A stretch of 64,000 bases of DNA from Tsuneonella dongtanensis (GTDB lineage: Bacteria; Pseudomonadota; Alphaproteobacteria; Sphingomonadales; Sphingomonadaceae): the NCBI RefSeq assembly GCF_001698205.1, contig NZ_CP016591.1, positions 2,232,001-2,296,000 on the forward strand, in the 5' to 3' direction. Position 1 is the stretch's first letter. Each line of letters starts with the position of its first letter. Under the pieces are notes generated by a model, which did no database searches, was not told the origin of the DNA, and worked only from the letters and a program-made list of their open reading frames with translations. Below are positions 1 to 64,000 of the stretch, in pieces. The position numbers and the translations under genes are program-made.

Positions 1-429
1 GGTCGCTCCGTCTTCGGATGCGATCAAGGCCTGCAGAAGCGGGGAAAGAACCGGGTCGATCGCCGAGCGCTTTTCCAGACGCGCGGAAAGCTGCGACTCC
101 ATCGCGAGCGCGTGACAGTGCGAGACCAGCCGCGCATCGGTAAGCAGGGATTGCGTCAGGCCTTCGCATTGGCGCTCGGCAACGCCGTGCGGATCGGGCG
201 AGGTGTCCTGCTCGGCCTTCGCGACGAGCAGCTGGCGCGCCACATCCCACACCATTCCGCGCACGCGGCTGACAATCTCGTCGCTGAACAGCGAATGGTC
301 GTGATTGGCGAGCAAATGGCCCAGTACAGGCCCAATCGTGCCGATCACGACGTCCCCATGCGCCAGCTCATCGCGCAGGACCGCTTCTACGGGCGCTTCG
401 CTCGACTGCATCATCACTGCTTCACTCAT
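1..429 (-). CDS. Hypothetical protein, 5' part only (143 codons)
   Basis: This reading frame starts with ATG and runs off the left edge without a stop, so only the N-terminal 143 residues are visible. It begins MSEAVMMQSSEAPVEAVL and contains a helical stretch with GPVLGHLLANHDHSLFSDE near residues 32-50. There is no signal peptide or membrane segment in the visible part. I do not recognise the family; a HEAT-like or DUF2336-like alphaproteobacterial protein is only a guess. It lies 34 bases downstream of the nucleotidyltransferase-like gene on the same strand and could be co-transcribed with it. The frame is supported by the absence of stops and by a GC-rich third codon position. Confidence 0.6.
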   Translation of the reverse strand, partial: MSEAVMMQSSEAPVEAVLRDELAHGDVVIGTIGPVLGHLLANHDHSLFSDEIVSRVRGMVWDVARQLLVAKAEQDTSPDPHGVAERQCEGLTQSLLTDARLVSHCHALAMESQLSARLEKRSAIDPVLSPLLQALIASEDGAT

Positions 430-463
430 GAACCGGCCATAGCGGGCCGTGGTTAAACCTGCG

Positions 464-1630
464 TTAGCTTCGTGGGCGGGGCCAGAAAATACGTGCCGCT
501 AGCGCTGCAAGGCCTACCGCGGCCATCGCAGGCACGAACCCCTGGCCCACTGCCGCCAGGAAAAGTACTGAAAAGACGAGGATACGATCGCCCAGCGGCC
601 GGATGGGCTTTTGCGCGCCCTCCTCGCGAGCCAGCCTGATGGCTCCGACAAGGACAAGGGCCACGAACGGCGCATGCCATCCGGCAAATTCCTGCGGACT
701 GGCGGCGACGGCGACGAGAGACAGGTCGAGCGCGGCATCACGCAGTTCGATGTATCGCCGGCGCGGCTCTTTGCCCGCGCCTGCCCGCGCAAACCGCCCC
801 AGCCGTTCGCCCACCTCGCTCGCCAGCGTTCCAAAGGCCAGCGCGGCCAGGCCGCCGACCGTCATGCCGAGATATCCGGCGATCCCGCCCGCAACGGCAA
901 GGGTCGCTCCGCCAATGGCAATGGACGGCGCCACCGCGGGTCGATCGGCTGTTCGAGGGAGAACGGACCGGGCCAGAAAGTGCGCGAGCATCTCGCCCGG
1001 GCGGTCGATCGCGGGGGTTGGGACATGGCGGGATTGCCAGGCCATTTCCATTCTCTGCGCCGCGCCGCTGTCTCCCAGAAGTGCCCACCGCCCCTCGTCG
1101 AGCCAGCGCTCGGGCACCTCTACACAGCGCCCTCCGCGCTGGAGCGCAATGCGCAACAGGCCCGCAATGGGATCGGCGTCAGGCGGTAACAGGGTCAGCG
1201 CCTCGACAGCATCGCCACGCGTCGCCAGCACTCCGCCCCAGGCACGGTCGCGGTCGATCCGTTCGAAACCGCGTTCGACCGCGCCTTCGGCCGGGAGCGA
1301 CGCAATCCCCGCCCTCGCCCCGAGCGCCTGGTTGAGCCATTCCCTGTCGGGCAGGATGCCGGGCGCAAAAACGAACAGGGTGTCGGCTGCACTGATCAGA
1401 CCAGACAAAGCACGGGCGTGGGAAACGGCGCTGAACCGCGCATCCCTGCCCTCGGCTTCGCGCTGAAGGGCTCCCAGGGTCGCTCCGGGACCTTCGGCGA
1501 GGCACACGATCCGTTCGCAGCCTAGCGCAAGCGCCGCCTGCAACTGGTGCCATGCGATCGGCCGACCGCCAAGCTTGACGGGTTCCCCGCCCTCATCCGT
1601 GATTGCCATCAGCGCGACCCGCACGCGCAC
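464..1630 (-). CDS. Nucleotidyltransferase-like membrane protein, probably inactive
   Basis: A 388-residue protein in two parts. Residues 1 to about 190 look like a nucleotidyltransferase fold: an N-terminal strand, then KLGGRPIAWHQLQAALALG, which resembles the K-x-G-RP-hydrophobic stretch of MobA/IPCT-type enzymes. However, the glycine-rich LAGGxGTR loop is replaced by ALMAITDEGGEP, and the usual acidic metal site at the end of a strand reads LFVFAPGIL. Residues about 235-388 hold four or five hydrophobic helices. Their order recalls the bifunctional inositol-1-phosphate cytidylyltransferase/CDP-alcohol phosphatidyltransferase, but the DGxxAR...GxxxDxxxD motif is missing. The architecture suggests a lipid- or glycan-related origin; present activity is doubtful. 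Confidence 0.6.
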   Translation of the reverse strand: MRVRVALMAITDEGGEPVKLGGRPIAWHQLQAALALGCERIVCLAEGPGATLGALQREAEGRDARFSAVSHARALSGLISAADTLFVFAPGILPDREWLNQALGARAGIASLPAEGAVERGFERIDRDRAWGGVLATRGDAVEALTLLPPDADPIAGLLRIALQRGGRCVEVPERWLDEGRWALLGDSGAAQRMEMAWQSRHVPTPAIDRPGEMLAHFLARSVLPRTADRPAVAPSIAIGGATLAVAGGIAGYLGMTVGGLAALAFGTLASEVGERLGRFARAGAGKEPRRRYIELRDAALDLSLVAVAASPQEFAGWHAPFVALVLVGAIRLAREEGAQKPIRPLGDRILVFSVLFLAAVGQGFVPAMAAVGLAALAARIFWPRPRS

Positions 1631-1696
1631 ACTCCCCGCCAGACGTTGAGCGCGGCAGACTAGGGAGCCGGTATCGGGTTGACTAGGGGGCCGGGG

Positions 1697-1999
1697 TCAG
1701 CCCCCGACGAAGCGTTCGCGGAACAGTTCGATCCGCCGCACGACCGACGGATCGCCGGGTGCGCCGTCCGCCGCTTCGTCGGCAAGATGGATCAGTTCGT
1801 CGGCATGGAAGCTGGCGGCCAGCCCCTTGAGGCGCTGGGCAGCGACAGTCCAGTTGCCGTCGCAGCGGGCGCGCTTCAGCAAGTCCAGCTGGCGATCGAG
1901 GCTTTCGCGAAAGGCGTCGCGCAGCTCGCGCAGAAGCGCCGGATCCTCCCCGGCAGCCGCGGCTATCGTCGCGTCAAAGGCACCATTCTCGTAAGCCAT
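1697..1999 (-). CDS. HPt-like domain protein lacking the phosphorylatable histidine
   Basis: A 100-residue, all-helical protein with the layout of a histidine-phosphotransfer domain. Histidine phosphotransfer proteins relay phosphate between response-regulator receiver domains through the His of an H-x-L-K-G motif. Here residues 54-60 read AQRLKGL, so Gln55 sits where the histidine should be, while the following LAAS stretch and the second helix pair (DELIHLADEA) are conserved. The only nearby His is His65, in SFHADEL. The gene is divergent from the large coiled-coil gene, with about 70 bases between the starts. It could be a docking or inhibitory pseudo-HPt, or a decayed copy. Confidence 0.7.
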   Translation of the reverse strand: MAYENGAFDATIAAAAGEDPALLRELRDAFRESLDRQLDLLKRARCDGNWTVAAQRLKGLAASFHADELIHLADEAADGAPGDPSVVRRIELFRERFVGG

Positions 2000-2069
2000 C
2001 GACCCGCTTTTAGCGCGGCGATCATTAAGACTCTGTTGAACATGACTGGAATCGTGTAGATTCTCGGGA

Positions 2070-4700
2070 ATGAGCGGGGGATCTCACATCCGGGCAGTCG
2101 GCCCCGGAAGCGGCGCGGATGCGCCTGGCGAAGCTACGCGTTCGGTCGACGAACCGCTGACGCTGGAGGAAGGCTGGGCGGAACAAGGGCCCGTGGAGGA
2201 GTACTGGGAGGAGCCGGCCCCGCGCCGCTTCACCGGCTGGCTGGTGCCGACACTCGCTGTGATCGCGGTCGTGGGCTGGACTGCGTTTTTCGCCTGGGCC
2301 AACCGCGCTACCCTGGCGAGCGGCGTGACACCCCAAGCCGGAACGCAGCTGGTCGTCGACTGGGCCGTGCCGGTTCTTCTGGTCGTTTCGCTGGTCCTGC
2401 TCGCTCTCCGCCTCAGTGTGCGTGAGGCAGGCCGGTTTACGGACGCGGCACTATCGCTTCGCACGGAATCCGCCGCGCTTGAAAGCAGGTTGTCGGTGGT
2501 CAACCGCGAGCTCAGCCTCGCGCGTGAATTCCTCGCCGCGCAAAGCCGTGAGCTCGAAACACTCGGACGGATCGCTGCGCAGCGTATTTCGGAACACGCC
2601 GACCGGCTCCAGACCCTCGTTCACGACAATGGAGCGCAAGTCGATGCGATCGCCGGCGTCAGTCGCGCCGCGCTCGAGAACATGGAAAAGCTGCGGGACG
2701 ACCTTCCGGTCATCGCCAACGCCGCGCGCGACGTTTCGAATCAAATTGGGGCGGCGGGAAATACCGCGCATGGCCAGCTCGACAGCCTGGTTGCCGGCTT
2801 CACGAGGCTCAACGAGTTTGGTCTCGCCAGCGAGCGCCAGGTCGCTTCGCTGCGAGCGAAGGTCGATGCCGCCATCGCCGGTTTCGAAGCACAGGCGGCA
2901 CAGCTAGACGATGTAGCGGGCGCGCGTTTCGCCGCGCTGCGCGAGAAGAGCGACGCCTTCCGCGCCGAACTCGACGGGCGCGAGGTCGAAGCGCTCGCCG
3001 CCATGCGGCACCGCGCCGACCGCCTGCGCGAGGAGGTCGGGAGCGTTTCCGAGGCTCTCGAGCGCAGCGAGGAAGAGCTGCTCCGCTCGTTGCAAGCACG
3101 TATCTCCAGCGTGCGCGAAGGCGCGGATACCGTGTCCGCGAGCCTTGGCGGCGCCGAGCGCGAAGCTATCGATTTGTGGAACCAGCGGATCGAAACGCTC
3201 AAGTCCGATCTCGAAGCCGCGATCCGCCACGTCGAATCCGTCGACATGGCGGCCAAGACCGGTGCGCAGCAGCGGCTGGCGATCATCAGTGACGAAGCGA
3301 GCCTGGTCGATGCCAAGCTCACCGAATCGCACGGCCTTTTCGTCTCCGAGATCACCAAGCGCCGAAGCGAAGCGACCGACCTTGCGGAAGAGCAGGCTGC
3401 AAAGGTCAACGCGCTGCTGGCCGATATCGATGCCGGGATCGCCGGCCGCAGGGAAGATCAGGAAGCCCGCTCGCGCGAATTGCTCGCGCAGAGCGAAGCG
3501 GTCGCCGCCCGTCTCGACGAACTGGCCAAGGAGATGGGAGCCGCCGCCGAACAGGGCCGCGAGGCCGAAAACATCCTCACCGCGGCCATCACCGCGCTGG
3601 GCGAAAGGCTTGGGTCGAGCCGCGAAGCGCTGCGCGATACCGACCGCATGGTGGCCGAGCTTACCGACGCGAGCGTGCGCCTGCTGGAACTCATTCGGGC
3701 AAGTGCCGAACACAGCAAGGCCGATCTTCCGGCGGCATTGTCCGATGCCGAGAGCCGTCTTGCCGAACTCGGCGAGCGAGGCACAGCGCTTGGCCTGATG
3801 CTGGCGGGCGCGGGCGACAGGAGCCGCGAGGTTTCGGACTACGTCATCTCGGCGCAGCGGAACAGCACTGCGGCCATGGAAACGCTCGCGGAACTGCAGA
3901 CGCAAGTCGCGCAAGGAAGCCAAAGCGAAGCCGCGCGCATCGCAGCGCTGCGCGAGCAACTCGCCGCGCTTGCCCGTGACAGCGAGGCTGCCTCCGCCCA
4001 GGCGCAGGGTACCTTGCGCGAAGCCATCGCGACCCTTGCGGACGAGGCCCGCTCCGCAGTTGCATCGATCGACGAAGCCGCAAGCGGCCGGATCGAGGCG
4101 ATCGCTTCCCGCATCGCGGGAGAAACGAACGAGGCCCTGGATCGCGCCCTTCGAGAGCGTGTCGGATCGGCGCTCGCCGAGATCGAAGCGACGGCGGCCA
4201 AAGCTGCCGGTGCCGGACGCGAGGCTGCACTCCAGCTGCGCGACCAGCTCGCGAAGGTCAGCGAACTTGCCGCCAACCTCGAAAGCCGCGTGGCGCTCGC
4301 CCGGCAGCGCGCAGAAGAGCAGGTCGACGGGGACTTCTCCCGGCGGGTCGCGCTCATCACCGAGAGCCTCAACTCGAACGCGATCGACATCGCCCGCGCC
4401 CTTTCGGCGGATGTCACCGACACGGCTTGGGCCAGCTACCTGCGCGGAGACCGGGGCATATTCACCCGCCGCGCGGTGCGCCTGCTCGAACCGGCCGAGG
4501 CGCGCGACATCGCGGAACTCTACGATGCGAACGGCGACTTCCGCGAACACGTCAATCGTTACATCCACGATTTCGAGGGCATGCTCCGCACCATGCTGTC
4601 GACACGTGACGGCCACGCGATCGGCGTCACCCTGCTGTCGAGCGACATGGGCAAGCTCTACGTGGCGCTGGCGCAGGCGATCGAGCGCCTGCGCGACTGA
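2070..4700 (+). CDS. Large membrane-anchored coiled-coil protein (876 aa)
   Basis: The first 70 residues are acidic and cytosolic in character. Two hydrophobic segments follow (about 58-76, LVPTLAVIAVVGWTAFFAW, and about 97-113, WAVPVLLVVSLVLLALRL). Then come about 650 residues of Ala/Glu/Arg-rich heptads with few prolines, typical of a long coiled coil. The last 95 residues form a distinct domain (DTAWASYLRGDRGIFTRRAV... near the C terminus) that may be the conserved functional part. No ATPase or chemoreceptor signature is visible, although such proteins are often mislabelled ATPase or apolipoprotein. It may be a structural or envelope-tethering protein. It ends three bases from the convergent DUF1467 stop codon. 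Confidence 0.75.
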   Translation: MSGGSHIRAVGPGSGADAPGEATRSVDEPLTLEEGWAEQGPVEEYWEEPAPRRFTGWLVPTLAVIAVVGWTAFFAWANRATLASGVTPQAGTQLVVDWAVPVLLVVSLVLLALRLSVREAGRFTDAALSLRTESAALESRLSVVNRELSLAREFLAAQSRELETLGRIAAQRISEHADRLQTLVHDNGAQVDAIAGVSRAALENMEKLRDDLPVIANAARDVSNQIGAAGNTAHGQLDSLVAGFTRLNEFGLASERQVASLRAKVDAAIAGFEAQAAQLDDVAGARFAALREKSDAFRAELDGREVEALAAMRHRADRLREEVGSVSEALERSEEELLRSLQARISSVREGADTVSASLGGAEREAIDLWNQRIETLKSDLEAAIRHVESVDMAAKTGAQQRLAIISDEASLVDAKLTESHGLFVSEITKRRSEATDLAEEQAAKVNALLADIDAGIAGRREDQEARSRELLAQSEAVAARLDELAKEMGAAAEQGREAENILTAAITALGERLGSSREALRDTDRMVAELTDASVRLLELIRASAEHSKADLPAALSDAESRLAELGERGTALGLMLAGAGDRSREVSDYVISAQRNSTAAMETLAELQTQVAQGSQSEAARIAALREQLAALARDSEAASAQAQGTLREAIATLADEARSAVASIDEAASGRIEAIASRIAGETNEALDRALRERVGSALAEIEATAAKAAGAGREAALQLRDQLAKVSELAANLESRVALARQRAEEQVDGDFSRRVALITESLNSNAIDIARALSADVTDTAWASYLRGDRGIFTRRAVRLLEPAEARDIAELYDANGDFREHVNRYIHDFEGMLRTMLSTRDGHAIGVTLLSSDMGKLYVALAQAIERLRD

Positions 4701-4703
4701 CAC

Positions 4704-4970
4704 TCAGTTCGCGGTCACGATCCCGAAGGTCGCCGGGGTAACCCACCCGTTGACGTGATTCGCCACCCATAGCGCAGTGAGCACTGCGGATAGAACCGTG
4801 GCGCGCACCACGATCTTGCGCGGCTGGAAGTTGGCCGGAGCGCTGTCGGCTTGGCCCGGGACCTTCTCGATCCCCAGTTCCTCGTGCGTCTTCACGCCGA
4901 ACGGCAGAAGGATGAACGCGCAAGCGACCCAGAACAGCACGTAGATCGCCACGACAGAGGTCCAGTTCAC
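4704..4970 (-). CDS. DUF1467 family small membrane protein
   Basis: An 88-residue protein with two predicted membrane helices (about residues 5-23 and 56-76). A conserved-looking middle segment, LPFGVKTHEELG, matches my memory of the alphaproteobacterial DUF1467 family, whose function is unknown. I chose the GTG start because its first bases overlap the rnj stop in a GTGA arrangement, the coupling used throughout this operon; an in-frame upstream ATG would overlap rnj much further. It is the last gene of the nuo-birA-coaX-rnj series. The nuoN-birA-coaX-rnj-DUF1467 order is common in alphaproteobacteria. Confidence 0.82.
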   Translation of the reverse strand: MNWTSVVAIYVLFWVACAFILLPFGVKTHEELGIEKVPGQADSAPANFQPRKIVVRATVLSAVLTALWVANHVNGWVTPATFGIVTAN

Positions 4971-6619
4971 GCCGCCTCTCCCGGAACGATGACACGCACC
5001 TGCGGGCGCTTGCCGCACCAGCGGCCCGCGGCCCGGCGGGCAGCGAGGCGCGCAGCCTCGACCAGCGAATCACGGTCACGCGCCGCTGGTCCGCGCAGCT
5101 TTCCGAGCGCTTGCGCCACGTCGGATTCGGCCTCCGCCACGAAGGCGGCGTAGTCCTCGTCGAGGGGCAGGCCGACCCCTTCGACGAAAATGCCGCCCTT
5201 GGCCCCGATCACCACGATCACGACGCCTTCGCGCGCGATGCGGCGGCGCATGACGATCGCGTCGCCATCGGCCGGTGCGATGATGTCGCCATCGAGCACG
5301 AGGCGACCGCTGCGGACTTCGGCGAGCTTGCCGGGTTTGCCGGGCGCGAGGCGGACGAGATCGCCGTTCTTCTGCACGACCACCTGGGGAATGCCGCTTG
5401 CCTTGCCCAGGCGCGCCTGCTCGGCCATGTGGCGCATCTCGCCGTGGACCGGCACGAGGATCTGCGGCCTGAGCCATCCATAAAGAGCTTCGAGCTCCGG
5501 TCGCCCGGGGTGGCCGGAAACGTGGATCATGCTCTGCCGGTCGGTCACCATCACGATCCCGCGTTCGGCGAGGAGGTTCTGGATGCGACCGATGGCGAGC
5601 TCGTTGCCGGGGATCTGGCGGCTGGAAAACAGAACGACGTCGCCCGAGGTGAGCTCGATGGGGTGCTGCTCCTCGGCTATGCGCGCGAGCGCCGCCCGCG
5701 GCTCGCCCTGCCCTCCGGTGGCGATGATCAGCACCTCGCCGCGCGGCAGGCCCATCGCGTTATCGAAATCCACCGTCTCGGGGAACTCCGCGAGATAGCC
5801 TGCGTCCTGTGCCACCTCGATGATGCGATCGAGCGAACGCCCTGCCACGCAAAGCTTACGTCCGGTCGCATCGGCGACCGCGCCGAGGGTGTGCAGGCGC
5901 GCGACGTTGCTGGCGAAAGTCGTCACCAGGACGCGGCGACCCGTCCACTTGGCGACCTCCTCGTGCAGCGCACGGTAGACTGCACCTTCCGAACCGCTCT
6001 CGGCGGGATTGAATACGTTGGTGGAATCGCAGACCAGCGCAAGGATACCCTCGTCGCCCAGTTCGCACAGCTCCTCCTCGGTCGTCGGCTCGCCGATGAT
6101 CGGTTCCTCGTCGAGCTTCCAATCGCCGGTATGAAAAACCCGGCCGTAAGGCGTCTCGATCAGCAAGGCGTGGCCCTCTGCGATCGAGTGCGCGAGCGGC
6201 ACATAGGAGATGCCGAAGGGACCGAGCTGGAACCGTTCGAGATCATCAACCACGACGAGTTCGACCGAATTGGCGATGCCCGCCTCTTCCAGCTTGCGCG
6301 TCACGAGATCGGCAGTGAACGGTGTCGCGTAAAGCGGCACGCCCAGCTCCGCGGCGAAGTAAGGAACCGCGCCGATGTGGTCCTCGTGCGCGTGGGTCAG
6401 GACGATTCCCTCGAGTGCGCCGGCGCGTTCCTCGATGAATTCGAGATCCGCGAAGACCAGGTCGACGCCCGGGTACTCGTTACCGCTGAAGGTCATCCCG
6501 AGGTCGACCATCAGCCAGCGGCCCTGGCAGCCATAGAGATTGACGTTCATGCCGATCTCGCCCGAGCCACCGAGCGCAAGGAACAGCAGTTCGTCCTCTG
6601 GTGCGAAGTCCCTTTTCAC
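4967..6619 (-). CDS. rnj: Ribonuclease J
   Basis: A 550-residue metallo-beta-lactamase/beta-CASP nuclease, the normal RNase J length. The zinc-binding HAHEDH motif is at residues 76-81, preceded by the [10 protein letters not shown]-terminal signature (17-25). Further motifs include the HTGDWK region, the beta-CASP segment with VTTFASN, and the late HVSGH and PVHGE motifs. RNase J enzymes degrade and process RNA by 5'-exonuclease and endonuclease action in the cytoplasm. The GTG start overlaps the coaX stop (GTGA), which fixes it over longer in-frame alternatives. Together with the RNase E gene in this window, it shows the cell carries both major RNA-degrading systems. Confidence 0.95.
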
Positions 6620-7392
6620 TTCGTTGCGCGCTCCGCCAGGATTGCCAGCCCGTCCAGCGTGAGATCGGTGTCGACGTGGTCGAAGATGTCGGTGTGTTCG
6701 TCGAACAGGATTGCCAGACCACCGGTGGCGACGACCTTGGCCGGACGGCCGATTTCCGCGCGCATTCGGGCGATCAGGCCCTCCATCATGGCGACATAAC
6801 CCCAGAAGACTCCGATCAGCATCTGGTCTTCGGTGTTGGTGCCAATGACGCTGTGCGATCGCGGCGCCTCGATCGCGATGCGCGGCAGCTTGGCCGTGTT
6901 GCCGACGAGGGCGTCCAGCGAGAGGTTGAGCCCCGGGCAGATGATCCCGCCCTTGTATGCACCGGTGAAGTCTACTGCGTCGAAGGTCGTCGCGGTGCCG
7001 AAGTCGACGACAATCAGGTCGCCTTCGTACTTGGCATGGGCGGCGATGGTGTTGAGGGCGCGGTCCGTGCCGAGCGACCGGGGCTGGTCGACGTCGACCG
7101 AAATGCCCCAGTCTGCCGCCCCTTCTCCCGCGATCAGCGGCGTCATGCCGAAGTACTTCTCGGCCAGGACGGTCAGGTTGTGGATCGCGCGCGGGACCAC
7201 CGATCCGACGATAAGCTGGGTGATATCCTCCCGCTTGAAACCCTCGATCTCGAGCAACTGGAGCAGCCATACGGCGTACTCGTCGCCGGTACGGCGGGGG
7301 TCGGTCGCGATGCGCCAGCGCGCGCGAATTTCGCGCCCGTCGAAAAGCGCGAAGACCACATTGGTGTTGCCGACATCGGCAGCGAGCAGCAT
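6616..7392 (-). CDS. coaX: Type III pantothenate kinase
   Basis: A 258-residue protein that phosphorylates pantothenate, the first step of coenzyme A synthesis. The ASKHA-fold nucleotide-binding signature DVGNTN is at residues 6-11. The pantothenate and phosphate regions are also visible: [18 protein letters not shown] and, near the C terminus, VVATGGLA. Type III enzymes are not feedback-inhibited by CoA, unlike CoaA. The start is the ATG of [11 protein letters not shown], 12 bases downstream of the birA stop. The stop overlaps the rnj start (GTGA). It is flanked by birA, so two cofactor genes sit between complex I and RNase J. Confidence 0.95.
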
Positions 7393-7403
7393 GGCGGTGT
7401 TCC

Positions 7404-8120
7404 TTACCCCAGCGAGACGTCGCCGGCGTGGATAGGCCGGGTTGTCCCGTCTTCCAAGCGCAGCAGCAGCGTACCGGTCTCGTCGAGACCGGCGAATGTG
7501 CCCGAAACCGTCGATCCGCCCGGTTCCTGCACCGTCAAAGACGCGCCGTGCCGGTGCGCGGCCGCCTGCCAGCGGCGCAGAAGCGGCGCAAGCCCCACGG
7601 TGCGCCACCGATCGAGTTCACGGTCGAAAGCGGTTGCCAGCGCCTCGGCGAATTGGTCGCGGTCGGGCGACGGGCCCAGAGTGGACAGGGCGATCGTCTC
7701 ACGTCCATCAACCTGCGGCGCGGCGGCCAGGTTGACCCCGATGCCGACCACGACCGCGTCACCTTCCCGCTCGAGCAGGATGCCGGCCAGCTTGGCCCGG
7801 CCGACAAGCAGATCGTTGGGCCACTTGAGCGACAGCGCGGATGGGTCGGCCAGCATGGGCGCGACCGTTTCATACAGCGCGACCCCGGCCAGCAATGCAA
7901 GCGTCGGTGCCGGCGGATCGTGCGGTCCGGGCCAGACGATGGTCGAGCCCATGAAATTGCCGCGACCGTCGAACCAGGTCCGCCCCTGCCGCCCTCGCCC
8001 GGCGGTCTGGCGGTCGGCGACGAGCCACTCGCCTTCGGCCACGCGTGCGCCGTCGCGGATCGCGGCGATGAGGTCGGCGTTGGTCGAGCCTGTCTCGGCG
8101 ACGAAGCGGATCGTTGCCAA
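7404..8120 (-). CDS. birA: Biotin--[acetyl-CoA carboxylase] ligase
   Basis: A 238-residue, group I biotin protein ligase without the N-terminal DNA-binding domain of E. coli BirA, so it is unlikely to repress biotin genes. Biotinyl-AMP-binding features are visible: GSTN near residue 11, the GRGRQGRTW loop near 41-49, and the KWPNDLL motif near 99-105. It attaches biotin to carboxyl carrier proteins such as AccB. It follows nuoN after only four bases and precedes coaX, so it should be transcribed with the complex I operon, as in many alphaproteobacteria. Confidence 0.94.
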
Positions 8121-8124
8121 TTAC

Positions 8125-9588
8125 TCAGGCGGCCAGGAACAGCGCGGCCGAAGCCTTGTCGGCCAGGCCGCCGAGCCATCCGGTCAGCAGGTAGCCGAGC
8201 GGCGAAATGAACACGGTGCTGACCACGAGCAGCGCCCAGTGCGCCCAGTCGTTGGGCCCCTTCACCTTGTCCGCCGGCTCGTCGAAGAACATGACCTTGC
8301 CGACCTTGAGGTAATAGAACGCGCCGATGACACTCGCGGCGATGGCAATCGTCGCGATGGCGATCATTCCGGCATCGACGGCGGCCTGGAACACGACCAG
8401 CTTGCCCCAGAAACCGAACAGCGGCGGGATACCGGCAAGGCTGAGCATGAGCAGCAGAAGGCACCATGCGATCGCCGGGCTGGTACGGCTGAGGCCGGCC
8501 ATGTCCGTGATCGATTCGACCTGGTTGCCGTCAGCGTCGCGCAGCATCAGCACCGCGACGAAGCTTCCGACCGACATCGCGACGTAGATCGCGAGATAGA
8601 CGAGCATTGCGCTCGCGCCCTCGGGTGTGGCTGCGGCAAGACCTACAAGGATGAAGCCGACGTTGTTGATCGATGAATAGGCGAGCAGGCGCTTGATGTT
8701 GTCCTGTCCGATCGCACCCAATGCACCGACGACGATCGAGGCCAGCGCGGCGAAGGTCACCACCTGGCGCCAGGCGTCGCTCTGGGCCCCGAACGCATCG
8801 AGAGATACGCGCATCAGCAGCGCGACGGCCGCGACCTTGGGAGCGGTCGCGAAGAACGTCGTCACCGGGGTCGGCGCGCCCTCGTAGACGTCGGGCGTCC
8901 ACATATGGAAGGGCACCGCGGCGATCTTGAAAGCAAGACCCGCGAGAACGAAGATCACCCCGAACAGCGCGCCGGTCGACATGCCGCTTTCCAGAACCGC
9001 GCGGATCCCCGCGAAGCTGGTCGTGCCGGTGAAGCCGTAAGTCAGGCTCATGCCGTAGAGCAGGATGCCGCTCGCGAGCGCACCCAGCACGAAGTACTTG
9101 AGGCCCGCCTCTTCCGAACGCGAATCCACACGCAGGAAAGCCGCAAGGACGTAGGCCGCGAGGCTGTTCATCTCGAGCCCGATGTAGAGCGTCATCAGGT
9201 CGCCGGCGGAGACCATGATGCTCATGCCGAGGACTGCGAAGACGATCAGCACGGGGTATTCAGCGCGCATCGCGTTCCAGCGGTCGAAGAACCGCGGGGC
9301 GATCATCAGGCTGGCGGCGCCGGCAGCGTAGATCAGCATCTTCGCGAATGCGGCGAACGCGTCGGCGCGCATCTGGCCGAAGAACGCCTCGGTCCCGGCG
9401 CCGGCGTTTCCGCCGCACAGGACCGGCGCGGTCAGGGCCGCGGCTGCAACGAGAACCGCGACCGATGCGATCGAGATCGCCTTGCTCGCCTTGTCGCCCA
9501 TCCACGCTGCGGCGAGCAGCAGGATGAGCCCGCCTACGCTGAGGAGGACCTCGGGCGCGACGAGGCGAAGGGACAGGGAATAGTCCAT
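8125..9588 (-). CDS. nuoN: NADH-quinone oxidoreductase subunit N
   Basis: A 487-residue, very hydrophobic subunit of the membrane arm of complex I, with about 14 helices and an antiporter-like fold. The conserved segments YIGLEMNSLAAYVL and HMWTPDVYEGAPTP carry residues of the proton channel, and KRLLAYSSINN is the second-half signature. It moves protons as NADH:quinone electron transfer proceeds. Its start codon shares a base with the nuoM stop (TGATG), so translation is probably coupled. Length and motifs are normal. Confidence 0.97.
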   Translation of the reverse strand: MDYSLSLRLVAPEVLLSVGGLILLLAAAWMGDKASKAISIASVAVLVAAAALTAPVLCGGNAGAGTEAFFGQMRADAFAAFAKMLIYAAGAASLMIAPRFFDRWNAMRAEYPVLIVFAVLGMSIMVSAGDLMTLYIGLEMNSLAAYVLAAFLRVDSRSEEAGLKYFVLGALASGILLYGMSLTYGFTGTTSFAGIRAVLESGMSTGALFGVIFVLAGLAFKIAAVPFHMWTPDVYEGAPTPVTTFFATAPKVAAVALLMRVSLDAFGAQSDAWRQVVTFAALASIVVGALGAIGQDNIKRLLAYSSINNVGFILVGLAAATPEGASAMLVYLAIYVAMSVGSFVAVLMLRDADGNQVESITDMAGLSRTSPAIAWCLLLLMLSLAGIPPLFGFWGKLVVFQAAVDAGMIAIATIAIAASVIGAFYYLKVGKVMFFDEPADKVKGPNDWAHWALLVVSTVFISPLGYLLTGWLGGLADKASAALFLAA

Positions 9589-11147
9589 CAGTGGCCCTCC
9601 CCTTCAGCCGCTTCATGGTGCGGCATCGCGTTCGCGGCTTTGGTCCGCACCTGTTCGGGCCGGGCTTCGGCGGGCTTGCTGTCCCCTTCGGGCGCGGCGC
9701 GCGAAAGGCGTGCGTCGAGGGCGGCGATGTCCTTGCGCATGGGTGCGAGGAAACTTTCGGGATAGACGCCCATCCACAGCACGGCGGCAGCGATCGGCGC
9801 GAGCATGGCCCATTCGCGGGCATTAAGGTCAGGCATGGCCGCGGCGTCGGCGTTCTTCTGCACGCCGAACGCAACGCGCCAGTAGAGATAGAGCATGTAG
9901 GCCGCACCCAGGATGATGCCCGTGGTGCAGACCAGCGTGACCCACGTCGACACCTGGTAGATGCCCGCAAGGCTCAGGAATTCGCCGACGAAGCCGCTGG
10001 TGCCGGGAAGCCCGATGCTGGCCATCGTGAACAGCATGAAGAACAGCGCGTAGTAGGGCATGTTGATCGAAAGGCCGCCGTAGCGGTCGATTTCGCGCGT
10101 GTGCAGCCTATCGTAGATGACGCCGACGCAGAGGAACAGCGCGCCCGATACCAGCCCGTGGCTCAGCATCACGATCATCGCGCCTTCCAGCCCCTGCACG
10201 TTGAAGGCGAACAGGCCCACCGTGACGATCGCCATGTGGGCGACCGAGGAATAGGCGATGAGCTTCTTCATGTCGTGCTGGACCAGCGCGATCAGGCTGG
10301 TGACGACCACGGCGATCATGCTGAGCGCAAAGATCAGCCAGGCAAGCTGCGCGCTCGCTTCGGGGAACATCGGCAGGCTGAACCGGATGAAGCCGTAGCC
10401 GCCCATCTTCAGCAGCACGCCCGCCAGGATCACCGAACCCGCGGTCGGCGCCTGGACGTGTGCGTCGGGCAGCCAGGTGTGCACCGGCCACATCGGCATC
10501 TTGACGGCGAAGCTCGCGAAGAACGCCAGCCACAGCCACGTCTGAGCCGCGGGGTCGAAGTCGTACTGCATCAGCGTCGGGATGTCCGTCGTCCCGGCTT
10601 CCCCGATCATCCACAGCATCGCGACCAGCATCACGACCGAGCCGAGCAGCGTGTAGAGGAAGAACTTGTAGCTCGCGTAGATGCGGTCCTTGCCGCCCCA
10701 GATGCCGATGATGAGGTACATCGGGATCAGGCCGGCTTCGAAGAAGATGTAGAACAGCAGCAGGTCCTGCGCGGCGAACACGCCGATCATCAGCAGTTCC
10801 ATGAACAGGAACGCCGCCATGTATTCGCCGACGCGCTTCTCGATCGATTCCCAGCTGGCGAGGATGCAGATCGGCATCAGGAATACGCTGAGCACGATCA
10901 ACAGCAGCGCGATGCCGTCTATCCCGAGCGCATAGCTGAAGCCCGCGAACAGCTCGGCCCGTTCTGTGAACTGCCATTGCGCGCCGCCGATATCGTAATT
11001 CACCCAGAGCAGTATGCCGAGAGCGAGGTTCGCCAGCGTGGCAATCAGCGCGACCATGCGCGCGGCCTTCGCTTCGAGGAAGAAGCAAGCGAGCCCCGCC
11101 ACGAGCGGCACGAGGAGCATCAGCGAAAGGATCGGAAAGCCCCCCAT
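9588..11147 (-). CDS. nuoM: NADH-quinone oxidoreductase subunit M
   Basis: A 519-residue antiporter-like subunit of the complex I membrane arm. The channel glutamate region ([26 protein letters not shown]), [17 protein letters not shown], and the lysine/histidine segment [12 protein letters not shown] are all present. The start is the ATG of [10 protein letters not shown], which shares one base with the nuoL stop (TGATG); a longer in-frame start exists but would overlap nuoL by about 50 bases. The C-terminal 40 residues after the last helix are charged and variable, as is common in NuoM. Confidence 0.97.
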
Positions 11148-13186
11148 CAGACCAGTACCCAGGTAATCGCGGCGACAAGGCCGATGAGCATCCACAGCGC
11201 GTAGGTATTGAGGAAACCCGACTGGAAGCGCTTGGCGCCCACCGTGCCCTGCGCAACCACCCAGGCCGCGCCATCGGGCCCGAAGCGATCGATGACCCCC
11301 TCGTCGCCAATCTTCCAGAACTTGCGGCCGAGCCAGAACGCCGGCTTCACGAACACGACGTTATAAAGCTCGTCGAAGTACCATTTGTTGTAGAAGAACC
11401 GGTAGACCGGTCCGATCTGCTCGGCGGCGCGGCGCGGCATGTCGGTGTCGCGGATGTAGCCGAGCCAGGCGAACGCGAGGCCGATCAGCATCACGAACGT
11501 CGCCGTCAGCTTCACCCAAAGCGGCACGGCGTGCATCGCGTGGATGAGATCCTCGTTGTAGAAGATCGAACCCTGCCAGAAGCCGGCGTCGTCGAGGAAG
11601 GCGTGGCTGAATACCCAGCCCGCGAACACCGCGCCCAGGCTCAGGACGCCGAGCGGGATCAGCATCGAGAGCGGGCTCTCGTGCGGATGATAGCCTGCGG
11701 TGCCATCGCCATGCGCGGCATGGTCATGCGCATGGTCATGGCCGGCGTCCTCGTCCGAGGGATGATCGTGATGGTGCCCGTGAACCGCGTGCTGGATGTG
11801 CTCGCTGCCCGCCCAGCGCGGCTTGCCGAAGAACGTGAGGAACACGAGCCGCCACGAATAGAAGCTGGTCAAAAGCGCCGCGATCGCGCCGAGCCAGAAG
11901 GCGAAGTGGGCCATCTCGGTCCCGCGGCCCCATGCCGCCTCGAGGATGGCGTCCTTCGAGTGGAAGCCGGCAAAGCCCGCGTGCAACCAGTAGATACCCA
12001 CGCCCGTGATGGCGAGCGTACCGGCGGTCATGGCCCAGAAAGTCAGCGGGATGTGCTTACGCAGGCCGCCGTAATAGCGCATGTCCTGCTCGTGGTGCAT
12101 CGCGTGGATCACGCTGCCAGCGCCGAGGAACAGCAGCGCCTTGAAGAAGGCGTGCGTGAACAGGTGGAACATCGCCGCGCCATAGGCGCCGACGCCTGCG
12201 GCGAAGAACATGTAGCCTAGCTGCGAGCAGGTCGAATAGGCGATGACCCGCTTGATGTCCCACTGCGTGGTGCCGACGGTCGCCGCGAACAGGCAGGTCG
12301 CCGCACCGATGAAGGTCACGAACATCAGCGCGATCGGAGCCGCCTCGAACATAGGCGACAGGCGGCAGACCATGAATACGCCCGCGGTGACCATCGTCGC
12401 GGCGTGGATCAGCGCGGACACGGGGGTGGGGCCCTCCATCGCGTCGGGGAGCCAGGTGTGCAGGCCCAGCTGCGCCGATTTGCCCATCGCGCCGATGAAC
12501 AGGAGGATGCAGAGCACATCCATCGTGTCGACGCGGTAGCCGAGGAACCCGATCGTCGCCCCCGCCATGCCGGGTGCCGCAGCGAGGATTTCGCTGATCG
12601 AGACCGTGCCGAACACCAGGTACGTGCCGAAGATGCCGAGCATGAAGCCGAGGTCGCCCACGCGGTTGACCACGAAGGCCTTGATCGCTGCGGCGTTCGC
12701 GCTGGGCTTCCTGAACCAGAACCCGATGAGGAGGTAACTGGCGAGGCCGACGCCCTCCCATCCGAAGAACATCTGGACCAGGTTGTCCGCCGTCACCAGC
12801 ATCAGCATCGCGAAGGTGAAGAGGCTAAGGTAGGCGAAGAACCGCGGCTGGTCCGGGTCCTCTTCCATGTACCCCCAGCTGTAGAGGTGGACGAGCGCCG
12901 AAACGGTGGTGATGACCACCAGCATGACCGCGGTCAGCGTGTCGACGCGCAGTGCCCAGTCGAAGCTCATCGCGCCCGACTGGACCCACTGGAGAACCGG
13001 CACGACGGTCGGCTCGTAAGTCCCGCCGACGAAGCCGAGGAAGATCGGCCAGCTCAAGGCGCACGACAGGAAGAGCGCGCCGGTGGTGATCGACTTGACC
13101 ACCGTATTGCCGAGCATGCGGTTGCCCAGCCCGCCGATCACGGCAGCCAGCAAGGGTCCGAAGACGATGATCAGGATCGGATGCAC
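11147..13186 (-). CDS. nuoL: NADH-quinone oxidoreductase subunit L, with a His-rich loop
   Basis: A 679-residue distal membrane subunit of complex I with about 16 helices and the long lateral helix at its C-terminal end. Diagnostic segments include [42 protein letters not shown] and [15 protein letters not shown]. Between the antiporter core and the lateral helix, at about residues 460-502, lies a loop with 14 histidines mixed with Asp, Gly and Ala, which is longer than in E. coli NuoL. Such a loop could bind metal ions or may be neutral drift. It ends in a TGATG overlap with nuoM. Confidence 0.96.
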
Positions 13187-13194
13187 GGGTCCGC

Positions 13195-13500
13195 CTATCC
13201 CTTGAGCCGGTCGACGCTGTCGACCGCGATGGTACCGCGGCCGCGGAAATAGATGACGAGGATCGCCAGACCGATCGCAGCCTCACCGGCAGCAACGGTC
13301 AGCACGAACATGGCGAAGATCTGCCCCGTCAGGTCGCCGAGGAAGGCGCTGAATGCGACGAGGTTGATGTTCACCGCCAGCAGGATGAGCTCGATCGACA
13401 TGAGGATGACGATCACGTTCTTGCGGTTCACGAAGATGCCGAGCACCCCCAGCACGAACAGCACCGTGCCCACGACGACGTAGTGTTCGAGGCCGATCAC
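13195..13500 (-). CDS. nuoK: NADH-quinone oxidoreductase subunit K
   Basis: A 101-residue protein with three membrane helices, the usual NuoK size. The two buried glutamates essential for proton pumping are recognisable in [13 protein letters not shown] (about residue 36) and in [11 protein letters not shown] (about residue 72). It resembles MrpC and closes part of the proton path near the quinone site. The start ATG overlaps the nuoJ stop as ATGA, and nuoL starts nine bases beyond its stop. Confidence 0.97.
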
Positions 13501-14114
13501 AGTTGCACCCCTTGGCCCACTTCGGGCTTCACGTTGCGGGTCGCGTCGCCGGGACGCCGCCGGATCTGGTGCGAAATGTCCTGCGGGCGGGTGTCCTTGC
13601 GCTCGCGCAGGGTCAGCACGATCGCGCCGACCATTGCCACGAGCAGGATGATGCCCGCGCTTTCGAACAGGAAGAGGTATTGCCCATAGAGAACCTGGCC
13701 GATCGCGGCGATGTTGCTTTCCGCCATGGGCGCGACCTGGTCGGCGGTGCCGGTGGCAAGCTCGATCTTGCCGGCCTGGTAGGCACCGATCCCGAACACG
13801 AGTTCGGCCAGCAGCACCAGCGCGATCAGCAGGCCGAGCGGGAAGTTCCTGACGAATCCGGCACGCAGGGAAGCGAAGTCGATGTCGAGCATCATGACCA
13901 CGAACAGGAACAGCACCGCGACCGCGCCGACGTAGACGATTACCAGCAGCATCGCGATGAATTCAGCGCCGACGAGCACCATCAGGCCCGCCGCGTTGAA
14001 GAACGCGAGGATCAGCCACAGCACCGAATGCACCGGGTTGCGCGCGGTGATCACGAGCACCGCGGAGGCGATCGTGAGCGCGGCGAAAAGGTAGAAGGCG
14101 GCGGTCTGGATCAT
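13497..14114 (-). CDS. nuoJ: NADH-quinone oxidoreductase subunit J
   Basis: A 205-residue membrane subunit with five helices. The conserved [20 protein letters not shown] stretch contains the helix that forms a pi-bulge during complex I turnover. The C-terminal tail of about 40 residues ([14 protein letters not shown]...) is soluble and basic. It follows nuoI after 15 bases and overlaps nuoK by ATGA, in the standard H-I-J-K-L-M-N order. Confidence 0.96.
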
Positions 14115-14129
14115 CGTTGCGCGCGGCCC

Positions 14130-14615
14130 CTATCGGTAGGGCGCATCGGCTTCAAGGTTCGCGGCCAGCGCCCGCTCCCACTTGTCCCCGTTGGCCAGCA
14201 GTTTCGCCTTGTCGTAGAGCAGTTCCTCGCGCGTTTCGGTCGCGTATTCGAAGTTCGGCCCCTCGACGATCGCATCCACGGGGCAGGCTTCCTGGCAGAA
14301 GCCGCAGTAGATGCACTTGGTCATGTCGATGTCGTAGCGGGTGGTGCGACGGCTGCCGTCCTCGCGCGGCTCGGCCTCGATCGTGATCGCCTGCGCCGGG
14401 CACACGGCCTCGCACAGCTTGCACGCGATGCAGCGCTCCTCGCCGTTGGGATACCGGCGCAGCGCATGCTCGCCGCGGAAGCGCGGGCTGAGCGGGTTCT
14501 TCTCGAACGGGTAGTTGACCGTCGCCTTGGGCTTGAAGAAGTACTTCAGCGTGAGGGCGTGCGCCTTCACGAACTCCCACAGAGTGAACGACTTGATGAG
14601 ATGGGCGATGGTCAT
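14130..14615 (-). CDS. nuoI: NADH-quinone oxidoreductase subunit I, two 4Fe-4S clusters
   Basis: A 161-residue peripheral subunit that carries clusters N6a and N6b between NuoG and NuoB. Two ferredoxin-type motifs are intact: [12 protein letters not shown] and [12 protein letters not shown]. The N-terminal amphipathic region ([16 protein letters not shown]) anchors it to the membrane arm. The ATG was chosen because it overlaps the nuoH stop (ATGA); the frame stays open upstream, but that part lies inside nuoH. Confidence 0.97.
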
Positions 14616-15658
14616 CCGTACCTCGTGAACATGAGCCAGCCCGACGTAAGGACCACGAACAGCAGCGAGATCGGCAGGAACACCTTCCATCCGAGCCGCA
14701 TGAGCTGGTCGTAGCGGTACCGCGGCACGGTCGCCTTGATCCACGCAAAGATGAAGAACATCAGCGCGATCTTGAGCAGCAGCCAGACGAACCCCGGGAT
14801 CACGTAGAGGAATTCCAGCTCTAGCGGCGGGAGCCAGCCTCCGAAGAACAGCACGGCGTTCAGCGTGCACATCAGCAGCACGTTGGCGTATTCGCCGAGC
14901 CAGTAGAGCGCGAAGCTCATCGAGCTGTATTCGGTCTGGTATCCGGCGACGAGCTCGCTCTCAGCCTCGGTCAGGTCGAACGGCGCGCGCGCCGTTTCGG
15001 CAAGGCTGCTGATCAGGAACATGACCCACATCGGAAACAGCAGCAGGTTGAACACGTAGCCGTTGACGATCCCCAGCCCGTGACCGCGCTGCGCCTCGAC
15101 AATGGCGTTCATGTTGAACGAGTTGGCGTAGAGCACCACGCAGATCAGGATGAAGCCGATCGAGACCTCGTACGAGATCATCTGCGCCGCGGCACGCATC
15201 GCGGAGAAGAAAGGGTACTTCGAGTTCGACGCCCACCCGGCGATCACCACGCCGTAGACGCCGAGGCTGCTGATCGCGAGGACGTAGAGCAGGCCGACGT
15301 TGATATCCGCCAGCACCGCGCCCGAATTGAACGGGATCACCGCCCACGCCATCAGCGCGACGGTGAAGGTGATGATCGGCGCGATCAGGAACAGGCCCTT
15401 GTTCGCGGCCGAGGGGATGATGGTTTCCTGCAGGAATACCTTGAGGCCGTCCGCGAAGGACTGGAGAACGCCCCACGGCCCCACCACGTTCGGCCCCCGC
15501 CGCAGCGCGAACGCCGCCCACAGCTTGCGTTCGACGTAGATAATGATCGCCACCGCCAGCATCAGCGGCAGCGCGATGAGCAAGATGCCGCTGAGGGTGG
15601 CGAGGAACCACGACCACTCATAGGTCAGTCCGAGATTGGTCTGGAAGAACTCGGTCAT
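14612..15658 (-). CDS. nuoH: NADH-quinone oxidoreductase subunit H
   Basis: A 348-residue subunit with eight helices that forms the quinone chamber at the junction of the two arms. Conserved features include [17 protein letters not shown] (residues about 41-57), the loop [20 protein letters not shown], the acidic funnel segment [17 protein letters not shown], and the C-terminal [13 protein letters not shown]. Normal length. It overlaps nuoG by ATGA at its start and nuoI by ATGA at its end. Confidence 0.97.
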
Positions 15659-17646
15659 TCCGCGGCCTCCCGCACGTCATCGCCATGCAGCAATTCGGCC
15701 GAGCATTCCTGCATCACCACGCTCGCGCGGGCGATGGGGTTGGTGAGGTAGAAGTCCTTGATCGGATAGGCGATCGCGCCGCTCGCCTTGCCCTTCCCGG
15801 CTTTCGGCAGCGCGCCGTAATCGGCCAGACCCTCGACGCCCAGCGCCGGCACTTCGGTGATCATCGCGGCCTGGAGCTCGGCGAAGCTGTCGAACCCGAC
15901 GGTGACGCCCAGCGCATCGGCCAGCGCGCGCAGGATCGTCCAGTCCTCGCGCGCGTCGCCCGGGGCGAACACGGCCTTCTCGGCGAACTGCACCCGCCCC
16001 TCGGTGTTGACGTAGGTCCCGTCCTTTTCGCTGTAGGCGGCGGCGGGGAGGATGATGTCCGCCGCGTGCGCGCCCTTGTCGCCGTGGTGGCCGATGTAGA
16101 CCTTCAGGCTATCGGCGAACGCGGACCAGTCGACTTCGTCCGCACCCAATGCCAGCACCACCTTGGGCGCGGCCTTGGCGATGTCGGCGATGCCGCCCTT
16201 CTGCGCGTAACCGAGCATCAGCCCGCCCATGCGCGAAGCCGCCATGTGGAGCACGTTGAACCCGTTCCACCCGTCACGCTGGACTGGCAGCGCCAGCGCA
16301 GCATCGAGCGCGCCCTTGGCCAGCCCCGCCCCGCCGACGATCACCGCGGGCCGCTCGGCCTTGGCAAGCGCCTCGGTCACATGCCCCGGCAGGTCGTGCA
16401 GCAGCGCCGCGTCGTCACCGAGGAATTCGGCCGGATAGGTCGTGTCCCAGCGGGGGCCGACGACGAAGACCTTCGCCCCGCGCTTGGCCGCCTTGCGCAG
16501 CCGCACGTTGACCAGCGGCGCTTCCCAGCGGACCATGCTGCCGACGATCAGAATCGCATCCGCGGTCTCGATTCCCGCGAAGGTCGAATTGAAGTTGACC
16601 GCCGCGAGATTGCCGGTGGGATAGCTCATCCCGGTCTGGCGTCCCTCGAGCAGGGTCGAGCCGAGCGCATTCACCAGCCTCTTTGCCGCGAACATCGTCT
16701 CGCAATCGACCAGGTCGCCCGCGATGGCCGCTATGCTGGCCCCCGGCTTGGCCTTGGCGATCGCCTTGAACGCCTCGTCCCAGCTCGCGGCCTGCAGCTT
16801 GCCCTTGCTGCGGATCCACACCTTGTCGAGGCGGCGACGGGTCAGACCGTCGACCATGTAGCGGCCCTTGTCGCTGAGCCATTCCTCGTTGACGTCGTCG
16901 TTGTTGCGCGGAAGCGCGCGCATGACCTCGCGCCCGCGGCTGTCGAGGCGGATGTTCGCGCCGACCGCGTCGCTGACGTCGATCGACAGCGTCTTCTTGA
17001 GCTCCCACGGCCGCGCCTCGAACGCATAGGGACGCGAGGTGAGCGCACCGACCGGGCACAGGTCGATCACGTTCGCCGAAAGCTCGTGCTTGCACGCCTC
17101 TTCGAGATAGGTCGTAATCTGCATCTGCTCGCCGCGATAGAGCGCGCCGATTTCGTCCACGCCCGCGATCTCTTCGGAGAATCGCACGCAGCGGGTGCAG
17201 TGGATGCAGCGGGTCATCACCGTCTTGATGAGCGGGCCCATGTATTTCTCGGTCACCGCGCGCTTGTTCTCGTCGTAGCGCGAGGCTCCGCGGCCGTAGG
17301 CGACCGACTGGTCCTGCAGGTCGCACTCGCCGCCCTGGTCGCAGATCGGGCAATCGAGCGGGTGGTTGATGAGGAGGAACTCCATCACCCCTTCGCGCGC
17401 CAGCTTGACCATCTCGCTGTCGGTGCGGATTTCCTGGCCTTCTGTAGCCGGCAACGCACACGACGCCTGCGGCTTGGGCGGCCCGGGCTTCACCTCGACC
17501 AGGCACATGCGGCAGTTGCCCGCGATCGAAAGCCGCTCGTGATAGCAGAAGCGCGGGATTTCCTTCCCCGCAAGCTCGCACGCCTGCAGGACGGTCGCCC
17601 CATCGGGGACCTCGATCTGCTCGCCGTCTACGGTGACCTTGGGCAT
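15655..17646 (-). CDS. nuoG: NADH-quinone oxidoreductase subunit G
   Basis: A 663-residue iron-sulfur subunit of the NADH arm. The N-terminal 2Fe-2S domain (about 1-80) has Cys ligands in [16 protein letters not shown]. The His/Cys cluster N5 motif ([18 protein letters not shown]) and the 4Fe-4S pairs CIHCTRC and the later CPVGALT follow. After that comes the molybdopterin-oxidoreductase-like domain, without cofactor function. Unlike its neighbours, the start is not coupled to an upstream gene. It has its own AAAGG ribosome site seven bases before the ATG and follows a 122-base gap. A decayed copy of its first 22 codons sits 2.5 kb upstream, so this locus has been rearranged. Confidence 0.97.
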
Positions 17647-17768
17647 TGCTACCTTTTATCGAAGGCGCGATCGCGCTGGTCGGCGCGACCGGATTCCGGA
17701 CGGGGAGCGCACGCCGCGCCCCGGGTTCAGGGGGGCACTTAGAAAACCACCTTGCGAGAGTAAATGGT
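17647..17768 (-). promoter_or_regulatory. Non-coding gap upstream of nuoG, possible secondary promoter
   Basis: This 122-base gap separates the nitroreductase stop from nuoG and is the largest within the nuo part of the operon. Read on the minus strand, it has TTTACT, 17 bases, then TAAGTG, which is a weak -35/-10-like pair, and an AAAGG Shine-Dalgarno sequence just before nuoG. A local promoter would restore expression of nuoG-N behind the inserted genes. This is inference; the match to a sigma-70 promoter is poor. Confidence 0.25.
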
Positions 17769-18734
17769 TCAATTGCCCAGCCAGCGAATTGGCACGCTTT
17801 CGCGGGGACTGGCGGCTACCTTGAACGTGTCCGGCGTCGGCCCGAACCCGATCATGGTGATGACGTGAACCGAATCCTCAAGCGCGAAACGGCGGCGCAA
17901 TGCGTTGTCATCGTGATAGCCCATGCTCCAGTTCAGCATGCAACCACCCAGCCCTTCGGCCTGCAGCGCTTGCAACAGGGCCATTGCAAAGATGCCGCCG
18001 TCCACGAAAGCCTGCTGCCGCTCGCCCACGTGATTGAAACGGGTCACGTCTGCAACGACAATGAAAAGGCCGCCGATCAGGTGGCCGAACCCCGCATTGC
18101 CATTCTGGTACGACAGCGCGGCATCGATCGTCTCCCGGTCGTTGCAGGCGTAAACCTTGCCCGACTGGCGGTTGCATACCGAAGGGCAGCGCTGCGCAAT
18201 CCGCACGACGCGCTCGATCTGTTCACGGGGCACCAGTTCTCCCGTGAAATGCCGGACGCTGCGACGCGCCTGCAGGAAGCGGACGGCATCTTCGCGCGGT
18301 ATGGGAAAGAGATCGTCTCGCGTCAGCTGGACGGAACCGGCCCGGCGATCGGGGTCGAGGGCCACCGGATCCTGGCCCAGAATTCGTTCGACTTCGTCGA
18401 CGGCTATCCCGTCGCGCGCCATTTCGAAGCGGTATTCCCGCAACACGTCGCGGACGACAAGTGTCACGTCGTCGTGGCCGTACGCGTCCTCGTACGCGCG
18501 CAGCTTGGTCACGAGGCTGGTCGCGACATCACGCCCGAAGCCGGCCCGACGGTCCGGCATGGACAGCCCTTTTTCCAGCTTGTGGTAGACAAAAGTCAGG
18601 CGGGCGCGAAGCTGGCTGCGCAGGTGAGGCTCGCGGACCGCCGACGACCATTTGTAGAAACGATACGTGTCGCGAACGGCGTTGTACGATAAGGCGAAAA
18701 TGCCCTTGAGATGGCGCGCGATACGTTTCAGCAT
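17769..18734 (-). CDS. Nitroreductase family protein (polysaccharide-locus type)
   Basis: A 321-residue protein. The C-terminal two thirds (from about residue 140) are nitroreductase-like: RRSVRHFTGELVPREQIERV is the FMN-phosphate-binding start, with CPSVCNRQSGKVY after it and GLGGCMLNWSMGY near residue 265. The N-terminal 130 residues are helical and basic (YHKLEKGLSMPDRR). Longer nitroreductases of this kind occur beside polysaccharide pyruvyl transferases in exopolysaccharide loci; the redox step they perform is not known to me. It follows the pyruvyl transferase on the same strand and, like it, looks foreign to the complex I operon. Its ATG start is well placed. Confidence 0.8.
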   Translation of the reverse strand: MLKRIARHLKGIFALSYNAVRDTYRFYKWSSAVREPHLRSQLRARLTFVYHKLEKGLSMPDRRAGFGRDVATSLVTKLRAYEDAYGHDDVTLVVRDVLREYRFEMARDGIAVDEVERILGQDPVALDPDRRAGSVQLTRDDLFPIPREDAVRFLQARRSVRHFTGELVPREQIERVVRIAQRCPSVCNRQSGKVYACNDRETIDAALSYQNGNAGFGHLIGGLFIVVADVTRFNHVGERQQAFVDGGIFAMALLQALQAEGLGGCMLNWSMGYHDDNALRRRFALEDSVHVITMIGFGPTPDTFKVAASPRESVPIRWLGN

Positions 18735-18890
18735 CCCGCGTTCGCCTCAGCCTGGATCGCGTTTCCCGCCAACCTCATCATTTCACTCTCCAGAGGTCCC
18801 CGGCCGGTACGCGGTTGGGGACGGAAGCCCGTGCTCCTGCGCATAACCCGTCGCTCTGCGTGACCTGCTCGAAGGAGACGGATTCCCATG

Positions 18891-19991
18891 TCAGGCGAGA
18901 GCATTCGCCAGGAACTCGGTTGCGTCCGCACGCAACTCCTCGAGACGCGCGCGGACGGCGACATAATCGATAGGCTGTTTCATGAGCTCGGCAACCTTGC
19001 CGATGTCCGCGTGCTCGACGAGCCGATCTTCCAGTCCCAGCAACCCGAGAACGTTGACGAAGCGATCTTCTCCGCCCCTCTTGTTCGCCAGGCTCACAAA
19101 GGGCTTCTCGTTCAAGATCGACAGGGCAGTACCGTGGAAGCTGTCGGTGAAGACGTACTTCGCCGCACGGAAATACCCCACCCAGTCGTTGATGGTGATA
19201 TCGTCCCCTCCCAAACTGAGGCGCAGGAACTTCGTGCGGCTGACGCCCGGCAGCTCGGCGCCGAGCCTCGTCAGGTCTTCGATGGACGTATCGTTCAGCC
19301 CCAGGATGTAGTTCAGGAAGGTTCCCTCCGCGTCGGAAGGGACCGTGGCGATGTCGTCATAGAAAGCCCGGTCCACGAGCATCGCGGGGTCGATCATGAC
19401 CTTCGCATCGTCGTACGCGAAGTGGCGCGCACAAATCTCGATACCGCTCGCCTCGCGAACCGAGACCGCGTGGAAATCGGCCAGCAGGGGGGCGATCCGC
19501 CCATCGAGATCGGGCCGCTCCCAGACTGCCTTGCCGAAGGACGCAGCATAGGCGATGCGCTTGCTGCGGCGCGGATCGACGAAGTTCAGCCAGTAGGCCA
19601 GCGGTGTTTGGTCCCCATGATATTCGGGGCGCCAGACCTGGTCGCTACCGACGATCACCGCGTCCAGATCATGTTCCGAGACGGCCTTCCGCAAGTCGGA
19701 AACGGTCCGCAGCGGACGGGACCGCACCGACATGTTGTTCTGGATGAAGGGCCGATGCTTGCCCGACCTCCGGGCCATGGTGCGGAACCCCTTGATGTCG
19801 AGAAACGGCAGGTTCTCGGCGATCAGCCGCGCCAGTTGCTTGTGCGGCTTCCGGTCGCGGCGCCGTTCCAGGAATACCGGCTGATGCCCCTGGTCCGACA
19901 GCACACGATACAGCGCGGCCGCCTGCAGGATGCCCCCGTAATTCACATAGAGCGGCAAAGTCAGGATGCCGACTTTTCGGGGAACCGTCAC
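18891..19991 (-). CDS. Polysaccharide pyruvyl transferase family protein
   Basis: A 366-residue protein of the CsaB/WcaK-like family, whose members add pyruvate ketals from phosphoenolpyruvate to sugars of surface polysaccharides. Family hallmarks are visible: NYGGILQAAALYRVL near residue 17, GSDQVWRPEY near residue 120, SVREASG near 180, and the C-terminal DSFHGTALSILNEKPFV near 290-307. There is no signal peptide or membrane segment, so it should be cytoplasmic. The start is GTG, with a GAGGGA ribosome site upstream. It sits between the genes following nuoF and nuoG, an odd place for a glycan-modifying gene, and is probably co-transcribed with the nitroreductase. Confidence 0.88.
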   Translation of the reverse strand: MTVPRKVGILTLPLYVNYGGILQAAALYRVLSDQGHQPVFLERRRDRKPHKQLARLIAENLPFLDIKGFRTMARRSGKHRPFIQNNMSVRSRPLRTVSDLRKAVSEHDLDAVIVGSDQVWRPEYHGDQTPLAYWLNFVDPRRSKRIAYAASFGKAVWERPDLDGRIAPLLADFHAVSVREASGIEICARHFAYDDAKVMIDPAMLVDRAFYDDIATVPSDAEGTFLNYILGLNDTSIEDLTRLGAELPGVSRTKFLRLSLGGDDITINDWVGYFRAAKYVFTDSFHGTALSILNEKPFVSLANKRGGEDRFVNVLGLLGLEDRLVEHADIGKVAELMKQPIDYVAVRARLEELRADATEFLANALA

Positions 19992-20158
19992 TGCCTTAAT
20001 TCCCTCACACGATTGCGCATCTTGCCGCGGCTTGGCGGGCGGATGCGCACCGCCGCGCGGACCATAGCCGTGGCCTGGTCAATCCGCCTTCTGGAGCGGG
20101 CCGTTCACGCGCAGGAGCGCTTCCGCAAGCCGGACGCGGATGGTGCTCGGCCCGATCG
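19992..20158. other. Non-coding gap between the nuoG remnant and the pyruvyl transferase gene
   Basis: About 167 bases with no credible gene. I could not recognise further nuoG sequence beyond the remnant, nor an insertion-sequence end or terminator. A promoter for the pyruvyl transferase is likely here if the gene is not read from nuoA, but no convincing -35/-10 pair is visible. Confidence 0.4.
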
Positions 20159-20236
20159 TCAACGCCCGCGCGCCTGCAGCACGGATCCCCCGGTGCGAAC
20201 TTCGATTTCCCGACCGCCTACGGTAGCCTTGGGCAT
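20159..20236 (-). pseudogene. nuoG: Decayed duplicate of the nuoG 5' end (25 codons, then stop)
   Basis: The peptide MPKATVGGREIEVRTGGS followed by VLQARGR and a stop matches the nuoG start ([18 protein letters not shown], then VLQAC): 14 of the first 22 residues are identical. Over 65 bases from the ATG, 47 positions are identical to the intact gene by my count, in the same orientation. Its ATG shares a base with the stop of the preceding gene (TGATG), the coupling style of the rest of the operon. This suggests that the original nuoG began here. Homology ends abruptly after codon 22. It marks the left end of a rearrangement that placed two glycan genes ahead of the intact nuoG. Confidence 0.82.
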
Positions 20237-20931
20237 CAGGAGGACTTGCTGCTTTCCACGGAACGGAACGCGGCCGTGGCGAGCATCGCCCGCAACCCGG
20301 CCGGATTGATCGACAGCGGCTTGCTCGCTTCCGCCGCCTTGGCGCAAAGACCCATGATCGCGGAGACTTTTTGCAGGGCCGCATTTTCCTCGGCACTGTC
20401 GCGTGCAGTTGCGAACAGGTCGGCGACGTCGTTGGGCGCCGAGCGCACAGTGCAGATCGCGACCTTGTCGGTGAACGAGAACGACGGTGTCGCCGGGCCC
20501 GCCGCGGCGCGCGCCAGCCGTGCGACCGGAGCCTCGCCCGGCTGCTCGAGCAGGGCTTCCGCCATCTCGCCCGCGAACAGCAGTCCGCCCGCGCGCAGTG
20601 TGCCGCGGAAGCGGATGCAGTCCTTGCTTTCCTGCGACAGCATCTGCATCGCCCGGCCATATGCCGGCGCCTTGAAATCGATAGTCAGGACGCGTGTGGC
20701 CTCGCCAGCGTGCGAACGCGCGATGCATCCCGCCCACTGCTCCAGCGCCACGCGCGACACCCTATCGTTGGCGCGCGCGTCCATGCGGTCATGCTCGGCG
20801 CGCTCGAGGGTTTTTTCGACCGACACGTCGTTGCGCGCGGCGATGTCGTCGCGGTCGTTCTCGTTCGACGACTGCGCGAGCGCCGGGCCGGCAAGCATAA
20901 GCGCGGCGGAAAATATCAGGAGGCGATTCAC
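20236..20931 (-). CDS. Secreted protein of unknown function, paralogue 2 in the nuo operon
   Basis: A 231-residue protein starting with GTG in a GTGA overlap with the gene before it. A signal peptide is clear (LLIFSAALMLAGPALAQ, cleavage near residue 19). The mature part has four or five scattered cysteines (WAGCIARS, SKDCIRF, ICTVRS, GLCAKA) that could form disulfides. It resembles the upstream 192-residue protein: both have a Cys-containing helix, then YRRAM/YGRAM...C, then a C-terminal segment LR(A/G)(M/L)(L/V)A with similar ending. The family is unknown to me. It is probably periplasmic, and its position suggests transcription with complex I rather than a proven role in it. Confidence 0.78.
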   Translation of the reverse strand: MNRLLIFSAALMLAGPALAQSSNENDRDDIAARNDVSVEKTLERAEHDRMDARANDRVSRVALEQWAGCIARSHAGEATRVLTIDFKAPAYGRAMQMLSQESKDCIRFRGTLRAGGLLFAGEMAEALLEQPGEAPVARLARAAAGPATPSFSFTDKVAICTVRSAPNDVADLFATARDSAEENAALQKVSAIMGLCAKAAEASKPLSINPAGLRAMLATAAFRSVESSKSS

Positions 20932-21506
20932 GGCGTGTTCCCATAAGTCCGCAGGGTTGCGAGCGCGACGAGGCCGCGAAGCTGGGCTGCAGTGATCCGG
21001 ATGGAATCCTTCGCCGCGCACGGCTTCAGGGTCGCGCTCAGATCAAAGGCTGCATCGCGCTCGTCGTCGCTGAGCCATTTGGTGGCGAGCAGCGCCTCCG
21101 ACTTCGCCTTGTCGGCGCGGACCGCGCAATCGGCCATCGCCAGCGCCGGGTCGGCGGGATTGGCCGACGCAACCAGCGAACCGAGACCGGCCGGGACGCC
21201 ATCCTTGATCGCCAGTTCGGCCAGGGCGCCAGAGAGCAGAAGCGGCTCGAAAGTCGCCATGTCCGGATCTTCGACGCAGCCGCTCCACTTGACCAGCTTG
21301 GTCATCGCGCGACGATATTCGGGCGAACCGATCGTCAGGCCGAGCAGTTTCTGCGCCTTCACAGGGTCCTTGGCCGCAATGCACTGGGCGAAGTCGCGCG
21401 TTTCCACGCGCAGGTCTTCGGTCACGTCGCTCGCATACTGCGCCGACGCGGGCGCGGCACTTACCGCCGCCGCCACCAATGCCAGGATCGACAGTCGATT
21501 GATCAT
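20928..21506 (-). CDS. Secreted protein of unknown function, paralogue 1 in the nuo operon
   Basis: A 192-residue protein with a signal peptide (ILALVAAAVSAAPASAQ, cleavage near residue 22). The mature region has conserved-looking cysteines in FAQCIAAKDP, WSGCVEDP, MADCAVRA and LKPCAAKD and ends LRGLVALATLRTYGNTP. It shares this layout with the next gene, so the two are likely an old tandem duplication. It begins 20 bases after nuoF. No enzyme motif is visible. It is probably periplasmic. Its job, if any, in complex I assembly or respiration is unknown. Confidence 0.8.
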   Translation of the reverse strand: MINRLSILALVAAAVSAAPASAQYASDVTEDLRVETRDFAQCIAAKDPVKAQKLLGLTIGSPEYRRAMTKLVKWSGCVEDPDMATFEPLLLSGALAELAIKDGVPAGLGSLVASANPADPALAMADCAVRADKAKSEALLATKWLSDDERDAAFDLSATLKPCAAKDSIRITAAQLRGLVALATLRTYGNTP

Positions 21507-21525
21507 CGCACGCCTCCCTTCCGCA

Positions 21526-22815
21526 TTACTCAGCCGCTTCGGCCATGTTGCCGGCCTCGGCGATACGCCGTTCGATTTCGGGCCGGAAGTGCTTGATCAG
21601 GCCCTGGATCGGCCAGGCTGCGGCGTCGCCCAGCGCGCAGATGGTGTGGCCCTCGACCTGCTTGGTGACCTGCTGGAGCATGTCGATTTCCTCGACGTGC
21701 GCGTCGCCGGTGCGCAGGCGCTCCATCACCCGCCACATCCAGCCCACGCCTTCGCGGCACGGGGTGCACTGGCCGCAGCTCTCGTGCTTGTAGAAATAGC
21801 TGATGCGGCTGATCGCGCGGACGATGTCGGTGGACTTGTCCATCACGATCGCCGCCGCCGTGCCGAGGCCGCTGCCGACTTCCTTCAGCCCGTCGAAGTC
21901 CATCGGGCAGTCCCAGATCTGGTCCGCCGGGACCAGCGGGACCGAGGAGCCGCCGGGGATCACCGCCAGCAGGTTGTCGCGCCCGCCGATGATGCCGCCG
22001 CAGTGCTTCTCGATCAGCTCGCCGAAAGGGATGCTCATCGCTTCCTCGACGACGCAGGGCTTGTTCACGTGCCCGCTGATCTGGAACAGCTTGGTGCCAG
22101 CGTTGTTGGGGCGCCCGAAGCTCGCGAACCACGAAGCGCCGCGCCGCAGGATCGTCGGGACAACCGCGATCGACTCGACGTTGTTGACCGTCGTCGGACA
22201 ACCGTAGAGCCCCGCGCCGGCCGGGAACGGCGGCTTGAGGCGCGGCTGGCCCTTCTTGCCTTCGAGGCTTTCGATCATCGCGGTCTCTTCGCCGCAGATG
22301 TAGGCGCCTGCGCCGCGGTGGACGAACACGTCGAAATCGTAACCCGACCCGGCCGCGTTCTTGCCCAGCAGCCCCGCGTCATAGGCCTCGGCGACCGCCT
22401 TGAAGAGCGTCTCGGCCTCGCGGATGAACTCGCCGCGGATGTAGATGTAGGCGGCGCGCGCGCGCATGGCGTAGCCGGCGATCAGTGCGCCTTCGATCAG
22501 CTTGTGCGGATCGTGGCGGATGATCTCGCGGTCCTTGCACGAACCGGGCTCGGATTCGTCGGCGTTGATGACGAGGAAGCTCGGCCGGCCATCCTTGCTC
22601 TCCTTCGGCATGAACGACCACTTCATGCCGGTCGGGAAGCCCGCGCCGCCGCGCCCGCGCAGGCCGGACGCCTTGATCTCGTCGATGATCGCGTCCTGGC
22701 CGACGCCCATCAGCGCCTTGGTATTGTCCCAGTCGCCGCGATGCTGCGCCGCCTTCAGGCCCCAGTCCTGGTAGCCGTAAAGGTTGGTGAAGATGCGGTC
22801 CTTGTCAGCGAGCAT
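21526..22815 (-). CDS. nuoF: NADH-quinone oxidoreductase subunit F
   Basis: A 429-residue flavoprotein that oxidises NADH with FMN and passes electrons to cluster N3. The NADH/FMN-binding segment [16 protein letters not shown] is at about residues 50-65, [19 protein letters not shown] at about 177-195, and the 4Fe-4S ligands are in [11 protein letters not shown] with the distant CALGDAAAW. The start overlaps the end of the small membrane protein gene by 11 bases. Normal length and order (E before F). Confidence 0.97.
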
Positions 22816-23008
22816 TGTCGCTTCTCCGCTTCGATTGTCCGAGGATGATGGCAGCCGCCGCGCAAATCATGGCTGCGGGAGCAAACAGCCGCGTTTCCTC
22901 TCCGAGGCCGAATTTCTGCCAGGCGGCGAGGCCGAACAGGAACACCCCGATCAGGAGAAAGATGAGCCCGAGCGTGCGCCCGGCCTCGGGGCTTTTCCAG
23001 TCGCTCAT
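22805..23008 (-). CDS. Small membrane protein between nuoE and nuoF (67 aa)
   Basis: A 67-residue protein with two hydrophobic stretches ([17 protein letters not shown], about residues 13-29, and [17 protein letters not shown], about 40-56) and a basic C terminus, giving a likely hairpin with both ends in the cytoplasm. ATG was chosen because it overlaps the preceding tiny gene's stop (ATGA). The end overlaps nuoF by 11 bases, a tight coupling that argues for real translation. I do not recognise the family; it may be an accessory or assembly factor of complex I, or a passenger. Confidence 0.65.
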
Positions 23009-23148
23009 CCCATCCCTCCCTGCGAGAGGAAATAGGCGGCGGCAACGAGGATCAGGATGATCGCGCCGAATTTCACAATACCCATCAGGACCTTCCACGC
23101 GAGGAAGATCAGCACGAGCGCGACGATGATCGTGACGATGCTCACCAT
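23005..23148 (-). CDS. Tiny membrane protein between nuoE and nuoF (47 aa)
   Basis: A 47-residue, almost wholly hydrophobic peptide, MVSIVTIIVALVLIFLAW followed by a Lys-containing turn and a second helix ending FLSQGGMG. Either the ATG or the next codon, GTG, can start it; the GTG would give a GTGA overlap with the nuoE stop. Its own stop overlaps the next gene's ATG (ATGA). The unbroken chain of overlaps nuoE-this gene-next gene-nuoF suggests it is translated. Its small size makes it easy to miss in automated annotation. Function unknown. Confidence 0.6.
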   Translation of the reverse strand: MVSIVTIIVALVLIFLAWKVLMGIVKFGAIILILVAAAYFLSQGGMG

Positions 23149-23810
23149 TCACCCCGATAGTCGTGGTTCTCGCCGACCATCGCGGTCAGGCTGCTGAGCG
23201 CGCCGACCGGCTCCACCGTGTGCCGCTCGGGGTCCTGCGTGCCTTCCTTGGGCGTCTCGCCGCGTTCGAGCGCATCGAGCACCGCGTCGAGGCGTTCGGG
23301 GGTCAGGTCCTCGTAGTTCGCGTCGTTGATCTGGACCATCGGGGCGCTGGCGCAGTTGCCCATGCATTCGACCTCGGTCAGCGTCCACAGACCGTCGTCA
23401 GTGGTGTGGCCTTTGCTCATCCCGCGCTTCTTGCACGCGGCCATGATGTCGTCCGATCCGCGCAGCATGCACGGCGTGGTGCCGCAGACCTGCACGTGGA
23501 AGCGGCCGACCGGCGCGATGTTGTACATCGTGTAGAACGTCGCGACCTCGAGCACGCGGATCACCGGCATGTCGAGTTCGCGGGCGACGAATTCCATCAC
23601 CGGCAGCGGCAGCCAGCCCTGCGTGCTCGTCTCCGCGCCGACCTGCCGCTGGGCGAGGTCGAGCAGCGGCATCACCGCCGAGCGCTGGCGTCCCTCGGGA
23701 TAGCGCGCGAGGATCTCCTTCGCCTTGTCCGCATTCTCGGCGGTCCAGGCGAACGAACCCCACCGCTCGCGCAGTTCGGGCGTATCGGGGGCGGGTGCGC
23801 GGTCAGCCAT
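23142..23810 (-). CDS. nuoE: NADH-quinone oxidoreductase subunit E
   Basis: A 222-residue thioredoxin-like subunit with the 2Fe-2S cluster N1a. Ligands are in VCGTTPCMLRG (about residues 106-116) and ECMGNCASAPM (about 146-156). The C-terminal 45 residues (GETPKEGTQDPERHTVEP...) form an extension typical of alphaproteobacterial NuoE. The ATG shares a base with the cupin gene stop (TGATG). It helps NuoF feed electrons from NADH into the iron-sulfur chain. Confidence 0.96.
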   Translation of the reverse strand: MADRAPAPDTPELRERWGSFAWTAENADKAKEILARYPEGRQRSAVMPLLDLAQRQVGAETSTQGWLPLPVMEFVARELDMPVIRVLEVATFYTMYNIAPVGRFHVQVCGTTPCMLRGSDDIMAACKKRGMSKGHTTDDGLWTLTEVECMGNCASAPMVQINDANYEDLTPERLDAVLDALERGETPKEGTQDPERHTVEPVGALSSLTAMVGENHDYRGEW

Positions 23811-24178
23811 CAGATAGCTTCCAGTTTTGCACGGGTAAGGACTGACGGGTGGGATCCGGTATTGGGCTCGCCTTCACGGTCCATAAGCATGACATGGCAT
23901 TCGCCATCGGCGAAAGGTTGGTGTTCGACTCCCTTGGGGACGACGAGAAACTCGCCCGGTCCCAACACCCGCACCCCATTGCGAAACCTGATCCCAAGTT
24001 CGCCCGATACGACAAGGAACAACTCGTCGGTATCGGCATGGCTATGCCAGGTGAAATCGCCCTGCAGCTTGACCACGCGGATTTCGTTTCCGTTGTAGTT
24101 GCCGATAATCCGCGGATTATAATGATCGGAAAACTGAGCAAGCTTATCCGCAAGCGATACAGGTTCGCAGAAGGTCAC
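23810..24178 (-). CDS. Cupin-domain protein embedded in the nuo operon
   Basis: A 122-residue single cupin barrel. Motif 1 reads [18 protein letters not shown] (about residues 44-61), with two His and a Glu able to hold a metal ion. Motif 2 reads [19 protein letters not shown] (about 72-90), with the second metal-site His. I chose the GTG that overlaps the nuoD stop (GTGA); another in-frame GTG nine bases upstream is possible. Cupins of this simple form can be isomerases, dioxygenases or sensors, so no substrate can be named. The position between nuoD and nuoE is unusual relative to the E. coli layout. Confidence 0.85.
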
Positions 24179-25386
24179 CGGTCGCACTCCCCGAACACCA
24201 CGTCGATCGCGCCGAGGATGGCGGTTGCGTCGGGGAGCATGTGGCCCTTGGACATGAAGTCCATCGCCTGCAGGTGGCTGAACGCGGTCGGGCGGATCTT
24301 ACAGCGGTAGGGTTTGTTCGACCCGTCCGACACGAGGTAGACCCCAAACTCGCCTTTGGGACTCTCGGTCGCCACGTAGACTTCGCCAGCGGGGACATGG
24401 AAGCCTTCGGTGTAGAGCTTGAAGTGGTGGATCAGCGCTTCCATCGACTGCTTCATTTCGGCGCGCTTGGGCGGGACCACCTTGCGGTCGTCGCTCGCGA
24501 TCGGGCCTTCGGGCATCTCGGCGAGGCACTGCTTCATGATGCGCGCGGACTGGCGCACTTCCTCGACCCGGACCATGAACCGATCGTAGCAATCGCCGCG
24601 CGTGCCGACGGGGATTTCGAAGTCCATGCGGTCGTAGACGTCGTAGGGCTGGCTCTTGCGCAGGTCCCACGGCACGCCCGCGGCGCGGATCATCGGGCCC
24701 GAGAAGCCCCAGGCGACCGCGTCGTCCTTGCTCACCACGGCGATGTCGACGTTGCGCTGCTTGAAGATGCGGTTATCGACGACGAGCTTCAGGCCGTCCT
24801 CGAACAGCGGGATCAGCCGCGTGTCGATCCAGTCGGCGAGGTCGACGAGCAGCTTGACCGGCACGTCCTGGTGCACGCCGCCGGGCCGGAACCAGGCCAT
24901 GTGCATCCGCGCGCCGCTGACGCGCTCGAAGAAGTTGAGGCAATCCTCGCGCGCTTCGTAGAGCCACAGACCCGGGGTCAGCGCGCCGACGTCGAGGATG
25001 TGGTGCGCCATGTTGAGCAGGTGGTTCGAGATGCGCGTCAGCTCGGCGAACAGCACCCTGAGGTACTGGGCGCGCAGCGGCACCTCGATGTTCAGCAGCT
25101 TTTCGAGCGCCAGCACATAGGAGTGCTCCATCGCCAGCGGCGACGCGTAGTCGAGCCGGTCGAAATAGGGCAGAGCCTGCAGGTAGGTTTTGTGCTCGAT
25201 CAGCTTCTCGGTGCCGCGGTGGAGCAGCCCGATATGCGGATCGATCCGCTCGATGATCTCGCCGTCGAGCTCCATCACCATGCGCAGCACGCCGTGTGCC
25301 GCGGGGTGCTGGGGTCCGAAGTTGATGGTGTAGTTGGTGATGACCTCGTCGCCGGTGGTCGGCGACTGTTCGAGTTGCATCGTCAT
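24175..25386 (-). CDS. nuoD: NADH-quinone oxidoreductase subunit D
   Basis: A 403-residue, 49-kDa-type subunit that forms the quinone-binding site with Nuo[14 protein letters not shown] near residue 22 contains the quinone-site histidine, and [19 protein letters not shown] and the C-terminal DVVFGECDR (the hydrogenase-derived Asp/Arg end) are all present. The chosen ATG (MTMQLEQ) overlaps the lipoprotein stop (ATGA); the ATG two codons later is an alternative. It is not fused to nuoC here. Confidence 0.97.
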
Positions 25387-25931
25387 GCCGTGCAGCTCCA
25401 CGTTCCGGGCGAGAACGTCGTCTCGCCCTGGGGGCCCGCGACCTTGAGGCCGGCGGTCCATTCGTTGCGACCGTCCTTGGCCTGGGGAGCGCCGTCCGCG
25501 CGCAGGACGCTGACGGTGTAGCCCGCGCCGGTAAGCGTCGGCCCGCTTTCGACGACTTGCGGCCCGCCCGCGGCGCTGCCGGGCAGAACGACCTGCTGGC
25601 CATCGATCACGAGCACCCCCTGACCCTTGGCATCGGCGCCCTCGTCCGCGCCGACCACGAGCAGCGAGCGGCCCTGGTAGACGAACGAGCAGCCGCCCGC
25701 GATCTTGCCGAGCACCTTCGGCGCATCGGCGGTGAGCGGGGTGAGCTGTGCCGCGCCGGTGGCCGCCACGACGGGCTGCGCGTTCACTTCCGCGACCGAC
25801 GGCACCGCGCCGGCAGAGGGCGCCACGCCCGCGCGCTGCGCGAAGTCCTCGGCGCTCTCGCCCTTGGGCTCATCGGCCTGCGAGCAAGCGGCGAGCAGCG
25901 CGATCGCGGAGATGACGGCAAGCCGCCTCAT
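25383..25931 (-). CDS. Lipoprotein encoded between nuoC and nuoD
   Basis: A 182-residue protein with a lipoprotein signal, [14 protein letters not shown], where Cys16 follows the lipobox LLAA. The mature part has a low-complexity Ala/Pro/Val linker (to about residue 60). It then has a compact domain with [32 protein letters not shown], and the Cys-containing end GTWSCTA. It is probably anchored to the inner or outer membrane, facing the periplasm. Both ends overlap neighbours by ATGA, so translation is coupled to nuoC and nuoD. The family is not one I can name. A role in complex I is not shown by sequence. Confidence 0.82.
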
Positions 25932-26800
25932 GCATCGCCTTTCGGCTTGCGGGGCGCACGCTTCTTGGGCTCGGTCGAGGCCTTGGTGTCGGCCGACTTG
26001 CCCTTGCGCGGCGCGCGTGACGGGCGGTCCTCGGTCGGCGCGGGCGCGCCCGCGGCCTTCTTGCGGCTGGCCTTCTCGGCGGGGGGACCGGCGGAAACTT
26101 CCTCGGCCGCCTTGGCATCCGTCTTGGCGCCCGCACCGGTCTGCGAGGGCTTCTCGGTGGTCTTGGGCTCGTCGACCGGCGGGGTCGCCGCCTTCTCGTC
26201 GCCCGGCAAAACGTAGTCGGCGCCTTCCCACGGGCTCATGAAGTCGAACTGGCGCAGGTCCTGCGGCAACTCGACAGGCTCGTAGACGACGCGCTTCTCG
26301 TCTTCCGAGTAGCGCAGCTCGGTATAACCGGTGAGCGGGAAGTCCTTGCGGAAGGGATGGCCCTCGAAGCCGTAATCGGTGAGGATGCGGCGCAAGTCCG
26401 TGTTGCCGGCGAAGATCACGCCGTACATGTCGAACACCTCGCGCTCGAGCCAGCCGGCGTTGGGCCACAACGTGGTCACGGTCGGTACGGGGGTGCTCTC
26501 GCTGGCGGTGCACTTGACGATGATGCGGTGGTTCTTCGTCAGGCTGAGGAGCATGTAGACGACCTCGAACCGCTCGTCGCGGCTCGGGTAGTCGACCCCG
26601 GCGATCTCCATCAGTTGCTGATAATCGTGCTCGTCGCGCAGGGTGCGCAGGACGGTCTCGACATCGTCGCGCGCCACGGTCAGCACGATCTCGCCGTGCT
26701 CCTCGTGCGCGGCAACAACCGACTGGCCGAGCGCCTTCGACAGCGCGGCCTGCACGCCCTCGTTCGAGGCATATCGCGGTGCGGGGTGCAGAACGCTCAC
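25928..26800 (-). CDS. nuoC: NADH-quinone oxidoreductase subunit C with a Lys/Ala/Pro-rich tail
   Basis: A 290-residue, 30-kDa-type subunit. The catalytic-arm domain occupies residues 1 to about 205. It includes [17 protein letters not shown], the signature [18 protein letters not shown] near residue 135, and [13 protein letters not shown]. The last 80 or so residues are low-complexity, rich in Lys, Ala, Pro and Thr, with repeats of K-x-A and RAPRKGK, resembling a histone-H1-like tail. The GTG start overlaps the nuoB stop (GTGA). Confidence 0.95.
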
Positions 26801-27336
26801 CGCTCGACCGTCCCCACCCGGCGGATCTTCCGCTGCAATTGCATGATGCCGTAGAGCAGCGCCTCGGCCGTCGGCGGACAGCCGGGCACGTAGATGTCGA
26901 CGGGCACGATCCGGTCGCACCCGCGCACCACGCTGTAGCTGTAGTGGTAGTAGCCGCCGCCGTTGGCGCAACTGCCCATGCTGATGACGTACTTCGGCTC
27001 CGACATCTGGTCGTAGACCTTGCGCAGCGCCGGGGCCATTTTGTTGCACAACGTGCCCGCCACGATCATCACGTCCGACTGGCGCGGCGACGCGCGCGGG
27101 GCGATGCCGAAGCGTTCGAAATCGTAGCGCGGCATGTAGCCGTGGATCATCTCGACCGCGCAGCAGGCGAGGCCGAACGTCATCGGCCACAGCGAGCCGG
27201 TGCGCGCCCACTGGAACAGCTCCTCCGTCGACGTGACGAGGAAACCCTTGTCCTCAACCTCGGCGGTCAGCGAGCGGTGGAAATCGGCGTCCGGCGGCAC
27301 GACTGCGCCGCCCGGTGCCGGTTGGATCACTCCCAT
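26797..27336 (-). CDS. nuoB: NADH-quinone oxidoreductase subunit B
   Basis: A 179-residue subunit that holds the terminal cluster N2. Ligands are in GLACCAVEM (the tandem Cys pair, about residues 54-62), [14 protein letters not shown] (about 117-130) and [14 protein letters not shown] (about 147-160). The ATG lies inside the last codons of nuoA, overlapping by 10 bases; a longer in-frame start would be nested within nuoA and has no NuoB-like sequence. Electrons pass from here to quinone with NuoD. Confidence 0.96.
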
Positions 27337-27701
27337 TCCAGCGCTCCCTTCTTCCATGCGTAGGCAAGGCCGACCGCGAGTTCGCCGAGGAACACCATCA
27401 TCGTGATCCAGCCCGGCCAGCCGGTCATGTCGAGGCTGACCGCCCAGGGAAACAAAAACGCCGCTTCGAGGTCGAAGATGATGAACAGGATCGCCACGAG
27501 GTAGAAGCGCACGTCGAACTGGCTGCGCGAATCCTCGAAGGCCGGGAAGCCGCACTCGTACTCGCTGAGCTTCTCGGCCGTCGGATTGTGTGCCCCGGTC
27601 AGCCGCGCGACGCCCATCGGCAGGAACACGAAGAGCGCGGAAAGACCGAGCGCAATCCCGAGAAAGATCAGGATCGGCAGGTATTGCGAAAGATCGACCA
27701 A
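27327..27701 (-). CDS. nuoA: NADH-quinone oxidoreductase subunit A
   Basis: A 124-residue membrane subunit with three helices, the first gene of the complex I operon. [21 protein letters not shown] (split here only by length limits in quoting) is the conserved loop with the redox-switch Cys near residue 48, and [16 protein letters not shown] is the second helix with the buried acidic pair. The start appears to be TTG ([12 protein letters not shown]), since no ATG or GTG gives a NuoA-like N terminus; the upstream GAGTACGGA is a weak ribosome site. Start confidence is moderate, identity high. Confidence 0.93.
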
Positions 27702-27735
27702 GCGTCCGTACTCGATTGCGTGCGGGTTCGTGGGC

Positions 27736-27764
27736 GCCCTAGTCCGCGAGGGTCCGGCGCGCAA
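27736..27764 (-). promoter_or_regulatory. Candidate promoter of the nuo operon
   Basis: In the 68-base gap before nuoA, the minus strand has TTGCGC, 17 bases, then TAGGGC, a fair -35 and a weak -10 for an alphaproteobacterial housekeeping promoter. It lies about 35 bases upstream of the TTG start. There is no obvious operator. It could instead lie further upstream, inside the beta-propeller gene. Confidence 0.3.
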
Positions 27765-27769
27765 GGCCG

Positions 27770-29065
27770 CTAGCCGGGGTTTTTGGGAACAGCCATGCCC
27801 TTTTTCGCAACCCCGAGCCTCCGCACTTCGGTCGGCAGGGGCGGTTTGCCCTCGACGGCCGTTCCGCCGACACCGAAGCGGTCCCATTGGCCGGTCCCGA
27901 TGTAGAGCAGGCTATCCCCCGCAATCGATCCCGCGCCCGGTTCGGTCCAATCCGGATTCGCCTGTTCGAGCACACGCGACGAGACGATCGAACGGCCGTC
28001 CGCCGCAAGCCGATGCGCGACGATACGCATCGGACGGGCGCCGTTCTGGATCGCGATCAGCTCCCCGCCATGAAACCAGAGACCGTCGGTCCCGTCGACG
28101 AAGGGCGAATTCGGCGCGGGCAGCCGATCGATCGCGCCCGTCCGCAGGTCGACCACCGCAAGGCCGTAGGAGTAATCGCTTACGTAGAGGAAGCGACCGT
28201 TCCCGCTCACCGCCATGCCCTGCGGCGAGCGGAAAGTACCCGGCACCACGATCATCCGCAGGTGCCCGGTATTAGGGCGGCTGTCGTAGATCGCTCCCAT
28301 CAGCGGATCCGCGGCGAAAAGCGTACCGTCCGGTCCGATGGCGATGTCGGACGGCGTAGCTCCCGCCGGAGCGACCTTGTTCGACACCTTTCCGGATCGC
28401 GGGTCGTATCCGATCAAGCCCCTATAAGCGGTGTCCGGATCGGGCGTCGGCTCGTACGCGCCCGAGGCAATCCAGATCGTGCCGTCGGGTGCCTGCACCA
28501 TGCCCGAGAGGCTGCCCGTCGCCCCCAGGTCCACTTCCTCCCAACCGCCCTTTCCGTCCTGGCGAAACAATCCGCGCGAGACGATCGAACTGGCGTAGAG
28601 CCGCCCGGTCTGGCGTTCGCGAAGGACGCTCTCGGGCAACAGCACGCTGGCCGGCACTGTCGCCTCCACGGCGCTGCCGACGCGAACCTCGTTCGGCATG
28701 ATCGACAGCATGAAGAGCTTGTTGGATCCCTGGTCGGCGAAGAACTGGCGCAACTGCGCCTCGCCCGCCTGACTGAAGCGATAGCCGCGGCTGGTTATCG
28801 CTTCTACCAGGTCATGCGCCTTGTCGCCCCGCCGTTCGCGAACATATGCCGAAAGGAGGCGGACCTGCACCGACCCGCTATCCGGGAATGCGCGTGCAAG
28901 CTCCTCCAGCTCGGCGACCTCGGCCAGACGTCCGGTCGCGGCATCGACCTTGCGCCAGGTGCCTGTTGTGACGTCCGCCGGTTCGACGAGGGTGTCGACC
29001 GGCGGTGGCGGCATGGTCGCGCATCCGCCCACCCCTAGCGCGGCAGCGAGGGCGAGCGCCCTCAT
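27770..29065 (-). CDS. Beta-propeller (NHL/SMP-30-like) lipoprotein
   Basis: A 431-residue protein with a lipoprotein signal, [15 protein letters not shown], with the lipid-bearing Cys near residue 15. Residues 30-130 are helical and TPR-like. From about residue 150 there are repeated propeller blades with motifs such as [28 protein letters not shown] and [15 protein letters not shown], each the D/N-G-x-hydrophobic turn of NHL or gluconolactonase-type propellers. No catalytic metal site is evident. Its start overlaps the aldehyde dehydrogenase stop (ATGA), so the two are translated together. It probably sits in the envelope; the ligand is unknown. Confidence 0.8.
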
Positions 29066-30492
29066 TTCATCATCGTCTTGATCGCCTTGTCCGTTGCGCT
29101 GCCATAGGGCGGCTTGAACCCGCCGAGCTTGGCTACGTCGATCTTGGGCTGGGTGTAGACGCTGCGCGCATGGCTGAATTCGCGGAAGCCTTCGACCCCG
29201 TGGTAGCTGCCGATGCCGCTCGGTCCGACGCCGCCGAAGGGCAGGTCCTCCATCGAGACATGGAAGACGACGTCGTTGACGGTGACCCCACCGCTGATCG
29301 TGCGCGTGAGCACCTTCTCGCGCTCGCCGCCGTCCTCGCCGAAGTAATACAGGCCGAGCGGACGATCGTTCTTGTTCACGTAGTCGATCGCCTCGTCGAT
29401 CGCCTTGTAGGTCTTCACCGGCAGGACCGGCCCGAAGATCTCTTCTTGCATCGCGGCCATGTCGTCGGTGACGTTGCGCAGGATCGTCAGGGGCATCTTG
29501 CGGGTGTTCGAGTTGCCGAAGTCCTCGTCGGCAGGATTGACCTCGATGACATCGGCGCCCTTCTCGCGCGCGTCTGCCACGAGGCCCTTCAGCCTGTCGA
29601 AGTGCCGGTCGGACACGACGCTGGCGTAATCGTCGTTGGCCAGCAGCGTAGGATACATGTCGCGCGCGCCCAGTTCGACCGCGGCGACCGCGCCTTCTTC
29701 CATGTCCTCGGGCACATAGAGGTAGTCAGGCGCAAGGCAGATCTGACCGGCGTTCATCATCTTGCCCATCGCGATGCGCTCGCCCGCCTTCTTGAGGTCC
29801 GCGCTGCGGCCAAGGAACACGGGGCTCTTGCCGCCGAGTTCCAGCGTGACGGGGACGAGATTGCGGGCTGCGGCTTCCATCACCTTGCGCCCCGTCGCCG
29901 TGGAACCGGTGAAGACCAGGTGATCGAACGGCAGGCTCGAGAATGCGTGGGCCACTTCGGGACCGCCGGTGACCACCGCGCACTCATCGTCGGAGAAGCG
30001 CTTGGCGACCAATTCGGCCATGACGTCGCTGGTGCGCTCGGTGAACTCGCTGGGCTTGATCATCGCACGGTTGCCCGCGGCAAACACCTGCATGAGCGGC
30101 CCGAAGCTGAGGTTGACCGGAAAATTCCACGGGCTGAGGATGCCGATCACGCCCTTCGGTTCGTAGCGCAGCTCCGCCTTCGCCCCCAGCAGGCCGAGCG
30201 GAAACTGGACCTTGCGGCGCTCTGGCCTGGACCATTTTGCCATGTTCTTCAGGCAATAATGCCCGAACCCCACCGTGCTCGCGATATCGGTGATCATCGA
30301 CTGCTGAATGCTGCGGCTGCCGAAATCGGCGCTCATCGCCTTGCAGAGTTCATCGGCGTTTTCCTTCAGCAGCGCCATCGCGCGCTCGATCCGGTCGCGG
30401 CGGGCATCGAGCGGTTCGGGTCGCGCGGCGGTGAAGGCATCGCGCTGCTTCTCGAGCAAGGCCTCGAGTTCGGTCTTGCGGTTGTCGGCCAT
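29062..30492 (-). CDS. Aldehyde dehydrogenase, coniferyl-aldehyde-dehydrogenase-like
   Basis: A 476-residue NAD(P)-dependent enzyme of the ALDH superfamily. Seen in order: SPWNFPVNLSFGPL (cofactor and oxyanion Asn, about 115-128), the KPSEF segment, FTGSTATGRKV, the general-base Glu in LELGGKSP (about 216-223), the catalytic Cys in NAGQICLAPDY (about 247-257), and EEIFGPVLPV. The length and the hydrophobic-poor C terminus fit the subgroup that acts on coniferyl aldehyde and medium-chain aldehydes, but substrate cannot be fixed from sequence. It is transcribed with the propeller lipoprotein and divergently from the thiolase. Confidence 0.88.
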   Translation of the reverse strand: MADNRKTELEALLEKQRDAFTAARPEPLDARRDRIERAMALLKENADELCKAMSADFGSRSIQQSMITDIASTVGFGHYCLKNMAKWSRPERRKVQFPLGLLGAKAELRYEPKGVIGILSPWNFPVNLSFGPLMQVFAAGNRAMIKPSEFTERTSDVMAELVAKRFSDDECAVVTGGPEVAHAFSSLPFDHLVFTGSTATGRKVMEAAARNLVPVTLELGGKSPVFLGRSADLKKAGERIAMGKMMNAGQICLAPDYLYVPEDMEEGAVAAVELGARDMYPTLLANDDYASVVSDRHFDRLKGLVADAREKGADVIEVNPADEDFGNSNTRKMPLTILRNVTDDMAAMQEEIFGPVLPVKTYKAIDEAIDYVNKNDRPLGLYYFGEDGGEREKVLTRTISGGVTVNDVVFHVSMEDLPFGGVGPSGIGSYHGVEGFREFSHARSVYTQPKIDVAKLGGFKPPYGSATDKAIKTMMK

Positions 30493-30791
30493 GCTGCTTC
30501 TCCGGACGGGTTTCGGTTTGCGACGGGTTTCTGCGATAACGCGACGCTTGGCAAGGGCGGCGCACTCGGCACTTTCCTACAAGCCGAACCCTGTGCGATA
30601 AGTCCCGCCTTGCGGTTCTTCGCCTCTGCGCGGCTCGAACGGGATTTGCCGATATTGCGGCAAGGGTGCGACAGTGGGGACGGATTTGGGTGTAGCCTTT
30701 GTGTCGCTTTCCAGCCCCCGCTCCTCAGACGATTGCCATTGCCGCAGTGCAGCATTAAGCCGAAGCCCAATCCGAATTTGAAAGGTCAACC
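30493..30791. promoter_or_regulatory. Divergent intergenic region between aldehyde dehydrogenase and thiolase
   Basis: About 300 bases that must hold promoters in both directions. On the plus strand, TTGCCA at 30733-30738, 17 bases, and TAAGCC at 30756-30761 form a weak promoter about 30 bases before the thiolase start, followed by an AAAGG ribosome site. No clear palindromic operator, small gene or RNA structure is visible. Confidence 0.3.
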
Positions 30792-31988
30792 ATGCCCACC
30801 TTCTCCGCAGCCGATCCGGTCGTCATCCTTTCCTACGCGCGCACGCCGATGGGCGGGATGCAGGGCGCACTCGCGGACGTTTCGGCGACCGATCTCGGCG
30901 CCACCGCAGTGAAGGCAGCCGTTGAGCGCGCGGGCGTTTCGGGTGAGGACATCGAGCGGATCTACATGGGCTGCGTGCTGCCCGCCGGTCTTGGCCAGGC
31001 CCCTGCCCGCCAGGCGGCGCTCAAGGCGGGCCTGCCGAAGTCGGTCCAGGCGACCACGGTCAACAAGGTCTGCGGCAGCGGCATGCAGACGATCATCATG
31101 GCCTCCGAAGCGCTCGCCAGCGGCAGCATGGATGTCGCGATCGCCGGCGGCATGGAGAGCATGACCAACGCGCCGTACCTCTTGAAGAAGCACCGTTCCG
31201 GCGCGCGCATCGGGCACGACACCGCCTACGATCACATGTTCCTCGACGGACTGGAAGATGCCTACGACGCGGGCCGCGCAATGGGGACTTTCGCACAGGA
31301 CACCGCCAACGAGTACCAGCTCACCCGCGAGAACATGGACGACTACTCGGTCGAGTCGCTTCGCCGCGCGAACGAGGCGATCACCAGCGGCGCCTTCGCT
31401 GACGAGATCGTCCCCGTCGTCGTCTCGGGCCGCAAGGGCGACGTGACCGTCGATACCGACGAACAGCCGCCCAAGGGCAACCCCGAAAAGCTGCGCACGC
31501 TGCGCGCTGCCTTCGCCAAGGACGGCACGATCACCGCCGCCTCGTCCAGCTCCATCTCCGATGGCGCCGCCGCGGTGGTGCTGGCGCGAGAGAGCGTCGC
31601 CTCGGCCAAGGGCGCGACGCCGGTCGCCAGGATCGTCGCGATGGCCGCGCACGCGCAGGAGCCCAAGGATTTCACCGTCGCCCCGGTCGGCGCGATCAAC
31701 AAGGTGCTCGACAAGGCCGGGTGGACCGTCGCTGACGTCGACCTGTTCGAGGTCAACGAAGCCTTCGCCTGTGTCGCGATGTTCGCGATGAAGGACCTCG
31801 GCATCCCGCACGACAAGGTCAACGTGAACGGCGGCGCGACCGCGCTGGGCCATCCCATCGGGGCGAGTGGAACCCGGATCGTCGTGACCCTGCTCAACGC
31901 CCTCAAGCAGAAGGGCCTGAAGCGCGGCGTCGCTTCGCTGTGCATCGGCGGCGGTGAGGCGACGGCGGTGGCGGTGGAGCTCGTCTGA
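30792..31988 (+). CDS. Acetyl-CoA C-acetyltransferase (thiolase)
   Basis: A 398-residue thiolase II. The acyl-accepting Cys94 is in NKVCGSGMQ, the catalytic His354 in ALGHPIGASG, and the proton-transferring Cys384 in SLCIGGGEA. The substrate loop NEAFACVAMF is also typical. It condenses two acetyl-CoA to acetoacetyl-CoA or runs the reverse in fatty-acid and amino-acid breakdown. No phaB or other PHA gene is adjacent, so its pathway is open. A ribosome site (AAAGG) precedes the ATG. Confidence 0.94.
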   Translation: MPTFSAADPVVILSYARTPMGGMQGALADVSATDLGATAVKAAVERAGVSGEDIERIYMGCVLPAGLGQAPARQAALKAGLPKSVQATTVNKVCGSGMQTIIMASEALASGSMDVAIAGGMESMTNAPYLLKKHRSGARIGHDTAYDHMFLDGLEDAYDAGRAMGTFAQDTANEYQLTRENMDDYSVESLRRANEAITSGAFADEIVPVVVSGRKGDVTVDTDEQPPKGNPEKLRTLRAAFAKDGTITAASSSSISDGAAAVVLARESVASAKGATPVARIVAMAAHAQEPKDFTVAPVGAINKVLDKAGWTVADVDLFEVNEAFACVAMFAMKDLGIPHDKVNVNGGATALGHPIGASGTRIVVTLLNALKQKGLKRGVASLCIGGGEATAVAVELV

Positions 31989-32065
31989 AAACGCCCCGGT
32001 GAAACAGTTTGCGGCGGGAATAAGACAGGCGTAGCCTTCCGGTCCCTTGGAGGGAGATGGAAGCC

Positions 32066-32467
32066 ATGAAGAAAATCGTTCTGATTGCGTCAATCGCCGC
32101 GCTTGCCGCCTGTTCGCAGCAAGCCGAAGAAGCACCTGCACCTGCCGAAACGGCGGTCGCTGAAGCGCCCGCTCCGGCTGCGGAGCCCGTGATGGGCACC
32201 TACCAGGTCAAGTATGCCGACGGTTCGATGGGCGAAGTGACGATGAACGCCGACGGTACCTGGATGGGCAAGGACGGCAAGGGTGTCGAGAACAAGGGCA
32301 CGTACGTGGCGAAGGACGGCAAGACCTGCTTCGATCCGGAAGGCGACGCGCCCGAGATGTGCTGGAAGGACGAGGCTCCGGGTGCCGACGGCACCTTCAC
32401 CTCGACCGCGGACGACGGCACGGTCGTGACGGTCACGCCGCCCGCCCCGGCCGAAGCCACGACCTGA
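32066..32467 (+). CDS. Small lipoprotein, tandem paralogue 1
   Basis: A 133-residue protein with a lipoprotein signal, IASIAALAACSQQ, with the lipid-bearing Cys near residue 16. An Ala/Pro/Glu linker (to about residue 46) follows, and then a small domain: GTYQVKYADGSMGEVTMNAD, a DGK turn, CFDPEGDAPEMCWK with two Cys, and a Thr/Val-rich end. The ATG at 32066 is preferred over one three codons upstream because the GGAGGGAG ribosome site is correctly spaced from it. It closely resembles the next gene. Probably anchored in the envelope; function unknown. Confidence 0.82.
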   Translation: MKKIVLIASIAALAACSQQAEEAPAPAETAVAEAPAPAAEPVMGTYQVKYADGSMGEVTMNADGTWMGKDGKGVENKGTYVAKDGKTCFDPEGDAPEMCWKDEAPGADGTFTSTADDGTVVTVTPPAPAEATT

Positions 32468-32487
32468 TCAGCGCCAGCGCAAGAACG

Positions 32488-32513
32488 AAGGGCGGCGGGA
32501 AACTGCCGCCCTT
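32488..32513 (+). terminator. Hairpin terminator between the two lipoprotein genes
   Basis: A nine-base perfect stem (AAGGGCGGC / GCCGCCCTT) with an eight-base loop lies 21 bases after the first lipoprotein gene. The tail is only partly T-rich (TTTGTG), so termination may be incomplete. The second lipoprotein gene starts about 70 bases beyond. Confidence 0.65.
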
Positions 32514-32585
32514 TGTGCGTCTATCGACCGGGCACACACGACTGTGCTAGACGCTCCCGTGGGTCGCTCACAGGGAGACACGTCC

Positions 32586-32987
32586 ATGAGATCGATCCTC
32601 ATTCTTTCGGCAGCCGCCATCGCGCTTGCCGGATGCTCGCAAGAAGCCGCCGAGCCGGCGCCTGCCGAGCCTGCCGAAGAAGTCGCCCCCGCGCCTGCTG
32701 CCGCAGCCGGACCGGTCGTCGGCACCGAATACGATGCGACCTATGAGGACGGGACGAAGGTGAAGTTCACCGTCAACGCGGACGGCACCTACACCGCATC
32801 GGGGCCGGACGGCGACGTCAAGGGCGCGCACTCGGTGGAAGACGGTAAGCATTGCTTCGATCCCGAAGGCGACGGCGAGAACCTCGGCAAGATGTGCTGG
32901 ACTGCAGAGGCCGCCGACGCGACCGGCACTTTCAAGGCGACCAGCGACGCCGGTGTGACGGCGACCAGCGTTCCGGTTACCGGCTGA
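32586..32987 (+). CDS. Small lipoprotein, tandem paralogue 2
   Basis: A 133-residue protein with a lipoprotein signal, ILILSAAAIALAGCSQ (lipid-bearing Cys near residue 17). It has an Ala/Pro/Glu linker and the same compact domain as its upstream neighbour: YDATYEDGTKVKFTVNAD, then CFDPEGDGENLGKMCW, then TFKATSDAG. Same length, Cys pair and order, so a tandem duplication is clear. The ATG follows a CAGGGAGA ribosome site. Function unknown. Confidence 0.82.
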   Translation: MRSILILSAAAIALAGCSQEAAEPAPAEPAEEVAPAPAAAAGPVVGTEYDATYEDGTKVKFTVNADGTYTASGPDGDVKGAHSVEDGKHCFDPEGDGENLGKMCWTAEAADATGTFKATSDAGVTATSVPVTG

Positions 32988-32990
32988 CGT

Positions 32991-33028
32991 AAAAGGGCGG
33001 GCCGGTCGCTGTGGCCGGCCCCGCCTTT
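32991..33028. terminator. Bidirectional hairpin terminator between convergent genes
   Basis: AAAGGGCGGGCCGG and CCGGCCCCGCCTTT pair across a nine-base loop, with A and T runs flanking on both strands. It sits between the second lipoprotein gene (plus) and the SH3 protein gene (minus) and can serve both. Confidence 0.7.
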
Positions 33029-33032
33029 CCGA

Positions 33033-33491
33033 TCAGGGAGCGCCCGCGCCCCACAGGCGGTCGGCGCGCATGAAGCCTCTGCGACCGTCCGCGTTCACCT
33101 TGCACCAGCCCGACTCGCACTCGCCCAGCGCGACGACGACGCCTGGCTCCGCGTTCCATTTGACCTTGGCGCTGTCCGATCCGCCGGTACGTATTGCGGC
33201 AAGGCCATCGCCGACGACCAGCCCGCCGCGCTCGGCACTCAGCAGGTTCGCCGTGACCCAGCCCTCGTCGCCGGCGGGGTCTCTCACAAGGCGCCAGCCT
33301 TCGTGCACCCGGATGACCTTGAGAGGCAAACCTTCCCGCTTGTAGACCCAGCGAATCGGGAAGTCGCGGCCCGGTCCGGCTCGCATGTTCAGCGTCTCGG
33401 CCTTGATGGTTGCCCAGTAGGGCACCTCGCGATCCTGCGAGACGGCAGGGGTTGCAAGAAGTGCCGCGGCAAGAAACAGGAAAAATCGCAT
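33033..33491 (-). CDS. Secreted SH3-like domain protein
   Basis: A 152-residue protein with a signal peptide (FFLFLAAALLATPAVSQ, cleavage near residue 19). Two bacterial SH3-like repeats follow. The first has the typical LNMRAGPGRDFPIRWVYKREGLPLKV (quoted in part: LNMRAGPG, near residues 34-41), and the second runs from about residue 85 to the end, with CESGWCKVNADGRRGFM. Such domains of the SH3_4/DUF1058 type bind peptidoglycan or proteins in the periplasm. It stands alone, convergent with the lipoprotein gene and divergent from the dehydrogenase. Confidence 0.88.
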   Translation of the reverse strand: MRFFLFLAAALLATPAVSQDREVPYWATIKAETLNMRAGPGRDFPIRWVYKREGLPLKVIRVHEGWRLVRDPAGDEGWVTANLLSAERGGLVVGDGLAAIRTGGSDSAKVKWNAEPGVVVALGECESGWCKVNADGRRGFMRADRLWGAGAP

Positions 33492-33578
33492 GTCGACTTC
33501 GCGTTAGCGCGTTCCCCTTCCTGCGCGCAAGCGACCGGCGCTTGACCGCCCCGCCCCGTTCCCCCTAGCCGAACATCC

Positions 33579-34586
33579 ATGAACGACCGCCCTGCCCCGC
33601 GCCGGACCGCCAAGCCCAACGTGGTGGTGACGCGTCACCTGCTGCCGTCGGTTGAAGCGCGCATGAGCGAGCTTTTCGAAACCGCGCTCAATCTCGATGA
33701 CGTGCCGATGAGCCGCGACCGACTCGAAAGAGCGATGCAGACGGCAGACGTCCTGGTCCCGACCGTGACAGACCGGATCGACGCCGACCTGATCGCGGCG
33801 GCCGGACCGCAGCTTGGCCTGATTGCCAGTTTCGGTGCGGGGGTCGATCACATCGATCTGGCTGCCGCCCGTGCCCGGAAGATCATCGTCACGAACACCC
33901 CGGGCGTGTTCACCGACGATACCGCCGACCTGACGATGGCGCTGATCATCGGTGTACCGCGTCGCCTGCGTGAAGGGACCTCGCTGATTCGCCGCGGCGA
34001 ATGGACTGGCTGGGCGCCCGGCGCGCTGCTCGGCCGCAAGCTTTCGGGGAAGGTCTTGGGCATCGTCGGCATGGGGCGTATCGGCCAGGCCGTCGCCTTC
34101 CGCGCCCGCGCCTTCGGCCTCGACATCCGCTATCACAACCGCCACCGCTTGCCCGAGGCGGTCGAGACGATGTTCGGTGCGACCTGGGTCGAAAGCCTCG
34201 ACGACCTTCTCGCGCAGTCCGATATCGTCACTCTCCATTGCCCTTCGAGTCCCGGGGCCAAAGGAATGATCGACGCAGCCCGCATTGCGGCGATGAAGCC
34301 GGGGGCGATCCTGATCAACACGGCGCGTGCGGACCTTGTCGATTACGACGCCATGATAGGCGCGCTCGAAAGCGGCCATCTCGGCGGCGCGGGTCTCGAT
34401 GTCTTTCCCGAAGAGCCACGCGTGGACGAGCGTATCGTCGCTCTTCCGAATGTAATCGCCCAGCCCCACATCGGCAGCGCCACGATCGAGGGTCGCGAGC
34501 AGGCGGGCGAGAAAGTCATCGCCAACATCCGCTTCTGGGCCGACGGCCATCGTCCACCCGACCAAGTGCTGGAAGGGCTCGTCTAG
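33579..34586 (+). CDS. D-2-hydroxyacid dehydrogenase (glyoxylate/hydroxypyruvate reductase-like)
   Basis: A 335-residue NAD(P)-dependent oxidoreductase of the D-isomer-specific family. The Rossmann GxGxxG motif is in GIVGMGRIGQ (about residues 161-170). Catalytic Arg is in NTARADLVD (about 249), Glu in FPEEPRV (about 277-283) and His in PHIGSAT (about 297). Members reduce glyoxylate or hydroxypyruvate, or oxidise D-glycerate; the acid used here cannot be fixed. The N-terminal 12 residues are basic and variable. Confidence 0.9.
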   Translation: MNDRPAPRRTAKPNVVVTRHLLPSVEARMSELFETALNLDDVPMSRDRLERAMQTADVLVPTVTDRIDADLIAAAGPQLGLIASFGAGVDHIDLAAARARKIIVTNTPGVFTDDTADLTMALIIGVPRRLREGTSLIRRGEWTGWAPGALLGRKLSGKVLGIVGMGRIGQAVAFRARAFGLDIRYHNRHRLPEAVETMFGATWVESLDDLLAQSDIVTLHCPSSPGAKGMIDAARIAAMKPGAILINTARADLVDYDAMIGALESGHLGGAGLDVFPEEPRVDERIVALPNVIAQPHIGSATIEGREQAGEKVIANIRFWADGHRPPDQVLEGLV

Positions 34587-34628
34587 CGGCGCTTGCCTGA
34601 CGAGCGCAGTCCGGTATTCGCTCTTGTA

Positions 34629-35057
34629 ATGAACGACTTCGCTTCCACGATCGAGGCCCTGGAACATCGCTGGATGCGCGCGTGGATCAACCGCGACCGC
34701 AAGGACATGAAGGCGCTGGCGGACCGCGACCTGGTCATACTGTTCGGATCCGCACACCCGGCCATCCTCGATCGAGCCAGTTGGCTCGACGCCGCCGAAA
34801 CCCGCTTGCGCTGCACGGGGTATCGATACGGGAGCATCTACACGCGCCGCCAGGGCAAGTCGGCAATCTTCGCCGCCCCCATCGAACTTGAATCGACGGT
34901 GGATGGCAGACCGGTGCTCGACAACACATTCGTCGTATCGATCTGGCGCCGCACGGCGGTGCGGCGCAGATGGTTACTCATCGAGCGGGTCTTCGCGGGC
35001 CAGGATACGGATGCGGACCTGCCCCGCGACGTCAGGTCGATGCAGCTATGGCGATAA
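34629..35057 (+). CDS. NTF2-like (SnoaL/DUF4440-type) protein
   Basis: A 142-residue protein with the cone-shaped NTF2-like fold pattern. An N-terminal helix (TIEALEHRWMRAWINRDRKDMKALADRD) leads into strands such as LVILFGSAHPAILDRASWL and FVVSIWRRTAVRRRWLLIERVFAG. Such proteins act as small enzymes or binding domains; no active-site set can be named. An upstream in-frame TTG would add 12 residues. It ends 12 bases before the convergent flavoprotein gene. Confidence 0.72.
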   Translation: MNDFASTIEALEHRWMRAWINRDRKDMKALADRDLVILFGSAHPAILDRASWLDAAETRLRCTGYRYGSIYTRRQGKSAIFAAPIELESTVDGRPVLDNTFVVSIWRRTAVRRRWLLIERVFAGQDTDADLPRDVRSMQLWR

Positions 35058-35060
35058 TCT

Positions 35061-35080
35061 CCGGGGGTATCAGTCCCCGG
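35061..35080. terminator. Hairpin at the convergent junction
   Basis: CCGGGG and CCCCGG pair around an eight-base loop at the point where the NTF2-like gene and the flavoprotein gene meet; the right arm lies in the last codons of the flavoprotein gene. There is no T run, so it would be a weak or Rho-assisted terminator. Confidence 0.35.
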
Positions 35081-36476
35081 TGAGAATCCGCTCTACCAGT
35101 TCCTTCACCGTCGGCGTGAAATTGTTCGAATAGAACGGATCCTGCTTGAAGCGGTAAGCCGAATGGCCCGCGAAGGCGAGGTTGTCGTCGGGATCTCCGC
35201 CATGCGCGATGTCCTGCAACGTCTTCTGGATGCAGAAGCTGCGCGGGTCGGCCAAGCGGCCGGTGGTGTGATCGTCGTGGTCTTTCCAGCTCGAGAACTG
35301 GCAGTGCGACAGGCAGCCCATGCAGCCCTGCTGGTCGGCACGGATCTGATCTGCGCTTTCGGGAGTGACGAAGACGACCGTATCGTCGGGCGTCTTGAGC
35401 GCTTCGGTAAAGCCCTCGTGCATCCACGCCAGCGCCTTGCGCTGATCTCCGGGATGAACCCAGAAATACTTTGCCTTGCCGTGATCGGACAGCGGGATCG
35501 TGCCCTCTTCCTGCTCGCGCTTGAAAATCGGGATCTGCCGTTCCGAGCGATGCATCAGGTCGTACAGGAACGGGGTCTTCACCGCGCTGGAATAGAAGCC
35601 CGTGGGGGAGAACTGGTGGAGCAGCACGTCGCCCGGCTCGACCGTGCGCAGCATGTCCTTCCAGACCTGCGGAATTGGGCTCTCCTCGGTCAGCAGCGGC
35701 CGAGTACCGAACTGGAACATGATCTTGCCAAGTTCGGGATTGTCGATCCAGTCGTTCCATTCGCGCAGGAACCACACGCCGCCCGCCATGACGATCGCGG
35801 TATCCTCGGACACACCCTCGGCGCGCATCGTTTCGCGCAATGCCTTGACCCGCGGATAGGGGTCTTCGGGCTTGCGCGGGTCCTCGGCATTCGAGAGGCC
35901 GTTGTGCCCACCGGCCAGCCAGGGGTCTTCATAGACCACCGCCGCCAAGAGATCGGGCACCTTGGAATAGCTGCGCTTCCACAGCGCGCGGAATGCGCGG
36001 GCAGAGCTGACGATCGGCAGGTAGTACACGCTGTGCCGCGCGGCGATCTCGGCCAGCTTGTATGGCATACCCGCCCCGCAGGTGACGCCGGTGATCAGAC
36101 CGGGGCAGTTTTCCAGAACGCCTTCCAGCACCTGCTGCGCGCCGCCCTGTTCCCACAGCACATTGATGTTGATCGCGCCCTTGCCATCGGCGATCTCGTA
36201 AGCGCGCTTTACCTGCTCGGTGGCGCCGTCGATCGCGTAGCGGACGAGCTGTTCGAAACGCTCCTTGCGGGTCGCTTGCGGATAGACCTGCGGAATCGGG
36301 TTGCCGTCCTCGTCGTAGCTGTCCGCGTTCACCGCGCTGACGGTCCCGATCCCGCCCGCGGCGGCCCAGGCGCCCGAGCTTGCGTGGTTGGTCGCGGACA
36401 CGCCCTTGCCGCCCTCGACGAGCGGCCAGACTTCGCGTTCGCCGTAAAGAATCGGCTGCAACCCCTTGAATGTCAT
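35070..36476 (-). CDS. NAD(P)H-dependent flavin oxidoreductase (nitronate-monooxygenase family)
   Basis: A 468-residue TIM-barrel flavoprotein of the 2-nitropropane dioxygenase/enoyl reductase type. ITGVTCGAGMPYKL and AGGHNG with the downstream MAGGVWF are the FMN-phosphate-binding stretches. The C-terminal 100 residues go beyond the standard barrel and contain the cysteine cluster CMGCLSHC (near residues 385-392), with another Cys about 30 residues later. This could hold a metal or an iron-sulfur cluster. The ATG start MTFKGLQPILYG was taken because the in-frame upstream codons overlap the methyltransferase end. Its substrate is unknown. Confidence 0.85.
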   Translation of the reverse strand: MTFKGLQPILYGEREVWPLVEGGKGVSATNHASSGAWAAAGGIGTVSAVNADSYDEDGNPIPQVYPQATRKERFEQLVRYAIDGATEQVKRAYEIADGKGAININVLWEQGGAQQVLEGVLENCPGLITGVTCGAGMPYKLAEIAARHSVYYLPIVSSARAFRALWKRSYSKVPDLLAAVVYEDPWLAGGHNGLSNAEDPRKPEDPYPRVKALRETMRAEGVSEDTAIVMAGGVWFLREWNDWIDNPELGKIMFQFGTRPLLTEESPIPQVWKDMLRTVEPGDVLLHQFSPTGFYSSAVKTPFLYDLMHRSERQIPIFKREQEEGTIPLSDHGKAKYFWVHPGDQRKALAWMHEGFTEALKTPDDTVVFVTPESADQIRADQQGCMGCLSHCQFSSWKDHDDHTTGRLADPRSFCIQKTLQDIAHGGDPDDNLAFAGHSAYRFKQDPFYSNNFTPTVKELVERILTGD

Positions 36477-36502
36477 TACGGTGTATCGCTCCCCCGGGAG
36501 GT

Positions 36503-37243
36503 TCAGTGCGTCCCGCCGCTCGTATTCGCGGCGTCGCGCCGGCAAGGCTTGATAGCAGCCGGTTCGGGCCTCTTATCGGCTCGTTTGAACTGTGCATAGT
36601 ACCCGGCCAGTTCGGGCGCATCCTTGAACGCGTCCAGCTGGAACCCGACTCGCTCGAATTCGCAGCTGAGCAGCAGCGGATCGATGCCGTGTTCATTGGT
36701 CGGACGATCGACGTCGACAACGATCACGCGGCCATTTTCGCGGAGCGACGGCCACAGGCGCCAGAGGAACGCGTAGGGTTCCTGCACCTCGTGATACATG
36801 TGAACCAGGAAAACGCGGTCGAAGCTGTTTTCGGGCAGTTTGGGATCGTCTGCGGTGCCAAGTTTGAGCGAGACGTTGTCGAGCCGTTCGCGCTCAACGC
36901 GCTGGCCCAGGCGATTGAGGACATCCCGGTCGATATCGCCCGCCAGAACCCGGCCACGCCTGCCGACCTTCTCGGCGAGCCGCACCGTGTAATATCCTTC
37001 GCCCGCGCCGATGTCGGCCACCGTCATCCCGGGCTTGATATCGGCAAGGTCCATGACCTTCGCCGCCTCGCCCACGCTGTCGCGCTGCGTTTCGTTCGAG
37101 AACTGGTTGCCACTGAGGTCCGAGACCGGCCGGTGCGCCCGCGGAAAGTCGCGCGCGGTATCCGGTCGTTCACCGTTATCGGATGCCGACCAGCTGCAGG
37201 CTCCAAGCGAAAGCAGAACAAAAAGAAGCGCCGGACGGCGCAT
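36503..37243 (-). CDS. SAM-dependent methyltransferase with a lipoprotein signal
   Basis: A 246-residue protein. The N terminus is a lipoprotein signal, ALLFVLLSLGACSWSAS, with Cys16 after LSLGA. The class I methyltransferase core follows: SAM-binding motif I VADIGAGEGYY at about residues 75-85, the acidic residue in LAGDID, and post-motifs FDRVFLVHMYHEVQEP and GRVIVVDVDRP. A methyltransferase carried on an exported lipoprotein is odd, since SAM is cytoplasmic; either the signal is not used or the domain has another role. The ATG shares a base with the prfB stop (TGATG). Confidence 0.85.
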   Translation of the reverse strand: MRRPALLFVLLSLGACSWSASDNGERPDTARDFPRAHRPVSDLSGNQFSNETQRDSVGEAAKVMDLADIKPGMTVADIGAGEGYYTVRLAEKVGRRGRVLAGDIDRDVLNRLGQRVERERLDNVSLKLGTADDPKLPENSFDRVFLVHMYHEVQEPYAFLWRLWPSLRENGRVIVVDVDRPTNEHGIDPLLLSCEFERVGFQLDAFKDAPELAGYYAQFKRADKRPEPAAIKPCRRDAANTSGGTH

Positions 37244-38370
37244 CAGTCGGCATCCTCCACTTCGACCGTCTCGCCCGTCACCCGCTGGGCCAGTGCGGCC
37301 GATATGAAGGGGTCGAGCGCACCGTCGAGAACGTCGTCCGGCGTCGGCGAGGTGTGGCCGGTGCGCAGGTCCTTCACCATCTGGTACGGCTGCAGGACGT
37401 AGCTGCGGATCTGGTGCCCCCAGCCAATGTCGGTCTTCGAGGCGTGCTCTGCCGAGGCGGCCTCTTCGCGCGCCCTCATCTCGGCCTCGTAGAGACGGGC
37501 CTTCAGCATATTCATCGCGATGTCGCGGTTCTTGTGCTGGCTGCGGTCCTGCTGGCTGGCGACGATGATGCCGCTCGGCACGTGGGTGATGCGGACCGCG
37601 GAGTCGGTCGTGTTGACGTGCTGCCCGCCCGCGCCCGACGCGCGGTAGGTATCGATCTTGAGATCGGCCGGGTTGATGTCGATCTCGAAACTGTCGTCGA
37701 TCACCGGATAGACCCAGACCGAACTGAAGCTCGTGTGACGCCGCGCGCTGCTGTCGTAGGGACTGATCCGCACGAGCCGGTGCACACCGCTTTCGGTTTT
37801 CGCGTAGCCATAGGCGTTCTCGCCCTTGATCAGCAGCGTCGCGCTCTTGATCCCCGCCTGGTCGCCCGAATGATAGTCGACCAGATCGACCTTGAACCCC
37901 CGACGCTCCGCCCAGCGGGTATACATCCGCTGGAGCATCTCGGCCCAGTCCTGGCTTTCGGTGCCCCCCGCGCCCGCATGGATTTCGAGGTAGGTGTCAT
38001 TGGCGTCCGCCTCGCCGGAGAGAAGCGCCTGGACCTTGTCGGCATCGGCGCGCTGGGCCAGCTTGGCGAGCGTGGCGAGGCCTTCGGCCTCAATCTCTCC
38101 ATCGCCTTCGGCTTCGCCCATTTCGACGAATTCGACCGCATCCGCCATCTCGGAGGATATCTCGTTCACCGTCCCGATCGCGCTGTCGAGCCGGCGTCGC
38201 TCGCGCATGACGGCTTCCGCTTCCTTGGGATCGTCCCAAAGCTTCGGATCCTCGACGCGAGCGTTGAGCTCGTCGAGCCGGCGCAGGGCGCGCTCCCAGT
38301 CAAGCGACTGGCGCACCAGTGCCAGCGCGGCTTCGATACGTTCGATATGGGCCTGCCCTTCGGCACGCAT
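37243..38370 (-). CDS. prfB: Peptide chain release factor 2
   Basis: A 375-residue class I release factor. GGQ is in the peptidyl-hydrolase motif [13 protein letters not shown] (about residue 253-255), and the stop-codon recognition loop reads [15 protein letters not shown], giving SPY where E. coli RF2 has SPF; SPY is common in alphaproteobacteria. It ends translation at UGA and UAA. No programmed frameshift is needed: the frame is open from the ATG through the position where E. coli prfB shifts. It precedes and overlaps the methyltransferase gene. Confidence 0.95.
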
Positions 38371-38439
38371 GAATTCATTTCTCCAACAGGGATCGGCCGC
38401 CGCTTAGCCGACGGATGCAGGTGGCGAAAGAGCGCGAAT

Positions 38440-38985
38440 TCAGCTCTTCTTCTTCGCCTTCAGCTTCTTCACGGCGTCGAGCGTGAGGCGAACATGATCC
38501 TTGTAGTCCAGATCCTCATGCACAAAGACGACATTGCCCTTCTGGTCGATCACATAGCTGGTTCGGCTGGTGACGCCCGTGCTCTTGCCTTCGCGCTTCA
38601 GGTCCACGTCGTATGCCTTGACGATAGTGGGCGTCGCGCTCCCGACCGCGAACTTGTTGCGGCATGCCTCGACCGAAAACAGCTTCAGCGTGTTGATGTC
38701 GTCGTTGGACATCCCGATCACCGTTGCTCCGAACTTTGCAAACTCCGGCGACGCCTCTGCAAAGGCGTTCGCTTCCAGTGTGCACCCGTGCGTGAACGCC
38801 TTGGGATAGAAATAGAGGACCACCGGCCCCTTGGCCAATGCGCTGCGAAGGTTGAATCCGAACGCCTTGCCTGCCTTTGCAGCCTGTGTGGTGAAGACCG
38901 GCGCCTTGGCACCCGTGGGCAAACCCGCTGCTGCGGGGGTCGTCATCAAAGCCACCGCAGCGGCGAGCCAAGTCAGCCTTTTCAT
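38440..38985 (-). CDS. Periplasmic peroxiredoxin (BCP-like)
   Basis: A 181-residue thioredoxin-fold protein with a signal peptide (WLAAAVALMTTPAAAGL, cleavage near residue 20). The peroxidatic Cys68 lies in PKAFTHGCTLEANAF, matching the Pro-x3-Thr-x2-Cys active site (Pro61, Thr65). The active-site Arg is in SRTSYVID near residue 142. A second Cys in SVEACRNKF may resolve the sulfenic acid. It likely removes peroxide in the periplasm, next to cell-wall genes. The Lys-rich end (KKLKAKKKS) is unusual but soluble. Confidence 0.88.
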   Translation of the reverse strand: MKRLTWLAAAVALMTTPAAAGLPTGAKAPVFTTQAAKAGKAFGFNLRSALAKGPVVLYFYPKAFTHGCTLEANAFAEASPEFAKFGATVIGMSNDDINTLKLFSVEACRNKFAVGSATPTIVKAYDVDLKREGKSTGVTSRTSYVIDQKGNVVFVHEDLDYKDHVRLTLDAVKKLKAKKKS

Positions 38986-39008
38986 CCGTTCATCCTTCTC
39001 CGAGGCGG

Positions 39009-41525
39009 TTAATATAGGCCACCTTGCTCTTCCACGAAATCCCCTGGTCGCTCCTCGCGTTCACGGGTCGTCGCCTCCCGGGCGGAGGCCTGCCTGCCGC
39101 GCCTGATCATCTCGAGGATTTCATTGCGCTTGGCGGCAATCTCGTCCTGCCGGGTAGCCCGCGGCGGCTCGGTGTCGGGCTTGAATGCCTCCCAGATCAC
39201 CGACGCCTTGGGATCGTTGGTCGGCCACGCGTCGAACACGCGCTTGCCGCTCTGGCGATCGACCCGGACCATGCGAACGCCGGCCGGCGCGACGAACGGA
39301 TCGTCAGACCAGCGCTTGCGCGTCGCCTTGACGAAATCCATCATCATCGGACCGGCCGTATTGCCGCCCTGAACCCACCCCCCAAGGTTCCGCGGCTTGT
39401 CGAAACCGATATACATACCCGCGACAAGGTCGGGACTGCCGCCCACGAACCAGGCATTGGTCGGCCCCGTCGTCGTCCCCGTCTTGCCGAACAGGGGCAG
39501 TTCGAGCGCGCGAAGGCGCACCGCGGTTCCGCGCTGGACCACGCCTTCAAGCATGTGGACGACCTGATAGGCGGTGCGCGGGTCCATGACCTGCCGGCCG
39601 GTTGGGGCCAGGCGCGGCATCGCCTTCCCGTCCCATTCGGCCATGTTGCAGCCACTGCACTCGCGCCTGTCCGCCCGCCAGATGACCTTGCCGCGCCGGT
39701 CCTGCACGAAATCGATCATTGTGGGCGTATGGAGGCGCCCGAAGTTCGCGAGTGCGGAATAGGCGTTGACCATCTTCATGACAGTCGTGTCGCCCGCACC
39801 GAGCGCGAACGCAGGATAGTTCTCGTACTTGCCGATTCCCATCTTCTCGAAGGTGCGGGTCACGTTGGGCATGCCCGCCTCCATGGCGATGTGCACCGTC
39901 ATCAGGTTGCGGCTCTGCTCGAGGCCCCAGCGCATGGTGTGCACACCGCCACCGCCGCCGCCGAAGTTCCGGAAGCACTTCTCGCCGAGCGCGGCCCCCT
40001 GGTAGAAGCAGTAGGCCTGGTCGGGGACCTCGCTCGCCGGCGTCATACCCTGATCGAGACCGGTCGCGTAAACGAACGGCTTGATCGTCGAACCCGGCTG
40101 GCGGAGCGCTTGGGTCGCGCGGTTGAAATCGCTCAGGCGGCTGTCGAACCCGCCCTGCATCGCAAGCACGCGCCCGCTGGCGGGTTCCTGAACCAGGAAC
40201 CCTCCCGAGACCTCGGGCACCGTACGCACTGCATAGGAATTTCCGCTGGGCGCCGCAGCCACAACATGACCTGCGCGCAGACCGTCGGGCAAACCCGTCA
40301 GCGGCGCCGTATCGCCGTCGCTGAAGCCGATCGTCGCACTGTTGCCGTTGCGCGCCGTGACGACGCCGACTCGCCAGTCCTTGTAATTGATGCCGAGCGG
40401 CGAGGCGGCGAGTTGCGACTGCCACGTGTCGTCCGACACGTCGATCGTCGCGAGCGGGCCCGACCACCCCTTGCCGGCGCTGTAACGCAGGATCCCGCCC
40501 CGCAACGCATCGCGCGCAGCTGTCTGCAGCTCTGGATCGAGCGAAGTACGGACCCACAGCCCGCCGGCATAGACACTGTTCTTCCCGTCCTCGGCCGTCT
40601 CGCCGAAACGAGCCATCAGTTCGCGGCGCGTTTCCTCTAGGAAATACCCCGCATCGACCACTGGGACCGTTGATCGCGCGGGCTTGAGGCCCAAGGGCGC
40701 CGCCTTCGCCTGCGCGCCCTCCGCCGCGGTGATGAAATCGTTCGAGACCATCTGGTCGATTACGAAGTTGCGTCGGCTTATCGCGAGAGCCTCGTTCTTC
40801 TTGCGGCCATACCTCTCCGGCGCCTTCGGCAAGATCGCGAGGAACGCCATTTCGTGCAGATCGAGATCGCCGACGTCCTTGTCGAAATAGGCGCGGCTCG
40901 CGGCCTGCACGCCGAAACTCCTGCGGCCGAGCGGAATCTCGTTGAGGTAGAGCTCCAGAATCTGCGGCTTGGTCAGAACGCCCTCAATCCGCCGCGCCAG
41001 GATCATTTCCTTGAGCTTGCGGGTCACCGAGTATTCGTCGCCGAGGAGGATGTTCTTGGCCACCTGCTGGGTGATCGTCGAGCCGCCGACCGCCCGCTCA
41101 CCGGAGCCCATCTTCGTCGCATAATCGACGACAGCGCCCAGCGTACCCGTGATGTCGACGCCTCCGTGCGTGAAGAAGGTCTTGTCCTCGGCGGCAAGAA
41201 ACGATTCGACGAGCTTCTTCGGGAAGTCGGCGTACTGAAGTTGGACCCTGCGTTCGCGGGCATAGGAATGGACGATTTCGCCATCGTAACCGCGAACTAT
41301 CGTCGGCAGCGGCGGCTCGTAATCCACCAGGGTCTCGGCATCCGGCAGGCCGCTCGCCAGGAACATCCATCCGGCAATGAAGACGACAAGACCGGCGCCG
41401 CCGAGACTTGCGACCCAACGGAACCAGCGCTTTTCGCGCCAGTTCTCCTTGAACCAGGCGGCAATCCCGTGCGCATCGCGGCGAATGCGGTAGCGAAAGT
41501 GTTCGAGAGTCGTCGTGTCGGCCAT
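39009..41525 (-). CDS. mrcA: Penicillin-binding protein 1A (bifunctional)
   Basis: An 838-residue class A PBP. It has a cytoplasmic N terminus, one membrane helix (about residues 41-60) and a glycosyltransferase GT51 domain with catalytic Glu113 in AAEDKTFF and the RKLKEMILA motif. The transpeptidase domain has SxxK (Ser about 476 in PGSTIKPF), SRN near residue 540, and KTGTT near residue 680. It builds peptidoglycan strands and cross-links them at the inner membrane. Residues 785-838 form a charged tail. The start is the ATG of MADTTTLEHF; longer in-frame starts have no PBP-like sequence. It follows an amidase gene on the same strand. Confidence 0.94.
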   Translation of the reverse strand: MADTTTLEHFRYRIRRDAHGIAAWFKENWREKRWFRWVASLGGAGLVVFIAGWMFLASGLPDAETLVDYEPPLPTIVRGYDGEIVHSYARERRVQLQYADFPKKLVESFLAAEDKTFFTHGGVDITGTLGAVVDYATKMGSGERAVGGSTITQQVAKNILLGDEYSVTRKLKEMILARRIEGVLTKPQILELYLNEIPLGRRSFGVQAASRAYFDKDVGDLDLHEMAFLAILPKAPERYGRKKNEALAISRRNFVIDQMVSNDFITAAEGAQAKAAPLGLKPARSTVPVVDAGYFLEETRRELMARFGETAEDGKNSVYAGGLWVRTSLDPELQTAARDALRGGILRYSAGKGWSGPLATIDVSDDTWQSQLAASPLGINYKDWRVGVVTARNGNSATIGFSDGDTAPLTGLPDGLRAGHVVAAAPSGNSYAVRTVPEVSGGFLVQEPASGRVLAMQGGFDSRLSDFNRATQALRQPGSTIKPFVYATGLDQGMTPASEVPDQAYCFYQGAALGEKCFRNFGGGGGGVHTMRWGLEQSRNLMTVHIAMEAGMPNVTRTFEKMGIGKYENYPAFALGAGDTTVMKMVNAYSALANFGRLHTPTMIDFVQDRRGKVIWRADRRECSGCNMAEWDGKAMPRLAPTGRQVMDPRTAYQVVHMLEGVVQRGTAVRLRALELPLFGKTGTTTGPTNAWFVGGSPDLVAGMYIGFDKPRNLGGWVQGGNTAGPMMMDFVKATRKRWSDDPFVAPAGVRMVRVDRQSGKRVFDAWPTNDPKASVIWEAFKPDTEPPRATRQDEIAAKRNEILEMIRRGRQASAREATTREREERPGDFVEEQGGLY

Positions 41526-41574
41526 CTGCGAAGCGGCCTTAGCACGGCGATTCCGCGCCGCGCCAGTGGCTTGG

Positions 41575-42447
41575 TCAGCCTGTGCCCGCAGCCCTGGCGA
41601 AATATATGCGAACCGCACGGGCGAGCACGCGCGCAAATGCAGCCCGGCCCTCAGGTGATGCCATGCGCCGCGCTTCGTCAGGGTCGGTAATGAAACCCGC
41701 CTCGTAGAGCACCCCCGGCACGTCCGGCGCTCGCAGCACGGCCAGGGCAGCGGAGCGGCGGGGTTGGGGATGGAATTGCAGCACTCCCTGCCCTTCGCGG
41801 GCGATGAGCCGGGCGAATTCCGCGCTGTCAGACTGGGTGCGACGCTGGGACAGCTCGACAAGGATCGTGCCCACCGCGTCGCTCTGACCGTCGAGCGCTA
41901 CTCCATTGATCGTGTCGGCGCTGTTCTCGCGTGCGGCGAAGCGGGCGGCGGCCTGGCTCGATGCTTCGTCCGACAGCGTGTAGATGCTGGCACCGGTCAC
42001 CCCGTCGACGCCCCCTGAAGAATCGGCATGGATCGACAGAAACAGGTCCGCATCCAGCGCGCGGGCGATCGCGAACCTTTCACCGAGCACAAGGAAGCGA
42101 TCGTCCTCTCGGGTCAGCGCCACGCGAATTCCCCCTTCGCGGACCAGTTCGTCCCGCAGGGCCGTGGCCAGCCCGAGGACGATGTCCTTTTCGCGCAGGC
42201 CGTCAGCACTCGCTCCGGGATCGTGCCCCCCGTGCCCCGCGTCGATCACGATCAGCGGGCGAGACTTGTCCTGCGGGCCCAGTACGCGCGGCAAGTCGGC
42301 CGGCTCGCCGCCGGGCGGCAGTTCGAAATGCAGGACGTAATCGCGGCCGAGCACCGGCACCGGCAGCGTGCGACCGAACGCGTACAACGCGCCCAGGACG
42401 ACCACGGGTGCGAGGTAGATCGCCAGGAGTTGGGCGCGCAGCGACAT
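41575..42447 (-). CDS. N-acetylmuramoyl-L-alanine amidase
   Basis: A 290-residue protein with an N-terminal hydrophobic segment (LLAIYLAPVVVLGALYAFG) and an Amidase_3 domain. The zinc site begins in VIDAGHGGHDPGA (about residues 68-80). It continues with the Glu/Asp region LREKDIVLGLA and the His in LFLSIHADS (about 136-144), and the catalytic Glu is in LYEAGFITD near the C terminus. It cleaves the lactyl-Ala bond of peptidoglycan in the periplasm, typically in cell separation. It precedes PBP1A on the same strand, a common alphaproteobacterial pair. Confidence 0.92.
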   Translation of the reverse strand: MSLRAQLLAIYLAPVVVLGALYAFGRTLPVPVLGRDYVLHFELPPGGEPADLPRVLGPQDKSRPLIVIDAGHGGHDPGASADGLREKDIVLGLATALRDELVREGGIRVALTREDDRFLVLGERFAIARALDADLFLSIHADSSGGVDGVTGASIYTLSDEASSQAAARFAARENSADTINGVALDGQSDAVGTILVELSQRRTQSDSAEFARLIAREGQGVLQFHPQPRRSAALAVLRAPDVPGVLYEAGFITDPDEARRMASPEGRAAFARVLARAVRIYFARAAGTG

Positions 42448-42900
42448 TGCTGCCGGAGGTTAGGGTCCTGTCGCGCAAGCGCAATATGGTTGCCGATAGA
42501 AACCCACGGTGCTAGCAACCCCGGCAACCGGGCCAACTGCCCAGAAAGCCTCGACTGCGCAAAGTCGCGCTGTCGCTTGCAGGGGCGGTCCGGCTTTCTT
42601 TTTCCCGGGTTTTTTCCGGTTCGACGACCAGGTTGACGCAAGCGATGAGCCTTCCCTCCCCGCAGTCCCCGACACCGCCATCGAGCGGTTCACGGGGCCT
42701 TTCGGGCCGGACAGCGCACCCGTTGCGCACGCGCATGCTTGCAGACACATCACTCCGGCCCGGCGCGAATGCGCGCATGGGCCGGTTCGCTTTCGCCATC
42801 GGACTTCACTCCTCCGGCGGCGGTTCACCCACAGATTGCGCACCCCGAACCAGGCCCGGTCCCGACCGGCCCGCCGCGGTACGCGCACGGAGAAATTACA
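42448..42900 (+). promoter_or_regulatory. rne leader and divergent promoter region
   Basis: A gene-free stretch of about 450 bases between the amidase (minus) and rne (plus). It contains small inverted repeats (CCCGG-CAA-CCGGG near 42519-42532) and two T-rich loops flanked by GC-rich arms near 42590-42622 (CTTTCTTTTTCCCGGG and GTTTTTTCC). A GGAGA ribosome site is at 42889-42893, eight bases from the rne start. In E. coli the long rne leader mediates autoregulation through hairpins with U-rich loops; a similar role here is inference. A plausible start near the left half has TTGCCG, 16 bases, CTAGCA. Confidence 0.4.
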
Positions 42901-45621
42901 ATGGCAACGCGCATGCTTATCGATGCGCGCCACCCGGAAGAAACCCGGGTGGCGGTACTGCAGGGTAACCGGATCGAGGAATTCGATTTCGAATCTGCCG
43001 AACACAAGCAGATCAAGGGCAATATATATCTCGCGAAAGTGACCCGGGTCGAACCGTCGCTCCAGGCGGCGTTCGTGGATTTCGGCGGCAATCGCCACGG
43101 CTTCCTGGCTTTCGGCGAGATCCATCCCGACTATTACCAGATCCCGCGTGAGGACCGCGAGCGCCTGCTCGCCGAGGAAGCGGAAGCCGCCGAGGAAGAG
43201 GCGAAGCTCCGCGCCGAGGAGGAAGAGGAAGGCCACTCCCCCGGCGACGAATACGACGCCGACGACGAAACCGGCGAATCGCTGGTCGAGGAAATTGCCG
43301 AGGACGGCGTCGAAGAGATCGACACGTCCGAAAAGGATGACGTCGCCACCATCGAGGGCGGCCATCTCGAGAACGGCGACGACGACGGCGACGAGGAAAA
43401 TGGCGACGACGACGCCGCGAGCGACGAGAGCGGAGACGATCGTCCCCGTGGTCGCGGTCGCGGACGCCGCCAGGGCAAGGGCGGCAAGGACAACCGCGGC
43501 AGCCGGGCCAAGCAGGTCGACGAAGTGCGCGCCAAGCGCATGGCTCTGCGTCGCCGCTACAAGATCCAGGACGTCATCCAGCGCCGCCAGGTCCTGCTCG
43601 TCCAGGTCGTGAAGGAAGAGCGCGGCAACAAGGGCGCCGCGCTGACCACCTACCTCAGCCTCGCGGGCCGCTATTGCGTGCTCATGCCGAATTCGAGCCA
43701 CGGCGGCGGCATCAGCCGCAAGATCAGTTCGGCAGCCGACCGCAAGCGGCTGAAGACGATCGTCAGCGACCTGTCGCTGCCCAAGTCGATGGGCCTCATC
43801 GTCCGCACCGCAGGCCTCCAGCGTACGAAGCCCGAGATCAAGCGCGACTTCGACTACCTTGCCCGCCTTTGGGACGAAATCCGCGAAAACACGCTGAAGT
43901 CGACCGCGCCCGCGCTGATCCATTCGGACAGCGACCTGATCAAGCGCGCCATCCGCGACATCTACAACAAGGAGATCGAGGAGGTCGTCGTCGAGGGCGA
44001 GGCTGGCTACAAGTCGGCCAAGGAGTTCATGAAGCTCCTGATGCCGAGCCACGCGCGCAGGGTTAAAGCCTACTCCGACCCCGTCCCGCTGTTCCAGCGC
44101 TACGGCGCCGAGGACCAGCTGCGCGCGATGTACGACCCCGTCGTCCAGCTCAAGTCGGGCGGCTACCTCGTGATCAACCCGACCGAGGCGCTCGTCTCGA
44201 TCGACATCAACTCCGGCCGCTCGACCAAGGAACACGGTATCGAGCAGACCGCGCTCGCCACCAACCTCGAAGCGGCGCGGGAAATCGCCCGCCAGCTGCG
44301 CCTGCGCGACATGGCCGGCCTCGTCGTCATCGACTTCATCGACATGGAATATTCCTCGAATATCCGGAAGGTCGAGAAGGCGATGAAGGAGGCGCTGAAG
44401 AACGATCGCGCCCGCATCCAGGTCGGACGCATCTCGGGCTTCGGCCTCATGGAGATGAGCCGCCAACGCCTGCGCACCGGTGTGCTCGAAGCGACGACGC
44501 GCGAATGCCCGCACTGCGACGGCACGGGCCTCGTCCGCACCGCCTCGTCGGCGGGCCTCTCCGCGCTCCGCCTGATCGAGGACGAGGCAGCCAAGGGCAA
44601 GGGAACGCAGATTTCGCTCTATGCTTCCACCGAGGCGGCGATCTATCTCCTCAATGCCAAGCGTGGCGATCTCGCCGAGATCGAGGACCGCTACGGCGTC
44701 AACGTGGAGGTCCTTCCCGAAGGCGAGGATGAAGGCGCCAAGATGCGCGTGGCCAGCAGCGGCCCCCGCCCCACTGCCGCTCCCAAGTTCGCCCCGATCG
44801 TCGAGGAAATCGATGACGAGCCGATCGAGGACGATGAGGACGAGATCGAGGAAGACGAGGACGTCGAAGAGCGTGAGCGTCGCCAGCGCCGCGACGGCGA
44901 TGACGATCGCGGCGGACGTAAGCGTCGCCGCCGCCGTGGTGGACGCAACCGCCGCGATCGCGAGGATGGCGACGCCGCCCCTCGTTCCGACGAGGATTCC
45001 GACGACGACGACGACGAAGGTAACGAGGAGCGCGATGCCGCGGCGTCGGATCGCGACGACGAAGACCGGCCGAAGAAGCGCCGCCGTCGTGGAGGTCGTC
45101 GCCGGCGCGGTCGTGGCAAGGGCGAGAGCGACGAGACCGTGAGCTCGGCCGACGCCGACGCGCTGGCCGAGGCCGTGGGCGATACCGTCGACGAAAGCAT
45201 CTCGGTCGTCGCGGGGCCCGAGGACACGCCGCAGACCGCGGAAGCCGCGGCCGAAGCCGCCCCGAAGAAGCGCACCCGCCGCAAGAAGGCCGATACCGAA
45301 GCCGCAGCCGAGCCGGAAGTGGCCGTCGCAGAGGCTCCGACCGAAGAAGCTCCGGTTAAGCCCAAGCGGACTCGCAAGAAGAAGGCCGAAGCCGAGGCTC
45401 CTGCCCCCGAAGCCGCTGTCGAAGCGGATGCGGCCGAACCGGCTGCGGAGGCCGCTCCGGCAAAGCCGAAGCGCACGCGGGCCAAGAAGGCTGCTCCCGA
45501 AGCACCCCAGTCCGAGGATGCGAAGGAAACGGTTGCGGCGAACGACGCCAACGGCACGCCTGAAGCCGAGGACAAGCCTGCCAAGCGCGGCGGCTGGTGG
45601 TCGCGCACATTCGGCGAATGA
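42901..45621 (+). CDS. rne: Ribonuclease E
   Basis: A 906-residue RNase E/G. The S1 RNA-binding domain starts near residue 36 (HKQIKGNIYLAKVTRVEP) but is split by an insertion of about 130 residues (88-218), rich in Glu, Asp and Arg, before resuming at RRRYKIQDVIQRR. The catalytic DNase I-like part has the metal Asp in VSIDINSGR near residue 432, and the zinc-link CPHCDGTG is near 535-542. The C-terminal 280 residues are acidic/basic low complexity and form the scaffold for degradosome partners. It initiates decay of most mRNAs. A GGAGA site precedes the ATG. Confidence 0.95.
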   Translation: MATRMLIDARHPEETRVAVLQGNRIEEFDFESAEHKQIKGNIYLAKVTRVEPSLQAAFVDFGGNRHGFLAFGEIHPDYYQIPREDRERLLAEEAEAAEEEAKLRAEEEEEGHSPGDEYDADDETGESLVEEIAEDGVEEIDTSEKDDVATIEGGHLENGDDDGDEENGDDDAASDESGDDRPRGRGRGRRQGKGGKDNRGSRAKQVDEVRAKRMALRRRYKIQDVIQRRQVLLVQVVKEERGNKGAALTTYLSLAGRYCVLMPNSSHGGGISRKISSAADRKRLKTIVSDLSLPKSMGLIVRTAGLQRTKPEIKRDFDYLARLWDEIRENTLKSTAPALIHSDSDLIKRAIRDIYNKEIEEVVVEGEAGYKSAKEFMKLLMPSHARRVKAYSDPVPLFQRYGAEDQLRAMYDPVVQLKSGGYLVINPTEALVSIDINSGRSTKEHGIEQTALATNLEAAREIARQLRLRDMAGLVVIDFIDMEYSSNIRKVEKAMKEALKNDRARIQVGRISGFGLMEMSRQRLRTGVLEATTRECPHCDGTGLVRTASSAGLSALRLIEDEAAKGKGTQISLYASTEAAIYLLNAKRGDLAEIEDRYGVNVEVLPEGEDEGAKMRVASSGPRPTAAPKFAPIVEEIDDEPIEDDEDEIEEDEDVEERERRQRRDGDDDRGGRKRRRRRGGRNRRDREDGDAAPRSDEDSDDDDDEGNEERDAAASDRDDEDRPKKRRRRGGRRRRGRGKGESDETVSSADADALAEAVGDTVDESISVVAGPEDTPQTAEAAAEAAPKKRTRRKKADTEAAAEPEVAVAEAPTEEAPVKPKRTRKKKAEAEAPAPEAAVEADAAEPAAEAAPAKPKRTRAKKAAPEAPQSEDAKETVAANDANGTPEAEDKPAKRGGWWSRTFGE

Positions 45622-45630
45622 ACGACTGAT

Positions 45631-45667
45631 CCGCCGCCGTGCCTGTCTGTGACGGGCGCGGCGGCGG
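45631..45667. terminator. Strong hairpin after rne
   Basis: CCGCCGCCGTGCC and GGCGCGGCGGCGG pair over 13 positions with one G-U-type mismatch, around an 11-base loop, ten bases after the rne stop. There is no T run. It separates rne from the convergent methyltransferase gene and may stop transcripts from both sides. Confidence 0.55.
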
Positions 45668-45690
45668 AGGTCGGCGCTTAGCAACCGCTG

Positions 45691-46326
45691 TTAAAGCGCG
45701 CTCTTGCGGGCGATCCCCCACTCCATCCAGCCCAGGATACGCGGCGTCTTGGGAAGATAGCCCTGCCCTAGGGGCTCGACCGCCAGTCCTCCGCCTCGCA
45801 GCGCGGAGCCTATCTGCCGTGTCAGGTGGCATCCCCCGGCGAGCGGCTTCCAGGCGGGCTCGATCCGCTGCTGCCAGCGGACAACGCCGGGATCGGGTGC
45901 GCGGCCATGCTCGAGAAACAGCAGGTTGCCGTCCGGCTTCAGCACCCGGCGCATCTCCGCGATGGCCGCAGCGTGGTCGGCGACGGAGCACAGAGTATAG
46001 GTGCAGACTACCGTGTCGAAAGTCGATGCGGGAAACGGAATGTCCTCGGCAACGCCTTCGCGGATGTCCCCTGACCAACCGCGTTCTCCCGCCATCCGCC
46101 GGGCACCTTCGAGCAGTTCGCGACTGGGATCGATCCCGGCAAATGCCAGTACTTTGTCTCGATCGTAATACGGCTGGTTGAGTCCCCCGCCGCAGCCGAT
46201 CTCCAGCACGCTGCCTTGCGCCAGGGGCACGACCTTCACCCGCAGCCGCGCGATCGCTTTCTGGCCGCACGCACAGGTGACCACCCGCGGCATGATTTGC
46301 GCATCGTACCAGCGCTTGAGCCCCAT
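45691..46326 (-). CDS. Class I SAM-dependent methyltransferase (UbiE/METTL7-like)
   Basis: A 211-residue methyltransferase. Motif I is VLEIGCGGGLNQPYY (about residues 41-55), the acidic motif II follows in FAGIDPSRE, and LKPDGNLLFLEHGRAPDP is the loop before the last strands. The HLTRQ segment near residue 172 and the aromatic C terminus resemble METTL7-type or phosphatidylethanolamine N-methyltransferase-like enzymes. Substrate not determined. It is convergent with rne and divergent from the nucleotidyltransferase, 82 bases away. Confidence 0.87.
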   Translation of the reverse strand: MGLKRWYDAQIMPRVVTCACGQKAIARLRVKVVPLAQGSVLEIGCGGGLNQPYYDRDKVLAFAGIDPSRELLEGARRMAGERGWSGDIREGVAEDIPFPASTFDTVVCTYTLCSVADHAAAIAEMRRVLKPDGNLLFLEHGRAPDPGVVRWQQRIEPAWKPLAGGCHLTRQIGSALRGGGLAVEPLGQGYLPKTPRILGWMEWGIARKSAL

Positions 46327-46408
46327 CGGGCGTTACTCCGACCTGGCGACCCGGGCGATCATTCTAGCGCTGGCGAACAGGCACGCAATCGGGCAAGGCG
46401 CGGGGCCG

Positions 46409-47197
46409 ATGACCGCGCCGATCGCCACGCTCGTCCTTGCCGGATCCCGCCCCGGCCAGGACCCTCTGCTCGATGGTACGGACCTGTCCACCAAGGCGCT
46501 CTTGCCGATCGCCGGTAGGCCGATGCTGGCGTGGGTGCTCGCCGCGCTGGACGCCTCGCCGTCGGTCGGTGCGATAACGGTCGTTGCGCAGGACACCGCC
46601 CCACTCGCAGCCGATGCGGCGATAGCGGCAGCCGCTCAGGTACAATGGCGGGATTCGGCCGGGTCCATAGCCGACGCGGTCCAGCTCGCCCTGGCAAATG
46701 CATCGGGACCGCTGTTCGTCACCACTGCGGACAATGTCCTGCTGACTCGGGGCATGATCGAGCAGTTCCTGGCGGAGGGAAGCTCGTCCGACGTCGCCGT
46801 GGGTCTTGTCGAACGTCAGCGGGTCGCCGCGGCCGGCCATTCGACGACCCGGACCTGGCTCAGGTTCCGGGGCGGTGCGTGGTCGGGCGCGAACCTTTTT
46901 CGCCTAGATGGCCCGAAGGTGACGCCGCTCATCGACTTCTGGCGCGGGCTCGAGCAGGACCGCAAGAAGGGCCTCAAACTCATCGGCGCGTTCGGTCCGG
47001 GCCTTCTTCTGGGAGCCGCCTTGCGGCTGATCGACATTCAAACCTTTGCAAACCGGGTCGCGGCCCGGTTCGGGCTGTTGGGGAAGGTCGTTTCGATGGA
47101 CGCCGCGGAAGCCTGCATCGACGCAGACAAGCCCTCGGATTTGCCGGTGATCGAAGCGATCATGGCTCGTCGCGCATCGTCCGCAGCACGCGATTGA
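46409..47197 (+). CDS. MobA-like nucleotidyltransferase
   Basis: A 262-residue protein with an intact-looking nucleotidyltransferase core: LVLAGSRPGQDPL (glycine-rich loop, about residues 9-21), KALLPIAGRPMLAWVL (30-45), and the metal-site Asp in LFVTTADNVLL (about 109-119). The C-terminal half is helical and basic. Family members make NDP-sugars, CDP-alditols or molybdenum cofactors; the neighbours (flippase, glycerophosphotransferase-like enzyme, phosphatase) favour a surface-glycan activated precursor. Its last 38 bases overlap the end of the opposite-strand flippase gene. Confidence 0.82.
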   Translation: MTAPIATLVLAGSRPGQDPLLDGTDLSTKALLPIAGRPMLAWVLAALDASPSVGAITVVAQDTAPLAADAAIAAAAQVQWRDSAGSIADAVQLALANASGPLFVTTADNVLLTRGMIEQFLAEGSSSDVAVGLVERQRVAAAGHSTTRTWLRFRGGAWSGANLFRLDGPKVTPLIDFWRGLEQDRKKGLKLIGAFGPGLLLGAALRLIDIQTFANRVAARFGLLGKVVSMDAAEACIDADKPSDLPVIEAIMARRASSAARD

Positions 47198-48482
47198 CGG
47201 CAATAGCCATTCCAGCGGACGACAAGGCCATGCCGATGGGAACCGCCCAACTGGCGATCATGACACCCTCAGACACAAACAGCAGGAATGCCGCGGCGAG
47301 TGCGCCGATCGAAACGGCGCGCGCCGCAACGGCTTTGATCGCATGCCCAGTCGACAGGAGCAAAGGTTCGAATGAAACCGCGGCCAGTTCGAACGACGAG
47401 GCAATGACCAGTGGTAGCAGTATGGGCGCACCCTTGGCAAATTGCTCCCCACCCACGAGCACCAGCAGCCATTGCCCGGCCACAACCGCCAGCAGTGTAA
47501 CGATTGCGCCCCCGCTGGCGGCCATGATACTCACCTGTTGGACCAACTTGCCAAAGTCGCCCCTGTCATCACGCGCGGTCGCCCTGGCGAATTCGGGAAG
47601 AACGGCCCGGGCGATGAGCTGGGCGAAGCGGCTGATGCCTTGCGCAAGCTGGTCCGCGAGACGGTATAACCCGGCCGCACTCGTGCCCAGAAAGTAACCG
47701 ACCGCGAGCAAAGGCCCTTGCTTGAACAGTGCGTCAAGCGCGGCACTTGCGAACGTCATCGCGAAGAAGCTACGGATTCCGGGGTTCTCAACCAAGGCTT
47801 CGGACCACCGCCCGAAATTGCCGAAACGAAGGGCCTGGGGCGCCACTTTCCGCGCAGCAACCCAATAGAGAAAGCCCGAAACAAGATCGAAAAAGGCCCA
47901 TGCCAGCAGGAAGCGCGCCACGCTTGGTCCCGTCAGCACTATCGCGCCTGCGGCAATGAGGCGCCCCGCCGGAACGATCGCCTCAACGTAGCTGCCAATG
48001 TCGAACCGGTCGAGCCCGCGCACGACACCCGTTGGCGTTGTCATTCGCGAGATTAGCAATGCGCAAACGAACCAGAACGCCATGACCGTGTATTCAGGGT
48101 TAAGCGAAAGCGCATCGCCGAACCCGAAGAAGACCACGACCGCCACGAGACAGCCCAGAGCTACCCCCAAGAGATCGATGCTGGCGCAAAACCAAACCAG
48201 CCTGCCGAACTGATCCCATTGTCGGTCGTGTACAGGCGCAGCACCATATCGTACAATGGTTTGCCATGTCTGGAAGCTTGTCAGCGCGACTAGCGCTTGC
48301 GCGGTCCCGAAGATGAGGGAAAAATGGCCGAAGTCCTTAAGCCCAAGAGACCGCGAAAGGAGAGCAAGGTAGACAAGGCTGCAGATCGCACCGAAGCCCT
48401 TGCCGCCGATAAGCCACGCTACGTTTCGCATTATGCTGTTCAAACCGTTGCGCCGATCGGCAGGCCGGGTCGCTTCGCTCAT
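47160..48482 (-). CDS. Wzx-like polysaccharide flippase
   Basis: A 440-residue, 12-helix membrane protein of the polysaccharide transport (MATE/MVF) superfamily. Helix 1 begins at WLIGGKGFGAICSLVYLALLS with the following SRSLGLKDFGHFSL loop, a typical Wzx start. The central IMAASGGAIVTLLAVVAGQW helix and the C-terminal pair complete the bundle. It would move lipid-linked oligosaccharides to the periplasm. The ATG was chosen after the short upstream stretch; a start 14 codons earlier is possible. It overlaps the nucleotidyltransferase gene tail-to-tail. Its bases look AT-richer than those of rne and zapE. Confidence 0.87.
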   Translation of the reverse strand: MSEATRPADRRNGLNSIMRNVAWLIGGKGFGAICSLVYLALLSRSLGLKDFGHFSLIFGTAQALVALTSFQTWQTIVRYGAAPVHDRQWDQFGRLVWFCASIDLLGVALGCLVAVVVFFGFGDALSLNPEYTVMAFWFVCALLISRMTTPTGVVRGLDRFDIGSYVEAIVPAGRLIAAGAIVLTGPSVARFLLAWAFFDLVSGFLYWVAARKVAPQALRFGNFGRWSEALVENPGIRSFFAMTFASAALDALFKQGPLLAVGYFLGTSAAGLYRLADQLAQGISRFAQLIARAVLPEFARATARDDRGDFGKLVQQVSIMAASGGAIVTLLAVVAGQWLLVLVGGEQFAKGAPILLPLVIASSFELAAVSFEPLLLSTGHAIKAVAARAVSIGALAAAFLLFVSEGVMIASWAVPIGMALSSAGMAIAVNRVLRTMRDEP

Positions 48483-48587
48483 GGCACCAGCCTGTAGCGC
48501 GCGCGCGAAGAACTGCAATGGCAAGGGAGGGGCGAACGGCAGGTCGTCGGTTGTCTGCAGTTACGCGGTCCTCTAGCGCACTCTCCG

Positions 48588-49775
48588 ATGCGACGTGCAC
48601 TCTTCTTATTCAATCACGACTCGGCGCACCAGGTAGCACATCTTGCCCCTGTCGCTGCCGCGCTCGCCCGACACCATCGGGACGTTCAAACAGTGATCGC
48701 GTATGCCAATGATCCCATCCGCGCTCGCCTCACCCAATTGATCGACGACGTGGCGGCGCAGCGGATCGAGTGGTGCGAACTTCGCCTGCCAAGCGTTGTT
48801 CGCGCACTGGCCACCGGTCTCGACCGGCTGTTTCCAGCGTCGCGACTGTTTCGCCTCTACACGAACCGCAAAGCGTTCGCTTCCGCTGATGTCATCGTAT
48901 CCCCCGAGCGGACTTGCCTACACGTGATGCGCTTCATCCCTACCGATCGGATGCCGCGCTTCGCTATTCTGCCCCATGGAGCGGGTGACAGGAGCGTATC
49001 GTATCATCCCGATTTTGCCCGCTTTGATCGTGTCTTCGTGGCAGGCACCAAGGTCGTCGATCAGCTTGTTGCACACGGTGTGGCGCCCGAGAGTATCACG
49101 GTTGTCGGTTATCCCAAATTCGACACTATCGAGTTATCCGCGCGACCCGACTTCTTTGGAAACGGACGCCCGACATTCGTCTACAATCCGCACTTCGACC
49201 CCTATCTGTCGAGTTGGTATGATGTCGGCCCGGACCTACTGCGCTGGTTCGCCAGTCCGGACGGCCAAAGGTTCAACCTGATTTTCGCACCACACGTGAT
49301 GCTGTTTCGCAAGGAGCTTCACGTCTCCCCCGAGTATCGGATCGCGCGCCAACGGCCCCAAGTTCCGGAAGTGGCGGACCGGGCAGCCAACATTCGCATC
49401 GACGTTGCATCGTCGAAATTGTTCGACATGTCGTACATGCTGGGGGCTGACGCGTATATCGGCGACGTATCGAGCCAAGTATACGAATTCCTTACTCGCC
49501 CGCGACCGACTTTCTTCATCGACGCCCGGTCCCGGCGGCAGCGAGGCGAAGACGAATGGCTTGTGTTCCGAAAGGCAGGCCCGGTCGTTCGAACGGTCAT
49601 GGATCTCGTTGCAGTACTGCCCAATTTCGCCGAGATCGGCAAAGCGTATCGTGCCGTGCAGCGCGAGCTTTTCGAGTATACTTTCAGCGTAGAATCACAG
49701 CCTGCATCGGTCCGAGCTGCCGCTGCGATACGCGACTGGGTCAGCGGGCTGCCGGAACGACAGTCCAGCCCTTGA
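48588..49775 (+). CDS. CDP-glycerol glycerophosphotransferase family protein
   Basis: A 395-residue GT-B-like protein. The N-terminal half starts RALFLFNHDSAHQVAHLAP and includes ILPHGAGDRSVSYH near residue 128. The C-terminal half has VVGYPKFDTI, a YNPHFDPYLSSWYD segment, and GDVSSQVYEFLTRPRPTFFID near residue 303, matching the D-x-SS-x(3)-E-F-hydrophobic signature of the family. Known members transfer glycerol-phosphate from CDP-glycerol in teichoic acids or similar phosphate-linked chains in Gram-negatives. The region is visibly lower in GC than its flanks (about half GC in one line I counted). Acceptor unknown. Confidence 0.85.
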   Translation: MRRALFLFNHDSAHQVAHLAPVAAALARHHRDVQTVIAYANDPIRARLTQLIDDVAAQRIEWCELRLPSVVRALATGLDRLFPASRLFRLYTNRKAFASADVIVSPERTCLHVMRFIPTDRMPRFAILPHGAGDRSVSYHPDFARFDRVFVAGTKVVDQLVAHGVAPESITVVGYPKFDTIELSARPDFFGNGRPTFVYNPHFDPYLSSWYDVGPDLLRWFASPDGQRFNLIFAPHVMLFRKELHVSPEYRIARQRPQVPEVADRAANIRIDVASSKLFDMSYMLGADAYIGDVSSQVYEFLTRPRPTFFIDARSRRQRGEDEWLVFRKAGPVVRTVMDLVAVLPNFAEIGKAYRAVQRELFEYTFSVESQPASVRAAAAIRDWVSGLPERQSSP

Positions 49776-50391
49776 GCAGTGCTCTTGCTGTCGAGCGATC
49801 GCTTGTTGAAACGAAGATGGGTTCGTCGGCCAAAGCAAAAGTCGGTGCATCGGCGAAGCTATCCGACACGACCCGAATTCGCGCATTCTCTTTTTCCAGG
49901 CCTTCCTGTTCCATCCAAGTGAGAATCCGCTCGCGCTTGACCAGTCCGTAGCAATTGCCGCCAGGTATGCCTTGTCCGTCCCAGCGGGTGGCGATTACCT
50001 CCTCGATGCCGACGGCCCGGGCGAAATACCAAGCGTAGAACTCAAAAGCAGCAGTGGCCATGACGATGCGCGCGCCAGCGCGACGGTCATTCTCAATCAT
50101 CTGGACAACGTTACTCTGCAAGCCACTGCGCGCGATCCGGTGCGATGCGAAGCGCGCGCTCACACGGTCCAATTTGTCCAGAGGCACCGTCCCGATCAAC
50201 AACCGCATGCCCAATCGCTTGAGCGTAGTGCGGTCGTACAGTCCGAAACGATATCCGATCATCAGCACGATCCACACCGGTGCGAGGGCCACGCGCCAAG
50301 TAGTCAGGGCACTAGCGGCATAGATTAGAAAAGGGGTGAACGTGGGTCGCCGCGTGATGGTCCGGTCAAGGTCGTAGATTGCGATGCGCAT
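49741..50391 (-). CDS. HAD-IB family phosphatase (SerB-like)
   Basis: A 216-residue haloacid-dehalogenase phosphatase. Motif I is IYDLDRTIT (nucleophile Asp7 and Asp9), with helices of a membrane-leaning cap ([22 protein letters not shown]). Motif II is VMATAAFEF near residue 112, Lys is in LVKRERI near 152, and motif IV is [12 protein letters not shown] near 176. It could remove phosphate from an alditol- or sugar-phosphate. It overlaps the tail of the glycerophosphotransferase-like gene by 35 bases and is divergent from sdhB, 110 bases away. Confidence 0.86.
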
Positions 50392-50501
50392 GTCCGCAGC
50401 CGATTACGAGGACGCAACGACTGATGCAACGCCTGCCCTTGCCCTCGCCGGTCGAAGCGTTAGATGGGGAGGCAAGCTTCCGCTCGAGGACCCTCGCGAT
50501 C

Positions 50502-51284
50502 ATGGCCACCTTTACCCTGCCGAAAAACTCGAAGATCACCGGCAAGGGCCGCTCGCACCCGGCCTCGGGCGCGACGCGCAAGAAGAGCTTCAAGATCTAC
50601 CGCTTCGATCCGGACAGCGGCGAGAACCCCCGTTACGACACGTTTGAGATCGACCTCGACGAGTGCGGGCCGATGGTCCTCGACGCGCTCATCAAGATCA
50701 AGAACGAGATCGACCCGACCCTCACCTTCCGCCGCTCGTGCCGCGAGGGGATCTGCGGCTCTTGCTCGATGAATATCGATGGCAAGAACGGCCTTGCCTG
50801 CACCACCGCGATCGAGGACCTCAAGGGCGAAGTGCGCATAACGCCGCTTCCCGCGATGCAGGTCATCAAGGACCTCGTGCCCGACTTCACCCATTTCTAT
50901 GCCCAGTACGCCAGCATCCGCCCGTGGCTTCAGACCGTGAGCCCGACGCCCAGCGGCAAGGAACGCCTTCAGTCGCCCGAGCAGCGCGAGAAGCTCGACG
51001 GGCTCTACGAGTGCATCCTGTGCGCGTGCTGCTCGACCGCCTGCCCCAGCTACTGGTGGAACAGCGACAAGTTCCTGGGGCCGGCGATCCTGCTGCAGGC
51101 GTATCGCTGGCTGGCCGACAGCCGCGACGAGATGACTGGCGAGCGGCTCGACGCGCTGGAAGACCCGTTCCGTCTCTACCGCTGCCACACGATCATGAAC
51201 TGCTCGAACGTGTGTCCGAAGGGGCTCAGCCCCGCACGCGCGATCGCCGAGATCAAGAAGATGCAGGCCGAACGGCATATCTGA
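50502..51284 (+). CDS. sdhB: Succinate dehydrogenase iron-sulfur subunit
   Basis: A 260-residue subunit of complex II. The 2Fe-2S site is in [10 protein letters not shown] with a later Cys in NGLAC (about residues 80-102). The 4Fe-4S site is [12 protein letters not shown] (about 170-181), and the 3Fe-4S site is [14 protein letters not shown] (about 227-240). The ATG of MATFTLPKN gives the standard length; an in-frame upstream start lacks SdhB sequence. sdhC, sdhD and sdhA are not adjacent: upstream is the divergent phosphatase and the glycan block. It shares its direction with the thioesterase and zapE. Confidence 0.96.
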
Positions 51285-51285
51285 C

Positions 51286-51744
51286 GTGTCGTCGAGCGAA
51301 GACGAACGCTTCTTTCGCTACCGCCCACTCGAAGACCATCCTGGCTGGTACACCTGGAACATCCTTGACGAGACGCGCTTCAACCACGCCGTGATGGGTC
51401 CGCTGATACTTCGGATCGAGGGCGACAAGTGCCGCGTTCGCATGCAGCCGGAACGCAAGCATTCGAACCTGCAGGATATGATCCACGGCGGGGTGACCCT
51501 TTCGCTGATTGATGTCTCCATGTTCGCCGGCATGCGCACGTTGACTGACAACGAGGGCGCACGGGCAGTGACGCTGGAACTCTCGACGCAATTCATCGGG
51601 GCTGGCGCAATGGACAAGCCGCTCGATTCGGTCGTTGAAGTCCTCAAGGAGACCCGGCGCACCGTCTTCATGCGCGGCATCGTCGAGCAGGATGATGTTC
51701 TAATCGCATCCTTCTCGGGGCTGGTGCGCAAGGCCGCAGGCTGA
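51286..51744 (+). CDS. PaaI-type hotdog thioesterase
   Basis: A 152-residue hotdog-fold protein. The central-helix signature NLQDMIHGGVTLSLIDVSMF (about residues 62-81) contains the HGG and the acidic residue of the PaaI/YbgC-like active site, and VTLELSTQFIGAG starts the last strands. It probably hydrolyses an acyl-CoA; the acyl group is unknown. The GTG start is one base after the sdhB stop, and its stop shares a base with the zapE start (TGATG), so the three genes form an operon. Confidence 0.88.
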   Translation: MSSSEDERFFRYRPLEDHPGWYTWNILDETRFNHAVMGPLILRIEGDKCRVRMQPERKHSNLQDMIHGGVTLSLIDVSMFAGMRTLTDNEGARAVTLELSTQFIGAGAMDKPLDSVVEVLKETRRTVFMRGIVEQDDVLIASFSGLVRKAAG

Positions 51745-52859
51745 TGGCTGGCCTGCTTGCCCGGTACGAGCGGCTGATCGCAGCGGGCGAATTGCGCGCC
51801 GACCCCGACCAGCGACGCGCCGCCGAGCGACTGGCTTCACTCGAGAAGGAGCTCGAGGCCGACAAGCCCGGCGGCCTGTTTTCGCAGTGGTTCGCCCGCA
51901 AGAACGAGACACCGCGCGGGGTCTACTTGTGGGGCGGTGTCGGGCGCGGCAAGTCCATGCTGATGGACCTGTTCGTCGACACCCTCGCCATCGCCGAAAA
52001 GCGCCGCGTGCACTTCCACGCCTTCATGCTCGAGGTCGATCGCATGCTGCGCGACGAGCGGGCCAAGGAAGCGGGCGATCCCGTTGCGCCGGTGGCGGCA
52101 CGCATCGCGGCCGATGTGCGCTGCCTCGCGTTCGACGAGATGGTCGTCACCAACACCGCCGACGCCGCGATCATGGGCCGCCTGTTCACCGCCCTGATCG
52201 TCGACGAAGGGGTGACGGTCGTGACCACCAGCAACCGCCCTCCGCGCGACCTCTACAAGGACGGGCTCAATCGATCGCTATTCCTGCCGTTCATCGAGCT
52301 GGTCGAAAGCCGCCTCGACGTCATCCCGCTCGACGGGCCGGTCGACTACAGGCTGGACCGGCTGGCCGGGATGGACTCATGGCACAGTCCCTTGGGCGAT
52401 GATGCAACCGCCCAGGTGCGAGAGGCGTTCTTCCGCCTCACCGACTATCGTCCGGAAGACGCAGCCAACGTGCCGACCGGAGAGCTCGACCTCGGCGGCG
52501 GGCGTACCCTGCACGTGCCCAAGAGCCTCAAGGGCGTCGCGGTATTCAGCTTCAAGCGCCTGTGCGGAGAAAACAGGGGTGCGGCCGACTATCTCGAAAT
52601 CGCCCGTGCCTACCATACCGTGGTGCTGGTCGGCGTACCCGCGATGGGGCCCGACAACCGGAACGAGGCCATTCGGTTCACCAAGCTGATCGACGCTCTC
52701 TACGAACACAAGGTGAAGCTGTTCGTCACCGCCGCGGCGGAGCCTGAAGCGCTCTACCCCGCCGGAGACGGCGCGTTCGAATTCGCCCGCACCGTGAGCC
52801 GGCTGGAGGAAATGCAGAGCGCCGACTACATGGCCTTGGGACACGGCGCAGAGGGTTGA
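51744..52859 (+). CDS. zapE: Cell division ATPase ZapE (AFG1-like)
   Basis: A 371-residue AAA-type ATPase. Walker A GGVGRGKS is at residues 64-71, and Walker B is CLAFDEMVVTN near residue 130-140. The sensor-like VTTSNRPPRDLYKDGLNRSLFLPF (quoted in part: TSNRPPRDLY) is near 164-173, and GPDNRNEAIRF is near 300. In E. coli ZapE affects Z-ring constriction; in mitochondria AFG1 relatives act in respiratory-complex quality control. Location after sdhB is common in alphaproteobacteria. Confidence 0.94.
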   Translation: MAGLLARYERLIAAGELRADPDQRRAAERLASLEKELEADKPGGLFSQWFARKNETPRGVYLWGGVGRGKSMLMDLFVDTLAIAEKRRVHFHAFMLEVDRMLRDERAKEAGDPVAPVAARIAADVRCLAFDEMVVTNTADAAIMGRLFTALIVDEGVTVVTTSNRPPRDLYKDGLNRSLFLPFIELVESRLDVIPLDGPVDYRLDRLAGMDSWHSPLGDDATAQVREAFFRLTDYRPEDAANVPTGELDLGGGRTLHVPKSLKGVAVFSFKRLCGENRGAADYLEIARAYHTVVLVGVPAMGPDNRNEAIRFTKLIDALYEHKVKLFVTAAAEPEALYPAGDGAFEFARTVSRLEEMQSADYMALGHGAEG

Positions 52860-52912
52860 ACCCGGGCGCGCAGGCCCCACATTCCTTTCATTCCGGCGGC
52901 AACACCCCGCCG

Positions 52913-53626
52913 ATGTGGACTATCCAGATGATCGATATCCGTCCGCGCGACAGTCTCGCGCATCGCAACCACGGCTGGCTCGACACCCGTTTCCACTTCA
53001 GCTTTGCCGACTACCACGATCCGGCACGTATGGGCTGGGGCGCACTGCGCGTGTGGAACGACGATCACATCGCTGCCAAGAGCGGGTTTCCGCCCCACCC
53101 CCACCGGGACATGGAGATCGTCACGTTCGTGCATTCGGGTGCGATCAGCCACCAGGACTCGCTCGGCAATCGCGGCCGCACCGTCGCGGGCGACGTGCAG
53201 GTCATGAGTGCGGGCACCGGCATCACCCACGCCGAATACAACCTCGAGGACGAGGCGACGACGCTGTTCCAGCTCTGGATCATCCCCGATCGCGCGGGCG
53301 AGAAGCCCAGCTGGGGCACGCGCGAATTCCCGCGTGGCGACCGTTCGGGCGCGTGGACCGTGCTGGCCAGCGGCACTCCCGAGGCCGACGATGCGCTGCC
53401 GATCCGGGCCGACGCCAAGGTCATGGCGGCAACGCTGAAGGCCGGCGAGACGGTTCGCTTCGAAGCCGATCCCTCGCGGCACCAGTACCTGGTCGCGGTC
53501 GACGGGCGCTACCGCGTCAACGGCAACGATGCCGGCGCGCGTGACGGGGTCGCCATCACCGGCGAACGGGTCATCGAGGTCGAGGCGATCGAGGACGCCG
53601 AACTGGTACTCGTAGACAGCCGCTAG
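52913..53626 (+). CDS. Pirin family protein
   Basis: A 237-residue bicupin. The N-terminal domain has the metal site HPHRDMEIVTFVHSG near residues 63-77 and the following HQDS and MSAGTGITHAEYN motifs (near 101-113), which supply His and Glu ligands. The C-terminal half is the second, degenerate barrel. Pirins act as quercetinase-like dioxygenases or iron-dependent regulators; the function here is not known. MWTIQMIDIRP is the chosen start; an ATG five codons later (MIDIRPRD) is also reasonable. It overlaps the opposite-strand amidotransferase by four bases. Confidence 0.9.
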   Translation: MWTIQMIDIRPRDSLAHRNHGWLDTRFHFSFADYHDPARMGWGALRVWNDDHIAAKSGFPPHPHRDMEIVTFVHSGAISHQDSLGNRGRTVAGDVQVMSAGTGITHAEYNLEDEATTLFQLWIIPDRAGEKPSWGTREFPRGDRSGAWTVLASGTPEADDALPIRADAKVMAATLKAGETVRFEADPSRHQYLVAVDGRYRVNGNDAGARDGVAITGERVIEVEAIEDAELVLVDSR

Positions 53627-55518
53627 GCGATCTTCAGGACCGCCAGCGAGCGGTCGAGCATCAGAAGTTGCCAGAGCAGCCGTGAATGGTCGGAGCGCCC
53701 TGAAATGTGCGCTTCGGCCAGTCCGGCTATGCGATCGCCATCGAACCACCCGGTACGCGCCAGCGTCGCCCCGCGTCCGATCCGCCGCGCCTCACCGGCC
53801 AGCGGTCCGCGCAGCCATTGCGCGATCGGGGTGACGAAGCCTTGCTTCGGTCGATAGAGTACGTCGCGCGGCAGGTAGCGTTCCATGGCGTGCTTGAGCA
53901 GCCACTTGCCCTGCCCACCCCTGATCCGAAGATTTTGCGGCAGGCCCGCGGCGAACTCGATCAACCGGTGGTCGAGCAACGGCTCGCGCGCCTCCAGGCT
54001 CACCGCCATGCTAGTCCGATCAACCTTGGTGAGAATGTCACCGGGGAGCCAGAACTTGAGGTCGGCGTACTGCGCGCGGTCGAGACCCGATCGTGCCGGC
54101 GCGGAACGCATCAGGTCGATCAGGGGCCGCTCGGCCCTGTAATCGCCCAGTTCCCGCCGGAAGCCATCGGAATAGAGGCTTGCCCTCAGCTCCGGCGCAA
54201 CGACCGCGAGTGCGCGCGCGTAGCCTTCCTCTCCGCTTGCACCGAGCGACTGGAAGGTGGTCTTGGCGCGCAGGGGACGGGGTGCCCAGTCGGCCTTGGG
54301 CCAGAGAGCGCCGAGCGCCCCGAATACGGGTCCGCGAAGGCGCGCGGGCAGGACCAGACGGGCGCGCTCCTCGGCCGCGTGAAAGCGATGCCTGCGGTAT
54401 CCGGCGAAGGCCTCGTCGGCGCCGTCTCCCGACAACGCTACTGTCACGGTCTCACGGGCGAGCTGGCAGACCCGCCAGGTCGGCAGGGCCGAGGCATCGG
54501 CGAAAGGCTCGTCGAACATCGCGGCAAGGCGATCGATCTCTGAAAAATCGTCGCTCGCGACCACTCGTTCGCGGTGGTCGGTGCTGAATTTCGTCGCCAC
54601 TTGGCGTGCATAATTCGTCTCGTCGACAGACGATTCATCGAAACCGATCGAGCAGGTGCGGACCGGGTCGCGGCTGGCCTCTGCCATCAGCGCAACGACG
54701 CTCGAGCTGTCGACCCCGCCCGACAGGAAGGCGCCGAGCGGAACGTCGGATACCATCCGGCTCGTCACAGCTTCGCGCAAGTGGAACAGCAGTTCAGCTT
54801 CGAGGTCGGCAGCACTTTCCCGGCGGCGCTCGGCGAAGCTGACGTCCCACCAGCGGGTCGGCGCCGCTGGAGGCGCGCCGTGCCTGAGCAGACGGTAGTG
54901 GCCTGCGGGCAACTTCTCGACGCCTTTCAGGATCGAGCGGTGGTCCGGCACGTAGCCCCAGGCGAGATAGTCTTCTACCGCGAGCGGATCGACCTCGCGG
55001 CGCAGGAGAGGATGCGCGAGCAGTCCTTTCAGCTCCGATGCAAAGGCAAGGCTGCCGTCGCTGAGCATCGCCGTGAAGAGCGGCTTCACCCCCAACCGGT
55101 CGCGCGCGAGGAACAGCGTCCGCGCGTCGAGGTCGTATAACGCGAAGGCGAACATGCCGTGCAGCCGCGAAAGGCAGTCCGGCCCCCATTTCTGCCATGC
55201 GGCAAGGATCGTCTCGGTATCCCCATCGGTGTGAAAGCGCGCTCCCGCGTTCTCAAGTTCGCGGCGCAACTCCTTGAAATTGTATATTTCGCCGTTGAAC
55301 ACGATCATCGCGCGGCCGTCCGTGGAGGCCATCGGCTGCGGCGATCCGGTCAGGTCGATGATCGACAGGCGCCGGTGCCCAAGTGCAACTCCGGGGGCGC
55401 TCCATACCCCCTCCCCGTCCGGCCCGCGATGCGCGAGGGCGTCGGTCATCGCCCTCACCCGCGCCGGATCGACCGGCTTGGGCGTGCCGCAATGAAATAT
55501 GCCCGCAATCCCGCACAT
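53623..55518 (-). CDS. XrtA-associated asparagine-synthase-like amidotransferase
   Basis: A 631-residue protein. The N-terminal glutaminase domain has the nucleophile Cys2 in MCGIAGIFHC, with HRGPDG and FNGEIYNF motifs. The synthetase domain (from about 235) has the ATP pyrophosphatase loop SGGVDSSSVVAL near residues 262-273 and ALSGDGADEAFAGY near 369. It resembles AsnB, but TIGR03108-type members of exosortase clusters are thought to amidate sugars of the exopolysaccharide rather than make asparagine. It lies 11 bases after xrtA as the last gene of the cluster. Confidence 0.92.
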   Translation of the reverse strand: MCGIAGIFHCGTPKPVDPARVRAMTDALAHRGPDGEGVWSAPGVALGHRRLSIIDLTGSPQPMASTDGRAMIVFNGEIYNFKELRRELENAGARFHTDGDTETILAAWQKWGPDCLSRLHGMFAFALYDLDARTLFLARDRLGVKPLFTAMLSDGSLAFASELKGLLAHPLLRREVDPLAVEDYLAWGYVPDHRSILKGVEKLPAGHYRLLRHGAPPAAPTRWWDVSFAERRRESAADLEAELLFHLREAVTSRMVSDVPLGAFLSGGVDSSSVVALMAEASRDPVRTCSIGFDESSVDETNYARQVATKFSTDHRERVVASDDFSEIDRLAAMFDEPFADASALPTWRVCQLARETVTVALSGDGADEAFAGYRRHRFHAAEERARLVLPARLRGPVFGALGALWPKADWAPRPLRAKTTFQSLGASGEEGYARALAVVAPELRASLYSDGFRRELGDYRAERPLIDLMRSAPARSGLDRAQYADLKFWLPGDILTKVDRTSMAVSLEAREPLLDHRLIEFAAGLPQNLRIRGGQGKWLLKHAMERYLPRDVLYRPKQGFVTPIAQWLRGPLAGEARRIGRGATLARTGWFDGDRIAGLAEAHISGRSDHSRLLWQLLMLDRSLAVLKIA

Positions 55519-55529
55519 GGGCGGCGTGC

Positions 55530-56522
55530 CTAGACGAGCGCGCCGAGCGCGGCAAAGGCCATTGCAAGGAAGGCAATACCCGCCATCGCCGCGGCATTCG
55601 ACATCGCAAATTGATCGAGCCGCACAATAGGTTCAACCTCGACCTGGGCGGCGGAGAATCCGGCCTCGCCCGGTTCGCGGTCGAAGTATCGCCAAGCCAC
55701 CCCTAGTACCATCACGATCACGATCGCGAAGAAGACCCAGCCATAGACGATATGGTCGAAACTCCCGGCTCGTTCCGCACCGACCCACTGTGCGACGTAG
55801 ATCGTCCCCCAGGCGCGCAGCCCGTTGGCGAGGATCGAGACCAGGGCCGCGCCTGCCACCAGCAGGATGCGCGGGCGCCAGCGGGTGAACCCGGTCCAAC
55901 CGGCAAGCACTGCCAGCGCGATCATCGCGACGAGGAACTTCACGCCGGAGCATTCCTCGGCCACGACGAACTTGCCGCCGGGGGTGTCGATGGTCAGCCC
56001 GTCGGCCAATAGCGGGATCCCGGACAACTGGGTCAGGGCAATCGTGATCCGGGCCGTCAGATGCTGCAAGGCGGGGATCAGTTCGTCGCCGAACGGCACC
56101 AAGAATGCCGAGTAGGCGAGCGGGAGTGCCATGACGAGCGCCGCACGCAGGCCGACCAGGCCCAGAACCGCGCCCTGAAAAGCCATCAGCGCGCCAGCTT
56201 GGGCGACAAGGTTGATGTCGGCGGCCCGGCCGGCAAGGCATACGAGCAGTCCCGCTCCAAGCCAGGCGAGGCCCGGGCTCCAGGACCGGGGCGCCAGCTG
56301 TGCCAGTTCGTCGCGCCGCAGCCAGACCAGCCATGCGAGGATGGGCGGCACCAGCAGCACATGGTTGTAGGTGTCGATGTTCCACCACTGGTGCGCCATC
56401 GCGCGCCACTCGGGGAACGTGACGATGAAGAGCACTGCCCAGGCCGCTGCGATGCGCAGAGCCACTGCTGTCCACGGAGGGAGACCGGCTAGCGCAGGGG
56501 CAACGGCGAGGTCACGCCGCAT
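55530..56522 (-). CDS. xrtA: Exosortase A
   Basis: A 330-residue, polytopic membrane transpeptidase-like enzyme that processes PEP-CTERM proteins at the inner membrane and is linked to exopolysaccharide export. The catalytic Cys191 is in AEECSGVKF, Arg236 in ANGLRAWG and His257 in FDHIVYGW, all intact. After a charged linker (281-307) there is one more helix, and the protein ends at residue 330. In Sphingomonadales I recall exosortase A proteins of about 500 residues with an EpsI domain after such a linker, so this one may have lost it. The start overlaps the glycosyltransferase stop by 11 bases. Confidence 0.93.
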   Translation of the reverse strand: MRRDLAVAPALAGLPPWTAVALRIAAAWAVLFIVTFPEWRAMAHQWWNIDTYNHVLLVPPILAWLVWLRRDELAQLAPRSWSPGLAWLGAGLLVCLAGRAADINLVAQAGALMAFQGAVLGLVGLRAALVMALPLAYSAFLVPFGDELIPALQHLTARITIALTQLSGIPLLADGLTIDTPGGKFVVAEECSGVKFLVAMIALAVLAGWTGFTRWRPRILLVAGAALVSILANGLRAWGTIYVAQWVGAERAGSFDHIVYGWVFFAIVIVMVLGVAWRYFDREPGEAGFSAAQVEVEPIVRLDQFAMSNAAAMAGIAFLAMAFAALGALV

Positions 56523-57735
56523 CGCGGGCTACCCCTAGGCTGCGGACCAGGCCCGAAAGCGGGGCGAGCGCGGCCTGCCAGCTCTTCTCGGCCACCACGA
56601 ACCGCCGTGCTGCCGCGGACATCGCCAAGGCGCGGGGCCCGTCGGCAAGCAGCAACTGCGCGGCCTCCGCGATGCGCACGTCGTCGCTGGCGACGGCATA
56701 GGTCACCCCGTCCCGCCCGCCGATCCCGGTCTCGGCCTCCGGAGACATGACCACCGGCCGTGCCATGGCCATCGCCTCGAGGACCTTGTTCTGGACACCT
56801 CGCGCGATCGAGAGCGGCGCAAGCACGATGTCCGCCGCGGCGAGGAACGGGCGCACGTCGGGCACTTCGCCCCAGACTCGTGTGCCATGGATGCCGTCGA
56901 GCGCGCGCACTTCCGCACTGGGCGCGCGGCCCACGACGTGGAAGCAGGCGTGCGGGTGCCAGCCACGGACCAGCGGCATGATCGAGCGGGCCGCCCTGAT
57001 CACCGCCGCGACGTTGGGCGCGTAATCCATCTGTCCCGTAAAGACGAAGTGCGGCCCCGCCTCCGCCACGAGCGCCGTGTGCGGCTCGGTTGCCTGCGGG
57101 TCGAAGAAATCGGTGTCGATACCGTTGCCGACGGCCATGATCCGGGCATCGTCGCTGCCGATGCGCGAGCGCAACAGGGCCGCCTCTTCCACGCTGACGA
57201 GCAGCGTGGCGTCGGACCGCTTCACGAGGCGTGTTTCTTCCTGCGCGAGCAGGCGCCCTTCCCGCGCGTCGATCCACCCGCGCGGGCCGGAGCGCTCGGC
57301 GGCATACGAATCGAATTTCGCGGAATCGACGTCGCACAGGTCGACGATCACGCGCCCCGCGAAACCATCCGGCACGTACTGTCCCATCTGGCCCGAGAAT
57401 ACGAAGATCGTTTCGATCGGCCGGGTCGTGAGCAGGCGCGCGATCCACCGGCGCAATTCAGCACTGTCGAACGCGGTCAGGCTCACCGGCTTGCCGCTGG
57501 CGATGGCGCGCACACCTGCGAGCGGCAGGTTCATCGGCCTGCGGGCGAGGCAATGGGATGCCGCGACCTCCGCGAGCAGCGGCTCGGCAGCGAAATCGGC
57601 CTCGGTTTCGCCCAGCGTCGCGACGTGAACCGGTCCGAGCGCCGCCAGCGCCTTCAGCAGATGGTGCGAACGGATCTTGTCCCCGCGGTCCGGCGGGAAC
57701 GGGATCCGGTGCGCGATGAAAAGCGTCTCGCCCAT
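56512..57735 (-). CDS. XrtA-associated glycosyltransferase (TIGR03087-type)
   Basis: A 407-residue GT-B enzyme of the GT4 type. The N-terminal lobe begins LFIAHRIPFPPDRGDKIRSH, the family-typical donor-lobe opening. The C-terminal lobe has VFTGQMDYAPNVAA near residue 228, FHVVGRAPS near 263, and the nucleotide-sugar site PLSIARGVQNKVLEAMAMARPVV (quoted in part: GVQNKVLEAM) near 310-319. It probably adds a sugar during synthesis of the exopolysaccharide repeat unit. The ATG shares a base with the FemAB-like gene stop (TGATG). Confidence 0.91.
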   Translation of the reverse strand: MGETLFIAHRIPFPPDRGDKIRSHHLLKALAALGPVHVATLGETEADFAAEPLLAEVAASHCLARRPMNLPLAGVRAIASGKPVSLTAFDSAELRRWIARLLTTRPIETIFVFSGQMGQYVPDGFAGRVIVDLCDVDSAKFDSYAAERSGPRGWIDAREGRLLAQEETRLVKRSDATLLVSVEEAALLRSRIGSDDARIMAVGNGIDTDFFDPQATEPHTALVAEAGPHFVFTGQMDYAPNVAAVIRAARSIMPLVRGWHPHACFHVVGRAPSAEVRALDGIHGTRVWGEVPDVRPFLAAADIVLAPLSIARGVQNKVLEAMAMARPVVMSPEAETGIGGRDGVTYAVASDDVRIAEAAQLLLADGPRALAMSAAARRFVVAEKSWQAALAPLSGLVRSLGVARDAA

Positions 57736-58790
57736 CACGCGAGACCGCGTGCGATCGGCGGACCCAGCCGGTTGGCGACGGCGAGCGGCAGGCGCTTCCA
57801 AAGCGCGATCTTCGCCGAATAGGCGTCGCTCGTCGGATCGACATCGCGGGCTTCGTGCTCCGGCGCCGTCCACGTGGAATAGGCCAGCGGCTGCGGCTCG
57901 AAGCCCCAGTTCTTCTTGTAGGCGAACGCCCCGCTGCCGGTCTTCGAGCGCCCGAAGTCGAACGTGCGGCACCCCCGCTCCCGCGCGTGCCGCATCAGTT
58001 CGAAGTACATGCGCTCGTTGGCGCGGGTCGCGCGCGCGACGAATGTGCCGCCGCCCCAGTAGGGCATGACCACGCCGTCGTGGTAAAGGCTGAGGACGCT
58101 GGCAACCGGCTCGCCATCGAGCCGAAGGGTGAGGATGTCCGCATCGAGCGCGTCGAGAACGGCATCGAACAGCGAACGCGGAAAGACCGGGGTGCCGAGG
58201 TTGCGGACGCTTTGCGCGTAGACCGCGTAATGCGCCGCGCGATCGCGCTCCGCGCTTCCGATTTCGACCGCGAAGTCACGCTCCAGCCCCTTGCGCACCT
58301 CGGCGCGTTGCTTGCGCGGGATGGCCAGCAGTTGCGTTTCGTCGTCCGGAGCCAGCCGCGCGGCGAAGCCGGCATGGCTGTCGCTCCGCACCGTCCAGTC
58401 GGTCGGGGCCTCGCCGCCCCGCAGTTCGACCGAAGCGCAGGCCCGGCGGACGGCAAGTTCCTCGGCCGCGCGGCACAGCCTGCGTGCGATCGTTGTCGAG
58501 GTGGCAAGCGGACCCCCGGCAACGGCAAAGCCGCTCGAAACCAGGGCGCGCGGGAACAGGGGTGAATGGACCTCGGTCAGCGGCAGCCAGCCGGTCAGCC
58601 CGGCATGGTTTTCAGCCACCAGGCCAAGGGCACGCTGGCGGGTCCCCCGCTCTATGGCGCACAGCCATGCGGGTCTCTGGAACGGCGTGCCGCCCAGTTC
58701 CGCGACAAACCGCTCGATGCGTGCCGCCTCGCGCGCATCGCGCAAGTCTGCCAGCGCGATCGTCTCGGCTGCGAGGAACGGGGCATTCAT
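57735..58790 (-). CDS. XrtA-associated FemAB-like acyltransferase
   Basis: A 351-residue GNAT-fold protein of the FemAB/Fem-X type (TIGR03019-like). Visible are a first GNAT domain, RKQRAEVRKGLERDFAVEI near residue 158 at the linker, and the second GNAT core with VASVLSLYHDGVVMPYWGGG near 232-251 and RTFDFGRSKTGSGAFAYKKNW (quoted in part: FDFGRSKTGSGAF) near 288-300. Such proteins attach amino-acid groups or other acyl units to glycans; the substrate here is unknown. The ATG overlaps the deacetylase stop (ATGA). Confidence 0.9.
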   Translation of the reverse strand: MNAPFLAAETIALADLRDAREAARIERFVAELGGTPFQRPAWLCAIERGTRQRALGLVAENHAGLTGWLPLTEVHSPLFPRALVSSGFAVAGGPLATSTTIARRLCRAAEELAVRRACASVELRGGEAPTDWTVRSDSHAGFAARLAPDDETQLLAIPRKQRAEVRKGLERDFAVEIGSAERDRAAHYAVYAQSVRNLGTPVFPRSLFDAVLDALDADILTLRLDGEPVASVLSLYHDGVVMPYWGGGTFVARATRANERMYFELMRHARERGCRTFDFGRSKTGSGAFAYKKNWGFEPQPLAYSTWTAPEHEARDVDPTSDAYSAKIALWKRLPLAVANRLGPPIARGLA

Positions 58791-59674
58791 GCCGCAAGGC
58801 TCGTCGCGCGCGAGGCCTCCCGGTGCGCGAGCATGTCCATCCGGCCCCAATCGAACTCGTGGACCAGAGCGCGCAGCTTGTCGGCCATGCGGTCGAGGTT
58901 GGTGTAATGCCGCAGCTTCGATCGCATCGGCGCATTCGGGACGCGCGGCTGGTCCGGGTCGACTTCCCACGGATGAAAATAGAACACCGCCGGCCGACGC
59001 TCGGTGCGATTGACCTGCCGGATCGCCCAGCGGCTGAAAGCATAGGGTAGCACGCGGAAAAAGCCGCCCCCGCCTGCGGCGACGCGCTTGCCACCGAGCA
59101 TCGCCGTGGTCACCGGGATCTCGACCAGATCGCTCCACGGCAGCGGATTGAACGCGAACCGGGGGGCGTCGCGCCAGCCGTAATGATCATGCGTCACGGG
59201 TGCGACCGATGAGCTGTAGGCATAGCCCTGCTCGGCAAGCTCCATGTAGGCCCATGGCGTGCGCTGGTCGATCGAGAAGCTCGGCGCCCGGTAGCCGGTC
59301 ACCTGCACGCCGGTAATGTCCTCGAGGACTTTGCGCGCCTTCGCGATATCGGCTCCGAAACCGGCGCGGTCGAGAGTGTGGACCCGCGCGTGATCCCAGC
59401 CATGGCTTGCGATCTCGTGCCCCGCATCGGCGATCCGGCGCATGAGCTCCGTGTTGCGCTGCGCCACCCAGCCCAGCGTAAAGAACGTCGCTTTGGCTTC
59501 CGCCTCGGCGAAAAGGTCGAGCACCCGCAGGACATTGTCGGACACGCGCAGCGGCAGACGGTCCCACGAGCCGCGCGAGATCACGTCCTCGAATGCGCCG
59601 ACCTGGAACCAGTCCTCGACGTCGACCGAGAGGCCGTTGATGATCTTGCGGGGAGGAACGGTCAGCACCGCCAT
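58787..59674 (-). CDS. XrtA-associated polysaccharide deacetylase
   Basis: A 295-residue NodB-fold protein (TIGR03006-like). The catalytic and metal motif is LSVDVEDWFQ (Asp18, Asp21), and the two metal histidines are in SHGWDHARVH (His91, His95). GYRAPSFSID near residue 127 and FYFHPWEVD near 235 are the later motifs. It removes N- or O-acetyl groups from the exopolysaccharide. There is no signal peptide, so it may act in the cytoplasm or be exported atypically. It lies 16 bases after the ATPase gene. Confidence 0.93.
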   Translation of the reverse strand: MAVLTVPPRKIINGLSVDVEDWFQVGAFEDVISRGSWDRLPLRVSDNVLRVLDLFAEAEAKATFFTLGWVAQRNTELMRRIADAGHEIASHGWDHARVHTLDRAGFGADIAKARKVLEDITGVQVTGYRAPSFSIDQRTPWAYMELAEQGYAYSSSVAPVTHDHYGWRDAPRFAFNPLPWSDLVEIPVTTAMLGGKRVAAGGGGFFRVLPYAFSRWAIRQVNRTERRPAVFYFHPWEVDPDQPRVPNAPMRSKLRHYTNLDRMADKLRALVHEFDWGRMDMLAHREASRATSLAA

Positions 59675-59690
59675 GTCGGCAATGCTCCCT

Positions 59691-60818
59691 TCAGGCCGCA
59701 GCGCGCGGCGCGTCGCCCTCGAGCCAGTCGATCAGCAGCGACAGGACATGGCGCACTGCCTTGTCCTGTTCCGCCACCCGCTCCTCCAGCGCGGAAAGTC
59801 GGTCGCTCCAGCGATCTTCGAGCGGAGCCTGACCGAGCTCGGAAACCGCCTGCTTCAGTTCGGCGATCTCTGCGTCGCGCTCGGCTAGGAGAGCCTCGAC
59901 CCTGGCGCGCGGAGCGGGGGGCGGCACGAAGGCGTGCTTGATCGGGCCGGGCGCAGGCGCCGCCTCGATCCTGGCCAGCGGCTTGGGAGCGGCCATCGGG
60001 AACGCGCTTTCGTCCTGCATCTCCTTGCGGATCGACGACAGCATGACCGAATCGATGCGCGTGCGCTGTTCGACCGCGCCGAGCAGGAGGAGCCGGCTCA
60101 TCACCTGGTTCACGCGGCGGGGTATGCCCCCGGTCGCATCGTGAAGTTCGGCGAACACGCGCTGGTCGAACGCCGGGTTGCCCTGCCACCCCACGCACTG
60201 GAGGCGGTGGGTCACGTACGGCTCGATCTCCTCACGCTCCATCGCTTCGAGGTGATGCGCGGCGATGACGCGCTGGCGCAGCTGTTCGAGCTGGTCGTGC
60301 TCGGCCAGCACCTGCTTGAACTCGGGCTGGCCCAGCAGCAACGTCTGGAGCAACGGATGCGCGCCGAGCTGGAAGTTCGACAGCATCCGCAGTTCCTCGA
60401 GCGCCTCGACGCTGAGGTTCTGCGATTCGTCGACCACCAGCAGGCAGCGCCGACCGGCGCGCGCCTCGTCCTGCAGGAATGCCTCGATCGCGCCGAGGGC
60501 GGCCGCCTTGTCGTGCGCCTCCACCTCGATGCCGAACGCCTGCGCGGCGACGTGGACCATTTCCTCGCCGTCGAGGTTGCTGGTGACGATCTGTCCGACG
60601 GTCAGCTGGCTCGGGTCGATCTTGCGCATGAGGTGCGCGACGAGGGTGGATTTGCCCGCCCCCACCTCGCCGGTGATGACGATGAAGCCCTCGCCTTGCG
60701 CGAGCCCGTATCCGAGATAGCTCAGCGCCTTCCGGTGCGTGATGCTTTCGAAGTAGAAATTCGGATCGGGCGTCAGCTGGAATGGCCGGGCCGTGAGACC
60801 GTAGAAATCGTCGAACAT
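59691..60818 (-). CDS. XrtA-associated ExeA-like ATPase
   Basis: A 375-residue AAA ATPase (TIGR03015-like). It begins with the GspA/ExeA-type YGLTARPFQLTPDPNFYF. Walker A GEVGAGKST is at residues 50-58, Walker B CLLVVDESQNL is near 105-115, and GIPRRVNQVMSRLLLLG is near 214-230. Residues 300-360 predict a coiled coil (LAERDAEIAELKQAVSEL). It may power assembly or movement of the exopolysaccharide machinery at the inner membrane. It lies between the outer-membrane protein and the deacetylase. Confidence 0.92.
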   Translation of the reverse strand: MFDDFYGLTARPFQLTPDPNFYFESITHRKALSYLGYGLAQGEGFIVITGEVGAGKSTLVAHLMRKIDPSQLTVGQIVTSNLDGEEMVHVAAQAFGIEVEAHDKAAALGAIEAFLQDEARAGRRCLLVVDESQNLSVEALEELRMLSNFQLGAHPLLQTLLLGQPEFKQVLAEHDQLEQLRQRVIAAHHLEAMEREEIEPYVTHRLQCVGWQGNPAFDQRVFAELHDATGGIPRRVNQVMSRLLLLGAVEQRTRIDSVMLSSIRKEMQDESAFPMAAPKPLARIEAAPAPGPIKHAFVPPPAPRARVEALLAERDAEIAELKQAVSELGQAPLEDRWSDRLSALEERVAEQDKAVRHVLSLLIDWLEGDAPRAAA

Positions 60819-60846
60819 CGTCTTCTCTCGCTATCCGTTCCGGTCG

Positions 60847-62469
60847 TCAGAAATCGTACCGCAGACCAAGGAGGGCCGCGGCGGTGGAAAGGTCGGGGCC
60901 GGCATCGCTGTCGAGGCGGTCCACGCTGACCGCGGCGTTCGCCGACAAGCCTTCGATGAGGTAGCGCCGATAGGCAGCGGCGGCGCCGAGCACGGTCGCG
61001 TCGCCCGCGCCCGCAAAGCCGCTGGTGAACCACTGCGCGCGCGAATTGACCGTGAAGCTGTCGCGGGCGCTGAGCTGTCCGCTGATGCTCGCGGCGATCC
61101 AGTAGCTTTCGTCGACCACGCCGTTGGCGGCTGCAAGGACCGTGCCCGGCGCGCCGATGAACTTGCGGCGATCGTAGCCTGCGCCGAAGCCGCCGGTCAT
61201 CCGGCCCACCTGCCGCGAGTAGTTGAACGCGACACCCCGCCCGCGGAACACCGCCGAGCGGACCGAACCGAGCACGCCGGTCAGGCAATTGCCGCCCTCG
61301 ACACTGCTGACGCATCCGTCGAGATCGCCCGTCACCGGGTTGCGGATCGCGGCAAAGTCGGTCGGAAGGGAAGCGAGCGCGTTGGTGAGCTGGCCGCCGA
61401 AGCCGGTGATCCCGTCGTATACCGACAGGTTGACCGAGCTGCGGCTGTCCGGCGCCCAGGCGAAGCTGCCGTAGTACGTCGTCGAATCGTAACGCTTGCC
61501 GACATGCGCCTCGGCCGCGGTGCGGCTCGATGGGCGCCAGACGACGCCGACGTCCCAGATGAGACCCGAAACGTCGTAGGCGATTTGCCGCGGCCCCGCC
61601 TTGTCGGTCACGAGGCGCCCGTCGGCGCCGATGACCGGGTTTCCGCCCGCATCGCGCACCGCGTCGCGGTTGGATATCTCGACATCCTCGTAGCCCACGC
61701 CGCCGACAAGCGCGAGGCTCGGCCCGAGTGGCACGGTGACGTCGGCGCGCACATGCGCGTCGCGCACGCGGCTGTCGAGGTTGGAGGTGTCTTCCTGGTA
61801 AACCCCGCCGCCGACGCCGATGCCGACCGGAAGCGGTGCGCCGGGCCGCAGGCCGACATGCGCGTTGGCACTGTGCACGGTGCTCTCGTCGAACACGTCG
61901 ACCCGCGCCGCGCCGGGGGCGACCACGATCGCGTCCGGTGCCTCGGCGCGGGTGTATCCGAACCGGTAGTTCGCATTGACTTCCGCGTCGCCCGCGCTCG
62001 TGTGCAGGTTGGGTCCGGCATAGATCGAATAGATCCTGCTTTCGGAAGGATCGGATCGCGGCGCGGTGAGCGTCGCACCGCCGTTGCCGTCGACCCGCGT
62101 GCGGGTCGCCAATGCACCGGCCTCGACCGTCAGCGCGCGCGGAACCACGCTCGCGTAGCCGCGCGCGATACCGCTGAGCGTGGAGCTGTCGGAGACCGTG
62201 TCGTCGTAGCCGAAGGTCCGCTCGTAGCGGACCGATGCCGAGCCGCCGTTGTTCCGGCCCTGGACGCTCACGTCCACCCCGGCCGCGACCTGGGTATAGG
62301 TCACCGTATCGTCGCCCGGAGAGAGCTCGGCCGCGAAGACCTGGTTCGCCTCGATGTAGGGATCGACGCGCACGGTCTTGCGGCTTTCGCCGCGCTGCGC
62401 TTCCTGCGCCTGCGCCGGCATGGCGACAATCGTCGCGGCCCCGGCCAGCAGGATGAGCTTGCGGTTCAC
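60847..62469 (-). CDS. XrtA-associated outer-membrane beta-barrel protein (TIGR03016-type)
   Basis: A 540-residue protein with a signal peptide (LILLAGAATIVAMPAQAQ, cleavage near residue 21). Most of the mature part consists of alternating amphipathic strands with aromatic ends (for example RIYSIYAGPNLHTS, VNANYRFGYTRA, WFTSGFAGAGDATVL), and it ends LLGLRYDF, with a C-terminal aromatic typical of BAM-inserted barrels. It is probably the exopolysaccharide outer-membrane channel or a partner of it. The GTG start is the one directly before the signal peptide. It lies 28 bases upstream of the ATPase gene. Confidence 0.9.
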   Translation of the reverse strand: MNRKLILLAGAATIVAMPAQAQEAQRGESRKTVRVDPYIEANQVFAAELSPGDDTVTYTQVAAGVDVSVQGRNNGGSASVRYERTFGYDDTVSDSSTLSGIARGYASVVPRALTVEAGALATRTRVDGNGGATLTAPRSDPSESRIYSIYAGPNLHTSAGDAEVNANYRFGYTRAEAPDAIVVAPGAARVDVFDESTVHSANAHVGLRPGAPLPVGIGVGGGVYQEDTSNLDSRVRDAHVRADVTVPLGPSLALVGGVGYEDVEISNRDAVRDAGGNPVIGADGRLVTDKAGPRQIAYDVSGLIWDVGVVWRPSSRTAAEAHVGKRYDSTTYYGSFAWAPDSRSSVNLSVYDGITGFGGQLTNALASLPTDFAAIRNPVTGDLDGCVSSVEGGNCLTGVLGSVRSAVFRGRGVAFNYSRQVGRMTGGFGAGYDRRKFIGAPGTVLAAANGVVDESYWIAASISGQLSARDSFTVNSRAQWFTSGFAGAGDATVLGAAAAYRRYLIEGLSANAAVSVDRLDSDAGPDLSTAAALLGLRYDF

Positions 62470-62473
62470 GGAC

Positions 62474-63502
62474 CTACCCCCCGTACCCGTAATAGTTCCC
62501 GAACTTGCGTCCGCTCGGGCTGAAATGCGCCGCGTTGAGCAGCAGCTTGATGTCGGGGCACGCGCCGAGAAGCTGGACAGCATCCTCGAGCGCGCTGCGG
62601 CCGGTGCGGTCGGCCCGGCAGACGAGCAGTGCCTGCCCGACGTGCTTGGCAAGTTCGGCCGCGGGCGACGCGGCGAGCGCCGGCGGGCTGTCGAACACGA
62701 CCATCCGCCCAGGCGCGCCGCGCGTCAGGCGGTCGAGTACTTCCGCAGTGCGCGCACTCGCGAGGAATTCGCTATCGGCATGGGTCTGGCTGCCCGCCGG
62801 AAGCACGAACAGCCCCGGAATGTCGGTCGCGATCACCAGATCCTCGACCTTGATAGCCGGGTTGGCGAGTGCATCCATCAGGCCCGGCCCCGTGGGGAGA
62901 CCGAGCGTCGCAAGGACCGAAGGCTTGCCGAAGTCGGCATCCACCAAGAGCACCTCGCCGTCGCGCTCGCCGGCCATCGCGATGGCCAGGTTGACCGCGC
63001 AGAAGGTCTTGCCCTCGCCCGGATGAGGCGAGCAGACGAGGACGCGGCGCGCGGCTGCATCGCCCGCGGCCTGCGCCGCGGCGATCACCTGCCGCTTCAC
63101 GATGCGGAATTCCTCCAGCAGCGCGGTCGTGGCGGCGTCCGGGACGATCACGCCATTGTGCAGGAGCACCTCGCGGTCGATCGTGTGGCGCGGCCCGGAA
63201 AAGCGCACCGGCTGTTCGACGATCGTGGGAGCGACGATGCTTCGCTGCGGCGCGGACACCGGCAAGCTCGGCTCCGGCGCCGGCATCGACACTGGCACCG
63301 GTTCGACAGCGTCGGCCTCGGGTTCATCGCGCTTCACCGCCTTGGCGCGCTTCATCTGCGGTTCGTCGAGGCGAACCGGCATCTTCGCCGGACTGAACGG
63401 GTCGAGCCCGAACGCGCCGCTGGCCCGTTCGAGGAGCGAGCTTTCGCGAGTGCCTTCGCTGCCGGGTTCGCCGGGGAGTGGAATCTTGCTCTGATCGGTC
63501 AT
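62474..63502 (-). CDS. XrtA-associated tyrosine autokinase (BY-kinase)
   Basis: A 342-residue cytoplasmic BY-kinase without the fused Wzz part. The first 125 residues are Pro/Glu-rich linker. The kinase core has Walker A SPHPGEGKTF near residue 158-167, Walker A' LLVDADFGKPS near 190-200, and Walker B-like VVFDSPPALA near 270. The end, KFGNYYGYGG, is the tyrosine cluster that is autophosphorylated. It should regulate chain length with the adjacent Wzz-like protein. The ATG follows 13 bases after that gene's stop. Confidence 0.92.
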   Translation of the reverse strand: MTDQSKIPLPGEPGSEGTRESSLLERASGAFGLDPFSPAKMPVRLDEPQMKRAKAVKRDEPEADAVEPVPVSMPAPEPSLPVSAPQRSIVAPTIVEQPVRFSGPRHTIDREVLLHNGVIVPDAATTALLEEFRIVKRQVIAAAQAAGDAAARRVLVCSPHPGEGKTFCAVNLAIAMAGERDGEVLLVDADFGKPSVLATLGLPTGPGLMDALANPAIKVEDLVIATDIPGLFVLPAGSQTHADSEFLASARTAEVLDRLTRGAPGRMVVFDSPPALAASPAAELAKHVGQALLVCRADRTGRSALEDAVQLLGACPDIKLLLNAAHFSPSGRKFGNYYGYGG

Positions 63503-63515
63503 CCTGCCAGCCCCC

Positions 63516-64000
63516 TCACGCGACCATGCCGCGCTGGAGGAACTCGATCCCCAGCAGGAGCACGAAAAGTCCGGCGAGCGCACCGCTTCCGGCGTAGAAC
63601 AACTTCATCCGCTTGGCCTGCAACGCCTTGGCGCGCTCGGTCAGCGTCTCGGAAATGGTGCCCAGCACCGGCAGGTCGAGCGCACGCTCGAGCCCCGCGG
63701 CGGTCGAGAACGTCGACTTGAGCTGGGTCAGCCCGAATGCCGTGCCGACACCCGCGGCTATCCCGGCAAGCAGCACCCCGAACAGCAGCAGCGGCCGATT
63801 GGGAGAGGCCGGCTGGCGCGGCGTGGTCGGCGGGTCGACGACATCGAACTTGAAGCTCGAACGCTCGCTTTCGACCTGCCCGCGCAGGCGCATCTCCTCG
63901 CGGTTCTGGAGGAGCTCGTCGTATTTCTTCTTGAGGACTTCATAATCGCGGCTGATGCGGTTGGCTTCGGCCGAGACTGCGGGTTCGCTGGCCTGGTCTG
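63516..64000 (-). CDS. XrtA-associated polysaccharide chain-length determinant, C-terminal part
   Basis: The frame is open to the right edge, so the N terminus is missing; 161 codons including the stop are visible. The visible part has coiled-coil (ANRISRDYEVLKKKYDELL...) and then the Wzz/GNVR signature (PTTPRQPASPNRPLLL) before a membrane helix (LLLFGVLLAGIAAGVGTAFG). A second short hydrophobic segment lies near the end (GSGALAGLFVLLLGIEF). It is the inner-membrane co-polymerase partner of the BY-kinase and would be the first XrtA gene seen in this window. Confidence 0.9.
   Translation of the reverse strand, partial: DQASEPAVSAEANRISRDYEVLKKKYDELLQNREEMRLRGQVESERSSFKFDVVDPPTTPRQPASPNRPLLLFGVLLAGIAAGVGTAFGLTQLKSTFSTAAGLERALDLPVLGTISETLTERAKALQAKRMKLFYAGSGALAGLFVLLLGIEFLQRGMVA

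Follow-up and report, generated by a model that had tools for sequence, protein, structure and literature searches.

Organisation of the nuoF–nuoG interval

The complex I operon of Tsuneonella dongtanensis raises the question of how two putative glycan-modifying genes came to lie between nuoF and nuoG, behind what appears to be a second start of nuoG. Complex I operons are usually viewed as tightly ordered core genes. The window analysed was a stretch of 64,000 nucleotides, in which the nuoF–nuoG interval spans 3.88 kb with all of its genes on the minus strand. The features of the interval and its flanking genes, in order of reading, are as follows.

21526..22815, minus strand: nuoF, complex I 51 kDa subunit (Pfam Complex1_51K, 4e-48; NADH_4Fe-4S, 7e-32)
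20928..21506, minus strand: paralogue 1, slot-family member (slot-family profile, E 2.6e-38)
20236..20928, minus strand: paralogue 2, slot-family member (slot-family profile, E 4.4e-51)
20157..20236, minus strand: remnant of the ancestral nuoG 5' end, bases 1 to ~70–80, with frameshift indels
19992..20156, minus strand: left junction DNA, between the remnant and the pyruvyl transferase gene
18891..19991, minus strand: polysaccharide pyruvyl transferase family gene, insert (Pfam PF04230, 8e-31)
17769..18734, minus strand: nitroreductase family gene with an N-terminal extension, insert (Pfam PF00881, 3e-17)
17647..17768, minus strand: 122-base leader of nuoG, with a Shine-Dalgarno-like AAAGG ahead of nuoG (by eye)
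15655..17646, minus strand: intact nuoG (Pfam Fer2_4, NADH-G_4Fe-4S_3, Molybdopterin)

The order of pyruvyl transferase, nitroreductase, 122-base leader and intact nuoG given in the initial annotation was confirmed by Pfam and by the sequence. The nuoF product shared 87–98% amino acid identity with those of 10 congeners. The intact nuoG gave a single match in its own genome and is the only copy found; it continues into nuoH and nuoI as in the congeners, leaving one flank of the insert in homologous continuity with its anchor gene. An assembly artefact was considered and rejected, as the genome is one contig, 100% complete, and analogous scars occur in two other genomes. The nuoD–nuoE frame of the operon is a cupin gene.

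A decaying copy of the nuoG start

The fragment behind the two paralogues, which had been described as a nuoG 5' piece, was recovered with 48/66 bases identical to the own intact nuoG start in an ungapped alignment and 14/22 residues matching the nuoG N terminus (count by eye). The stop codon of paralogue 2 overlaps its ATG as TGATG, and the join reported there was read in the sequence. Comparison of the alignment with random sequence, named beforehand as a test, gave a maximum of 36/66 and a mean of 20.1 identities in 10,000 dinucleotide shuffles of the remnant, and the local alignment score of 52 exceeded the best of 2,000 shuffles, which reached 40. A profile of 130 nuoG starts matched the remnant at E 1e-8 over bases 1–70, and a blind repeat search of positions 17500–20400 returned the remnant and the nuoG start as the longest direct repeat (73 bases, 73% identical, starts 2,590 apart).

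When gaps were allowed, the similarity reached approximately base 80 across several indels, a one-base frameshift among them; the 25-codon frame is thus a fragment in decay rather than a gene that has been retained. The similarity to nuoG stops at about base 70–80 and unrelated DNA follows, giving a non-homologous junction; a search of this left junction (19950–20175) against its own genome matched only itself. Over 75 bases the remnant differs from the intact copy at 21 positions. Eleven of these differences are unique to the remnant among 12 sequences and all 11 lie at codon positions 1 or 2, a pattern that fits lost coding constraint and is no test by itself, because the variation among the relatives hides third-position changes.

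The 25-codon piece could alternatively be functional, as a leader peptide or translational coupler by which ribosomes pass on from paralogue 2 into the inserted genes. The start codon and the TGATG overlap have been retained, and in two genomes of other genera (G139 and G188) a downstream gene is joined in frame to a nuoG start, from which its translation may begin. In the window, however, the frame stops at 25 codons, carries the frameshift and the codon-position pattern described above, and the next gene begins 167 bases past its stop; a functional role of this kind is barely credible.

Ancestral gene order and origin of the second start

In 4/10 congeners (L013, L014, L015 and L019) the nuoG start follows immediately on the end of a paralogue-2 homologue, and paralogue 2 shares 79% amino acid identity over 173 residues with a gene overlapping nuoG in G005. 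The transferase–nitroreductase pair was found in the nuoF–nuoG interval of none of the 10 congeneric genomes. Because the paralogue-2 homologue runs straight into nuoG in those four congeners, the ancestral nuoG began at 20236, the position proposed in the initial annotation, and the comparison shows that the ancestral order in the window lineage was nuoF, the paralogue or paralogues, and nuoG.

The layout is probably the product of a one-sided recombination anchored in nuoG, which placed the cargo together with an intact nuoG start downstream of the original. The incoming fragment would have brought in both cargo genes, the pyruvyl transferase and the nitroreductase, linked to an entire nuoG start that had its own leader. 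Its right side would have recombined homologously within nuoG, and its left side would have been joined without homology inside the first ~70–80 bases of the resident nuoG. Complex I would have been kept only by recombinants in which nuoG was complete again, and for this reason the old start would have stayed behind as a dead, drifting remnant. Either homology-facilitated illegitimate recombination (HFIR) of linear DNA or a single crossover of a circularised fragment could give the same product. The earlier proposal of recombination with a second nuoG start gained analogues in two other genera; that second start may be a donor copy or a duplicate.

The same final gene order would be reached if slippage or unequal exchange had doubled the nuoG start in tandem and the glycan genes had landed between the copies later. 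The remnant starts exactly at the nuoG start, as such a duplication would leave it, and in G139 the own nuoG is about as good a match to the remnant as any other. For the window and G188, in contrast, the remnant is matched more closely by nuoG starts from other genomes than by the own copy. The start of G005 shared 52/66 bases with the window remnant, above the 48/66 of the own copy, and in a wider set the best match was G023 (0.84 over 69 bases), not G005 (0.78). A tree of 75-base nuoG starts grouped the remnant with G005 at a support of only 53, too low to be used alone. The remnant is therefore no closer to its own copy than to the starts of other genomes, which speaks against a recent tandem duplication and is no proof of a donor. 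The leader has one 30-base gapped match in paralogue 1, but 13/500 dinucleotide shuffles equalled it, and the leader holds no copy of the end of paralogue 2 (score 17 over the last 130 bases). The in-frame scar fusions in G188 and G139 would need a junction with other DNA in any case. Taken with these points, tandem duplication appears unlikely.

Many tyrosine-recombinase islands rebuild the end of their target gene. A small element that targets the 5' end of nuoG and reconstitutes it at the opposite border would account for the restored gene end, for the 73-base direct repeat flanking the insert, and for the narrow range (bases 62–74 by profile) in which the remnants of three genera end. Against this, Pfam detected no integrase or recombinase among the minus-strand genes or the products of four long frames on the plus strand of the gap, the two copies of the nuoG start are only 73% identical, and the cargo differs from case to case. 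Site-specific integration is accordingly regarded as very improbable, and one-sided recombination anchored in nuoG is retained as the favoured reading.

The inserted gene pair

The pyruvyl transferase matched PF04230 with 108 bits (curated cut-off 25.3) over positions 1–279 of 280 and had no NCBIfam match. The nitroreductase matched PF00881 with 63.6 bits (curated cut-off 23.5) in two stretches, the best covering positions 2–52 of 167; it fell below every NCBIfam cut-off listed and so no specific function was assigned. The pair probably modifies a surface polysaccharide.

Among 127 nuoF–nuoG gaps the pair occurs in the window only, and both genes are absent from the other 126. At E 1e-30, relatives of the nitroreductase were found in 4/298 family genomes, own included. 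Among the matches listed, the relative lies far from nuoG by coordinates in three family genomes besides the own; this distance comparison covered those three of four genomes, the fourth being G486. Pairs were accepted only where present in both match lists (among the matches listed). In G154 a homologous transferase and nitroreductase stand together within a single cluster of glycan type. A search of genome contigs found neither a donor nor any close relative of the transferase or the nitroreductase. Nitroreductase relatives were present in 36 plasmid records, 24 of them from Rhizobium, at 36–38% identity in the 20 listed. One such record had no adjoining pyruvyl transferase in its incomplete gene table, and a 28-residue frame from the left junction DNA had no match in plasmids.

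The GC3 of the insert was 76–81% compared to 87–92% in eleven nuo genes. The two paralogues have a similarly lowered GC3 of 79–83%, so a foreign origin of the pair does not follow from composition alone. Along the intact nuoG, identity showed no clear step and no clear donor tract.

A recurrent insertion slot and its main occupant

Across this bacterial family the nuoF–nuoG junction serves as a recurrent insertion slot, and 78/135 family genomes have a gap of at least 150 bases there. The 135 gaps, with lengths computed by hand, were drawn from 143 of the 149 genomes with nuoG; eight genomes (G017, G074, G030, G050, G115, G133, G047 and G151) were dropped by hand for genes on different contigs, a partial match or nuoF not being found. 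The scar scan covered 131 loci from 131 genomes, of which four with fewer than 60 bases were removed to leave 127. nuoG 5' scars were present in 3/127 gaps, the window and exactly two more in two other genera (G139 and G188), a count that gives no rate for the family because the loci were chosen mainly for having a gap. The scar profile gave E-values of 7e-9, 1e-8 and 8e-6, with the next best match at 0.96.

All three scars begin at the nuoG ATG, and the two from other genera fade within ~60–80 bases. In G188 the scar is flanked by a slot-family gene on one side and by a small gene encoding a hydrophobic segment on the other. In G130, a genome of the same genus, a 48%-identical homologue of this small gene (67 residues, E 9e-15) stands immediately between nuoF and nuoG, so the locus in G188 reads as one slot content placed behind a nuoG start that belonged to another. 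In G139 the own nuoG is a joint best match to the remnant over 38 bases and comes within 0.02 of the best match over 60, and this remnant may have arisen by duplication.

The main occupant of the slot is an uncatalogued family to which both paralogues of the window belong. Paralogue 2 is 30% identical to paralogue 1 (E 3e-9), and an iterated profile collected 123 members with matches to 0/1,154 reversed or shuffled decoys. Cysteines C68, C104, C159 and C195 are invariant in 30 aligned members and at least four cysteines are present in 120/123. A crude hydrophobicity rule placed an N-terminal hydrophobic segment in 120/123 members, from which the family is predicted to be of secreted type. The match in G003 contains one stop codon. 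Each member was assigned the earliest available start codon of a mechanically drawn frame, and counts of coupling to nuoF or nuoG translation are therefore approximate. Paralogue 1 had no Pfam or NCBIfam match. Across the family 0/30 members matched Pfam, NCBIfam gave nothing usable (two matches, each to a single member, at E 0.001 and 0.0035), and neither did comparison with solved structures (three chains, best E 0.1). A structure prediction for paralogue 2 from a two-row alignment was set aside at a mean pLDDT of 49.

These observations allow a broader joint proposal, put forward tentatively. The junction may be a dedicated exchange slot, with an undescribed, fast-evolving, putatively secreted four-cysteine family that is almost exclusive to it and often coupled in translation to nuoF and nuoG; swaps would carry the nuoG start and repeatedly leave a ~60–80-base nuoG 5' scar, and occasional foreign cargo such as the glycan genes would be swapped too.

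Related systems

No report of the slot was found in a literature search for genes between nuoF and nuoG, nor anything on the glycan pair or on operon hotspots, in a search outside which most subscription papers lay; one paper retrieved for nuoF and nuoG dealt with the protein interface in E. coli. In a study of HFIR (PMC3240628), insertion beside a conserved anchor with one homologous and one illegitimate side is described for three naturally competent species, generally as an insertion and a deletion of similar size with 3–10 bp of microhomology. The window insert likewise adjoins a conserved anchor, nuoG, with one homologous and one illegitimate side; unlike those events it keeps the old nuoG start as a remnant, and its left junction is too decayed to be read or to show microhomology. 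The same source attributes to single crossover of circularised linear DNA 56/60 clones pointing to a partial duplication of the target gene beside the insert, with duplications of 109–950 bp in 14 sequenced clones from laboratory conjugation at lacZ (PMC3240628). The window has the same layout, with part of the target gene duplicated beside the insert, whereas its duplicated piece is only ~60–80 bases and old.

For type VI effector modules of Vibrio cholerae, sequential displacement by an HFIR-like route anchored in conserved sequence has been proposed (PMC5361080). Both there and in the window a fixed locus takes in new content and pieces stay behind. In contrast to the effector-immunity modules, the window involves a respiratory operon and unrelated cargo, and the leftover is a piece of the anchor gene itself.

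Expression and significance

A simple scan of positions 17400–20400 gave no sigma-70-like site on the minus strand, nor any terminator-like site on the same strand from the nitroreductase to nuoG; the 122-base leader likewise held no terminator-like or promoter-like site on the minus strand. As the genes are collinear and the scan gave no such site, co-transcription is possible, no more, and the inserted pair may be read on the complex I transcript.

One junction of a core respiratory operon is thus an insertion slot that has been used repeatedly, and by an almost private family of predicted secreted type that is placed under what is probably respiratory-chain expression. The scars are readable and show the direction of events, that is, which content came second, so gene gain inside a core respiratory operon becomes datable and testable. 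The presence of a putative glycan-modifying pair in the slot suggests that the operon has been used as a ready-made expression platform.

The nuoG remnant and the ancestral gene order

The nuoG remnant of the window is part of a slot in the complex I operon where genes are repeatedly inserted, and which has a secreted-type protein family of its own. The operon lies on the minus strand and runs nuoD-nuoE-nuoF, an interval of 3,879 bases, nuoG, and nuoH through nuoN, with subunits named from Pfam. The order from nuoF to nuoG is as follows.

22815-21526, minus strand, nuoF
21506-20928, minus strand, paralogue 1
20928-20236, minus strand, paralogue 2
from 20236, minus strand, nuoG-like fragment
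minus strand, polysaccharide pyruvyl transferase gene
minus strand, nitroreductase gene
minus strand, 122-base leader
17646-15655, minus strand, nuoG

Ungapped alignment of the fragment with the intact nuoG start gave 48 identical bases of 66; dinucleotide-shuffled versions of the fragment, 10,000 in all, reached 36 at best. A blind repeat search recovered the same pair: no direct repeat in the region is longer (73 bases, 73%). The scar proposed in the initial annotation is real. A gapped match to nuoG extends to approximately base 80 through indels, one of them frame-shifting, indicating that the fragment is a decayed piece. The intact nuoG gave a single match in its own genome. In a simple scan of this strand, no terminator-like site lay between the nitroreductase gene and nuoG; the transferase gene contained one weak 5-pair site.

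Neither the transferase nor the nitroreductase was found between nuoF and nuoG in any of ten congeneric genomes, where the gap ranges from -1 to 832 bases. In four of the ten (G010, G005, G007 and G008) a paralogue-2 homologue fills the gap, and its stop codon overlaps the ATG of nuoG (TGATG); paralogue 2 of the window overlaps the fragment in the same manner. The nuoG of this lineage therefore began at 20236, which bears out both the ancestral start and the direction of the scar given in the initial annotation.

Recurrence of scars at the nuoF-nuoG junction

The nuoF and nuoG genes were surveyed in 149 and then 318 genomes of the Sphingomonadaceae. A usable pair was present in 135 genomes of the first sample; here the gap was at most 60 bases in 49, 61-149 in 8, 150-999 in 57, 1,000-1,999 in 15 and at least 2,000 in 6, the longest being that of the window. 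The scar search covered 131 loci, mostly picked for having a gap, and 127 of them, with gaps of 60 bases or more, were tested for a piece of nuoG. Scars were found in exactly three, each in a different genus: L192 (genome G188), the window and L103 (G139). Scored against the nuoG start of the same genome, the scars gave z values of 19, 12 and 10, with the next gap at 3.6. A profile of 130 nuoG starts gave E values of 7e-9 (G188), 1e-8 (window) and 8e-6 (G139), followed by 0.96, and a protein profile placed the same three on top, weakly (0.002, 0.015 and 0.075; next 0.62). Each scar starts at the ATG of nuoG; its match to the profile stops at base 74 in G188, 70 in the window and 62 in G139. 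This narrow spread, from three cases of decayed sequence, is suggestive.

In G139 the scar overlaps the stop codon of nuoF (TAATG) and is fused in frame to a gene of the slot protein family whose stop overlaps the intact nuoG. In G188 a gene of this family leads into the scar, which is fused in frame inside a 99-residue frame with a hydrophobic segment (by eye) that leads into the intact nuoG. Beyond the scar, this frame is 48% identical to the gene between nuoF and nuoG of G130, a member of the same genus, so in G188 one slot content seems to have been set behind another's nuoG start. The window shares this layout, with a glycan-type pair as cargo. The gaps of L188 (G266) and L101 (G072) hold other small frames outside the slot family, as different cargo in the same slot.

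The protein family of the junction

An iterated profile built from the two window paralogues matched 123 frames in 92 of the 131 loci and none of 1,154 decoys. At least four cysteines occur in 120 of the 123 members, four being invariant across 30 aligned members, and a crude rule detected an N-terminal hydrophobic segment in 120. Loci contain one to four copies, with up to four in tandem (for example G016, L080). Outside the window, 76 of 121 members begin no more than a few bases from the nuoF stop, starts being mechanically assigned and approximate, and 50 of 121 finish at the nuoG start. In 40 whole genomes there were 19 strong matches (E below 1e-20) in 13 genomes; by coordinates, 17 of these matches fall between nuoF and nuoG. 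One clear copy (G023:C43:277337-278005) is not on the nuoF-nuoG contig, one strong match lies on a contig of G022, a genome that yielded neither nuoF nor nuoG, and two partial, weak matches lie elsewhere (E 7e-4 in G007, 9e-4 in G018). The profile matched nothing in 16 genomes from other families within the order, and Pfam, NCBIfam and structures gave no usable match. The family is undescribed, of secreted type and almost confined to this junction. Paralogue 2 is 47-79% identical to its four congeneric homologues, compared with 92-98% for NuoF of the same genomes.

The inserted gene pair

The pyruvyl transferase is a full-length member of PF04230, and the nitroreductase belongs to PF00881 without a specific equivalog. 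Relatives of both are rare: counting the own genome, the nitroreductase was matched in 4 of 298 family genomes (E 1e-30) and 3 of 396 (E 1e-35), and the transferase in 10 of 298 (E 1e-12). In G154 both relatives lie within a glycan-type cluster, separated by one acetyltransferase-like frame (names read from frames). The own genome contains three PF02397 sugar-transferase genes elsewhere, and thus has polysaccharide pathways on which the pair could act. Third-position GC is 76-81% in the pair versus 87-92% in eleven nuo genes, and is likewise low in the paralogues (79-83%). L038 (G288, 5813-9646) has a nitroreductase relative near frames named by eye as sulfotransferase-like and tyrosine-recombinase-like integrase, which may be a mobile setting for genes of this kind.

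Origin of the arrangement

The most likely origin would be an incoming fragment carrying the cargo and a complete nuoG start, integrated by homologous recombination within nuoG on one side and on the other by non-homologous joining inside the resident nuoG, within its first 70-80 bases. Homology-facilitated illegitimate recombination of linear DNA gives such a product; in a conjugation study with E. coli, single crossovers of circularised DNA, with the target end partly duplicated, were instead indicated for 56 of 60 candidates (PMC3240628). A comparable displacement model, in which pieces are left over, was proposed for Vibrio type VI loci (PMC5361080). Since only junctions inside nuoG leave a visible scar, other exchanges at the slot may be scarless. 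No donor arrangement was found, and no integrase-like gene was seen among the minus-strand genes or in four plus-strand frames from the gap.

A rival origin is duplication of the nuoG start. In G139 the own copy ties for best match over 38 bases and is near best over 60, so duplication is a possible origin there. In the window and G188 the remnant is matched better by nuoG starts of other genomes, which weakens a recent duplication as the explanation for both. The best match of the window remnant within the genus was G005 (52 of 66), and in a wider set G023; a tree that placed it with G005 had a support of 53, which makes its exact kinship tentative.

Other insertions in the operon

The nuoD-nuoE gap is 364 bases in the window versus -1 to 192 in the congeners and contains the following gene.

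23810-24187, nuoD-nuoE gap, cupin-domain gene of 125 codons (Pfam E 2e-11)

Its frame had no match in the ten congeneric stretches compared, and it is a second insertion in the same operon; more than one junction of the complex I operon therefore takes in genes. The nuoG-nuoH gap is 223 bases in L045 (G002) and 274 in L050 (G006), and a 4-base overlap in the other eight congeners and the window.
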